From Apostichopus japonicus (taxonomy: Eukaryota > Echinodermata > Holothuroidea > Aspidochirotida > Stichopodidae): a stretch of DNA of 64,000 nt. The stretch covers positions 31,283,989 through 31,347,988 of the forward strand of contig NC_092572.1 of assembly GCF_037975245.1 (NCBI RefSeq), in the 5' to 3' direction. The translations under genes were made by a program, and so were the position numbers. The notes below the pieces were generated by a model. It searched no databases. It saw only the letters and a list, made by a program, of their open reading frames with translations, and was not told the origin of the DNA. Shown here piece by piece: positions 1 to 64,000 of the stretch (the stretch's first letter is position 1; every line of letters starts with the position of its first letter).

Positions 1-692
1 CCTCTCAACTTTGTTGATCCATTTTATATATATATATACACGCACAATTGTATCCACACTACTCATTGTTTTAACCCCAGCCAAATGACGTAATACACGT
101 TATACAGGACGACAAACTCGGTGATACTTATTGAAAAGTTTTATAAATATAACCAAGGTGAAGAGTGTTTGGTCTGTAAATTTAAGCAAGTGTAAACACT
201 TCACTGTTAATCAATCTGACTTCAAGCATTAACGCTTTTTTTTATATCACCTTTACCTATTGTCGTTAAGCTAATTAAAAAGTCCAATGCTTTTGACTCC
301 CTCTTCCCAAATTATAATTAAATTTTCCTTTCATGTACTTATAACATGAACTACGGTAATTGTGTTTGAACTAAACTGTATTTTTACAGACCTAGAAATC
401 AAGGATTGCGGTTCCGATGAAAATGTAATTGTTATATTTGATACATTCCAGTGCTTCGTAAGCAGCAATTTTGTTACACTTCAAATTAAATTTGTTAGTT
501 TGTTTTCATGTGTCTATGTTTACTAAAATTTGACTTCCAATTTTGTTAATCCGTCTTAATCTGATCCACGATATCATTCATATCTTATTTTGAACATATG
601 AGGCATTTTCAATTCTTCATTATATTAGATGAATAACACACCAGTCTCCTTAGAATCGTTACCCATGATGTGATTCTTTCATTACTTCACAG
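1..692. other. AT-rich stretch, presumably intron
   Basis: No exon is supported here. It has a short TA run at 27-39. An AG near 378 follows a T-rich tract, but no good donor lies after it. Confidence 0.3.
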
Positions 693-784
693 GTTTGGTG
701 ACCCTTTGTTTGGAGGATACACTCTACCAGAGACTATTCCGGTCACATCGATCCCGTCATCATTGAAATCAAGAAATGTCAAAG
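693..784 (+). CDS. Coding exon 1 seen in window (internal exon)
   Basis: The acceptor is AG at 691-692 and the donor GT at 785-786 (AAAG then GTAAAAG). The 92-bp exon starts with one base that completes a codon, then has thirty codons and one trailing base. The other two frames hit stops. The residues include FGDPLFGGYTLPETIP and SSLKSRNVK. Confidence 0.5.
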
Positions 785-3700
785 GTAAAAGAAATGACGT
801 CAGTACATTAAAAGTATGGTCATATAATATTAATGTATACACGGACGCTTTGAGAGTAGGTTGTTATCAATAAAATAAATGTACATTATGTGGAGCATAT
901 CTGGAATATACTCTCTTCTAAATTATTCAAATTATTATAGTCCTACATTTCCGAATAATGCATTAAGGAGTCAGCTATCATAAAATATCACAAAGTATGT
1001 AGGCAATCAGGACTGGAAATTACTCCGTATGTGGTGTGTAAGAGTTAATGAACATAATAATATTCCAGATACTGTATATGACAGTGTATACATAACACGC
1101 GTTGAAGAATTGAACAAGTTATTTAAGAAAACCTTCAAATATTCTAAGCATATTCCATTTGTATATATCGCATTTAATTAACGTAACATGCTAGGGATAG
1201 TTAAGGCATCCATGTTTGTGGTTTATTTATTACCAGCGAAATAGGATCAAGTAACTGGTGCAGTGATTTGTATATGAATGCTATAAAGTACGTCTGTTTA
1301 CATCAAAGGTACAATACTAGTTGGAAGTCTTACCATGATTATTCAACAACAAATTAAGTATGTGCTGATATGCTAATTAAGCTACATATATCGAAGGTTT
1401 TCATTAATTTCAAATTAATCGATATAGTGACATTTTATTGGTTCATGTCTTGCGTCACCAATACCTGAACAAATAAACACATAATAAGCGTCGTAGTAAG
1501 TACTCGAGCAGACATGCGCACAACAAGCTGTACCACCAAGGCAAATATATTCATACTGAGGTAGCATATATAGGCTACACATCCACATCAACTCTCAGAT
1601 TGGTTTGTAATACTGCTGTTGTAGATTAATTAATGGAACTTTAGGGGAAATCTTACATCTGACTCGAAATAAATTAGTAGGGAAACTGAGCACCGAAGAT
1701 ATTCTTTAAAAAATTATTTCAAGGTTAACTGTCATTTGAGATCAGCAGAGGTGAAAGTCTGCAAACATTGTAAAACACAAATTCTCAGGACAGTTTGGAT
1801 GTATGTCAATCTTTGTATGATTATTTCGAGTCATCATAAGTGCTACCTTATTATCAATGTACTTTAAACAGAGACCTGTGAAAACTTTGTTGAGGGTTAT
1901 CTTCTGATATCAGATTCCTAAAATATTTCACTAAGTACGTCACTTAATTTTTTATCTTAATATTTTATCTCTGATTATTTACTATAAGATAGGTTGTCAA
2001 GTACTTTCACGCATGTCACAAATAGCTCGATTGTTTGTGTAAATAAAAGTAGAAGTTTAATTTTGATATATTTTATTAGATCGATAAAGTCACTGCTATA
2101 AGTCCAGGTTGTATTTTTATACAATGTTAAATTCAATAAATTCTCATTTAATTACTGGATGCTCGTAAACTTACTGGACTACTTAGTCTGACACACAGGT
2201 TATTAGGTCAGCTCATACAGATGCACCACAGAATATACAATAATAAATAAAACAATACCTATGACGTCGAATGACATATCAAACTTTCACAAATTTGTCA
2301 TTGACAAATTTAGATGTTGTATGTCAGCTATTAAAAATATTCATATTAAAGTCGAGTCATAATAATTTTTAAAACTGTGGATAACATTTAACATTTATGC
2401 CTGCGCTGAGAAGCCTACGTCATCATTTGATTTACCTTAAAGGCATTGAAGACTCGCCCGAAACCGCGTGCCGCGCTCTGACAAGTTAAGTTTCCGTTGC
2501 TTGCAAATGACGTTTTCTTCTTTTCGCTACTCAATGCAGACAGTAATGAAACGTGATACACTGTTATCTTTGATCTAGACCTGAGATGTCCACGCTGCTA
2601 TGTACACTGTGCTGTGGGTATTAACCGTAGCTGTATGTAATTAACTGTACACTAGTGTCTAATTACCGACGGTAGCAAGCTGTGTGTGTATTTTCTGGGT
2701 TCGATGGTGGTGTCTAACACTTCTGTTACACCTCATTCGAAACTAGGTCAGATTACCGGCATGAGACGTTTCTTTGTGCGCGAAAAAACATAGATTTAGC
2801 ATATTGTAAAACTGAATATCTAGATAACCGGGATAGTTTCACAAACATTACGAGCAATCAAATGTTTCATTTCCCTGTACAATAACATATCTATATACTA
2901 ATATTCTACCTAAATGCATTATTTAAATTAATTAAGATTAATGTACATACATACAAACCTCTCTATCTCCACCTCTCAACATTATTTCTCAGACTCGTAC
3001 TCATTGTACGCTCTTTCATTGTTCTGTGTTTAAAGGACACATCGAGATTCCCATTGTTAATGGTGGAGTGACGTCACTGCTGATGATGTCATCATTGATC
3101 AATCTCAAAGACAGAAGTAGTTAGTGTAAACAACACATTTGCCCGAACCAGTAAACATTTGACTACTGTTGACAGATGTGTGTTTACTAAATTATCTCGT
3201 GAGGAACAGCTTAGCGAGAGATTCAGAGATGTAGTCAAAGTCACATTAGTCGTGCATTATTTATTTTCGAAAACGTTGATATTTAGACGAGTAACTAAGT
3301 GTATAAAACTTGAATTTATAATTTCATTTTCGGGCACTCTCATAACTTATTCCTCCTCCCCGCCCCCTCCCCACAACCCCATCACTCTCTACTTAGCAAA
3401 GCGAGGTATCAGTTGTCACCTGTACCGTGTTCCTACAACTATGATTTATTCTTAGTAGAGTTAAAATAACATGAAACAAAGGAACCCTGTCTGTAAAACA
3501 ATAAACCTTCCTTTACCGAACTGGAATGCTGTTAGATCCAGCAGTCCTCTTACATGGAGACTGGCTACGTGGTTATGAAATTGTTTTGTTTATCTTTTTA
3601 AATATATTATTTAACTTAACTTAGCTATTCAAACAAAATCCCGTTTTTTTTCCAATTGTTTTTAAGCAGTGTTTAATTATGGCTCTCTTGATCTGTGATG

Positions 3701-6700
3701 ACGTCACTGATGTTGGATGTTCTCTGATCAGTTCATTATCTCATGGACTACTATTCTTGATCTGAGCATCGAAAACTCGACTATCATGAATTGATTTCTT
3801 AATTTAGTCCAATATTCGTTCCTATTTTAGTTGTTTCACATGTTTCATGAAGGATTATTGATAGTAAACTGATCGGTAATCTTACTGAGATATCATGATG
3901 TAAACTGATCAGCTACACTGTACTGAAATGATAATGGTAGTAAACTGATAAGATCAAAATTAAGGAATCAACCAAATTGATTACTCCGCTGATATGAAGT
4001 TATCATCGAGAACCAACATAAATTCGGTGAATATATTAATGATTTCATTCGAGACCAATAAAGATTAAGTATGCACTTATCATTTACATATCTCTCTTTT
4101 ATGTTTTTCATCAGTTTGGAATAATCTCGGCCGTCACAGGTATCGTCGTCTGAATCTACAAACCGGTCAATGGCAGGTAAGAGATTGTTCACCTTTCTTA
4201 CAGCTATTTCTCATAATGCAAGTCTGGTCAGCTTGTTTGCGTTATGCTGCCCTAGCTCTGTTTTCAGTCCCCAATAAATGTAAATAAATCAATATAGTGG
4301 TACATTATCTGTGCAGTTTACGTGTTGCCGGTAATATTAGAAGTTTTGCTGTAAAGAAAGAACTGTCATAAATCTTCCCGCTCCTACTTCCATGGGGTGG
4401 GGGGGGGGGTGTAGAGAGCCAACTCTCATCTTTCCTGGCGTGATTTTGGTAAAATAAAGTATCATGTTTTCAAGGTCCTTATCTCCCCTTTTGCGGTTAA
4501 GTTTGCTACCAGCAGATTGTAGCAAAAACAACACAAAGTGCAGAAGCTAGAAATATCCATGATAGCACTATACCTTGCTAATAAATTAAAATAAGGAAAT
4601 AGAAAGAAACTCTGTAGTAGTATGCATATACTTCAATCCGCTTCGTTGTTTTGTTGTACGGATACCATGGTAACCAAAACATATGCAATCATTTGATAAA
4701 ATATGAATATAAGACAAATATTCATATTATTTCCAGCGTGTATTGAATAGACACAAAAATACATACATTAGACGATTTTGAAGCAGTCAGGATCCGAAGG
4801 GGGGGGGGGGTGGAGTGCATGGAGTTGCTCCAACTACGATATAGTCGGTAACCGGTAATCTGTTTTAAATATTTCTAATTTGTCATCCGGTAATTGTATT
4901 TTAATAATTATCTTAAAAGAGTTAAAGATATGCTGTTGCGACACTTGGACATTCCAGCCTCAATCATTCCTGATCATTAGTGTCTAGGATGGGGTGGAGA
5001 GTTGAGGGCGCCAAATAATAGAGGAACAACTCACATTAACTTTTGCATCACGTTTATTCCAAACGTAGAAACAAACTTTTAAAAATCTGGAAGTGTACAG
5101 AAATACATATCTTTAAAATATAATTTTTGAGATAAAATTCTGTAAGTAATTTACGAGCATCGGTATGATAATTAACAACCGAGGATATCATTTCAATATT
5201 TAGTAGAACACTAATAGCTTGTATGATTTTGAAACAACATAATTGACATAACCGTCGTAGCTAAACGTTCCCAACATACCACTACTCTCTTAAAATGAGA
5301 GACTGAAATTTCAGTCTAATCGACTGAAATTTCAGTCTAATGATGGATGGGATAAGGGATCAGACTACTTAGACTGAATTCCAGTCTGAAATGTAAAGAC
5401 TGAAGGTCAGTCTTAATTAGACTAAATACTCTTCAGTCTAATAGACTGAAAATCAAACCACTTTAGACTGAACAGTCAGCAGTTTAGACTGATTTATTGC
5501 AGCACCAGTCTTAATAAGATTGAATACTTTCAGTCTATAAGACTGATATCAGACTGAACAGTCGGTCCTTTAGACTGAATTATTACACATCACAGCTATA
5601 CTGTCAATTTTATAAATTGCAAATTCTGGATTGAACAAGCTTTTCTATAGATCCTCCGTGTTGGCTAAGTGCTGGAATTCTTCAGTAAAGATGCAGTTAA
5701 GGTCATCAAGACAACATTCAATGATCTGTTAATGCAGGGGAATTTACTGAAAGGTGCTACTTCATGGAGTGACTTCACCTTCACATCCAATCATGTTAGG
5801 CTATAAAGACCAGAAAATCATTGTGACAGTCACACACAAAGTACATTAAAAATGGTATTCCATCAAGAAATATAATTGTCAATATCCACCGAACAGTAAT
5901 TTTATTCCCACTAACCCACTTATATATTCTTATATAATTTTTAATATATTAAAAAAAAAACAGAAATCAAAACTACAATATTCTGAGGGATGTTCAACAA
6001 AACATGTTATCTTTGCAACAAACGTTCAAATTATAAAGATACTTTACATAACAGTGACATATTTTCAGTTCAATATTAATCTGTCAAATTTCTGCTTGAA
6101 TTGGGCCTGGATCTAAAATGTTCTTTAATTTTTTTGGAAAGGATTAGGTGAGCTGAGAACAGATCAGTGGTGTCGCCAATGGGTGGCCTGGGGAACCCCT
6201 CCCCCGAGAAGGAATTCACAAATAGACATATCACCAACCAAGATTCAAATGTCTGGCAACACCACTGTAACAGAAAGCACTTTAAATTCTTTGTATGTCA
6301 CCACCAGGTGGTAATACCCTGGAATTCATTGACAACACAGCTGTAAATTGAGTGGTTATATACCCAGCTGATCCCATCTCCCGATCTCACTGAACTTTAA
6401 ATTTTCCACTGTAAAGGATATAGTAACTATACGATCCTGCCTTTACAAAAGGGATAGGATGGAAACACGACGATAGTACAATGGATCTGGTACATTGCCT
6501 TTTTTCCAGTTGTAAATCATTAATGTATAGTAGCAACAATTTTCTTAGAATGATTTCAAAATGGGGAAAACATATGACAAATTTTCAGCAGGTTATTTAT
6601 AAAATATTAGGAATGGTCAAACTATATATCAGTGCGGTGAACATTTAATACTTTGTGTTTCAATGATATAGATTGGCGATTGCTGAAAGTCATTATCCAG

Positions 6701-9700
6701 CACACACAAAACAAAATGTTACAAGCAAGCAGTTGACAGAATGGCACAAACTTCATAATGGCTATTAGATAAACATGAACTATTATATACTGCATTCACG
6801 ATTTCATGATATGGCATTCATATAAAGCAAATTTGTATGCAAAAACAGTACATGTGACTATTATACCACCCTCAATTATTTCTTAACTTTCTGATAGTAA
6901 TCATATATAGTGATTTTGATTGGGATTTCAATCAAATTTTAAAGTTTTATAAATTATCTCACGTGAATCCTTTAATGTCGGCCTCTAGCTGAAAAAGAAA
7001 TGTCACTCGAGAGTGGACTAAAAAATTGAAAACAGTTTTGACTCATTACATCACTAAAATTTAAAAAAAATGGGGGGGGGGGGGGAATAATGAGGAAAGG
7101 ATATTCTCAAATGGAATTTTCTACAGTTACTGACTTTATAATAATCAGGTTACTTGCTTTTCATGGAACAAATTATGGAATATTGTGCACAATAAATAAT
7201 ATTAGCTTAATTAATTGCTTAATTAAATAAACCTTCAACATAGTGAGTGCAGTGAAATGTAGGAACATTAAAGTAAACATTAAAATAACATGCTCGAAAA
7301 ATCATACAACAAAGTTTTTTTGGCAACTAGGTGTTTGTTTAATTACATTCATAATTAGATCAGTATCATTAAAAAACATTTTTAAAAACCAAAAATCAAT
7401 TAAATATTTATTTCTGGAGCCCTCCCTATTCATATAAAACTGTTTGTAAACTCCGGGTAATCAATTTAACGTTTTAGGGTATGTGTTAGTTACTCCTTAA
7501 AGGCATTGAAGATTTGTCCCAAACAGCATGCAGCCATCTGAAAAAGTTAACTTTCTGTTGCTTGCAAGTGATGTTTGTTCGTGTCGCTAAAAAAGACAGA
7601 CAGTAATGAAACGTGATACCTTGATATCTTTAGCTGGACCTGAGATGTTCATCGCTGTATCGTTTATACACTGTAATGTGGGTATTGACCGTAGCTGTAT
7701 GTACTGACTGTACACTAGTGTCTAATTACCGATGGTAGCAAGCTGTGTTTGTATTTTCTGGGATCGATGGCAGTGTCTAACACTTCTGTTACACCTCATT
7801 CGAAACTAGGTCAGATTACCGGCATTAGACGTTCTTTTTGCGCGAGTCTTCACACCCTTTTAAAGCTACTCCATGCTGACACACGTGGTTCCGGACTACA
7901 GAGCAATAAAAAAGTAACATTCACTCCTTGAAGTAACTCCATGCTGGCTGCCCTTATAGATGTGGCATGGATACGGACGAGAGACTTCACTTCTGTTGGT
8001 TGCAAAATTCCATACACCATGGAAGCATGGAACTCACAAAACTAGTGTTGTAGAGGGGGAGCATAGTCTATGTTAAATGTATGTTCTACGCCTCTGTCCC
8101 AGCTGGAATGGCCAGTTTATCTGCCACAATGAAGAATTGTTTGGGGTTCAATTCTGGTCCGAGAGATAGGATGAAAGGCTGTCAATATTGTCCTTGTCTG
8201 CCCTGTGCTGCACTCTCAATATCTGTGCCCTCCTGTTTGGTGAAGATAAAAATAAATGTGATAAAGGACAAGCAATATGGTATAAATCAAAACATTCTTA
8301 AAAAAAGATATGTTGAGAGGTAGAGAGACTAGACTAGAATAATATTTAGGAGAGAATGGAGAAACAAGAACATGACTGGCATTGTACAAAGGAGATATAT
8401 CAATTCACGATAGGCAGCAATATGTCATCCATGGCGGGTGAGATGTGTTATGTGAAGGTGGATTCAAATTCAACCTAACATTTATGGGTTATCATGTTGA
8501 TTTTGGCAGGTACATGGTTACCAAGCAAGGTTTGTTGTTAGTTGTTTTCAGAAATTTCTCTTTTTAAGGATAAATTGTTCATGACATCTCCTGATTCCAT
8601 TACATCAGCATAGAAAACCAGTGAACAAGGAATATGATTTACATTATAGCCTACTGATTTCACTAATATGTCTATCTGCTTGTAAAAGAAACTGATTTCA
8701 TAACATTAGTGAATGGTAATATTACTGTAAAATCTTATAATAAAGACTGATGGCCCACTATATGTTTAATAAAATAACAAAAGCATACCAATTCTTTTCC
8801 AGTTTCCACATGATTTAAATACAATGGTAATGGTTTAACAGAATCGTGTTAGCTTCATGCTGTAATGGCTGTAGAAGTCACTACATTTTTTCAAATAATT
8901 AAGGGTGCTTACAATCTATGCATAATAGTACTGTGTTTTGCAATTTCTTGAGCATTATTATGTTCAAGTATTTGTTATGAGGTTAACCTAGCCTAGATTC
9001 ATTTGGGACGATCAAGTACATATTGCAGTCCTGACAAGCGTGCTTATTCGCCCGACGATTGGGTTCATATGCAGGACAGGCGGGCTAATTTGCCCAACGA
9101 TCTGGTACCGTGATAGCTTCATGCTGTAATGGCTGTAGCAGTCACTACATTTTTCAAATAATTAAGGGTGCTTACAATCTATGCATAATAGTACTGTGTT
9201 TTGCAATTTCTTGAGCATTATTATGTCCAAGTATTTGTTATGAGGTTAACCTAGCCTAGATTCATTTTGGGACGATCGAGTACATACTGCAGGACAAGCG
9301 TGCTTATTCGGCCGACGATCGGGTACATATGCAGGACAGGCGGGCTGATTTGCCCGACGATCGGGTACATACGCAGGACAGGCGGGCTGATTTGCCCGAC
9401 GATCGGGTACATATGCAGGACCGGCGTGCTTATTCGCCCGACGATCGTGTTAATAGGCCCCACCAATTATAACAACAGCCTAGGCCCTATTTGCTATAGT
9501 ACAGCCTAGCTAGGCCTACCTCGCGCACAAGCCTAGAATAACTAACGTTACGAACTGCCAAGCTTTTATTCTGTATTAATTGGAAAACAACAAAAAACAT
9601 ACATACATACCCTCGAACACTGTTATCACTTCTTCGTGGAAACCTTTATTTGTAAGAAAAGTTCTTAAAGACTCAGCCATTGCTAATTTATAACCTTTAC

Positions 9701-12700
9701 TCTAGCTTAGACATACGGTCGTCTGTCTCGTTCATGCCTAGCTGTGTGTACGGCGTGCGTACGTACAGTACAGCGAGTACCTGGCTAAGCGAAGAATATA
9801 GTAGTATATATGTACACAAGTTGTAGCGCTCGTTGTCACACTTATTTTTATGCGGCGTATTTGCAAGTTTTCGGATGACGTAGGCGCATTTCTGTTCTCT
9901 GATTGGATACATTTTTCAGTGGAATACAGAGACTGAAAATGGTAAGATGACATGCCACATGTGATTAGCTGATTGGTTAATAAAGTCAGTCCAAAACAGC
10001 GACTGAACGGTGTAACTGATAATACAGTCTAAGTAGAGTGTTTCTCAGTCTAAACTCAGTGTATAACACTGAAAAAAATTTCAGTCTCAAAGAAGACTGA
10101 ATTCTTCAGTCTAACATTTTAAGAGAGTATACATCCTCGTGAAACATTGGTATTATTCTTCTGAAACAAAACTTAGCTGTAGTAGAAATGAATGACATTA
10201 ACAAATATCTTAATCAAATAATTTGTTCACCTAAACTGCTTTAAGGAATGTACTGAAAATATCCCGCTTTTACTTCGCCGTCTCGGTGTACATTAAATAT
10301 GAGACCGTAGAATGTTGTCAATCATGTTGCACCGTTCTTGTTTATGTTCATTTAATTTCGGGGCTAATGCTCATCATAGCCAGGGACGTCGCTAGATGGG
10401 GGTGTGGAGTGTCTCACCTCCCCCGCCAACTTGGTAAAACTGACGATGAAAAATTGGAGTGCGACAGTCGGAATTTTCGACTGTCGCATTCTGAATTTAC
10501 CTAGGCCTATATTCATTTATTCCTGTGATTGTGAATGACCTAATAATTGAAAAATTTCTGTCAAAATTGACCTTAAATCTGTCATATTTACTACAATTTC
10601 TTTGCCACTTTGAGAAATTGGATCTCGCGATCCTTATACTCCACAATACAAAACTTAGTATGATTTTGAATACTCTAAAAAAAAAAACCTTGCCAGCTTC
10701 AATTCGGTTTATTTATGTACTAATATTGCTATTGGGTGGGTTGACCCTGTTCGCTTGCTGCAAGTAAATTCAGTATATATCAGGGACGTAGCCGTGGGGA
10801 GCAGTGGAAGTAACTGTCCCCCCACCCCCCATTTCAGTGTCGAAAAAAATGTTAAGAAACTGTTGAGTTCTTGCATGGTATTTTGTCAGTGCTCTTTTGA
10901 TCTTGAACACTCGTCAGCTCCGTTAACTCGATTGTAATCGTAGCAACAGTAGGGCCTACTGATTCAGCTACTTAGTTTGGCAGATGCAGTTAGGTAAATG
11001 TAGCCTATAGCCTATTACCAGCCTACAGTTGGCCACTGCGTAATAAAATGCATATAGTCTACCCAGAGCCGTATACGGCTCTGAGTCTACCTAACCTTAC
11101 TCGATGGAGAGTCACGAATCGTATGCACAACGACGAGAACAACAACGTGCGTTCTCATCCTTTATGATTCGTCACGAACAGCATGTCACGAAGCTAAGCT
11201 AGCAATCGTACGTGATACACGCTTCCTATAAATAATTATTACACTGCTAAATATGAAAAGTTCGATAGCTTCAAGTAAGTTCAGTATATATATTGTCTCC
11301 ATGGTATACAATTAATGTAGACGATAGGTGTAAGACTATTTTGGCCGAATTTAGACTAGAAAATATTTTATAGAAATAGCTCAGTGGTTATTTTTGTTCG
11401 CGGAATCGGGCCACATAATATTGTAGGCCTATAGGAGTAGACAATCATCTTCCTCAGAAGTAATGACCATTATTTTATTTTATTTTTTAAAAAGCATGAG
11501 ATTTACATCAAGGAGCAGTGAAAAAAGGTATTCGGGAATTGGCCTAAAATTTAACTTCTTGATGATTTCCTGCATTTTTCAAGGTTGCACTATCTTTAAA
11601 AATTATTGGGTAAATAATTTGGTATATTTAACATGTGGGCGATACTTAGTATGTTCCTTAACTGCATCCTCCCCGCCCTAGGGATATTTCCCGGCTACGG
11701 TTTCCCATTGGCAGAGTTAGACTAACGAAAATTGAATGTTGGAGCCGTTTACAGCTGTTCTATATGCGTATGGATGCCACGAAAATAGTACTAGTTTTAG
11801 TCACGGTTGTAGTTGTTTTATCTGCGAACTTTGTCTATTCATCTTAGAGCAGATTTAACTATCAGGTTATTAGTTAATACAGGTTGGCGTATATCGCCTC
11901 CGAATTTGTCCATATCGAATTTATATCAATAGGCCTACGTGAGAGCCACAACCACTGAAAATTGTATGTTTTTACAGTATGTTTTTATACTTATTTCTAA
12001 GCGCTCTATTGGTCCTTGACGAAGATGGTAGACAGATTGTTCATATTAGTGATAAACAGCCCGGCCGACCCACCCCCTCCCCCCCTCTCAAAAAAATATA
12101 TATTAAGCGAGCTAGGAAAAAACACATGATTTTTTGGTAATTCACTATTTTGTCGAATATAATTTGTTGGAAAAAAACAGTTTTCCCCCTTTGTTACATT
12201 AAAATAGCTTTTGTAGTTAGTATCCTATGTAGCCTTCAAGCAGATAACTTATGCTCAGTTGCTTACTTGCTAAACCAGAGTGATTAATAAGTTTGTGAAG
12301 TGAGGGCCAGTGGTACAAATGTATAATCATAATAAATAATATAAATACCTTATATTAAAGTGCTGTTATCATAAAATAAAACATGCACAAGAGCACTGTA
12401 CAAAGAACCAATACCTGGAATGTAAAATTACGAAATGTATGAAAACCTAAATGTAATAACAACAGCAATGAAAGTAAAACATGAAATAAGACAGGGTTAT
12501 AAACCACAATAAAGAATATAAAAACTGGGCACAGTAATGTGAATAAAACAATGAATTAGATTTATGCCCATACTCAAGCCTAAAAAGATAAGTTTTCAAA
12601 TGCTTCTTAAAAGTGTCGAAAAAAGTTCGGAACAAAAGTGCAGTCACCAAAGATGGGGTGTCTGACTGACACTGACCGTACCGTTAACGATAAGCCGGGG

Positions 12701-15700
12701 GTGGGTGTGGGTTTGCAAGGCAGCAGTCGGAATTTTCTGGCTTAAAAACCCATGCATCCAGTTTGAATTTCAGCCACTACACCCCTCCAATCACCAGACC
12801 TTAGCTACGTCCCTGATCATAGCACATACATACAGTTGTCGTATAAACAGTCCATTTAGCCGACCCTGTAGCTTACTGTGGCTGCTCTTGCATATTTGTA
12901 TTTGTATAGCTCCCCGGTTTACACTGGTTATGTTCAATTTTTCGTTTTCTCTGGTGTTAGGAGAAGTTGATCTTCCATTAAATAAAGCTACCTAGTACGT
13001 CATTGGTTGTAACTTTGACCAAACCGTGCAATACTTGCAGAATTATTGGATACCCTGCAACTAAGATATCTAGAACAATCACGTGACTGCTCCTAATCAG
13101 AGAATTATTTGTCTTTTAACCAGATTTAGATAATCTTGTGTCCCAAATATTTAGTGCCGTAGATATTTGTTGTTACAAAACTTACTTTAATCTTCCCTGG
13201 TGGACCGAAGCAACATTATGTTTTCAAGTCCTTCTCATTCTTTTAACGGAAGATAATGCACATCAATCTGTTTTTTTTATTCTTCAAGATACTGTGTCAC
13301 GGATATGTATATACTAAGCCCGTGCCGTATATTGCTTCTGCTTTTTGTTAAAAGATCTTAAATGTGCAGTAGATTTTCCTTTGGAGAAGCTGGATGATCT
13401 GTGTACAGCAATGATTGGATGACAAGACTAACTTAACGAATGTAGCATTAATGTATCTGGTTTCGTTTACAGTATCAACTTAATCGTCATTAAATAGCGC
13501 TCAAAAGCTTTCATCTGTTTCATGAATAATTATAAATTGGAGAGATGATTGAACTCATGGGAAACCAGCATCGGAACTTAAATCAGACCTATTACATATT
13601 TCATAAGTAGCTTCACCTTCTTATACATGTAAGACTTTGGGCTGAAGTTGCTTTAATCCTAATCGCCTAGTGTTTATTAATTCTTAGTATAATATTGCTA
13701 TATCGTTGTATAAATAACATGTACACTTAGAGCTTCCGTAAAAAATATCTAACCACAGGATCTATTAGAAAAGCCGAATATACTGTTCATTTCATTTCCG
13801 TTATTACCAGTATAATTATAAAATATTTAAACAAGGGAACCAAAGACTAAGAAATACAAAAATATGTACATAAGTATAAACGTAAAGATAAGAAAGTAAA
13901 AGGTTAATAATACTTGAAAACTTGTGTTTCTGAAAAAAAAGTGATTCTGTTTGAATAAACTTAACAGAAAAGCAAAGCAAACAATTCTGAGTGGCTTTAT
14001 TCCATTCTTTGGCAAGATATTAGGATTGTATAAATTTCTATTGGCTTTAACTAAAATACCCTTAAGTGATGGATGCAGTGCGTGTTCCATATGAATAAAT
14101 CATGTATACTCAATACAATAGGAATTGTCCAATCAAGACGCTTAAAGGAAGAATTAGTTAACGGAAGATCTGTAAATATTACAGATAATAATTTTGAGAA
14201 TTTTATGATCTGATTTTATCTTTCTGATACACCGTTAACGATGATCCAATTTTCCCTCGAGATCAAAATGGTATAAGTAATGCTATCACTGACATATCAC
14301 TTTTGACGATTTCATAAGAGGGATTTGTCTGAAATACAGACTAAGCTGATTTACAGATGGTGTGGTATAACAGACATAGCACATAGTCATATAGTATATT
14401 GTTATAGGTATTCCATTGCAGTCGCTACGGACTAAGACATGTTTGTTTACATGTATGAAAGTGCTACAGTATGAATAGCTGTAGAGACTCAACTAGTTGA
14501 TATTCTAACTTTAAGATATTGACATAAATATTCAGTTGATTTTTTTTTAATGCATTTGTTTCAAACTGACAGACTAGAGAGCTATGATACATTAGTATGT
14601 AATATAAGTCACAGAAGACAGAGCGTTAATCTATGATATGATCTTCATTTCCCCGACACTCTTGAAATGGGCGCAGTGTTACATGTTGTCAAATGTCTAC
14701 TACCTGTCAATCTCATCATATTCGTTAGAAAATCCCTTCGAGAATATTACGAAGTTTTCATCACTATTTTATCATGATCCTAAGCTTTTTTTTCAATCTC
14801 TCTTATATAATCGTAAATGTTTAGACAGATGTGTGCGCATTAATGAAGTGGTAACTAATGCAATCACACGGCGCACTGTAGGACATTATTCTAATATAGT
14901 AAATTTGAACCCAATTAAACACAATCTGTCATAAAATGCCATGTATTGCCTAATTATCGTAATCTTTCTCTGGTTTGATTTGTTATTAATAAATGAACAT
15001 AACAAACATGCAAACAACTTCCTTAAATATTCTAATGGAGGGGTGGGGGGGGGGGGAGAGGCTAGGTTTCTATACTGAAGTAACGATAATTATTTTAAAA
15101 AACGTTCATTTGTCAACGACGAGGAGTTATTTGTCCAGGATATTTGTATCGTACAATACAAGAAACCCTTGTGACTAGGTATAGGTCAAATAACATGAGG
15201 TATGTTACAAATAGCATGAGGTATGGAACAAATAACATAAGGTATAGTGCAAATAACATGAGGTATGTTACAAAAAACATGAGGTATGTTACAAATAACA
15301 TGAGGTATAGTACAAAAAAAACATAAGTTATGGTACAAATAACATGAGGTACGGTGCAAATAACATGAGTTAGGTACAGATAACATGAGGTACGGTACAA
15401 ATAATATGAGGTATGGTACAAATAACATGAGGTATGGTACAAATAAAACGAGGTATGTTACACATAATATGAGGTATGTTACAAATAATATGAGGTATGT
15501 TACAAATAACATGAGGTATAGTACAAATAACATGAGGTATAGTGCAAATAACATGAGGTATGTTACAAATAACATGAGGTATGGTAAAAATAACATGAGG
15601 TATGGTACAAAAAACATGAGGTATGTTACATATATCATGAGGTATAGTACAAATAACATAAGGTATGGTACAACTATTATGAGGTATGGTACAAATAGCA

Positions 15701-18700
15701 TAAGGTATGGTACAAATAACATGAGGTACGGTACAAATAGCATGAGGTACGGTACAAATAACACGAGGTACGGTACAAATAATATGAGGTACGGTACAAA
15801 TAACATGAGGTATAGTACAAATAACATGAGGTATGTTACAAATAACATGAGGTATGTTACAAATAACATGAGGTATGGTACAAAAACATTAGGTATGGTA
15901 CAAATAACATGAGGTACGGTACAAATAATATGAGGTATGGTACAAATAACATGAGGTATGTTACACATAACATGAGGTATGGTACAAATAACATGAGGTA
16001 TGGTACAAATAACATAAGGCATGGTACAAATAACATGAGGTATAATACAAATAACATGAGGTATGGTACAAATAACATGAGGCATGTTACAAATAACATG
16101 AGGTATAGTACAAAAAACATTTGGTATGGTACAAATAACATGGGGTACGGTACAAATAATATGAGGTATGGTACAAATAACATGAGGTATGGTACACATA
16201 ACATGAGGTATAATACAAATAACATGAGGTATGGTACAAATAACATAAGGTATGGTACAAATAACATGAGGTATGTTACAAATAACATGAGGTATGGTAC
16301 AAATAACATGAGGCATGTTACAAATATCATGAGGTATAGTACAAAAAACATTTGGTATGGTACAAATAACATGAGGTACGGTACAAATAATATGAGGTAT
16401 GGTACAAATAACATGAGGTATGTTACACATAACATGAGGTATAATACAAATAACATGAGGTATGGTACAAATAACATATGGTATGGTACAAATAACATGA
16501 GGTATGCTACAAATAACACGAGGTATGGTACAAATAACATGAGGTATGTTACAAATAACACGAGGTATGGTACAAATAACATGAGGTATGGTACAAATAA
16601 CATGAGGTATGGTACAAATAACATGAGGTATGGTACACATAATAGGAGGTTTGGTACAAATGAATGAAACTAAATGAAATATCCCTGCCATGCTCGTACT
16701 CCAGCCCTTTCGTCCTATTTCCTAATTATTCTTGTCCTTCTTTCTCCGCATGAAGACCCCTAACATGTGCTCTCATTGTAGAAGTAATTGTCTTGTGAAT
16801 CAAGACAAATTCTCTATTTTAAAGTAGAGAATATTCAGACAGATAAATCCTTATAAAACAAAATGAATCTATCGGGCTTGCAATGTCTCTCTTTCACACC
16901 GTTTCAGTCAAAAAAGTTTTATTGGTGAAAATATCGATGCATACATTTCATCTCTAGAATCTTTACGTTGTGACGTCACTGTACGCAGTAATACAACAGT
17001 CAGTAAATTTAATCGGTTCTAATAGTTTCAGTTGTAATGAGGGATCCATATTGATTATATTTCATTATTTTTTAGATTAATGTATATATAAGTGACTGAT
17101 ATGAATGTGTGGGTCCAGCATATGAAACGGCAGATCTGTTTTTAACTTGAAACAAAGAAACAAGTGTATTTTTAAGGTAGATTTCATCAATTAGATGTAC
17201 TTTAACTTACTTTGAAAGTTAAAGTAGAGATGACTACATTATAGGTCAACTTAAAGGTGTTAAATTTAAGGTTTTTATTTAACTTTCAAGAAACGTCGTT
17301 TTGTACCACCCTCTGTATGTACAGTACTATGAATAAGCAGAAGCATTATGATACAAAAATGGCAACGGTGAATCTGAACTAAAAATGGTTTAAAATATTT
17401 GCATTATTTCTTTCGTCTTTTGAATAACTAATAATGTGTATATAAAATAGGTTATTGAAGGAGCCTGGGCCAGATTGGGAGAAGAGGTGGGGTGTTCAAA
17501 GTAACTGGTAATGTGGTTGAGTTATAAACAATTACCACCCGGCAAATTAATAATTATATTCAAGCGCTGACAGTAGCAAAATGCAACATCCTGGCCTTGT
17601 ACCCTCACATGGTTCCTATTGTTTTTAGTACTCTTTCCACCAGAACAATTCAATACGTTTGTATGTTATAGTATAATAAACGCTCTGATGTAGTTGAGTC
17701 AATTTATTCCTGATTCCAAGCCGAGTCCGACAACCACTTGGTTCGAGTATATGGTAGTCTCGAGTCTGAACAGAGTTCTAGAGAGATATGAGCAACCCAA
17801 ACCAGGTCTGAGTCCAGCTAATATATAGAGACTAAGCAATGACGAGCTCATACGGGTTTCTGCCTATACTAGTCTAATAGACACACAGGGCGTTTCGGTT
17901 AAATACACAGACTATAGTCATTCATAACTTACAAGCCGTCGTTTGATGGTCTAAATTTTCCCAGCCTAAGTTGGACAGAGAGAGTCAACTATTGCGAAAC
18001 TGATTATTTGCACATGTAAAAACTTTCAATAAACAAACACACACATGGTAAACTTAGAAAGAAAAACATCTGTGCAGGGTTTATTACATTTCATTATTTT
18101 TTCATTGTTAACAGATCTCTACCAGACTATATTTAATTCTCCCCTTTGTGTCTCTTATTTTATGAGTTCATCATACAACTGCATTTCCAAAACTTTCATG
18201 GATATCTCTACACGATCAACAACACAATAGAAATATTCCATCTAAGACGGGGTGTGGGGAGGGGGGGGGAGGTAACCAATATGCTGCTTTGTGGGCTTAA
18301 CAATATTTTGCTTTATTTTGGGCATTACGTCGATCCAACCACGATGTTCTGAGTTCTATCTTTGAATACTGCCCTCTTTCCCTACTCTCGTCATCTTCTC
18401 TGTCGTCCATTGTATCCATCTGATCATCTCAGTGAGAAGTTCATCATTATGACGTCACTCAGTGTTTGATGACGTCACTCAGTGTTTGATGACGTCACTC
18501 AGTGTTTGATGAAGTCACTCAGTGTTTGATGACGGGTTTAAAACTAAGTATGTCTTCCCTGTAAAACTAATGTTTATATTCTTGTTATTTAGTCCGTGCA
18601 TCTTACAGTGACGAGTCTGTCTCCTACATTGACTTTAGTGTGTTCAATACAGATATGATTTAACTGCCAGGAATAGTTTATTGCGATATCTGTGAAGATA

Positions 18701-21700
18701 TATCATTCTATCTTATACATTTTTTGCTTCGCCATATTATATATTCCTGAAATTCATTTTCAAAATCTCATGAATATTATATTTTTCTTCCTTTCAGGCC
18801 TGTGACAATAGGGGCAATCTACCAGGAGAAAAGGTAAGAGAGACATAGATTCATGTTCCTGTTAATTAGTAACGATAATGTTAATAACAGACAAAGAGGT
18901 ATTAATTACGGTAATGTGAAACATAGAAAAACAGACAAAAGAGTATTATACTTTGTGTCTCATCAGGGGGAAAGATTTATAATTGTCGTGTATCGAACTG
19001 GAACAGGGAATTTAGGTAGGCCAGTTACAAGTTTATATCTCGTAATGATAATAACACTGTTCTCAATGTCAAGTTTAGATGCGGCCTAAATAATCTTCCT
19101 TCCGCAAGCACCAAATCAGAAGGTTCTTTTTTCTTTCTTTTTATTTAAATTTGTTTCATTATATGTAAAGACACCTGACTAGTCCAGCTAACAAACAATG
19201 TTCTTATTTTTTTTTTTTGGCATCGAACTATGTCTTCCTTTTCTAGAATTAACACAAGAGCTGTTTTCATAACATGTATGATCTAAATGACTGAGGCCCT
19301 ATTAATGTTTAGTTAGCTTACACGTACAGCTAGGATTGTTTGGGCGTAGTGGTAATAACGAATATTTGGTTGTATAGTCACCATGCAGAAGATGGATGAG
19401 TTGACGTGATGAAGTATTTCTGTTGAAAGGCAGAAAAATAGCGGCTTTTAGTTCAATTGTTTGAGGGCCGAGGGAGGAAGGATTCATCCGACTAAAGTAT
19501 TTAAATCTAAAATTTGTTATCCAAACTTTGATGAAGATGTATATCATCCCCTCCCCCCCCCCCCCACCACCACCAACATGGACGCATATTAAACGTCTTT
19601 AAACCGCTAACAAATGTTACAATATTTTCATATACAGCTGCCATATTTCGCTTTGAACGTCCGTATTGCCTTCGTTTTTTAATTTAGAATCGCTATACTG
19701 ATACTGTACAGAGAAACTAACAATCTAGAAAGAAACTTGTAGAAAAGTAATCTGGCTCACAATTTCTTATTTTGGATGTTACTATATGTCTTGTAGCTGC
19801 AAAGTAACAGGTTCCCAGACATTGGTACTATGGTAACCACAGATGCCCGGATGCTGTGGGAATGGGATGGCAGTGTATTATGATCGCGAATAATTTTGAG
19901 AGGAACAGTGATTTTCAACCATAGTTGTGTATATTTTCTCATTGGGGTCCCGGGACGCCATACAAAATACTTTAAAAAACATGATATCAGGAGTTGTTTA
20001 GACTTCGTAGGTACTCTGCCTCCGGGTCCAACTAGACCACTGACCATGGGTATTTAGCGGGCACTTGACCGTTGGAACATTCACAGGGCAACGGCTTCAG
20101 ACCCACTGAACATTGGTCTGAGTCCGCCTGCCCCCCCCCCCCCCCACCCCGTCCCCCTGTTCATTTCTAACCTGTGTTATTGGGATTAGTTCATAAATCA
20201 CCATAGACCTAAAATCTGAATGATTTATCGTTAATTAAATTATATAGTTTTCGTGAACAAGGTAACACTAGCAAACAAGACTCTGTCTTGCGCACTACAA
20301 TGTGCATATAAAATTAACGCCTAAATATTCCTCCACTGAAAACAAATGTTGCTAACAAATAACACAAGTTCCGCCATAACAAAACATAAGAGCAGAACAC
20401 GATCTAGAATGGTCAAGAGAACCAACTAAAATAACGATCCCGTTATATGTCACGAATGGTGACGTCATGAAATTTCCTTATTAAAGGAACAACATTATAA
20501 ACGTCAGATAGTGACACGGCCTACCCAACATTGTACTTAACCTTTAAACAAAGTTTAATCAAATTGGTTTCAAAGTTCTAGAGGAAGAAGGGGGAGGGGT
20601 GGGTCCAGCTGGAAATAAATAAACCACATTTATGGATCGAACTCAGGTTACCTTTAGAATGAAGTATACTGGTCATTTTAACACCCTAAGAATGCTGCTC
20701 CCTTCACCAACTATTGATCTTTGTAATGCATAATCACGTGAGTCAATGTCCAGTTTGATTTGTCTCCTACATTTGTGAATTCTTTGGAAAAGCACATAAT
20801 GAGAGATGAGTGACCTGGATATGTTTCTGTAACCATTACATTAATGTTTGAAGGAATTGTCGAACTTTCATAATGATGAGAATGGTAAACTCTGTAGCTC
20901 AATTGAAAATGGTTACTCAGCTTGACAGGATCAGCTTATAAACAGGACGGAACATTTCCCTGCATAGCACCAATGTGTGATAGTACATTGGGTTGCATTG
21001 ATTGAGTCATCGTGATATCAAGGGAAATCCCCTGCATAGATCATTTGATGGTTACCGGTAGGGAAGAGGATGAGGTGTGGAGATAAGTGAACTGATTCTT
21101 GTACAGTAATCCTGTTTTACACAGAAATCACTTGTATAGATTGGGAGAGGATTGGATCCTTGAGTTATGAGTCAATAATTGTTGAAGTTGACGTAAACTA
21201 TTCAATTGTGTTGTTAGTTTTAATATTTCAAGCAAACAGTAAAACTTTTCTATAGAATCCAACCTTCGCAAATCAGTCCTTTCAAGCATGGAATCAAAGC
21301 GACTACAGCATTAGTGACCATGGTTTCATGGATTTAGCCTTCATGTGTATATCATGTTCAGTACTAAAATATTCGCAGGACGTACTCGTTAGATGTCCTA
21401 AAATAAAAACAGAATTAATAATAATAAACAGGACAACAATTTTCAAGATATTTGAAAACATGCAAAGTTTAATGTGACATGAATCGATTTATCTGAAATA
21501 ACACTTTTAACAAGGGTGCATATGATGAATATTTACAACATTTAACTATACTGCATTATCTTTGTTTCTGTATTATCTTATTCATTACTTATAATTTTCC
21601 TTTTGTTTAGGGATTCAATGAGAGGAGTTATCAGTCGAACTTGAAGAATTTCTAGTGGGCAATGTTCAAGTAACTGTAAGTCAATACAGCTGACTACTCT

Positions 21701-22490
21701 CTACCTTATTATTTAACATTGTATTTGTTAACAGTGATTGTCTGCTAGATTTAGTTGTTAAATCTTAATATGTTAAAATTTATCGCCATCGAACACCAGA
21801 ATTTGTATTCCTATATCTGTGATTATCTAATTTTATCTGGTCACTAATATCATTTGCTTCAACTATAATTGGTTTTTATCATAGTTTTTCCTTCACAAAG
21901 CAAATTCCTGATTAATGTATGGAAAGGAGTGATAAGTTCCTTCCATTAACAGAAACATCGTTGGCTTGTTTCCCGTGTCGGGGTGTTTTGTTTAACTGGT
22001 TAGTTTAATTACTGGTTGGCTCATGGTACTGCTGGCGCTTTTGCCGGAGTAGGAGGTTGCTTATAGGTATCACTTCCCCATTATTTTACTAATAAGTAGT
22101 ACACGTTGTTCGACCCGTTGATTATAATACAATATAACCTAATATTTATCATTTTATTATCTTTATATTACAGCTCAATGCAAAATGCATGTTCATCAGC
22201 AGGACTGTGACGTCATTAACTCAATCCTCAAATTGATGGCAGTAATTTCAGTTGGAAGGATCTAATAAAGAGATTAGGTTGTAAACTGTTAATATCTCCC
22301 AAATACTACAAACAGTTCCAGATAGAGCTTCAGTATAATACACATGCAACTAGTCTTGTATTATTGTGACTATATTCTCAAGACAATGAAATGGTGACTT
22401 GGTGAAGACTGTAACTGGATCTTGTAGAGAGATAAGTTTGTACAATAATATTAATAAACACTTATCCAATAAAGAAGTGAAATTTGAAAG
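693..22490 (+). CDS. 3' end of an unrecognised spliced host gene
   Basis: Four exons at 693-784, 4115-4176, 18798-18833 and 21611-21655 encode the last 77 or so residues of a protein. The first ends in phase 1, the second supplies two bases and ends in phase 0, the third is exactly 12 codons, and the fourth runs to TAG at 21653-21655. Each has an AG acceptor after a pyrimidine-rich stretch (the first weaker) and a GT donor. The only frame open through all four is the one used. The peptide contains YTLPETIPVTSIPSSLKS, then RRLNLQTGQWQ, then ACDNRGNLPGEK, and ends GFNERSYQSNLKNF. It is polar and basic, with no membrane segment and no domain I can name. A 3' UTR exon follows. Upstream exons must lie left of the window, because the first exon needs two bases from a preceding one. 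The intron at 4177-18797 has absorbed two transposons and a minisatellite. An alternative frame over the last two exons is also open, so the reading depends on the first two exons being real. Confidence 0.55.
785..4114. other. Intron with one MITE
   Basis: This is the intron between the first two recognised exons. Apart from the MITE at 2434-2790, I see only AT-rich sequence and two TGACGTCA octamers, at 3069-3076 and 3699-3706. Confidence 0.35.
2434..2790 (+). mobile_element. MITE, family 'CTTAAAGGCATTGAAG', right end truncated
   Basis: This segment begins CTTAAAGGCATTGAAGACTC and runs with high similarity along the same length as 7494-7866 and, reversed, 56090-56468. The complete copies have terminal inverted repeats of about 25 bp (TTAAAGGCATTGAAGACTCG at one end, TTTAAAAGGGTGTGAAGACT on the other strand at the far end). 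This copy stops after GTGCGCGA and lacks the far terminal repeat. It has no coding capacity. The boundary with host sequence is judged by eye. Confidence 0.6.
4115..4176 (+). CDS. Coding exon 2 seen in window (internal exon)
   Basis: The acceptor is TTTTTCATCAG after a run of T and C, and the donor is the near-consensus CAG then GTAAGAG. The exon is two bases plus twenty codons, reading WNNLGRHRYRRLNLQTGQWQ. The first two bases complete a valine codon with the last base of the 693-784 exon, and this is the only open frame. A reverse-strand ORF overlaps here (3968-4192) but lacks a good acceptor. Confidence 0.5.
5288..5590. repeat. Subterminal AGACTGAA/TTCAGTCT array, element A copy 1, gene-distal end
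   Basis: More than twenty occurrences of AGACTGA or its complement TCAGTCT, in both orientations, are packed into about 300 bp just inside the terminal TACTCTCTTAAAATG. Spacing is irregular, so this is not a simple tandem repeat. Arrays of this kind in DNA transposons usually serve as transposase binding sites, which is inference here. Confidence 0.65.
6165..6267. mobile_element. 103-bp MITE nested in element A
   Basis: The ends are CAGTGGTGTCGCCA and TGGCAACACCACTG, a 14-bp inverted repeat with one mismatch. The flanks are gAACAGAt and tAACAGAa, which share AACAGA and look like a decayed 8-bp hAT-type target duplication. The same insertion is in element A copy 2 (57686-57790), so it predates the spread of A. 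Confidence 0.55.
7494..7866 (+). mobile_element. MITE 'CTTAAAGGCATTGAAG', complete copy nested in element A
   Basis: It runs from CCTTAAAGGCATTGAAG to CACACCCTTTTAAAG, with imperfect inverted ends. It is homologous to 2434-2790 and to 56090-56468. It is non-coding. The inserted position is shared with element A copy 2, so the MITE was inside A before A duplicated. Confidence 0.6.
8086..8232 (-). pseudogene. SAMD3-like C-terminal exon remnant in element A copy 1
   Basis: The minus-strand acceptor TTCACCAAACAG precedes the exon, which opens EGTDIE. The tryptophan codon TGG found in the second copy is TGA here, an in-frame stop. The reading resumes as PKQFFIVADKLAIPAG and both copies stop soon after at TAG. 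The segment matches part of element B's last exon (QQFFVVLDGVALPV), so both derive from one protein family. The rest of the domain that follows in element B is absent. This copy is broken. Confidence 0.6.
9260..9450. repeat. 42-bp minisatellite in the first intron of element A copy 1
   Basis: There are four to five units of about 42 bp, each with CCCGACGATCGGGTACATA and GACAGGCGGGCTGATTTGC. One isolated unit lies at 9020-9105, within a roughly 270-bp tandem duplication (8846-9113, then 9114-9380). The GC-rich, near-palindromic core contrasts with the AT-rich surroundings. Both strands read open only because the 42-bp unit is a multiple of three. Confidence 0.65.
9611..9680 (-). CDS. First coding exon of the element A protein (SAM-domain start)
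   Basis: Read on the minus strand, ATG at 9680 opens MAESLRTFLTNKGFHEEVI and continues to VFE. The exon ends at 9611 before GTATGTATG. The FLTNKGFHEEVI pattern resembles the first helices of a SAM domain as found at the N-terminus of SAMD3-like proteins, from memory of the family. The second copy (54319-54385) has lost three bases here but keeps the ATG and donor. No following exon is recognisable inside A, so a full protein is not encoded. Confidence 0.5.
10130..10372. other. Unique AT-rich spacer
   Basis: Nothing recognisable lies between the end of element A and the hAT-like element. Confidence 0.3.
10381..12815. mobile_element. hAT-like element with 8-bp target duplication
   Basis: The ends are CAGGGACGTCGCTA and, on the other strand, CAGGGACGTAGCTA, differing at one base. 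They are flanked by ATCATAGC at 10373-10380 and again at 12816-12823. An 8-bp direct duplication with CAGGG termini is typical of the hAT superfamily. No transposase is recognisable in the 2.4 kb, so it is probably non-autonomous. A second left end, CAGGGACGTAGCCG, lies inside at 10783, suggesting a nested or rearranged relative. Sequence before that inner end (TTCAGTATATAT) recurs near 11281. Confidence 0.7.
12824..15181. other. Intronic sequence without recognised features
   Basis: The stretch is AT-rich. It has a G-run at about 15043-15056 just before the 21-bp minisatellite. No exon or repeat boundary is visible to me. Short ORFs, such as 13827-14090 minus, have no recognisable similarity. 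Confidence 0.3.
15182..16664. repeat. 21-bp minisatellite, about 70 units
   Basis: Tandem units have the core GGTATGGTACAAATAACATG plus one base. Variants alternate GGTATGTTAC, GGTATAGTAC and GGTACGGTAC, and a few units are interrupted (for example near 15319 and 15887). Since 21 is a multiple of three and the unit lacks minus-strand stop codons, all three minus frames are largely open, giving up to 501 codons of heptad repeats such as HVICTIP. One plus frame reads MRYGTNN. I treat this as a by-product of the repeat, not a gene. It lies inside an intron of the host gene. Confidence 0.85.
16665..18440. other. Intronic sequence without recognised features
   Basis: AT-rich intron sequence. One hairpin-forming stretch lies near 17201-17225 (CTTTAACTT paired with AAGTTAAAG). 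A TGACGTCA is at 16971-16978. Confidence 0.3.
18450..18535. promoter_or_regulatory. Tandem 20-bp repeat of CRE-type octamers
   Basis: Four units of GACGTCACTCAGTGTTTGAT follow each other. TGACGTCA is at 18450, 18470 and 18490, and the fourth unit has TGAAGTCA at 18510. A fifth copy starts but diverges. TGACGTCA is the palindromic CREB/ATF binding site, so the array could be an intronic regulatory element about 260 bp upstream of an exon. That function is inferred, and it may simply be a minisatellite. Confidence 0.45.
18798..18833 (+). CDS. Coding exon 3 seen in window (36 bp)
   Basis: The acceptor is TTCTTCCTTTCAG and the donor is AAG then GTAAGAG, both close to consensus. The exon is exactly 12 codons in phase 0, reading ACDNRGNLPGEK. 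Being a multiple of three, it could be skipped without changing the frame downstream. A second frame (starting PVTIGAIYQEK) is also open through this exon and into the next. Confidence 0.55.
18834..21610. other. Intron, 2.8 kb, nothing recognised
   Basis: AT-rich sequence with C-runs at about 19549-19565 and 20131-20145. It contains TGACGTCA at 20460-20467. No repeat boundaries or exons are supported. Confidence 0.35.
21611..21675 (+). CDS. Terminal coding exon with stop, then spliced 3' UTR
   Basis: The acceptor is TTCCTTTTGTTTAG. Fourteen codons, GFNERSYQSNLKNF, are followed by TAG at 21653-21655. Twenty bases of 3' UTR follow before a donor at AACT then GTAAGTC (GT at 21676-21677). A stop upstream of a spliced junction by only 20 bases should escape nonsense-mediated decay under the usual distance rule. 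Confidence 0.5.
22174..22490 (+). other. Last 3' UTR exon with polyadenylation signals
   Basis: The acceptor is TTTATATTACAG, with the exon starting CTCAATGC. The stretch is non-coding and AT-rich. It ends with AATAAA at 22453-22458 and again at 22468-22473, so cleavage is expected around 22,485-22,495. It contains one TGACGTCA at 22208-22215. Its middle (22262-22345) resembles a diverged segment at 23521-23610. Confidence 0.45.
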
Positions 22491-25400
22491 ATAACTGTTC
22501 AATTTACATTTTGTTTTAAAGGCTTACTTTAAGCGGAATTTCAGTCTTTAAATGTTAGTATCTAAAAAGGCGTGTTGTTAATATTTCTTCAACTTTTCTG
22601 GTTTGGTAAGATAAATGTCTGGAATACTCCTTTCATGTTACATTGCTGATGACGTCAGCCCCTTACTACAGGCCTAAATATTCATGTTAAAAATGGGATT
22701 TATACATTTGAATAGCTCAACAAAATCAAGTTTTGTAACTTCGTTCTTAAACCATAGCATAGTTAGATGATTTTCAACTACATTTGTCCATGTCGAATGT
22801 GTACTTCAATGTTAACATGTTATTTGAGGCCATAAAAGTATTCTCATCCCATTGAGTGTTGTGTTGTATTTGATGAACTGATTTAACTGTCCAGTTAACT
22901 TACTGATGAACTCAGCTGTTTAAAGTAACATGTCTCAAAATTAAACAAAATGTTATAGTAAAAGCAGCCTAGATTGGTCTACAACATAACAACATTGATG
23001 TTGTGCTTAAAGTCATACTTTAATATGCTATATATTCAACTACTCAGTTTTGTGCGCTAAAGTGCTAAAATGTAATTTGTTAGGTTTTGTTAGTCACATT
23101 GCTGTCGTTCGGGAGACTAGATGGGTGGGTAATGGGGAGATAAATGTTATCATGTGACCATTTCTAAATCTGATGAATATGCTGCTAAAGATTTTTATGA
23201 GTACACTGTCCACTATCTATCTCCTATTGAGAGGCAGCGACTTCATCTACACCACCAACTGAAATAGTATGGTGCACACCGATAACTACTATTTTTCTCT
23301 CTTGAATTCAGCTTTATGAAGTTTAAAACTAAACGATGACAGGAAAGTAGCCTACATGTTAGAAAGAATGAGTAATTATGAAAGACTCGTCCACTATTAA
23401 TTAAGATATATTACCCACCTATTAGGCGGGTTTAACCCCAGATAATATGCATAATTTGAATTTATTGCAAGCGTTTTCTTTCTTTTTCGAAGAAAGGGAT
23501 GGGGTGTCTAGTACATTGTCTCCATCCTATCAAGAGACTGAGTTAACGTTGTAAACTGTTAGTAACTCCAAATACTACAAAGAACTCCAAACAAAGATTC
23601 GATATCTTACATGATCACACAGGCTACTTAGTATGTTATTGTAAAGTGTAAAACAAGTAGATCTTACGTTTTATTACCCACATTACTGCTCACAAATACT
23701 TTCTTTTCTAACTCATAATTCATTTGCTCTTCAAGCCAAATTCAATTTACTAAGAACCAAATAAACTATTAATGACGTCATCCATCACCTACTACGTCAT
23801 CAGTATAGGAGACTATTTATCTCGTGGATGTTAACTATTGAGAGAGGGAAGAGAGAGAGTACAATCCCTATCTTACTCTCTGTGTGTATGTGGAGGGGCG
23901 GGCGTGGGGGGTGGGGGGGGGCATGGGGTGTTGGAGGTGTTAGATGACTGACCCACCACATTGGTGATCAAGTAGATGTAATTGTATTCATTTGCACCAA
24001 CACCAAAACGCTAATCTTTAGAATGGGAATTAAATGGTTATGTACAGTATTTTACACCCCAATATGTTACAAAGTCTTCGTTAATTGCGGAAGTAAAGAG
24101 AAAAGGTTGTTCCACGCACTTCCCGTGTGCATGGTGTAACATCCTTTATTGGTCCAATTTTATGTAATGTTATGATTCATCCCAATTCCAGACCCCTATC
24201 TCCACCTTCCAACCCCCCCCTCCCCCTCCCCCCGACAAACACCTTACTACTCAGAAAATTAATTACAAGCCTGATTCTGTTAATATTTCTATACTATTTT
24301 TACGCAGACATGTTTGGAATGCTTTGGTTTAAATCTGTACATAATGTATCCACAAACACTCGGTAACTAGGAGTGAATGATTACACTTTATCTTTGTTCA
24401 TCCTTTACTATTGATGTAAACTGTGACGTTTCGGCTACGTAATGTCTAACAAGAGTAGAGTCAGCTTAATTGTGTCAATGCAAAGACTAAATGACATTCA
24501 CTGGTTATCTACAATACCATTGTGTTATTAAATTGAACTACAAGAAGTTAGAGGTGATATTAATTAATATATGTGATATGTTTTTTTTTTCTAAGACAGC
24601 ATTTCTTCATGTTTGTCGGTTCCAATGTATGATCGTTCTTAACTTGAAGACAATTAGATGACATGACTGTGACGTCATATCATATGATTTAAATAACAAA
24701 TGTATATTCTGTATGGAAGTAACTGAGACTTAAATTAATCGATCAATACTTTTCATTGTATTCTTTAATTATTATTTTAATTTTTTCTTTATAATTTTTT
24801 TTATTGATTTATAATCTGTCCGTTTTAAAATCATCATCTTAATAATTAAGTTTATTGTTATTAACTTTAAGTCATATCCTATTTGTTGTATTGACTGGTC
24901 CCATCAGCGTACGAAGAATATAACATGAACGCTCAAAATAGTTCACCGACAAAGAAACATAATAAAGTTTCTATTAGTTGTTAACACTAACATTTCATTA
25001 GTAACAGTCAAGTTAAGGATGCTTTGATCATGCGCAATTAGTTTAATCTCTCCAGGTATGATAACAAGAAATGAATGAGATAGAGGTTCCTATTATTTTT
25101 AGGGCTTTTAATGGATATCATATTCTTATTTTTCATTTGTTTACTCTTAAATTTTGCTACATTTTGAAAAACAGTCAGTTGAAGTGTTGGTTATGTTTGA
25201 CTCAAATGAGACTGTAACGTTGATTATCTTAAAGAGGAGAGAGGAACATTTACATTAGACTTATTAAAGAGAATCATATACTAAGCATACTGGTGAAATG
25301 TGTATCCAATTCCTACATTACGTTTTGGAGATATCGATAGCTGAGATTGTAACAGATTGTACCAAAAGTGAACGTGAAGCAAACAAGTGTGATGTCTTAG

Positions 25401-25560
25401 TCGCACACTGACGGCAAAATGTTCCATTTTTCTTATGTTTTTACTTCCGTAATTTGACTTTGGATTAGAAAGGATCCCAACTTTGCTTTAGGGTATGTGA
25501 TGATGACAATATCCATTAATTGCAAAATACACATAGTTTAGTGCATACCAACTTTGATTC
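22491..25560. other. Downstream intergenic region with diverged local duplications
   Basis: No gene is recognisable. At 23521-23610 there is a diverged copy of part of the 3' UTR exon (shared GTAAACTGTTA and CAAATACTACAAA). TGACGTCA octamers are at 22650, 23773 and 24670. G/C homopolymers lie near 23905 and 24219. Confidence 0.3.
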
Positions 25561-26345
25561 CTTATCGAAGACAAAAGGAATATATGCGATGGTGATGGCG
25601 TGTGCGTGTATGTGTGCGTCTGTGACACTTGCTTGAGTCCGTGATAACTCAACAATGGAGTGATGCATATTTGTCATACTTGTTACGTAGATGTATTATA
25701 GTAAGAAGGTGTGCCCGATTTTTGTAGCGCTGACCTTATGAATATTAATAAGGTTATGGTGTCAAACGTAAAACGTTTTACATTGCAATAACTCCGCAAC
25801 CCGAAGTCGGATTGCAGCCAAACTTGGTATACAGTTGCTGGTTAATGTCTGGGCTCCCAAAAAATTCGGACCCATTTTTGAGCTGGTGGAACCAAATTTT
25901 ATTTCCAACTAAAATGCATTTTGAGGCAGCTTCTCTGGGCCCGAATTTTTGGGCCCTTATATTTTGGGACCATCTGAGCCCACATTTTTTCTCCATTGCA
26001 ACAACACCGCAACCGTCAGTCGGGTTGAAGCTAAACTTGGTAAACGCTGGTTAATAGCTGGTACATGTAGGCCATCTGGACCCCAATAATTCCGGGCCCA
26101 TTTTCTTTTGCCGGCAGGGTTTAACTATTATTTTCAACTCAAATGTATTTTGGGACAAGTTCTTTGGGCCCGAATTTGTGGGCGCAATATTTTTGGGACC
26201 ATTTGAGGGGAAAATTTTATTGGGCCCAATTTTCGGGAAGGGCCAACATTTTTTATTGCAAGAACTCTACAACCTTTAAGTATATCTGATTGTATCCAAA
26301 CTTGGAATACAGTTGTTTGTTAGTAACTGGTACATGTAGGCATAA
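25560..26345. repeat. Three diverged modules of about 230 bp
   Basis: Modules starting near 25780, 25992 and 26255 share CATTGCAA-AACTCCGCAACC, then AAACTTGGTA, a GGTTAAT-like segment and GGGCCCATTTT or GGGCCCGAATTT. The flank before them (TGTGTGCGTCTGTGACACTTG) looks like a common dispersed repeat of invertebrate genomes. ORFs on both strands over 25778-26054 are a consequence of the repeat. I cannot name the family. Confidence 0.4.
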
Positions 26346-26700
26346 ATATGATGATAATGAATGATGGCATAAAACACTTTAATATTCCACTTACCAAGGA
26401 ACCATAATGACCGTTGGGCTCTTGTTAATATTTTATCGGTTTCATTTACCCTACGTTGTTATTATAGTCCTAAGTAAAGCCTTAGCTTTTTAAGACAATA
26501 TGATCACGTGAGCTTACATAATTTAACAAGATTGATTATGATAATTAATGCTGATAATGTTCTGTACATTAAGTAAGCCTTATATGCAATGGTATGCTCT
26601 CTGTGTTTCACTTTTCATTTCAATTTTTCCTTAAAGTGTTTTAGTTTACTGCATCTTTTAAAGTTTCAACTTGTTTGTGAGACTAAAGGGGAATCAAAGC

Positions 26701-27900
26701 AACGATTATTGTGATATTATATGATAGGTAAGATATCGATCATTGTGATATTATATGATAGGTAAGATATCGATCATTGTGATATTATGTGATAGGTAAG
26801 ATATCGATCATTGTGATATTATGTGATAGGTAAGATATCGATCATTGTGATATTATGTCATAGGTAAGATATCGATCATTGTGATATTATGTGATAGGTA
26901 AGATATCAATCATTGTGATATTATGTGATAGGTTAGCTATCGATCATTGTGATATTATATGAAAGGTAAGCTATTGATCATATTAATATTATGTGATAGG
27001 TAAACTATCGATCATTTGAATATGATATGATAGGTAAGCTATCGATCATTGTAATATTATGTGATAGGTAAGCTATCGATCATTGTAATATTATGTGATA
27101 GGTAAGCTATCGATCATTGTAATATTATGTGATAGGTAAGCTATCGATCATTGTAATATTATGTGATAGGTAAGCTATCGATCATTGTAATATTATGTGA
27201 TCGGTAAGCTATCGATCATTGTAATATTATGTGATAGGTAAGCTATTGATCATATTTAATATTATGTGATAGGTAAGCTATCGATCATTGTAATATTATG
27301 TGATAGGTAAGCTATCGATCATTGTAATATTATGTGATCGGTAAGCTATCGATCATTGTAATATTATGTGATAGGTAAGCTATTGATCATATTTAATATT
27401 ATGTGATAGGTAAGCTATCGATCATTGTGATATTATGTGATAGGTAAGCTATCGATCATTGTAATATTATGTGATAGGTAAGCTATCGATCATTGTAATA
27501 TTATGTGATCGGTAAGCAATCGATCATTGTAATATTATGTGATAGGTAAGCTATTGATCATATTTAATATTATGTGATAGGTAAGCTATCGATCATTGTG
27601 ATATTATGTGATAGGTAAGCTATCGATCATTGTAATATTATGTGATAGGTAAGCTATCGATCATACTTAACATTATGTGATAGGTAAGCTATCGATCATT
27701 GTGATATTATGTGATAGGTAAGCTATCGATCATTGTGATATTATGTGATAGGTAAGCTATCGATCATTGTGATATTATGTGATAGGTAAGCTATCGATCA
27801 TTGTAATATTATGTGATAGGTAAGCTAGCGATCATTGTAATATTATGTGATAGGTAAGCTATTGATCATTGTAATATTATGTGAGAGGTAAACTATCGAT
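26701..27900. repeat. 34-bp tandem array, about 35 units
   Basis: The units contain GATAGGTAAGCTATCGATCA followed by TTGTAATATTATGT. The first units have AAGATATC in place of AAGCTATC. A 35-bp variant with TATTGATCATATTTAAT and a GATCGG variant recur together (GATCGG at about 27199, 27337 and 27508), so a higher-order pattern of four to five units is forming. Each unit has CTATC and GATAG in inverted order. It is non-coding. Confidence 0.85.
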
Positions 27901-28559
27901 GAGCAAGTCACATTAGGTCACGTACGCATTTGACAAAAATTTTATTTTAATTTTGGAGATACCGTTTTCTTGCATATTTGTAAAGATACAAAACTCGTAG
28001 ATTTGAATAAGTTTTGAAATTTTACATTTTGTCTTCATTAATTGCTTCATTAACAGTCTACTTTAATAAGGTATATGAGCAGAACATTAACAAGTTATTC
28101 TTTTAGCATTACATAATTTCGTCGTAGTAAAGCTGATAATATTATGTATATATCAAGTAATCCTTAAATACAAAGATCGGCTCTGTGTATAGTATATACT
28201 CTTCATGTTATTCTTTCATTGTTATTTTAATGCACTGTATAAATGATTCTACTGGCTTCATTTTATTTTAGATGTTTTTTTTATTTCTTTATATGCCAAT
28301 ATTTTCCTTCGATTTATAACGTAAGACTGCATCTAATACTTACTCTAATTATTGTTATATTTAGTAATTAATTATTAGATTGCATTCTACTTCATCCATT
28401 TATTAATTTTACTTTCTTTTAAGATTTAGTTGCTTCCTTTCGTTACTCCTTTTTCTATTTTATGAATCAATCTTTGATATTACTCACGCGTAATATAGTG
28501 AATATTAAAAGAATATTCATTCATACTTAGTAAAGATTTCTAAATCCTATTGGTCCATT

Positions 28560-28745
28560 CAGGTCAGCAGACCGTGGTTAATCCTGTGATTAACGCACGG
28601 TAAAATTACGGGGCATCACTTTAATAAATCCGGGTGTTAATGCTATCGCTGGATGCACTCGGGCTCCGCCCTCGTGCATCGCTTGCATTATCCCCCGATC
28701 GTGCTTTAATCCTGTGAGTAACGCACGCTAGACCTTTGATTAACC
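28560..28745. repeat. GC-rich hairpin-containing MITE-like segment
   Basis: TTAATCCTGTGATTAACGCACG on the left recurs as TTAATCCTGTGAGTAACGCACG on the right. Between them lies a hairpin, GATGCACTCGGGC, TCC, GCCCTCGTGCATC, with two mismatched pairs. The segment stands out in an AT-rich background. The GCACTCGGGC hairpin sequence seems familiar from dispersed repeats in marine invertebrates. Its boundaries are uncertain. Confidence 0.4.
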
Positions 28746-29683
28746 CCTTATTGTTAAATGTTATCATAATAACAATGACTGTCTGTCTACCGTTAAACCA
28801 CTGATTGTGTTACTCAAAATCATACTAAAACATTGTCTTAGAGATGACACTAATTGATAACAGTGACATGTTTTGTTTTTAATCCAGTTTTTGTTCCATA
28901 ATTTTGTTCTCTAATGATGTTGCTTTAAAGACAATAGGAACATGTGACTTTGACGTATTATAGTAAGACTTTAACATAATAGTAACGAAGATAATGTTCT
29001 GTATATTTAACATTAACCTTAAATGCAATGATCGGCTCTCCATACATATCTTTCATTCTTCTTGTATCATTATTTTGCTTCTTCTTATTAATGGGACTGG
29101 TTGATGATTAATGAATATCCATGATCTATTCATTGTAATTCAGTTTTTTGTCGTATTTGCATTAACGCAATTAGATGTTATGAAACCATAAAGTTTACCA
29201 ATATTCCTCAAGCCCCGTCCCGCATAACTGAATATAGGTACATTTACTATACCAATACCGACTAACAGATAAATATGGAAGAAATCATTGCGTTGCAGTG
29301 TCTGTTTATGATATTAGATATTCCCCAAAAAATAATTATTCCTTTCCTTTTAATTGTACTTGGTATCTTCCTTATTCTGCATGTTTGTACAAATATATAA
29401 GTTTTGCAACCAAACACACTTGTTCCCTTTGAGGCGATCCAGATCTCTCATTGTGATACAATTACAATCAATTTATCCCATCTATATGTTAATATATCAT
29501 AAGTTCATATCGTAGAATCGTATAATGAAATTATTGATATGTATTGATATTGTAATGTCAATGGAAGCAATAAAAGAAAACTAATCAGATAAATATTGTC
29601 AATAGTGTTATCTCTGTGTAACATGTAGTCTATGTACTAACTTGTTATTTCAACCTCTTACTCTTTTCCTGTCCTGCGTCAAG

Positions 29684-29732
29684 GTCACACAGAAGGTTAT
29701 GGCTATACTGCAGTAACTCTCCGGTAAAACAG
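29684..29732 (+). other. Possible isolated exon
   Basis: A pyrimidine-rich tract ending CTTTTCCTGTCCTGCGTCAAG precedes 49 bases that end ACAG before GTGAGGCTGG, a good donor. One frame is open (SHRRLWLYCSNSPVKQ after one base). No partner exon was found, so this could be chance. Confidence 0.15.
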
Positions 29733-31254
29733 GTGAGGCTGGTATAGTTGCGGTTGAGTTTAGGAAAAAACTGTCGCTATCGTTCTGCGAGCCTTAAATT
29801 TAAACTTTCTCTTCAAGTTAATCCCAATCTTTTCTAGAAACATGTGTGGTCCCGCCTGACCTCAGATGACCTTCGACAAAAATTAAGTGAAACCGGTAGA
29901 TAGTATGTATAAACTATATCTATAACCTACAGTTTCGTAAGTTCGAATATCATTTGATGTCATTCAAACCAAACTAGAATCTGTTTAGAACTGTTTAGCT
30001 GCTCCAAAGACATGTTTTTTATTTGTAATTCAAAGGCAGAATATTTAGTGTCTCACAACTTAATGTATGTATCGTTTCATTTCTATGACTGAGTAATTGG
30101 CTTATTGTATCCTTCATGGTGCGACTTTGTGGTCTGCAGTGCAAGAGATATATGTATATATCTTTCTCGTTAGTATCGCAGTTTATAGTATACCGCAAGC
30201 TGACATATTGCAGCGGTTCATTCTATAAGCAAACGATAGTATCAGATTGATACAAAGTTCAGTGATGGGGTAATGACTGTTCCCATAGTTAATAGTTTAT
30301 GTGTTTAATTAGTCAACGTACTGATAATAATCATTAAATTAATAAACAAATACAATCGAACGCACATCAAAGTTCAAGATTGACAAAACGAAAGGCTTTT
30401 TCTATTTGCACGACGATAAGGAATATTTGGTTGTAAAACGAAAGAATTTGACTGGGAAACTGGCTGATCTTATTTGTACGTCAGTGTTTAATAAGACCAC
30501 CTACTGATAATAAACACGTAAATGAAAAACACGAAATTAAGTTCAAGTTAAGCACAAGTGAAATTTAGTTGATTGGCTGGGAAGTGGGTGGGTGTTGGGA
30601 ATTTTGAATCATTAGCATATATGACGTCATGATCAGCTATTGGTGTGTAATTTAAGATATGTAGCACCACATATCATTCACGGGAAGAGTAAAGTGGAAG
30701 GAAGGGGGAATGGAAGGGGAGGGATGAATGTATTGGTGTGGTTAAGTTCCATTATTTACCTGTAGTAGTGGGCTCCGTTCGGTTCAATATCTTATTATAT
30801 AAATAAAAATAAAACAATGTTGACCTATGTGAAGTATATTTGTACCCCTCTTTTGTGAGTTGGCGGGAAACATTGTTTAACAAGAAGAAATTGTAACGCA
30901 AAAAGTTAGCTGATCCATTTCGAGGGTGAGGCAGCAACGGCATGGATGTGAAAGGCTTCTGTGACCGGAAAGATGCTTAACCTGATCATGTTTGGTTAGG
31001 TTATGGGTGAAAATAATTTAACGTTTAACGACGCTTTAAATTGTACTTTTGTGTTTATTTGTAACATGTTTTTTGTTTTCATAGCCAAGCCATGTAAGGT
31101 TAACTCCTATGATAATATTATCAACCTATGTAACCGTGTGGCTGTGGCCGTACACCTACTGATAATAAATAAACTGTTTGAACTAATAATACAGGATAAA
31201 ATACATTTGTGTTATCTGACACAAATTTATTGTTAGTGTTTACTGCTTCATATA

Positions 31255-33089
31255 CAGGTGCGTATCCAGGGGGGGGGGGCGTTGGGGGCGCGCGCCCCCC
31301 GGGTAAGGAAAAGAGGAGAGAAAAAAAAGAGAAGAAAAAAGGGAAAAGGAGGAGAGGAAGGAAGGGAAAAGAAAAGAAAAAAGAGAAAAAGGAGAAAAGG
31401 AGGGAGTAGAAGATAGCCAAGACCTCGGGAAGAGAAAGAGGAACAGTGACAATATTACAGCGCAGATCCCTATTATATACACAGGGTAGCCAGTGACAGA
31501 TCAAGGATTACGGAGGGGGTGTGCGCCTCACCCTACCCCTTACCCCGACAACTCCATTTTTGACGTTTCCGTTTTTCCTCTCTCACTAATGTACTTGAAC
31601 TCGACCGAGTCGTCGGGGAACATAACGCATTTCGGGAAGGGGGCGACCGCCCCCCCCCCCCGAGCAAATTTTCTTTATGACATCGCTAGTAATTTCAAAA
31701 TAGACAATGCTTAGATGCAACTTACAAGGCCTGGGAAGTGTCATTTCCAGCGATCTGGGAGGCATTTTCGGCCAAAATTTTTCTTGTACGCTTCGCGCCA
31801 ACTCATGGTGGCGCTTCGCTTAGATAGTTTGCCTACAGGCTTCGCGCTCCCTTGGCAATTACTCGCTACACTCCTGTTCGAATTTGTAAAGCAAAGAGCA
31901 GATATAACATCATATCAATGAGCATTGAAATGCATGTTCCACGATGTACAGCCTCAAAAACTGTCAATGTGTGTAGTCAAAGGCGTAGGAGCCAGATTGG
32001 ATTTGGGGGCTGTAATGACTTGCCCGAAAAAAAAGCCAAAATTTTTCGCGCGCGGAGCGCGCATTCAACATCTCGATGCCAATATCATATAGGCAAGAAC
32101 GGTCATTACATTGTATGGCATCGTGTACCGCACGGTCCGTCAAAGTTGCACAGTATACCGCCGGATGCTAATGTAAACAACCAAATGTCTTATGTAGATG
32201 GAGAAAAAGCATACAGATCCATTTATGTCAAAACTCTCTTTTACAGTAGTAATGTCGGGCAAACTTAGAACTTTATTTCAATTACCAAGGAGATCATTTT
32301 AAGCTATTCATTGCTACTTATTTTTCTTTCAGTAGGTGCCCAAAAAAAATGGGAAAACAATTGGGGGGGGGGGGCTGCAGCCCCCGCCTCCTACGGGACA
32401 TACGCCTATGAGTGAAGTGTTCGGTTTCGATATACCTGATATCGGAAATATCTGCTATTTTTCTGTTCCTTCAACCAAGTTTTGTGAAAGCCATTATAAG
32501 AGGTTGCAATATTTCTACACCAATAAATTAACTGTGTCGGAATTTTCCAAAATTTCCTCACCAACATTCTTCATCATACTTTCCTCTACTCGTTCAATTT
32601 TGACCTGTCTGTTAGGGGTTCAAGGAGGTTTTTCTATATTGGTTGTCTATAGATTGAATTTTCTGCAACATTATGGGTATGTTTTCAAGTGATTTTATTC
32701 ACGAGAAAAGTGAATTTTCAAATTCTCAACAAGTAATGGGCTTAAAACCTTGAAAAGTGGGGCTTTCGGATATTGTGGGCCGTGACGTAGAATAACCTAC
32801 AAAAGCAATGATCCATAGGACATGCAATGAGGTCGAACATGATGTGTGACTGGTGACAATCTTCAAAAAGGTTATGGATGGAAAAAAAAAACTTTTGGGA
32901 AATACTTGGTTCTCAGGCAAAAGTGTACATCTGGTTGCTCATTTTCAAGCCCGAGAAGTGCCATTTCCGGTGATCTGGGGGGTATCAAAACCAGAAATTT
33001 TCTTGTACGCTCCGCGCCAACCGATGGTGGCGCTCCGCTTAGATAGTAATTCGCGCCCCCCGGGTTAGAAAATCCTGGATACGCGCCTG
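31255..33089. mobile_element. TIR element CAGGYGCGTATCCAGG with nested insertion
   Basis: The ends are CAGGTGCGTATCCAGG and, reversed, CAGGCGCGTATCCAGG, with ATATA on both outer sides (31250-31254 and 33090-33094) as a likely short target duplication. Next to the termini are G-runs and GCGCCCCCCGGG. A module with CTTGTACGCT-CGCGCCAAC and GGTGGCGCT-CGCTTAGATAG occurs twice, at 31720-31830 and 32940-33045. No transposase is recognisable; the ORFs over 31209-31504 are purine/pyrimidine-run artefacts. It is probably a non-autonomous element of uncertain superfamily. Confidence 0.6.
31979..32412. mobile_element. Nested MITE-like element with GGCGTA ends
   Basis: The left side reads CAAAGGCGTAGGAGCC and the right side, reversed, CATAGGCGTATGTCCC. 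The interior has GCCCGAAAAAAAAGCC near the left, and near the right a G-run with CTGCAGCCCCCGCC. No clear target duplication was found, so the ends are approximate. It sits inside the 31255-33089 element. Confidence 0.35.
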
Positions 33090-33094
33090 ATATA

Positions 33095-36000
33095 CAATCC
33101 TTCAATCAGCCTGCATATTACGTCGTGTAATGATATCATAATTAACCTGAACTAATTCTTAAGAAGCCTTACTTAACACATATGTGATGAAAAGAAAGTG
33201 TTCCTCTTTTTGTAAACCATAAAACAGCCGTATTACGAATAACCAAGAATGTTACCAAAATCTTTAAAATATGCAAAATTAGATTGCAATTAATCAAATT
33301 ATGGTATCTTGTTTTAAGTCGTTAATGAGAGTAAATAATAAAGTACATAAAGCTTGTAACCCGTCGTCACCCAGCTATTTTTTCTAGATTAAAACCTTTG
33401 AAGAACTAAATATGAATTGGAAACCTCCAAACTTTAATTTACTGTTTGTTTGAATTAAGCATAACAATTTTAACGAACAACTTTGCTACGGTAGTCCTGA
33501 AGCGAATAACATATTTATCAAATCAATCGAACTATTTGTTTTAAATATACAAATAATAATCTACTTAGCCTAAAACGAAAGAGTCAAACGTTACAGACTA
33601 GCATTCAATCTAAAAAATATTGCTTTCAAAGTGAAACCATTTCTCTGCACTGGCTTTAATAATATCAGCATATGTGGCAGCGTAGTTCTCATTTCTCTGT
33701 GAATAAAGCGTACGAGCGCCCTCTAAAGATAATAAAGTTTGCAACACCCAGGAGAAGGACACAACTATCTTCTGATTATAACAACGGTATCGTAAGATGA
33801 AGACTGTGGATTACGGTCAGGATAGTCAGAGTGAGGTTGCAGGATTATTTAGAATATACATGTTTATTTGAGAATAGAAGGGCCGCACTGAAGTTCGTTC
33901 ATTGTTGAAGTTCACAATAAATGAATTATCAAAGAACATAATGATATAGATATAAACATCAAGAGAAACAAAGGTGGAATCAGAGTAATATACAGCTTTC
34001 TACCGTAAAAGCTCGTTTTTATAACCGATTTGGTTTGATTAATATTAACAGACTAACTGTATATTAGTTTGAATGTTATAGTTATGGGAGGAGCTAAAGG
34101 ACAAACTTGTGTGTTTATTTACAGAATTTGAAAACAGGACGACGATCCAGATTTATCATATATGAATACAAACGATTATCTAGGTTAATCGGTCCTTAAT
34201 CAAGCATATTGAACGATAGACCTGCATTATCGGTCGAAGAAACTCTTGACAATGAAAAACTTTGATTATTAACCGGATTTTCGACTGATTTATAACCGAT
34301 AATCCAATTTTACTGCCGGTAGGTTCACTTTCAGTTGAAAATCTAAAACCGGTAAAAACAAGACCGGTATCGAGGGATAATCCAAATTTTCCGACAGAAT
34401 AAAGTTCCTACGAAATTTTACCTGCCCGACTTGTTGAAACTTTTTGGAGATCAACAGATATTGGATTTCAAAGTATTGTCCCATTGACCTTTCGTCATCT
34501 CATGTGAGTACACATTCCAATGAAATTCTTTTTGAATATTAATAAACTGGAATAAATGGTACTAGGTTAAACACCGGAACAACAATTTGCTCCTCAAAGA
34601 CCAGTATAGCACAACCCACAATTAATTAACTACCCATGATTTTCTTCAAAAAATAAGCAACTTATTTATGTCCTTTATTGTAATTAAGTTTAATAAATCA
34701 AATACGAGAATATATACGCATCCTCTAATGTAAACAATAACGTTACACTCAAATATTTGCAAACTATGCCTGAGGTAGATTGTTTAAGTCTTAAAGGATA
34801 GAGGGTAAATTTCAATAGTCTTTCCTGAAATTTCGATCGGATAGGAAACAAACATCTATAGGCTACCGCTGATACCGGTCGAAAAGTAAAATAGCGGCTT
34901 ACCAACTAACAGCCTAAATTGTTTTATGTTTAAAACAAAGTATTGAACGTCCTCCAATGATTAATCACTACCCAGCCCAAACTGAAAAATTAGATCAGGT
35001 GAATTATGTAAGACAGAAGTCCTTCACTTTCTTGATAGAGACGGTATTATTTAGCGCACTCATGTTCCATCAATTGTATTGCATAAACAAATTAAACACC
35101 CACACAGACACCTGTTAGTCATTCCTTTTCATAATTCATGTAAATAAATATCAATACAATATCATTACAATATCAATACAATATCAAGTAAGTATATCAA
35201 GTCGAATTATGTACTGTTAATTCATCTATCAATCTCCAATCATTGTTCGCCAAATTCATCAGTGGGCGTAAAGTAAAACTGGTCTATACCTACTGTCAAA
35301 ATGTCGGTAAAAATAATTCCTTTACTAATGTAATAACACACTTCCGTCATGAGAATATTTTGTTCATGTAGGCAAGAACAAATTTACGTTTTTCATAAGA
35401 GTTCCGATGGTGTGCCTGCATTTGAGGGTGCTCGCGCGTGTGTGTATGTGATGTTAATTTTCCATTCATGGAGATGAAAGCACCACTGTAGCCTAACTTA
35501 GAAATACCTATACTACCTTTCCTTCTTTTGTTCTCGAAATGTCTTGGAAAATTAGATTTAATTCTCAGTACTGCATTAGTATGCCATTGTTTATTATTTT
35601 CATGACTAATATCAGCAACTAAAAATAATGGTTTCTAACCTTGTTTGGTTTAAATCTTAAAGGAATTGTCTGGTGGAAGATTTTGATACATTGTCCTTGT
35701 AGTTATTATTTTTCTCTTTCTAACCATGTAAAAATTGTCCCCATTCGACATTTTCTTCTTGTAGAAATCTGGTTTTCAAATTCACCAGTTTCTCACCAAA
35801 AGTACCGTTTGTTCGAACGCTTCAATATGGTGTTTGACGTAGTGCTTGCAGATAGGCAAAACAGGCGACTTGAAGTTAGCACTCCCAATTCCGCAGCAAA
35901 TTAACTCACGTGTAAGCACATTGAATTGCCTCATATATATAACGTACATACTCGCGAACGTATATACTACGATGCTCAGTTGGTGTACTTGTATAGCGTT

Positions 36001-36122
36001 ACACATAGTACACTCACACTCAAACCACAGTTCATTAACTGTTCTTCGAACTCGCTGAAATAAAATTCACGGATCAAATTAACAGTAAAAGGAAACTTAT
36101 AAAGTATTCGTTAAACCGAAAG
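33095..36122. other. Intergenic, nothing firmly recognised
   Basis: AT-rich sequence with a small tandem stretch of AATATCAATAC units at 35148-35205. Short ORFs (for example 35641-35904 plus) have no recognisable similarity. Confidence 0.3.
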
Positions 36123-36660
36123 ATGAAACTTGGCGGGATCGATGTCATCGCAGAACTGTCCGATTGTAAACGTTACAGTAGCCTATACACGCGAACATTC
36201 TTCGCGCTGGAGCTGGATACCGCGATGTATAAACAACGAAGAGCCTGCTGTTAAAACTTATCTTGTGTTACACAAAGACCACGAAACCACCGATCTACTA
36301 AATATATTGCGGCTTAAGGAGTTTTTTAAATCATATCTAATTTATAAGAAATTTCACCGGAAATTATCGAAGAAATTGATCGAATCGTTGTCAGAGCAGA
36401 ATATAGCGCTGAAAAGCTTAGGCTTCGCAGAACTGTCCGATTGTCAACGTTTGAGTACAGCCTACATGCGAACATTTTTCGCGTTGGAGCTGGATAGCGC
36501 GATGCATAGCCTGAACAACTCAGAGTCTGCTGTTAAAATTTACCTTGTGTTACACAAAGACCACGGAACCACCGCTCAAGTACATGGTGGCTTAAGGAGT
36601 TTTTGAAAACATATCTAATTTTTAAGAAATTTCACCGGAAATTAAGGAAGAAATTTATCT
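36123..36660 (+). pseudogene. Tandemly duplicated coding-like block, unknown function
   Basis: Two copies of about 270 bp lie in tandem (about 36143-36390 and 36426-36655). Each encodes a variant of AELSDCQR, then RTFFALELD, a PAVKTYLVLHKDH or SAVKIYLVLHKDH motif, and a basic stretch KKFHRKL. Copy 1 opens with ATG at 36123 (MKLGGIDVIAELSDCKR) but shifts frame after DTAMYKQ; a 158-codon ORF from 36130 covers the block with its first part in the shifted frame. Copy 2 keeps one frame for longer, then stops at LRSF. I do not recognise the family. Conserved peptide in two copies with one frameshift suggests a decayed exon duplication. It lies about 290 bp before the large satellite. Confidence 0.35.
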
Positions 36661-36942
36661 GTATACACACGCTGTTTTTGTTGTGATTACCGTATAGGTA
36701 CTGTGCGGAGGGTGGGTTATGACGCACTCTGCTATGGCAGAGCTGACGTCACGTATTGTACTGTTCAAATCATATTTGAAGTGTCTATCCATAACGATTA
36801 AAAAATCGTTTCTCTGTCAAACGCAACATTAGCGTTCTCATACTTTGACAACATGTTTGGAAAATTATTTACTATTTTTTAAGGTAACTTCTTTGAGCCA
36901 CCAGACAATCCTTTTAAGACATGGCTTACTACAATAGGTGGT
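36661..36942. other. Spacer before the satellite
   Basis: Nothing recognised apart from TGACGTCA at 36744-36751. Confidence 0.3.
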
Positions 36943-39900
36943 TACTGTATAGTAGACTGTACAGGTGCTGTATAGTAGACTGTACAGGTACTGTACAGTA
37001 GACTGTACAGGTTCTGTATATAGGAGACTGTACAGGTACTGTATAGTAGACTGTACAGGTACTGTATAGTAGACTGTACAGGTTCTGTATATAGTAGACT
37101 GTATAGGAACTGCATAGTAGACTGTACATGTACTGTTTATAGTAGACTGTACAGATACTGTATAGTAGACTGTACAGGTACTGTATAGTAGACTGTACAG
37201 GTACTGTATATAGTAGACTGTACAGGTACTGTATATAGTAGACTGTAGAGGTACTGTATAGTAGACTGTAGAGGTACTGTATAGTAGACTGTAGAGGTAC
37301 TGTATAGTAGACTGTAGAGGTACTGTATAGTAGACTGTACAGGTACTGTATAGTAGACTGTGCAGGTACTGTATAGTAGACTGTACAGGTACTGTATAGA
37401 AGACTGTACAGGTACTGTACAGTAGACTGTACAGGTTCTGTATATAGGAGACTGTATAGGTACTGTATATAGTAGACTGTACAGGTTCTGTATATAGTAG
37501 ACTGTATAGGAACTGCATAGTAGACTGTACATGTACTGTTTATAGTAGACTGTACAGGTACTGTATAGTAGACTGTACAGGTACTGTATAGTAGACTGTA
37601 CAGGTACTGTATAGTAGACTGTACAGGTACTGTATATAGTAGACTGTACAGGTACTGCATAGTAGACTGTACAGGTACTGTATAGTAGACTGTACAGGTA
37701 ATATAGTAGACTGTACAGGTACTGTATATAGTAGACTGTACAGGTTCTGTATATAGTAGGCTGTACAGGTTCTGTTTATAGCAGACTGTACAGGTACTGT
37801 ATAGTAGACTGTACAGGTACTGTATAAAGTAGACTGTACAGGTACTGTATAGTAGACTGTACAGGTAATATAGTAGACTGTACAGGTACTGTATATAATA
37901 GACTGTACAGGTTCTGTATATAGTAGGCTGTACAGGTTCTGTTTATAGCAGACTGTACAGGTACTGTATAGTAGACTGTACAGGTACTGTATAGTAGACT
38001 GTACAGGTACTGTATAGTAGACTGTACAGGTACTGTATAGTAGACTGTAGAGGTACTGTATAGTAGACTGTACAGGTACTGTATAGTAGACTGTAGAGGT
38101 ACTGTATAGTAGACTGTAGAGGTACTGTATAGTAGACTGTACAGGTACTGTATAGTAGACTGTACAGGTTCTGTATATAGTAGACTGTACAGGTACTGTA
38201 TAGTAGACTGTACAGGTACTGTATAGAAGACTGTACAGGTACTGTATAGAAGACTGTACAGGTACTGTATAGTAGACTGTACAGGTACTGTATAGAAGAC
38301 TGTACAGGTTCTGTATATAGTAGACTGTACAGGTACTGTATAGTAGACTGTACAGGTATAGTATAGTAGACTGTACAGGTTCTGTATATAGTAGACTGTA
38401 CAGGTACTGTATAGTAGACTGTACAGGTACTGTATAGTAGACTGTACAGGTACTGTATAGTAGACTGTACAGGTACTGTATAGTAGACTGTACAGGTACT
38501 GTATAGTAGACTGTACAGGTACTGTATATAGTAGACTGTACAGGTACTGCATAGTAGACTGTACAGGTACTGTATAAAGTAGACTGTACAGGTACTGTAT
38601 AGTAGACTGTACAGGTAATATAGTAGACTGTACAGGTACTGTATATAGTAGACTGTACAGGTTCTGTATATAGTAGGCTGTACAGGTTCTGTTTATAGCA
38701 GACTGTACAGGTACTGTATAGTAGACTGTACAGGTACTGTATAAAGTAGACTGTACAGGTACTGTATAGTAGACTGTACAGGTAATATAGTAGACTGTAC
38801 AGGTACTGTATATAATAGACTGTACAGGTTCTGTATATAGTAGGCTGTACAGGTTCTGTTTATAGCAGACTGTACAGGTACTGTATAGTAGACTGTACAG
38901 GTACTGTATAGTAGACTGTACAGGTACTGTATAGTAGACTGTACAGGTACTGTATAGTAGACTGTAGAGGTACTGTATAGTAGACTGTACAGGTACTGTA
39001 TAGTAGACTGTACAGGTACTGTATAGTAGACTGTAGAGGTACTGTATAGTAGACTGTACAGGTACTGTATAGTAGACTGTACAGGTTCTGTATATAGTAG
39101 ACTGTACAGGTACTGTATAGTAGACTGTACAGGTACTGTATAGAAGACTGTACAGGTTCTGTATATAGTAGACTGTACAGGTACTGTATAGTAGACTGTA
39201 CAGGTATAGTATAGTAGACTGTACAGGTTCTGTATATAGTAGACTGTACAGGTACTGTATAGTAGACTGTACAGGTACTGTATAGTAGACTGTACAGGTA
39301 CTGTATAGTAGACTGTACAGGTACTGTATAGTAGACTGTACAGGTACTGTATAGTAGACTGTACAGGTACTGTATATAGTAGACTGTACAGGTACTGCAT
39401 AGTAGACTGTACAGGTACTGTATAAAGTAGACTGTACAGGTACTGTATAGTAGACTGTACAGGTAATATAGTAGACTGTACAGGTACTGTATATAGTAGA
39501 CTGTACAGGTTCTGTATATAGTAGGCTGTACAGGTTCTGTTTATAGCAGACTGTACAGGTACTGTATAGTAGACTGTACAGGTACTGTATAGTAGACTGT
39601 ACAGGTACTGTATATAATAGACTGTACAGGTACTGTATAGTAGACTGTACAGGTACTGTATAAAGTAGACTGTACAGGTACTGTATAGTAGACTGTACAG
39701 GTAATATAGTAGACTGTACAGGTACTGTATATAATAGACTGTACAGGTTCTGTATATAGTAGGCTGTACAGGTTCTGTTTATAGCAGACTGTACAGGTAC
39801 TGTATAGTAGACTGTACAGGTACTGTATAGTAGACTGTACAGGTACTGTATAGTAGACTGTACAGGTACTGTGTAGTAGACTGTAAAGGCACTGTATAGT

Positions 39901-42900
39901 AGACTGTACAGGTACTGTATAGTAGACTGTACAGGTACTGTATAGTAGACTGTACAGGTTCTGTATATAGTAGACTGTACAGGTACTGTTTAGTAGACTG
40001 TACAGGTACTGCATAGTAGACTGTACAGGTACTGTATATAGTAGACTGTAGAGGTACTGTATAGTAGACTGTAGAGGTACTGTATAGTAGACTGTAGAGG
40101 TACTGTATAGTAGACTGTAGAGATACTGTATAGTAGACTGTACAGGTACTGTATAGTAGACTGTGCAGGTACTGTATAGTAGACTGTACAGGTACTGTAT
40201 AGAAGACTGTACAGGTACTGTATAGTAGACTGTACAGGTTCTGTATATAGGAGACTGTATAGGTACTGTATATAGTAGACTGTACAGGTTCTGTATATAG
40301 TAGACTGTATAGGAACTGCATAGTAGACTGTACAGGTACTGTATATAGTAGACTGTACAGGTACTGCATAGTAGACTGTACAGGTACTGTATAAAGTAGA
40401 CTGTACAGGTACTGTATAGTAGACTGTACAGGTAATATAGTAGACTGTACAGGTACTGTATATAGTAGACTGTACAGGTTCTGTATATAGTAGGCTGTAC
40501 AGGTTCTGTTTATAGCAGACTGTACAGGTACTGTATAGTAGACTGTACAGGTACTGTATAGTAGACTGTACAGGTACTGTTTATAGTAGACTGTACAGGT
40601 ACTGCATAGTAGACTGTACAGGTACTGTATAAAGTAGACTGTACAGGTACTGTATAGTAGACTGTACAGGTAATATAGTAGACTGTACAGGTACTGTATA
40701 TAATAGACTGTACAGGTTCTGTATATAGTAGGCTGTACAGGTTCTGTTTATAGCAGACTGTACAGGTACTGTATAGTAGACTGTACAGGTACTGTATAGT
40801 AGACTGTACAGGTACTGTATAGTAGACTGTACAGGTACTGTATAGTAGACTGTACAGGTACTGTATAGTAGACTGTACAGGTACTGTATAGTAGACTGTA
40901 CAGGTACTGTATAGTAGACTGTAGAGGTACTGTATAGTAGACTGTACAGGTACTGTATAGTAGACTGTACAGGTACTGTATAGAAGACTGTACAGGTACT
41001 GTATGTAGTAGACTGTACAGGTTCTGTATATAGTAGGCTGTACAGGTTCTGTTTATAGCAGACTGTACAGGTACTGTATAGTAGACTGTACAGGTACTGT
41101 ATAGTAGACTGTACAGGTACTGTATATAGTAGACTGTACAGGTACTGCATAGTAGACTGTACAGGTACTGTATAAAGTAGACTGTACAGGTACTGTATAG
41201 TAGACTGTACAGGTAATATAATAGACTGTACAGGTACTGTATATAATAGACTGTACAGGTTCTGTATATAGTAGGCTGTACAGGTTCTGTTTATAGCAGA
41301 CTGTACAGGTACTGTATAGTAGACTGTACAGGTACTGTATAGTAGACTGTACAGGTACTGTATAGTAGACTGTACAGGTACTGTATAGTAGACTGTACAG
41401 GTACTGTATAGTAGACTGTACAGGTACTGTATAGTAGACTGTAGAGATACTGTATAGTAGACTGTACAGGTACTGCATAGTAGACTGTAGAGATACTGTA
41501 TAGTAGACTGTACAGGTACTGTATAGTAGACTGTACAGGTACTGTATAGAAGACTGTACAGGTACTGTATAGTAGACTGTAGAGGTACTGTATAGTAGAC
41601 TGTACAGGTACTGTATAGTAGACTGTACAGGTTCTGTATATAGTAGACTGTACAGGTACTGTATAGTAGACTGTACAGGTACTGTATAGAAGACTGTACA
41701 GGTTCTGTATATAGTAGACTGTACAGGTACTGTATAGTAGACTGTACAGGTATAGTATAGTAGACTGTACAGGTTCTGTATATAGTAGACTGTACAGGTA
41801 CTGTATAGTAGACTGTACAGGTACTGTATAGTAGACTGTACAGGTACTGTATAGTAGACTGTACAGGTACTGTATAGTAGACTGTACAGGTACTGTATAG
41901 TAGACTGTACAGGTACTGTATATAGTAGACTGTACAGGTACTGCATAGTAGACTGTACAGGTACTGTATAAAGTAGACTGTACAGGTACTGTATAGTAGA
42001 CTGTACAGGTAATATAGTAGACTGTACAGGTACTGTATATAGTAGACTGTACAGGTTCTGTATATAGTAGGCTGTACAGGTTCTGTTTATAGCAGACTGT
42101 ACAGGTACTGTATAGTAGACTGTACAGGTACTGTATAGTAGACTGTACAGGTACTGTATATAATAGACTGTACAGGTACTGTATAGTAGACTGTACAGGT
42201 ACTGTATAAAGTAGACTGTACAGGTACTGTATAGTAGACTGTACAGGTAATATAGTAGACTGTACAGGTACTGTATATAATAGACTGTACAGGTTCTGTA
42301 TATAGTAGGCTGTACAGGTTCTGTTTATAGCAGACTGTACAGGTACTGTATAGTAGACTGTACAGGTACTGTATAGTAGACTGTACAGGTACTGTATAGT
42401 AGACTGTACAGGTACTGTGTAGTAGACTGTAAAGGCACTGTATAGTAGACTGTACAGGTACTGTATAGTAGACTGTACAGGTACTGTATAGTAGACTGTA
42501 CAGGTTCTGTATATAGTAGACTGTACAGGTACTGTTTAGTAGACTGTACAGGTACTGCATAGTAGACTGTACAGGTACTGTATATAGTAGACTGTAGAGG
42601 TACTGTATAGTAGACTGTAGAGGTACTGTATAGTAGACTGTAGAGGTACTGTATAGTAGACTGTAGAGATACTGTATAGTAGACTGTACAGGTACTGTAT
42701 AGTAGACTGTGCAGGTACTGTATAGTAGACTGTACAGGTACTGTATAGAAGACTGTACAGGTACTGTATAGTAGACTGTACAGGTTCTGTATATAGGAGA
42801 CTGTATAGGTACTGTATATAGTAGACTGTACAGGGTTCTGTATATAGTAGACTGTATAGGAACTGCATAGTAGACTGTACAGGTACTGTATATAGTAGAC

Positions 42901-44545
42901 TGTACAGGTACTGCATAGTAGACTGTACAGGTACTGTATAAAGTAGACTGTACAGGTACTGTATAGTAGACTGTACAGGTAATATAGTAGACTGTACAGG
43001 TACTGTATATAGTAGACTGTACAGGTTCTGTATATAGTAGGCTGTACAGGTTCTGTTTATAGCAGACTGTACAGGTACTGTATAGTAGACTGTACAGGTA
43101 CTGTATAGTAGACTGTACAGGTACTGTTTATAGTAGACTGTACAGGTACTGCATAGTAGACTGTACAGGTACTGTATAAAGTAGACTGTACAGGTACTGT
43201 ATAGTAGACTGTACAGGTAATATAGTAGACTGTACAGGTACTGTATATAATAGACTGTACAGGTTCTGTATATAGTAGGCTGTACAGGTTCTGTTTATAG
43301 CAGACTGTACAGGTACTGTATAGTAGACTGTACAGGTACTGTATAGTAGACTGTACAGGTACTGTATAGTAGACTGTACAGGTACTGTATAGTAGACTGT
43401 ACAGGTACTGTATAGTAGACTGTACAGGTACTGTATAGTAGACTGTACAGGTACTGTATAGTAGACTGTAGAGGTACTGTATAGTAGACTGTACAGGTAC
43501 TGTATAGTAGACTGTACAGGTACTGTATAGAAGACTGTACAGGTACTGTATGTAGTAGACTGTACAGGTTCTGTATATAGTAGGCTGTACAGGTTCTGTT
43601 TATAGCAGACTGTACAGGTACTGTATAGTAGACTGTACAGGTACTGTATAGTAGACTGTACAGGTACTGTATATAGTAGACTGTACAGGTACTGCATAGT
43701 AGACTGTACAGGTACTGTATAAAGTAGACTGTACAGGTACTGTATAGTAGACTGTACAGGTAATATAATAGACTGTACAGGTACTGTATATAATAGACTG
43801 TACAGGTTCTGTATATAGTAGGCTGTACAGGTTCTGTTTATAGCAGACTGTACAGGTACTGTATAGTAGACTGTACAGGTACTGTATAGTAGACTGTACA
43901 GGTACTGTATAGTAGACTGTACAGGTACTGTATAGTAGACTGTACAGGTACTGTATAGTAGACTGTACAGGTACTGTATAGTAGACTGTAGAGATACTGT
44001 ATAGTAGACTGTACAGGTACTGCATAGTAGACTGTAGAGATACTGTATAGTAGACTGTACAGGTACTGTATAGTAGACTGTACAGGTACTGTATAGAAGA
44101 CTGTACAGGTACTGTATAGTAGACTGTACAGGTACTGTATAGTAGACTGTACAGGTACTGTATAGTAGACTGTACAGGTACTGTATAGTAGACTGTACAG
44201 GTACTGTATAGTAGACTGTACAGGTACTGTATAGTAGACTGTAGAGATACTGTATAGTAGACTGTACAGGTACTGCATAGTAGACTGTAGAGATACTGTA
44301 TAGTAGACTGTACAGGTACTGTATAGTAGACTGTACAGGTACTGTATAGAAGACTGTACAGGTACTGTATAGTAGACTGTACAGGTACTGTATAGTAGAC
44401 TGTACAGGTACTGTATAGTAGACTGTACAGGTACTGTATAGTAGACTGTACAGGTACTGTATAGTAGACTGTACAGGTACTGTATAGAAGACTGTACAGG
44501 TACTGTATAGTAGACTGTACAGGTACTGTACAGGTACTGTATAGT
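36943..44545. repeat. 7.6-kb hierarchical 23-bp satellite
   Basis: About 330 units of 23 bp fill the block. Each unit is made of two similar halves, AGTAGACTGTAC and AGGTACTGTAT. Length variants (for example GTATATAGTAG, GTATAAAGTAG, GTTTATAGCAG, and GGTAATATAG) mark higher-order repeats: 37776-38552 and 38693-39400 are related at an offset of about 848 bp, and about 39050-41570 is repeated at about 41596-44120 with an offset of 2546-2547 bp. The one-base change in offset is an extra G at about 42834. The unit has no minus-strand stop codon in any frame, so ORFs up to 478 codons appear on the minus strand with a 23-residue period. I do not take these as genes. Confidence 0.9.
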
Positions 44546-46151
44546 ACCTGTATGGGTTGTACATACGTGCATTTATAGTGATTTGTCCATTTTAAATTTT
44601 AGCGTATTTCTTATATATATTTTTTCAATTTTTTCAACTCCAATTTACATATTCATAATAAAATTAGATCCTTAAATTTAGTTAATTTACTGTATTGTTT
44701 AGTCGGGTAAAACGAATTACCATACCATATGATATTCTTTGTTCCAAAATATTATTGTTGCATATGCGAAATGAAATCTCATATTTAAGAAGCAATATTC
44801 ACTAATGTGCATGTTATTACGTGATGTGTTAGTACTTCACCAAAGCACATAAAAGCTTGAAATGCACCGCGCGTATGGAAAGCCATTTTAACATTTAATC
44901 GGGAATTTGAGATATCTTAATTTGTTTCTTATTTTAGATATCTGAAATTCTAATTCGGATATCTGAAATTGATTTCGAGATATCTGAAATTGAATTCAAG
45001 ATATCTGCAATTCTAATTCACAAAACGTTATTTGAGGAGTGTGTGTCACTCAGTACAGACTAGTCCTTAGCCATATTGCGACCAAGCCGGTTCAGTTACA
45101 TGATCTGAAATGTCTCAATCGTAGCTGCGTAACTGTAGAGAGCTCACTTTGATAGAGGTTTTGCGTATGACACAAATATCAAATATCATCAGCTAATAAA
45201 AAGTAATTCAACAATTGAACGCTTTGGATGATAAAATCAGATTTTAAGTGATATACATTGATATACAAAACAGACGTATACTCGCAACCGAAGGTTTCAT
45301 TATACTCAGATTGAAGTATAGAGGTTTCCTCTTATGAAGCTGTTTCATAGACACCAATTATCACAAACCATGCACCAACACACACATAAGCTAGGAATAT
45401 TCACTCGTACTTTGAAATGAAAAAAGACACGTAACGCTCTTGTACCCTCTGAAATCCGGATAAAAAAATATTTCGAGGAATTCGAGGAAAGATGTGAATG
45501 ACGTGATTTCGTAAATCAACGTTAGAGTCTGTGAGTACACTCATACACGGATGAAGCCAGCGATGGGATTTGAAGGTAATGAATGCTGGAGCGTGACGGT
45601 CTGCTGTATTGGTCCCAAATTTAGCACACTAACACTAAAAAGGTACTGCTCAATGACACACTGATCTGACATGCTCCCTATCAACCAACACACCAAGTCT
45701 TCACAAGCTATACAGCAAGCTCAAGCAATCATGCTAGTAAACTTATTTTTTTTACAAATTGACTCAGACAAGAAAGTGCAGAGCAGAGGCGGGCTAACTG
45801 GCATATACTAGCGGCTTATAAAATAACACCGTTAACAAGTTGGAAACTGACATGAGTATATCATGATTTAAAACATTCCGTATCCTAAATTTGTTTTGAA
45901 GTTTGTTCCAATTTATGTAGTATGTATGCAGTTTGCGCTGAGGTTATCGTTTCTTAGTTAAGCGCCTTTTGACAGTTGCGTTGTAGCCCTAGCGTGGCAG
46001 GTCGCGTAAACAGTACAACCTAACCTTATTTGAAGCAAATACAATTTGACAAACTCTACAGGTGCCATAACAGTTATCTATAAAAACTATAAATGCAGTC
46101 AGTTACTATAATTGTAATCACACTGCTTATGAGTCTATTGTGTATTGCCTG

Positions 46152-46152
<1 letters not shown>
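44546..46152. other. Intergenic with a short GATATC-rich minisatellite
   Basis: About four units of roughly 21 bp with ATATCTGAAATT and AATTC lie at 44911-45020. The rest is AT-rich and unrecognised. The TGTATTGG-CCCAAATTTAGCA segment at 45605-45630 has a look-alike at 50588-50612. Confidence 0.35.

Positions 46153-46224
<72 letters not shown>
46153..46224. repeat. (TA)n microsatellite
   Basis: About 36 uninterrupted TA dinucleotides directly abut the left edge of the first copy of a direct duplication. Confidence 0.95.
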
Positions 46225-46225
<1 letters not shown>

Positions 46226-46226
<1 letters not shown>

Positions 46227-48042
46227 TTCTTAACACATGCTACACTCATTTACCAAGCATATAGCTATCGATAAGATTTTTGTATACAGTATAGGTAACC
46301 AAATTAACAACATATGATTTGCTGAAGTTAATTATCTTGAGTTCTTACGTTTACTACCGATAGAGTTACACTAGACTATAAAGTTATCATTTATTTAACG
46401 CCTTCGACACTAGAGGTGTTCGTTGTAACAAATCTTGTTTTTTATATGATTATTGACATATTGCTCTTATTTATGAGCACCTGTAGGGGGCAAGGAAAGA
46501 TCAGGGGACTTGTACTCCACATGGAAAACAAATGTGTTAATAACAATCAGGGACAAAACTAATGATACATACAAATTAACCACATTCCAGCTCGCTATAA
46601 GGGCTCAGAATAGCAGGGGTGGTCATTTAATTCTTAAAACATTGCTGGGGCTTCCCCAGCCGTACATTTCTGCGTAGCGTTGTTTGCGGTTTGCTATTAT
46701 TATGCACTGGCATTATTCCCAACATAACGTTTACATCTGCAAAATTTTCATTGCAGACGACAGCATATTTGGGCATTGTTTGGATTCTAATTTTAGCTCA
46801 TCAAATGTTACTTCAACATACTTTTATATATGAATAAGTAAACTTGTCAGTCGGAATTGTCTGAAACCTTATTCATGAACCAAAATCATCATGCATCTTA
46901 CCAAGACGGACAAATGTTAGTTACCAAAGCGTTAAGTAACCCTACTCTTTGCCACATGTATAATATTTCAGGGTAGCTAGCGGGGGTTGGTGGCAGTGTT
47001 GGAAAATACATTTGATTTTTTCTAACACATAATTTTGTGAATGACCGTTGGCGTGTCATTTCGTTATTTCATGACGTGTTCAGCCAAGAATGTGTGTCCC
47101 GTGAAGCAATCCCCTGATCTTTTCCCCCTCTGTTAAAAAAAAAACAGTGGTTATGACGTATCATTATTCTCATGTTGCCTTCACCCGTAGAGTATTTTTA
47201 ATTCACAGAATACTCACTTTCAACGTTAATTTAAATATTATAATAAAACTGCAGACATTTTAATGAATGACTGATTGTAACATTGTAATAACAATCTAAG
47301 TATAACATAAGTGGATAATTACCAAAAATAATATATAATACACATTTATATCAATAATTGTCTTGAAGAGAGGGGAAAACTGAAAAAAAGAACCACTGGT
47401 GCATTTATAATTAAATATGAAATAATATTACCGTTTTGTCGCCTCTGTTAAGACAGGACATTAAATTTATTATCATCCATCAACATTTTGACAGAAATGT
47501 CATATTGTTCAAAGGGAAATGATTAAAAGAAACGTGAGTGTTAGAAACAATAACGTTGGATTAAAGCAGTATGTTAAATGTAATTCGTATGATTTCCTCA
47601 TGTTGTCATAACATGCTTTGAAACTTCGCCAAAATTGGAGCCAATCAGTTTGCATTTCCGGTGATCAAAACGGTTGGAAGTTGGTGTGTTATAAACCGGG
47701 AATCGTTTTAAAAACAATAAATCACGTTGGCTACATTTTTATTGAATACAAATACCGAAGAAAAAAAAAGAAGAGATTTAAAAATTAAAATTGTCACATT
47801 TCATAGTTAAAGTGAACTTGAAGCAAACAGGTGTGATGTCATTGTTGCACACGTGCAGATGATGTTGTGTATTTCTTAAATATTTGCATTTACTTTTCTG
47901 CCCTAAGATGTGTTCCATTCACAATTTTTAATGCACCACGGACATTGACCTTATATGCACTTGCAACCCCGTGAGGTATACTAGCCATATGTCTCTTTCA
48001 AGGTCTAAACAATAGACTGGACTATAAGGAAAAACAAAGCAA
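46226..48042 (+). repeat. Direct segmental duplication, copy 1
   Basis: Homologous to 51275-53516 in the same orientation, about 5 kb apart. Long stretches are almost identical, such as TTACGTTTACTACCGATAGA and GAGCACCTGTAGGGGGCAAG. Each copy carries insertions or deletions relative to the other. No coding sequence was recognised. It could be a pair of dispersed repeats or a local duplication. Confidence 0.7.
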
Positions 48043-48048
48043 TCAAAG

Positions 48049-48856
48049 TACTCTCGATAAGGAAGTAATTTAGCTACGTAAGTGCTGTCTGAACGCGATA
48101 TCAAAGAAAAGGCGGAAATTTAAGGTCAATCGATATAAAGGTTACATTCGTAGTCATATACAGATCGTGCGCTTCTATCCAACCAATTCACTTATATTTT
48201 GCATCGACTAAATATTACGTTATGTTCTGCGTATATAATAAGCCGAGTGGATGATAGCATTATTACCATTCTCGGACCGAGAGTGACAACTTGTATTGTT
48301 CGATACAGGTGGAAGTTGCCAAAAGTGGAATTAAGACCTTCTTAACCGGTTTCGAACCTCTTGCCTTAGAAGCGTAGCTTTACCTACAATACAGGCGGTA
48401 TCCAGTACTTATTAGTACTGGATACCAGGTTCAATAAACCGCCTGGATGGTAGGTAAAGCTACGCTTCTAAGGCAAGAAGTTCGAAACCGGTAAAGGTCT
48501 TAATTTCACTGTTGGTAACTGCCACCTGTATCGAACAATACTAGTTGTCAATCTCGGTAAGCACGTCATACCCCCACAAGAATGTCACTTTCCGTGTTTA
48601 ACACTTCCGGTATCCACGCCATACTCCATCCGAGAATGGTAATAATGCTATCATCCACATGGCTTATTATACACGCAGAAAATAACGTAATATTTAGTCG
48701 ATGCAAAATATAAGTGAATTGGTTGGATAGAAGCGCACGATCTGTATATGACTACGAATGTAACCTTTATATCGATTGACCTTAAATTTCCGCCTTTTCT
48801 TTGATATCGCGTTCAGACAGCACTTACGTAGCTAAATTACTTCCTTATCGAGAGTA
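48049..48856. mobile_element. 808-bp palindromic fold-back element
   Basis: Two arms of about 370-440 bp are near-perfect reverse complements, from TACTCTCGATAAGGAAG at the left to CTTCCTTATCGAGAGTA at the right. The centre is the exact hairpin GGTATCCAGTACT, loop TATT, AGTACTGGATACC (48397-48426), followed by a slightly asymmetric 'TCAATAAACC' segment. The right arm has about 71 extra bases (near 48559-48630) without a partner. The outer TA fits a TA target duplication. It has no coding capacity. The terminal TACTCTC matches the first seven bases of element A. Confidence 0.75.
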
Positions 48857-50514
<1,658 letters not shown>

Positions 50515-50516
<2 letters not shown>

Positions 50517-51274
50517 CTGCTGAATAAACTTCCAAAACATTTGACAAATCAACTTCAAGCATATTAGTGTGGCAGTAAAAGATTTGTTGTATTGGCCCAA
50601 AATTTAGCAAGCTAATATTCCAAAGTAGATTGGATAATAAGAAAATATGATACTTATAATGAAACTATAATACAAAAGGATTACTCTCATGCGGTTACTT
50701 GTATTGAAATAATATCATATATGTATTACACTGACAGCAGGAGGTATTTCTTGGCAATACATTGCTCCTTGAGAGGAAATTGACAAGTGAAATCTCGCTT
50801 GGGATTGGTTTACTTGGGGGGGGGGGGGGTGGGGAGGGTTTGTTGGCAAGTTTCTCAGTCAATTTAGGAAGTGTTTTTTTTTTTCTTTTAGAAGTTGTGG
50901 ACTAATATTAGCCTTGTATTTGGAGTAACATACAAAGATGTGTGTTAACATTGTTGATGAGAGACATATTTAAATTCTAATCAGGATACAATAAAAGTAT
51001 CATCAAAGGTCGGATTACTGAAGTAACGTTATGTTTCTTGGTAGAATTTATCACGCCAAGAGCATTACCCAAGAATTCAGAATACTATAGTTTGAATCAC
51101 GGCATTAATAATCAATGCTTTCATGTGAATGACTTTTTCTTGCTGTTATTAACGGATTGTTTTTACAAAATGTTCCCGTTACAATAATAATTTACGATGC
51201 ATAAGCTAAATAGAAATAACTACACAACAACTCTGCTAACCTTAAATGAGTTTTGATCTGCTCCAAAATTGTGT
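50515..51274. other. Spacer, nothing recognised
   Basis: AT-rich sequence with a G-run at about 50816-50829 and a T-run near 50875. Confidence 0.3.
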
Positions 51275-53516
51275 AAGTCTTTAACACATACTACACTCAT
51301 TTACCATGCATATTGCTGTCGATAAGATTCTTGTACACAGTATAGGTAACCAAACTAACAACATATTATTTGCTGAAGTTAATTATCTTGAGTTCTTACG
51401 TTTACTACCGATAGAGTTACACTAGACTATAAAGTTATCATTTATTTAACGCCTTCGACACTAGAGGTGTTCGTTGTAACAAATCTTGTTTTTTTATATG
51501 ATTATTGACATATTGCTCTTATTTATGAGCACCTGTAGGGGGCAAGGAAAGATCAGGGGACTTGCACTCCACATGGAAAATTGTTAACAACAATCAATGC
51601 TATCATTATGCACTGACATTATTCCCAACATAACGTTTGCAAAATTTTCATTGCAGACGACAGCATATTTGGGCATTGTTTGGATTGTAATCGGCTAGCA
51701 GGGTTTGGTGGCGGTGAGGGATATGTGTTGGAAAATACATTTTATTTTTTCTAACACATAATTTTGTGAATGTCCGTTTGCGTGTCATTTCGTTATTTCA
51801 GGACGTGGTCAGCCAAGAATGTGTGTCTCGTGAAGCAATCCCCTGACGGGTTTCCCGAATGTTTAAAACAAAATAGGTAGTCCAGGCTAAAAGATACAAT
51901 TTGATAGAGAACATTACATTTTCTGGTGTAAATTACATACAAATATCTTCTCCAGTCTTTAAAAACTGGACAGTGGAAGGTGCCACCTGTCATACCAAAA
52001 TGAACTTGAAACAAACAGGTGACGTGGAATTGTTGGATACGTTTAGATAATGTTTTGTTTTGTGTTTCTGTGAAATCTGCATCTAAAGTTCCCAGACATT
52101 GACGAGGTTACATTTCGACAGCACACACGGTTATTAGAATACTCCTTCAGGATTGTTGGTCTACACACAATCGTAGCAAATACTGAGTACGGTTTAAATT
52201 CATATATGTGTACGGATATCTTAAAATGTGTTCGGTAACAATGTTTGCAAAAAGTGCACTACAGTGGTTATGACGTATTATTATTCTCGCGTTGCCTTCA
52301 CCCGTAGAGTATTTTCTTTGAACAGAATTCTCACTTTCAACGTTAAATATTATAATAAATTTGCATACATTTTAAATGAATGAGTTATTGTACCATTGTA
52401 ATAACAATCTAATAATAACATGTGTGGATAATTACCAAAAATAATATATAACAGACATATATACCAATAGTTGTCTTGAAGAGAGGGGAAAACTAAAACA
52501 AGAACCACAGGTGCATTTATAATTAAATATGAAGTAATATATACTACCGTTTTTGTCGCCTTTGTTAAGGCAGGAAATTTAATTTATTATCATCCATCAA
52601 CATTGTTGACAGAAATGTTATATAGTTCAAATGGAAATGATTAAAATGAAAATGAAAAAAAAAAGTACATGTGACCTTGGACGGGAATGGGTTTTTGGCA
52701 CCTTTAATACGTCCACTTGATATCAAAGATATCTAGACGAGGTACAAATGAATTGACTCAACGGTACGTGAATATGTCTAGTAAACAGCTTGGAAGGGAA
52801 TTTCCCATTTCAACTATTTCCAGCTATTGCACACGTACCTTGATATCAATCATCAACTCAACCCCGCTTCCAAAGAAAAAGGTGATACACATTATTTTGA
52901 GACGTTCCGTCAAAAATCATTAACATTAGTTTGCGTACGTTACTATATTTATTGTAATTACCAGCGACATGTGTTACTTGAGTGGCATATGAATATTCAT
53001 GTCCCGTCATTTCACGAGCTGCACTTTTCAATCTCTTTATGCGTACTTAGAGATGTCGAGAGTTGGTCCGAATGTGTGAGGAAAAATACGACAAAATAAG
53101 TGAAAAGTCTAGGCGAGCTGTTACGTCGACAAGGAAAGATTGTACACTCTCCCTATTTTAATCTACCTTAAATATTTCTTGCGGTGGTATTTGCTTCTGG
53201 CACCTCCCCCCCCCCCCCTCCCTCTCAAAGAAAGAAAGGGAAGAAAAAAAGGGATTTGAATATTAAAATTGTCACATTTCATAGTTAAAGTGAACTTGAA
53301 GCAAACAGGTGTGATGCCATTGTTGCACACTTGCTGATGATGTTTTATATTTCTTAAATATTTGCATTTACTTTTCTGCTCTAAAATGTGTTTCATTTAC
53401 AATGTTAAATGCGACATTGACCTTGTGTGCACTTGCAACCCCGTTAGGTAAACTAGCCACTTGTCTATTGTCAAGGTGAAAACAATTGACTGGAATATAA
53501 AGAAAAAACAAAACAA
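51275..53516 (+). repeat. Direct segmental duplication, copy 2
   Basis: Homologous to 46226-48042. It has extra sequence at about 51850-52255 and 52660-53200 compared with copy 1, and lacks copy 1 sequence around 46560-46720. The alignment resumes at the right with GTCACATTTCATAGTTAAAG and ends near the AAACAA after 53500. Confidence 0.7.
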
Positions 53517-53871
53517 TTTGTTGTTAGTGTGCAGCAATAATATTACAACTGTTCGGTACATCCGTCGGAATTGAGTGAAAGTTTCACCAGAATTGTTACT
53601 TCTCTAGTCATACTCAGTTGTTTATTAGATCATATAACAGAAAGGGACTTTGCTGGTTGTAATGTTGTAAATTCATGGAACATTTTAGATATGTACTAAC
53701 AATTGTAATAACAATGTTGATATCTTATTAAACCTCGCGGAGAACATCAATCAGATTGTTATATGAATTATCTTGTTTAGTTCAACAATGATATACCATC
53801 ATAACGGGAGTTCAAGCACAACCACGTCTTCACCAGTTAACGTGTACATGATATTACTATATCCGACTGTC
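53517..53871. other. Spacer before element A copy 2
   Basis: AT-rich sequence with no recognised feature. Confidence 0.3.
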
Positions 53872-54318
53872 TACTCTCTTAAAATGATAGACTGAAAGAA
53901 TTCAGTCTTCTTTGAGACTGAATTTTTTTTCAGTGTTATACACTGAGCTTAGACTGAGAAACACTCTATTAGACTATATTATCAGTTACACCGTTCAGTC
54001 GCTGTTTTGGACTGACCGTATTAACCAATCAGCTAATCACATGTAGCATGGCGTCTTACCATTTTCAGTCTCTGTATTCCACTGAAAAATGTATCCAATC
54101 AGAGAATAGAAATGCGCCTACGTCATCCGAAAACTTGCAAATACGCCGCACAAAAATAAGTGACAACGAGCGCTACAATTTGTGTACATATATACTACTA
54201 TATTCTTCGCTTAGCCAGGTACTCGCTGTACTGTACGTACGCACGTCGTACACACAGTTAGGCATGAACGAGACAGACGACCGTATGTCTAAGCTAGAGT
54301 AGAGGTTATAAATTAGCA

Positions 54319-54385
54319 ATGGCTGAGTCTTTAAGAACTCTTACAAATAAAGGTTTCCACGAAGAAGTGATAACAGTGTTCGAGG
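54319..54385 (+). CDS. First coding exon of the element A protein, copy 2
   Basis: ATG opens MAESLRTLTNKGFHEEVITV and the exon runs to GAGG before the donor GTATGTGTG. Compared with copy 1 one codon is missing in the RTFLTNK stretch (RTLTNK here), which keeps the frame. The start of a SAM domain is inferred from the pattern and the link with the C-terminal exon. About 445 bp of promoter-sized sequence lies between the terminus and the ATG. Confidence 0.5.
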
Positions 54386-55740
54386 GTATGTGTGTAAGTT
54401 TTTTGTTGTTTTCCAATGAATACAGAATAAAAGCTTGGCAGTTCGTAACGTTAGTTATTCTACTAGGCTTGTGCGCGAGGTAGGCCTAGCTAGGCTGTAC
54501 TATAGCAAATAGGGCCTAGGCTATTGTTAAAATTGGTAACACGATCGTCGGGCGAATAAGCACGCCGGTCCTGCATATGTACCCGATCGTCGGGCAAATC
54601 AGCCCGCCTGTCCTGCATATGTACCCGATCGTCGGGCGAATAAGCACGCTTGTCCTGCAATATGTACTCGATCGTCCCAAATGAATCTAGCCTAGGCCTA
54701 GGCTAGGTGAGCCTCATAACAAATACTTTAGTTGAACATAATAGTGCTGAAGAAATTGCAAAACACAGTACTATTATGCATAGATTGTAAGCACCCTTAA
54801 TTATTTGAAAAATGTAGTTACTGCTACAGCCATTACAGCATGTTCAAGCTATCACGGTACCAGATCGTCGGGCAAATTAGCCCGTCTGTCCTGCATATGT
54901 ACCCAATCGTCGGGCGAATAAGCACGCTTGTCAGGACTGCAATATGTACTCGATCGTACCAAATGAATCTAGGCTAGGTTAACCTCATAACAAATACTTG
55001 AACATAATAATGCTCAAGAAATTGCAAAACACAGTACTATTATGCATAGATTGTAAGCATCCTTAATTATTTGAAAAAAATGTAGTTACTGCTACAGCCA
55101 TTACAGCATGAAGCTAACACGATTCTGTTAAACCATTACCATTTTATTTAAATCATGTGGAAACTGGAAAAGAATTGGTATGCTTTTGTTATTTTATTAA
55201 ACATATAGTGGGCCATCAGTCTTTATTATAAGATTTTACAGTAATATTACCATTCACTAATCTTATGAAATCAGTTTCTTTTACAATCAGATAGACATAT
55301 TAGTGAAATCAGTAGGCTAAAATGTAAATCATATTCCTTGTTCACTGGTTTTCTATGCTCATGTAATGGAATCAGGAGATGTCATGAACAATTTATCCTT
55401 AAAAAGAGAAATTTCTGAAAACAACTAACAACAAACCTTGCTTGGTAACCATGTACCTACCAAAATCAACATGATAACCCATAAATGTTAGGTTGAATTT
55501 GAATCCACCTTCACATAACACATCTCACCCGCCATGGATGACATATTACTGCCTATCGTGAATTGATATATCTCCTTCGTACAATGCCAGTCATGTTCTT
55601 GTTTCTCCATTCTCTCCTAAATATTATTCTAGTCTAGTCCACATCGAACTCTACCTCTCAACATCTCTTTTTTTAAGAATGTTTTGATTTATACCATATT
55701 GCTTGTCCTTTATCACATTTATTTTATCTTCACCAAACAG

Positions 55741-55887
55741 GAGGGCACAGATATTGAGGGCACAGCACAGGGCAGACAAGTAAAATATTGGCAGCCTTTC
55801 ATCATATCTCTCGGAACAGAATTGAACCCCAAACAATTCTTCATTGTGGCAGATAAACTGGCCATTCCAGCAGGGACAGAGGCGTAG
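55741..55887 (+). CDS. SAMD3-like C-terminal exon fragment in element A copy 2
   Basis: After the acceptor TTCACCAAACAG the frame reads EGTDIEGTAQGRQ, then YWQPFIISLGTEL, then PKQFFIVADKLAIPAGTEA and a stop at 55885-55887. It aligns with element B's last exon (KQPHLLAIGSNV, LQQFFVVLDGVALPV), where the frame continues for some 60 more residues. Here the homology ends at the stop, so the domain is truncated. The intact tryptophan codon distinguishes this copy from the one at 8086-8232. Probably no functional protein results. Confidence 0.55.
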   Translation, partial: EGTDIEGTAQGRQVKYWQPFIISLGTELNPKQFFIVADKLAIPAGTEA

Positions 55888-56089
55888 AGCATACATTTAA
55901 CATAGACTATGCTCCCCCTCTACAACACTAGTTTTGTGAGTTCCATGCTTCCATGGTGTATGGAATTTTGCAACCAACAGAAGTGAAGTCTCTCGTCCGA
56001 ATCCTTGCCACATCTGTAAGGGCAGCCAGCATGGAGTAACTTCAAGGAGTGAATGTTACCTTTTTATTGCTCTGTAGTCCGGAACCACG

Positions 56090-56468
56090 TGTGTAGCTTT
56101 AAAAGGGTGTGAAGACTCGCGCAAAAAGAACGTCTAATGCCGGTAATCTGACCTAGTTTCGAATGAGGTGTAACAGAAGTGTTAGACACCACCATCGATC
56201 CCAGAAAATACAAACACAGCTTGCTACCGTCGGTAATTAGACACTAGTGTACAGTCAGTACATGCAGCTGCCATCAATACCCAAATTACAGTGTATAAAC
56301 GATACAGCGATGAACATCTCAGGTCCAGCTAAAGATATTAAGGTATCACGTTTCATTACTGTCTGTCTTTTTTAGCGACACGAACAAACATCACTTGCAA
56401 GCAACAGAAAGTTAACTTTTTCAGTTGGCTGCATGCTGTTTGGGACAAGTCTTCAATGCCTTTAAGGA
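56090..56468 (-). mobile_element. MITE 'CTTAAAGGCATTGAAG', nested in element A copy 2
   Basis: Reverse complement of the MITE at 7494-7866, with TIRs GCTTTAAAAGGGTGTGAAGA at the left and CTTCAATGCCTTTAAGG at the right. It occupies the same internal position as in copy 1. Confidence 0.6.
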
Positions 56469-57685
56469 GTAACTAACACATACCCTAAAACGTAAATTGA
56501 TTACCCGGTGTTTACCAACAGTTTATATGAATAGGGAGGGCTCCAGAAATTATTTAATTGATTTTTGATTTTTAAAAATGTTTTTTAATGATACTGATCT
56601 AATTATGAATGTAATTAAACAAACACCTAGTTGCCAAAACAACTTTGTTGTATGATTTTTCGAGCATGTTATTTTAATGTTTACTTTAATGTTCCCACAT
56701 TTCACTGCACTCACTATGTTGAAGGTTTATTTAATTAAGCAATTAATTAGGCTAATATTATTTATTGTGCACAATATTCCATAAATTGTTCCATGAAAAG
56801 CAAGTAACCTGATTATTATAAAGTCAGTAACTGTAGAAAATTCCATTTGAGAATATCCTTTCCTCATTATTCCCCCCCCCCCCATTTTCTTTAAAATTTT
56901 AGTGATGTAATGAGTCAAAACTGTTTTCAAATTTTTAGTCGACTCTCAAGTGACATTTCTTTTTCAGCTAGAGGCCGACATTAAATGATTCACGTCAGAT
57001 AATTTATAAAACTTCAAAATTTGATTGAAATCCCAATCAAAATCACTATATATGATTACTATCAGAAAGTTAAGAAATAATTGAGGGTGGTATAATAGTC
57101 ACATGTACTGTTTTTGCATACAAATTTGCTTTATATGAAAGCCATATCATGAAATCGTGAATGCAGTATATAATAATTCATGTTTATCTAATAGCCATTA
57201 TGAAGTTTGTACCATTCTGTCAACTGCTTGCTTGTAATATTTTGTTTTGTGTGTGCTGGATAATGACTTTCAGCAATCGCCAATCTATATCATTGAAACA
57301 CAAAGTATTAAATGTTGACGGCACTGATATAGTTTGACCATTCCTAATATTTTATAAATAACCTGCTGAAAATTTGTCATATGTTTTCCCATTTTGAAAT
57401 CATTCAAAGAAATTGTTGCTACTATACATTAATGATTCACAACTGGAAAAAAGGCAATGTACCAGATCCATTGTACTATCGTCGTGTTTCCATCCTATCC
57501 CTTTTGTAAAGGCAGGATCGTAAAGGTTACTATATCCTTTACAGTGGAAAATTTAAAGTTCAGTGAGATCGGGAGATGGGATCAGCTGGGTATATAACGA
57601 CTCAATTTACAGCTGTGTTGTCAATGAATTCCAGGGTATTACCACCTGGTGGTGACATACAAAGAATTTAAAGTGCTTTCTGTTG

Positions 57686-57790
57686 CAGTGGTGTTGCCAG
57701 ACATTTGAATTTTGGTTGGTGATATGTCTATTTGTGAATTCCCTCTTGGGGGGGGGGGGTTCCCCAGGCCACCCATTGGCGACACCACTG
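57686..57790. mobile_element. 105-bp MITE nested in element A copy 2
   Basis: The ends are CAGTGGTGTTGCCA and TGGCGACACCACTG. It is the counterpart of 6165-6267. Its internal G-run has grown compared with copy 1, which has CCCCTCCCCCGAG there. Confidence 0.55.
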
Positions 57791-58379
57791 ATCTGTTCTC
57801 AGCTCACCTAATCCTTTTCAAAAAAAATTAAAGAACATTTTAGATGGCCCATTTCAAGCAGAAATTTGACAGATTAATATTGAACTGAAAATATGTCACT
57901 GTTATGTAAAGTATCTTTATAATTTGAACGTTTGTTGGAAAGATAACATGTTTTGTTGAACATTCCTGAGAATATTGTAGTTTTGATTTCTGTTTTTTTT
58001 GTTTGTTTAATATGATAACGAAAATTATATAAGAATATATAAGTGGGTTAGTGGAAATAAACTTACTGTTCGGTGGATATTGACAATTATATTTCTTGAT
58101 TGAATACCATTTTTAATGTACTTTGTGTGTGACTGTCACAATGATTTTCTGGTCTTTATAGCCTAACATGATTGGATGTGAAGGCGAAGTCATTCCATGA
58201 AGAAGCACCTTTCAGTAAATTCCCCTGCATTAACAGATCATTGAATGTTGTCTTTGATGACCTTAAATGCATCTATATTGAAGAATTCCAGCACTTAGCC
58301 AACACGGAGGATCAATAGAAAAGCTTGTTCAATCCAGAATTTGCAGTTTATAAAATTGACAGTATAGCTGTGATGTGTA

Positions 58380-58670
58380 ATAATTCAGTCTAAAGGACCG
58401 ACTGCTCAGTCTGATATCAGTTTAATAGACTGAAAGTATTCAACCTAATTAAGACAGGTGCTGCAATAAATCAGTCTAAACTGCTGACTGTTCAGTCTAA
58501 AGTGGTTTGATTTTCAGTCTATTAGACTGAAGAGTATTTAGTCTAATTAGGACTGACCTTCAGTCTTTACATTTCAGACTGGAATTCAGTCTAAGTAGTC
58601 TGATCCCTTATCCCATCCATCATTAGACTGAAATTTCAGTCGATTAGACTGAAATTTCAGTCTCTCATTT
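58380..58670. repeat. Subterminal AGACTGAA/TTCAGTCT array, element A copy 2
   Basis: The counterpart of 5288-5590 in reverse order, with the same irregular packing of AGACTGA and TCAGTCT in both orientations up to the terminal CTCATTTTAAGAGAGTA. Confidence 0.65.
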
Positions 58671-58680
58671 TAAGAGAGTA

Positions 58681-59246
58681 ATCGATTTATCGGTACCGCA
58701 CAATCGATTTATCAGTACCGCACATTCGATTAATCGGTTTCGTAAATTCGATTTATCGGTATCGCACATTCTATTTATCGGTATCGCACATTCGACTTAT
58801 CGGTAGCGCACATTCGATTTATCGGTACAGCACATTCGATTTATCGGTATCGCACATTTGATTTATCGGTACCGCACATTTGATTTATCGGTACAGCACA
58901 TTCGATTTATCGGTACCGCACATTCGATTAATCAGTTTCGTAAATTCGATTTATCGGTATCGCACATTCGATTTATCGGTATCGCACATTCGACTTATCG
59001 GTAGCGAACATTCGATTTCTCGGTACCGCACATTCGATTAATGGTTATCGCACATTCGATTTAAAGGTATAGCATAATCGATGTATCGGTATCGCACATT
59101 CGATTTATCGGTCACGCGCATTCGACTAATCTGTATCGCACATTCGATTTATCGGTATCGCATATTCGATTTATCGGTACCGCACAATCGATTTATCGGT
59201 ACCGCACTTTTGATTTATCGGTACCGCACAATCGATTTATCGGTAC
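58681..59246. repeat. 22-bp satellite between elements A and B
   Basis: About 25 units of CGATTTATCGGTACCGCACA plus TT, with variants GGTATCGCAC, GGTAGCGCAC and TTAATCAGTTTCGTAAA. A block of units (58721-58830) recurs at 58921-59020, so a higher-order pattern is present. It starts at the last base of element A copy 2 and ends at the first base of element B. Confidence 0.85.
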
Positions 59247-59415
59247 TACACTCTAAAAACTGAAGTGCTAATTTAGTAGCTCCAACACGGTGCTAGTCAT
59301 CAATTAGCACTTTAAGAGCTAGTATCTCAACCTTCAAGTGTTAAATAACTTGCACCATACCAAAGTGCTATCGCCGCAGTTGTGTCGCACTGCACTTGTT
59401 AAGTGCTGAAAGTTT
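59247..59415. repeat. Subterminal AAGTGCTAA motif array of element B
   Basis: At least seven copies of AGTGCTA, TTAGCACTT or close variants (AAGTGTTAA, GGTGCTAG, TTAAGTGCTG) lie in both orientations within 170 bp of the terminus. The layout parallels the AGACTGAA arrays of element A with a different motif. Confidence 0.5.
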
Positions 59416-60658
59416 CGTATTAACTTTTGATTGGCTGAAGGCGGTGACGTCAGTAACATGCAACAACGCTATTGGTTATAACCAAATAGTTGCATATCGC
59501 ATCGCTAGACGTGACAAGTGACGAACGTTCCACCGGCAGACGTAAGTTTCTGAATTGAAATCTGTGAATATTCTCCAGAGTAAGGAATATTTGAAAGCTG
59601 ATATGGCGACCTTTCATGAAATTTGAGTGATCATTCATGTTTTCAATAACCTAGCTTTGCTGATGACGTCGGGAATTTCCTTCAAATAATACCTCTGTCG
59701 ACGTCTTAGTGATGGTAGCCTACCACTTATTTCATAGGTCTATTCACGTATGTAAATGCCAAATGCACTCTGATATAACATTAGGCTATGCCAAGTTTAT
59801 GATTGGGCGTATATAGGCCTAGCCGACCTCCTTATTGTAACATTTATAAGGCCTAACTTTATGGCCGCAAATGGCGATTCGATTGAGGTGTACTACTGGT
59901 CCTACAGTCTACTGCGTTTGCACAAGTGGCCATCACAGAGTCTTAACGTATAAGAGAGGCAGGCCCAATGCAATAAGTATTGGTATTGGTTTATATGCCA
60001 ATGCCTAAAGAATATGAGCCGATGGCCGCTAGACGACCACAAGAGAACGTTTTGGACGGCCTGTCACTCCATATTACGCTTTGAATTTGTGGTAGCCTAG
60101 CCTAGGTCTAACATTATTGTGGTAACAGGGCTAACGTTGTGTTGTTAATGTTACTTTGCAGTGTAAGGTCTGTGTGTGATTGCCAACTACAAAATGAAGT
60201 AGCCTACAAAGTACAAGTACAAACCATACTTCACAGTCATACATTATTCAGGTTTAAAGAAAAATTAAAGTAAATGTAAAAATAAAATAATGATCAGAGT
60301 AATTGTATACATCCTATTCTTATTTGACCTTCATAGTGTTTCCCATATTTCATGCATCGCTTAATGTTGTGTACCCTAATTGTTTGCACCTAACAAGGAA
60401 GGCCTACTATAAGTATCTTTTCTTTTGAAATGATGACTCCCAATGTAAATATGCTTCACTTAAGATGTTCTGTCATGGAAAGTGAAAGACTATAGGTAGG
60501 CTTAATTTTCCAATTAATTTGAAACAAATTTAGGTGAAACTTTAAACATGCTTTTTTTTATACTGTTTATAGACTCAAGCTTTTGCAGAAAAATGAAAGA
60601 AACCTGACATGTTTTGGGATTCATTGCATGTTTTCTTGTTCTATTCTTTTACTTGTAG

Positions 60659-63038
60659 ATTTTGCAAGACTTTGAGCAGATGTATGGAGATCAGGTCGCC
60701 AATAACTTTTTGATGAAATGGGAGGGTACATTCCCGCTTCATTTGGAAGTACATAGCATGTACTCACCAACTCAGCTCTGCGGGACCTTCGGTTTGAATT
60801 TGAAGAAACAGAAAAGTCTGAGGGTATGTTTCAAAAAAGTGCTAACATTTTGTAGTCATGTGACTCTCATTGTGCAAGTTCAGTCAAGTTTTCTGTAGTG
60901 AATATTTGGTGTGTTAGCTCTTTAAAAGACTGCTATAGGTGAAATCATGTACAGAAAAGTGGCAATGCTGTTAACAGTTTGTCTGGTACCCAACTTTCTT
61001 TAAACATACATGGAAGAAATGAATGAAAGTGATTAAACTAAAACTGAATTACATTCCAATCTAGATTTTGAGAAGACTTAAGTTCTGACACCATAGAAGC
61101 TGGTGGGTGCTTATGTGATTGGTGGGCATCTACCTGTCTAACAATAGTTCATTAAGTGGTATTATCTCCTGCAGTCTTATGTGAATTTTCAAGTACTGGA
61201 GCTAACTTGGCTAAACTGATCCATGGGAGGGGACCCATCACGAATGTATCCAAAAATTGAGGTCAAAGATCATTTAAGTGTCAATTCAGGCTGCAGCGTG
61301 TGAATCAAAAATAGCCAGATCATTATCAGATTGCTCGCAAATTGTTGAAATCAGTGGATTAAAACTTGTATCCAGATTTCAGATCAAAGGTTATAACTAT
61401 TGGGTCTAAATTTGTAGCCAGTTCTTAGGCCCATTCACTAAAATTGATTAAGCTGGCAATCCTGTTCACTTTTGCTTTAATTCCAGCTGTGGAGTAAGGG
61501 TAAACTGAAGGAAATTTGTTTCTTGAGCCACGTACTGTTAAAGCGCTGTGGGTGGAGGGGTGTGTTATTATTCTAGAAACATTCTAGAACCAATGTTGTA
61601 AGTCTGGTGGTGTAGGGTTGTACCTGTATAGCCACTTGCTTGGTTCATTCATTGATACAAGTTACTGTACCACTTGATGCCTTAGTTTCCTCCATCCAAC
61701 AGTGTATTCAATAAGCAAAAGTATTAATTTCCTGGCCTAACCAATTTCAATTATAGAAGAATCCCAGAAATCCTTCAGTCTTCCACCATATTTATTTTAG
61801 TGACTTTGAAAAGACCTATAACTGTGAAATTGACATAGGCCTATGTAATTGGGTTCAGTGGACATAAAAGTATATCAGAATGTTTTTTTTTTTTTTTGGC
61901 ATGCAGTGCCTATGTGTAATTTGTATATTGCAATTTCTAGAGCAAGTAGTAGGAACAAACAATTACTAACTGACACGTCACACTATTTTGTTGACATATA
62001 CATCTGTTTTGTTGAGATATGTAATCTGTTTTTATGTTTTTCATTATTAAGAAACTTTTCATTTTCTTCTTTAGAACATGCATCCAGGTACGGTCTCTTT
62101 GCATTGGTTCACCTATTGCCATCTTTCAACACAAGGAAAAGTAGAAAATGCAGTCGAGATGACAATGTCCGTTACTTCATCGCCTGGCAACCAGTAAGTT
62201 GTTTTGTGTGTTGAGTGGGAAAGATCTGCCAAAATTCATGCAGAGTGATCAATCTTTAACCATTTGAGCCTAGGGGATATTGGTACTGACATTCTGTCCT
62301 CTAGGCCTCAGCCCCTTGGCTCAATCTGTGCTGGGCGGTCCAGGTAGGTGCTCTTATTAAATGTGTCTTTCCTTCAGGAGATAAGAGTCAACCACATAAA
62401 ACTATCTGATCCAGATGTGGGTTATTGTAGACTATTCTGTACCTGAGCCAGATAATCCTGTATTATATATCAAGTTATATTTGCATATTTTTGTAGCTGG
62501 TTAGTTATTAATATGGATTTTATATTTGGTTAAAATATGGCACAAGCCAGGCAGCAGTTCAGGCAAGATACATAATAGTACGGTTAGTGATGCAAGCAGG
62601 ATGTGAAGTAATTGTCAGCTGGACTAGTTGAAGTTTTCAGAGGTTACTAGAGAAATCGGCACTATTTTGGAAATTAATGCATGAATTAATTTCCTTTCTT
62701 CTTAGATCGGAACAAATGTGGAAGAATATGCAAAGAAAAGCCAACTCAGCAGAAAACAGCCACACCTCTTGGCCATTGGAAGCAATGTGACTGACTTGCA
62801 GCAGTTTTTTGTAGTTCTGGATGGAGTTGCCCTACCTGTTTCCAGGCAAGCATGTGGAATTGTAGCAGCTACAGATATTCTAATGAAAGTTCATTATGTT
62901 TTTATTGTAGCATATGCGGTGCAGCTCACAGATTTCTACACCTTTATCCAAACTGTGGTGTATGGCATACCTCCATCAGGTCAAAAGATAAGTAATCGTG
63001 TTAAGGAGATAAGGATTGCTTTGCAAAATGTGGAGTAG
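60659..63038 (+). CDS. SAMD3-like protein, C-terminal half, spliced gene in element B
   Basis: Exons: 60659-60823 (acceptor CTTTTACTTGTAG, donor GTATGT), 62075-62193 (acceptor TTCTTCTTTAG, donor GTAAGTT) and 62706-63038 ending in TAG. The first reads LQDFEQMYGDQVANNFLMKW and continues; the second contains YGLFALVHLLPSF and YFIAWQP; the third IGTNVEEYAKK, QQFFVVLDGVALPV, TDILMKVHYVFIVAY, FYTFIQTVVYGIP and NRVKEIRIAL. This order of motifs matches, from memory, the C-terminal part of proteins annotated as sterile alpha motif domain-containing protein 3-like, which are multicopy in fish and echinoderms and of unknown function. The first two exons do not join in phase: one extra base is needed. 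A 13-base candidate exon at 61487-61499 would supply it. Upstream SAM exons are not visible. A donor at 59541 may end a 5' UTR exon, with ATG at 60680 as start. Confidence 0.6.
61487..61499 (+). CDS. Candidate 13-bp micro-exon of the element B gene
   Basis: CTGTGGAGTAAGG is bounded by TTTAATTCCAG and GTAAAC. It starts in phase 0 and ends in phase 1, exactly what is needed between the flanking exons, giving LWSK then E with the first bases of the next exon. Phase fit alone is weak evidence. Confidence 0.2.
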
Positions 63039-64000
63039 AGACTGTTCACAGTTTAGTTTAAAAGCATAAAGGAAAGTTTTTTGAAAGCATGTCTGAAAAT
63101 TTATTCGTTTTAATTACAAGCATTAATCTCTTTCATGATTTCTCATAACGTTTCTTAAGTAAGTTGCAATGGCCATTTTGTAGTAGAAAAACATGCCGTA
63201 TGTTTTATCTTTGGGATCAGTGTTTCAATTCTTGTAATCCTTTAGAGCTTAGTATGTAGCTATTATATAAAGTGTAGTTGGATTTTTGACATTAACAGAA
63301 TTATAAGGCCTACAACACAGGGTAAACAAATACAAAACTGACCACTACACAACTTAGACCCACATATATCTCTAAAATCATCTCCAGATGAACCTGGTTG
63401 TGATGGATAAATCAAGTTTTGACCAGTTATTCAGGTTGTACAGTTGATAATTTAAGTTGCTTATAAACATGGGAGGGATACTGCTTGCACCAGATCTCAG
63501 CCACAGCCACTCATATGAATTACTCATTAATAATTAATGACTCACAATATGTCAGGCACTTGCTCGCCCTTGGGAGCGTAGGTTTATCTAACTTAGTCTT
63601 GATTGGGTGTTGTCACTGTTACTTTTATCTTGTTTTAAAACATTCATTCAGACTGTTAGAGGATATTCAGTGTTTCAGTTTATTTTTGACCCATTTGGGG
63701 ATCAAGTTGGTGTTATTTTCATTTGACTTCATGAAAATAGTGGAGTGAATAAGTTTGAAGATGTTGTTCAAATATGAGACCATGGAAACTCAACCTCATT
63801 GGGTGGTAAAAAATGGTTTGTTTATTTATTTAATTTTTGTACAATCTGAGATCTTATCCAGTTGGAATCTGGATTTTACTGGATTTTAGGGGTGCATAGT
63901 CCCATCTACTGTCAATATCACTCAGTACTAATACAGTAAATTAATATCATGTTTTAACTTAGTAACATCCATGGCTAAATGTAAACATAAAGTTAGGCTA
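63039..64000. other. 3' flank of the element B gene
   Basis: No stop-to-poly(A) structure is clear. An ORF at 63485-63748 has no recognisable similarity. No element B right terminus is visible. Confidence 0.3.

Follow-up and report, generated by a model that had tools for sequence, protein, structure and literature searches.

A SAMD3-like gene accompanies a CACTA-like transposase in transposons of the sea cucumber Apostichopus japonicus

Introduction

SAMD3-like genes are multicopy genes with an N-terminal SAM domain, which are usually taken for host genes. Why, then, should exons of such a gene lie inside repeated units bounded by terminal inverted repeats (TIRs)? This question is raised by a stretch of 64,000 nucleotides of Apostichopus japonicus (contig NC_092572.1 of GCF_037975245.1, positions 31,283,989 to 31,347,988; hereafter the window, to which the coordinates below refer). 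For this stretch, a first-pass annotation had described two copies of an element A and one element B with similar outer ends and a common C-terminal exon, and had proposed that SAMD3-like genes are, or were, cargo or machinery of a DNA transposon group. The name "SAMD3-like" comes from that annotation and is used here as a presumed label. In the titles and abstract openings of the papers surveyed, no link between SAMD3 or the SAM domain and transposons was found.

Results

Both copies of element A are non-autonomous and can be aligned end to end with 94.7% identity: copy 1 occupies 5283..10129 on the reverse strand (4,847 bp) and copy 2 occupies 53872..58680 on the forward strand (4,809 bp from TIR to TIR, including the target TA at both ends). 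The left TIR of copy 2 (53872..53887, forward) consists of the target TA followed by CTCTCTTAAAATGA, and its right TIR lies at 58665..58680 on the reverse strand. The exact terminus TACTCTCTTAAAATG occurs in the window at 5283, 10115 (reverse), 53872 and 58666 (reverse); because matches with 3 mismatches are no better than chance there (8 versus a shuffle mean of 4.6), the window evidence for the A ends rests on these four exact matches. Genome-wide, the exact terminus was found 68+73 times, compared with 1+1 for a reversed control pattern, and among the 100 of 141 matches listed there were 43 facing pairs, 40 of them spaced 4.4-5.4 kb. Measured against the majority sequence of 14 copies, copy 1 deviates by 0.24% and copy 2 by 2.6% (over its 3' 1.7 kb), and the sequences indicate that element A was amplified recently.

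Element B extends on the forward strand from 59247 to the window's end at 64000 and beyond it to 64522 (L029:522), 5,276 bp in total. Its TIRs measure 14 bp, the left one (59247..59260, forward) being the target TA plus CACTCTAAAAAC; position 63038, at which B had initially been thought to end, is the stop codon of its last exon. With these ends, the description of both A copies and B as TIR-bounded repeated units holds.

Complete relatives of both elements exist elsewhere in the genome. A 14.9-kb sister of A with identical termini (the C14 element, L011/L012) and a 12.3-kb element of B type with matching TIRs (the C1 element, L051/L052) each carry SAMD3-like exons together with an open transposase frame of ~850 aa, which in the C14 element sits within intron 1 of the SAMD3-like gene. 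Element A resembles the C14 element over the left 160 bp (73%) and the right 476 bp (98%), and direct deletion of the latter does not account for it. The transposase of the complete relatives was absent from the first-pass reading.

A genome search with the transposase gave 53 scored matches, with a frame of >800 aa in 45 and no internal stop in 46; equal-scoring copies with open frames suggest recently moved elements. The N-terminus contains finger-like cysteines and histidines, and D311, D406, C425-x2-C428, H639-x3-H643 and E663 are invariant in four aligned members, including one from a nested element on C16 (below), the assignment of D, D and E being our own. Profile comparison (hhalign) of five members with three Transposase_21-type proteins of the same genome gave a probability of 99.5 and an E-value of 4.4e-23 over 408 columns, compared with 0.53 for a reversed control. 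The Pfam profile itself, PF02992, was matched by one member with E 1.9e-5, under the curated cut-off of 28.6 bits; the highest score was 27.5 bits when the genome was searched and 24.4 bits by hmmscan. Scanned singly, five transposases fell below this cut-off or had no match. No relatives were confirmed in viral contigs with the four aligned transposases as query, nor in bacterial, archaeal and viral contig collections with that of the C14 element.

The exons in the window were scored by comparison with those of the C14 and C1 elements. In A copy 2, exon 1, encoding the start of the SAM domain, lies at 54319..54385 (forward; E 5e-6; donor G|GTATGT), and the last exon at 55741..56036 (forward; E 1.5e-24) is broken: 55741-55875 is read in one frame and 55890-56036 in another, with a TAG between them at 55885. 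On the reverse strand, copy 1 has exon 1 at 9611..9680 (78% to C14 exon 1, E 3e-8) and a last exon at 7937..8232 (E 1.3e-23) with the same breakage and one extra stop. The A copies thus contain first and last exons only. Element B, all on the forward strand, has two internal exons with splice sites, at 60659..60823 (against its C1 counterpart, E 1.2e-6 and 62% over 21 aa) and at 62075..62193 (LVHLLPSFNTRK; against its C1 counterpart, E 9.8e-13 and 62%), and the conserved C-terminal exon at 62706..63038, open up to the stop (E 6.8e-37; compared with C14, E 1.6e-12; with C1, 54%, E 1.9e-32). The C-terminal exon claimed to be common to A and B was recovered in both, and the "ATG exon" of A does encode the beginning of a SAM domain: C14 exons 1 and 2, spliced by us in matching phase, match Pfam SAM_1 with E 3.2e-10 and 40.7 bits (cut-off 23), and the A copies in the window retain exon 1 alone. 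By this comparison, the two exons of A and the three of B are remnants of a multi-exon SAMD3-like gene.

The N-terminus of this gene is SAM or PB1-like, the PB1 match being weak (E 0.005, under the Pfam cut-off); in family F7, exon 2 is SAM-like but had no Pfam match, and no Pfam family scored above cut-off for the C-terminal exon. Since dS was saturated, differences were counted by codon position, giving 35/24/61 over 102 codons between C14 and locus L055 of a third family (below) and 35/24/70 over 107 codons between B and C1, a bias that points to selection on the SAMD3-like protein.

The subterminal regions contain repeated motifs. AGACTGA/TCAGTCT has 5 sites in the left region of A copy 2 (53872..54271, forward) and 12 in the right (58281..58680, forward), and AAGTGCT has 4 in the left region of B (59247..59646, forward) and 5 further at its right end outside the window. 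Counts of 17 in A, 9 in B, 18 in C14 and 12 in C1 exceed the shuffle maxima of 6, 7, 6 and 5, respectively, and the third family's 18 is near its maximum of 15; as read from these motifs, the subterminal repeats are family-specific. The TIRs across the group have the form C(A/T)CT(C/G)T(T)AA, starting with CA in B, C1 and a nested element described below, and with CT in A, C14 and the third family.

The target duplication is 2 bp, mostly TA. That TA flanks both ends of 15 of 15 A copies is no test, TA being part of the search pattern. Empty sites, to which the first-pass annotation had looked as a check, were found in three settings. Inside an A copy on C16 lies a nested 20.6-kb element whose flanks, joined with a single TA, form an exact empty site. 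Of 14 A copies compared, 6 match the rejoined flanks at 82/82 positions; in the remaining 8, identity is 97-99% or the match is shorter. Further support for 2 bp comes from an empty site at a U2-like array. Third, B is inserted in a 22-bp satellite, the register of which gives its empty site, with a rejoined unit that differs from neighbouring units at two bases. In the third family, one copy has CA and another TA as duplication. The 917-aa transposase of the 25.5-kb C16 locus that holds the nested element was considered as A's own and rejected, as the junctions mark a separate nested element. Its middle region resembles that of the SAMD3-like gene by eye in a four-row alignment; because tblastn gave no supporting match, it was not counted as a two-gene element.

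The C-terminal exon lies within -4 to +15 kb of 28 of the 53 transposases, on the same strand in 28/28 (500 random placements: mean 0.2, maximum 3) and upstream of the transposase in 4 of these loci; the linked transposases span 31 to 100% identity to the query. The 25 beside which the exon was not found all have 29-32% identity to the query; their exon may have diverged, their second protein may be a different one, or they may lack a second protein. At C10:15936399, which belongs to this set, exons of SAM-like and middle type can be made out by eye. Among 150 scored matches to the C-terminal exon, 74 lie near a transposase, a B terminus or a listed A terminus (100 of 141), compared with 0.46% of random points. 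Two of the other 76 (L055 and L060) were read and belong to one family, bounded at both loci by a third type of TIR, TACTCTCTTAATTCG. Three TIR families with differing subterminal motifs thus carry the exon, and some of the 74 other matches may represent SAMD3-like genes that lack ends of this kind.

Discussion

Judged from TIRs, TA duplication, Transposase_21 homology, same-strand linkage and the intron-1 layout of the C14 element, the SAMD3-like gene is part of a transposon in this genome, where it is paired as a second gene with a CACTA-like DDE transposase, and is not a candidate nuclease. We estimate at about 75% the probability that A and B descend, as non-autonomous elements, from two families of a single group of cut-and-paste transposons in the CMC (CACTA/EnSpm-Mirage-Chapaev) clade, and are moved in trans, with the SAMD3-like protein as a TnpA-like second protein. 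Complete members carry the DDE transposase and the multi-exon SAMD3-like gene on one strand. The SAMD3-like protein, probably a helper for movement, would take the role that TnpA has in maize Spm/En, binding the repeated subterminal motifs and, by polymerisation of its SAM or PB1-type domain, joining the two ends for the transposase; such proteins would also mobilise A and B. End binding could instead be provided by the fingers of the transposase.

Of the initial alternatives, cargo or machinery, membership in the transposon has been borne out by the linkage (28/53), and machinery is what we infer over cargo. A captured host gene, acting as regulator or silencing-escape factor and taking no part in cut-and-paste, seems unlikely to us, though worth keeping in mind: 25 of 53 transposases were without the C-terminal exon in our search, host proteins often contain SAM domains (with matches to ANKS3, bicaudal C and tankyrase), and the TET/JBP dioxygenase genes that many transposon lineages have acquired, as reported in Kojima 2025 (PMC12730594), offer a passenger precedent. 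However, the linked transposases are diverged, the orientation is single, codon positions are biased and the exon is shared by three TIR families whose subterminal motifs differ, so that a recent single capture is unlikely.

It is very improbable that the group belongs to another TA-duplicating superfamily (ISL2EU/PHISTA or Tc1/mariner). Tc1/mariner elements do duplicate TA. So does PHISTA (PMC12730594), yet the transposase matches Transposase_21-type proteins over its catalytic region, where the C(2)C and H(3)H motifs lie, and Tc1 and Harbinger domains were absent from the Pfam rows of the transposase scans. An ISL2EU-like origin, first guessed from the TA duplication, was rejected once the transposase matched Transposase_21 proteins. 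According to PMC12730594, transposases of the CMC(T) clade are of DDE type, and the interval from the second D to the E holds the motifs C(2)C and H(3-4)H; the target duplication is 2 to 5 bp, and most termini read 5'-CA..TG-3'. The present transposases show both motifs in this interval, the second as H(3)H, and the duplication is 2 bp. Also very improbable are repeated hits of unrelated transposons on host SAMD3-like genes, with the exons as chance fragments: the A copies do have first and last exons only, but in two elements matching TIRs enclose a transposase together with SAMD3-like exons and, speaking strongly against it, linked pairs agree in strand without exception and both loci read that have no nearby transposase are also TIR-bounded.

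If the two-gene reading is true, genes annotated as host "SAMD3-like" would be transposon genes here and perhaps in other genomes, CACTA-like elements outside plants would have a TnpA counterpart, and elements with open transposase frames, which may have moved recently, could be assayed. More tentatively, and with the odds somewhat against it, the whole SAMD3-like family, including vertebrate SAMD3 as a domesticated copy, might have begun as the end-binding, self-polymerising partner of a transposon, with SAM and PB1 exchangeable, which would give vertebrate SAMD3 a testable origin.

Like SAMD3 and SAMD3-like proteins, the proteins described here are multicopy with a SAM domain at the N-terminus; unlike host-annotated SAMD3, they are encoded within TIR-bounded elements with a transposase. 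Mirage elements duplicate TA. By description, the group is akin to Mirage and ESTA in its TA duplication and in the two motifs that separate the second D from the E, C(2)C and H(3-4)H. ESTA, for which TA duplication is described, differs in that its described families carry a TET/JBP gene (PMC12730594) in place of a SAMD3-like gene. From Spm/En, the elements depart in a 2-bp duplication, against the 3 bp of EnSpm/CACTA proper, in a transposase below the Transposase_21 cut-off despite strong homology by profile comparison, and in the SAM or PB1-like domain of the second protein, TnpA being compared by role and layout. Repeated subterminal motifs, which a second protein recognises in EnSpm/CACTA proper, are present here, with the SAMD3-like protein as the putative recogniser. 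PMC2613891 describes maize Spm/En as encoding two proteins, with the tnpD frame within intron 1 of the multi-exon tnpA, and as having short, similar TIRs, family-variable subterminal repeats and ends that are kept by deletion derivatives. Our elements are alike in these respects: two proteins, the transposase in intron 1 in the C14 element, short similar TIRs, varying subterminal repeats and derivatives that keep the ends.

Elements A and B and their two-gene relatives

Element A, a TIR-bounded unit that the first-pass annotation had described as present in two copies, indeed occurs twice in the window (C12:31283989-31347988), at 53872-58680 (+) and 5283-10129 (reversed), with a mutual identity of 94.7 %. 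Throughout the genome searched (671.6 Mb, 35 contigs, intron-containing), its terminus TACTCTCTTAAAATG gave 68+73 matches vs 1+1 for the reversed control pattern, and the first 100 of these 141 matches contained at least 43 facing pairs, 40 of 43 spanning 4.4-5.4 kb; a tandem repeat of ~265 bp accounts for part of this variation in copy length. Fourteen A copies, compared over their last 1.7 kb, diverge by only 0.24-3.9 % from the majority sequence, which argues for a recent spread of A. Element B (59247-64522, its right end beyond the window) has 14-bp TIRs, and its left-end pattern (25 bases, up to 2 mismatches) had 25+15 genome matches against 0+0 for the control. Between A and B, at 58684-59246, lies a 22-bp satellite, GATTTATCGGTACCGCACATTC, also found in the fetched stretches L029/L030, which extends beyond the window end over much of the 14 kb fetched there. 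At a separate place in the window, 2435-2783 is 84 % identical to the A interior at 56117-56467.

On contig C14, A termini 14.9 kb apart enclose SAM exon 1 (L011:713), a transposase frame of 852 aa (L011:4078-6633), SAM exon 2 (L011:7149), further exons, and finally the C-terminal exon of the SAMD3-like gene (L012:3208-3525). The end of exon 1 (GAGG/GT) and the start of exon 2 (AG/AAAATGAT) join in matching phase, and the joined peptide matches Pfam SAM_1 (E 3.2e-10); as the frame lies between these exons, the transposase sits inside intron 1 of the SAMD3-like gene. In both window copies of A, exon 1 is kept and the last exon survives in broken form. Identity between A and the C14 element is 98 % over the last 476 bp and 73 % over the first 160 bp, so A derives from a sister of C14. 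On contig C1, B-type termini lie 12.3 kb apart; the locus has a transposase frame of 847 aa and an exon resembling PB1, whose match to Pfam PB1 stays below the cut-off (E 0.005), and the three exons of B match C1 exons in order (E 1.2e-6, 9.8e-13 and 6.8e-37).

Transposase and its linkage to the SAMD3-like gene

The C14 transposase query yielded 53 scored genome places (among 408 candidates; identity 29-100 %), 45 of them with a frame >800 aa and 46 free of internal stops. Five frames of equal score and without stops (C10:15936399, C12:21006700, C16:30104233, C20:32819630 and C21:11205813) point to very recent movement of one family. Four aligned transposases share D311, D406, C425-x2-C428, H639-x3-H643 and E663, besides N-terminal CxxC..H-type positions, judged by eye to be fingers. 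Pfam DUF4218 matched the C14 transposase weakly (E 0.26), the Pfam scan gave no relevant match for those of C1 and F7, another family of the group, and a C7 member matched Transposase_21 under the curated cut-off (E 1.9e-5). Alignment by hhalign of five members with three proteins of Transposase_21 type encoded in this genome reached a probability of 99.5 (E 4.4e-23, 408 columns), against E 0.53 for reversed columns. According to PMC12730594, the CMC(T) clade is marked by C(2)C and H(3-4)H motifs between the second D and the E of its transposases and by target duplications of 2 to 5 bp, TA in its ESTA lineage; the group is compatible with this clade.

The C-terminal exon was searched with the C14 query (150 scored of 650 candidates) and the C1 query (150 of 362). 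Using the 150 C1-query matches, an exon lay within -4 to +15 kb of 28/53 transposases, always on the same strand (28/28) and mostly downstream (24, with 4 upstream), while random placement gave a mean of 0.2 and a maximum of 3 in 500 trials. The other 25 transposases, without the exon in this search, each share 29-32 % identity with the query; for one of them, C10:15936399, visual inspection showed a SAM-like second exon and middle exons, and tblastn gave a single match (E 0.011). At C12:19953594-19956349, C5:10757430-10760185 and C7:4675947-4678700 the exon precedes the transposase frame, by ~20 bp in two of the three, so that either the order is reversed or two genes are fused.

When the 150 C14-query matches were compared with the listed termini and transposases, the A termini used being the first 100 of 141, 74 matches had one of these nearby and 76 had none. 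Two of these 76, L055 and L060, were fetched, and both proved TIR-bounded (TACTCTCTTAATTCG), forming one family of 5.3-5.5 kb; the SAM exon 1 start is also present in L055.

Target duplication and empty sites

Fifteen A copies have TA at both ends, which alone proves nothing, as TA was built into the search pattern. Four other observations bear on the target duplication. An A copy on C16 is split by another element of 20.6 kb (L013-L015, joined positions 4226-24846; ends CACTGTTAAAAA), which belongs to the same group by its transposase frame (917 aa, 25 % identical to C14). The flanks of this nested element joined with one TA equal 82/82 bases in 6 of 14 A copies, an empty site; the other 8 show slightly lower identity or a shorter stretch. 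The A copy in L020 is inserted in a U2-snRNA-like array, whose intact units GTGTAGTATC carry a single TA; its flanks form a tandem array of ~39-bp units resembling the 5' part of U2 snRNA. B is inserted in the 22-bp satellite, where counting one TA preserves the register, the rejoined unit differing from its neighbours at two bases. One copy of the L055/L060 family is flanked by CA on both sides and another by TA on both sides, so the two bases are target sequence; four B-end matches with CA or TG instead of TA, each seen at a single end, are consistent with this.

Proposed role of the SAMD3-like protein

SAM and PB1 domains polymerise head-to-tail, and either could serve as such a module in the SAMD3-like protein. 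Differences between families by codon position (35/24/61 for C14 vs L055; 35/24/70 for B vs C1) show a third-position excess, supporting function at the protein level. A literature search, covering titles and abstract openings and with most subscription journals outside its scope, found no link between SAMD3 or SAM domains and EnSpm-type transposons.

In Spm/En, as described in PMC2613891, tnpA has 11 exons and the tnpD frame lies within its first intron, TNPA binds subterminal repeats, both proteins are needed, and TNPA-like proteins of different elements have little mutual similarity. The C14 element matches this layout, and we therefore propose that the SAMD3-like protein may be the TnpA counterpart. 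Over the two terminal 400-bp segments of an element taken together (200 shuffles each), the commonest 7-mer was AGACTGA in A and C14 (17 and 18 copies; shuffle maximum 6 each), AAGTGCT in B and C1 (9 and 12; maxima 7 and 5) and AGATTGA in the L055/L060 family (18; maximum 15), the A and B motifs being almost missing from element interiors (1-2 copies). Plant CACTA elements likewise combine similar TIRs with family-specific subterminal motifs, the same pattern as here.
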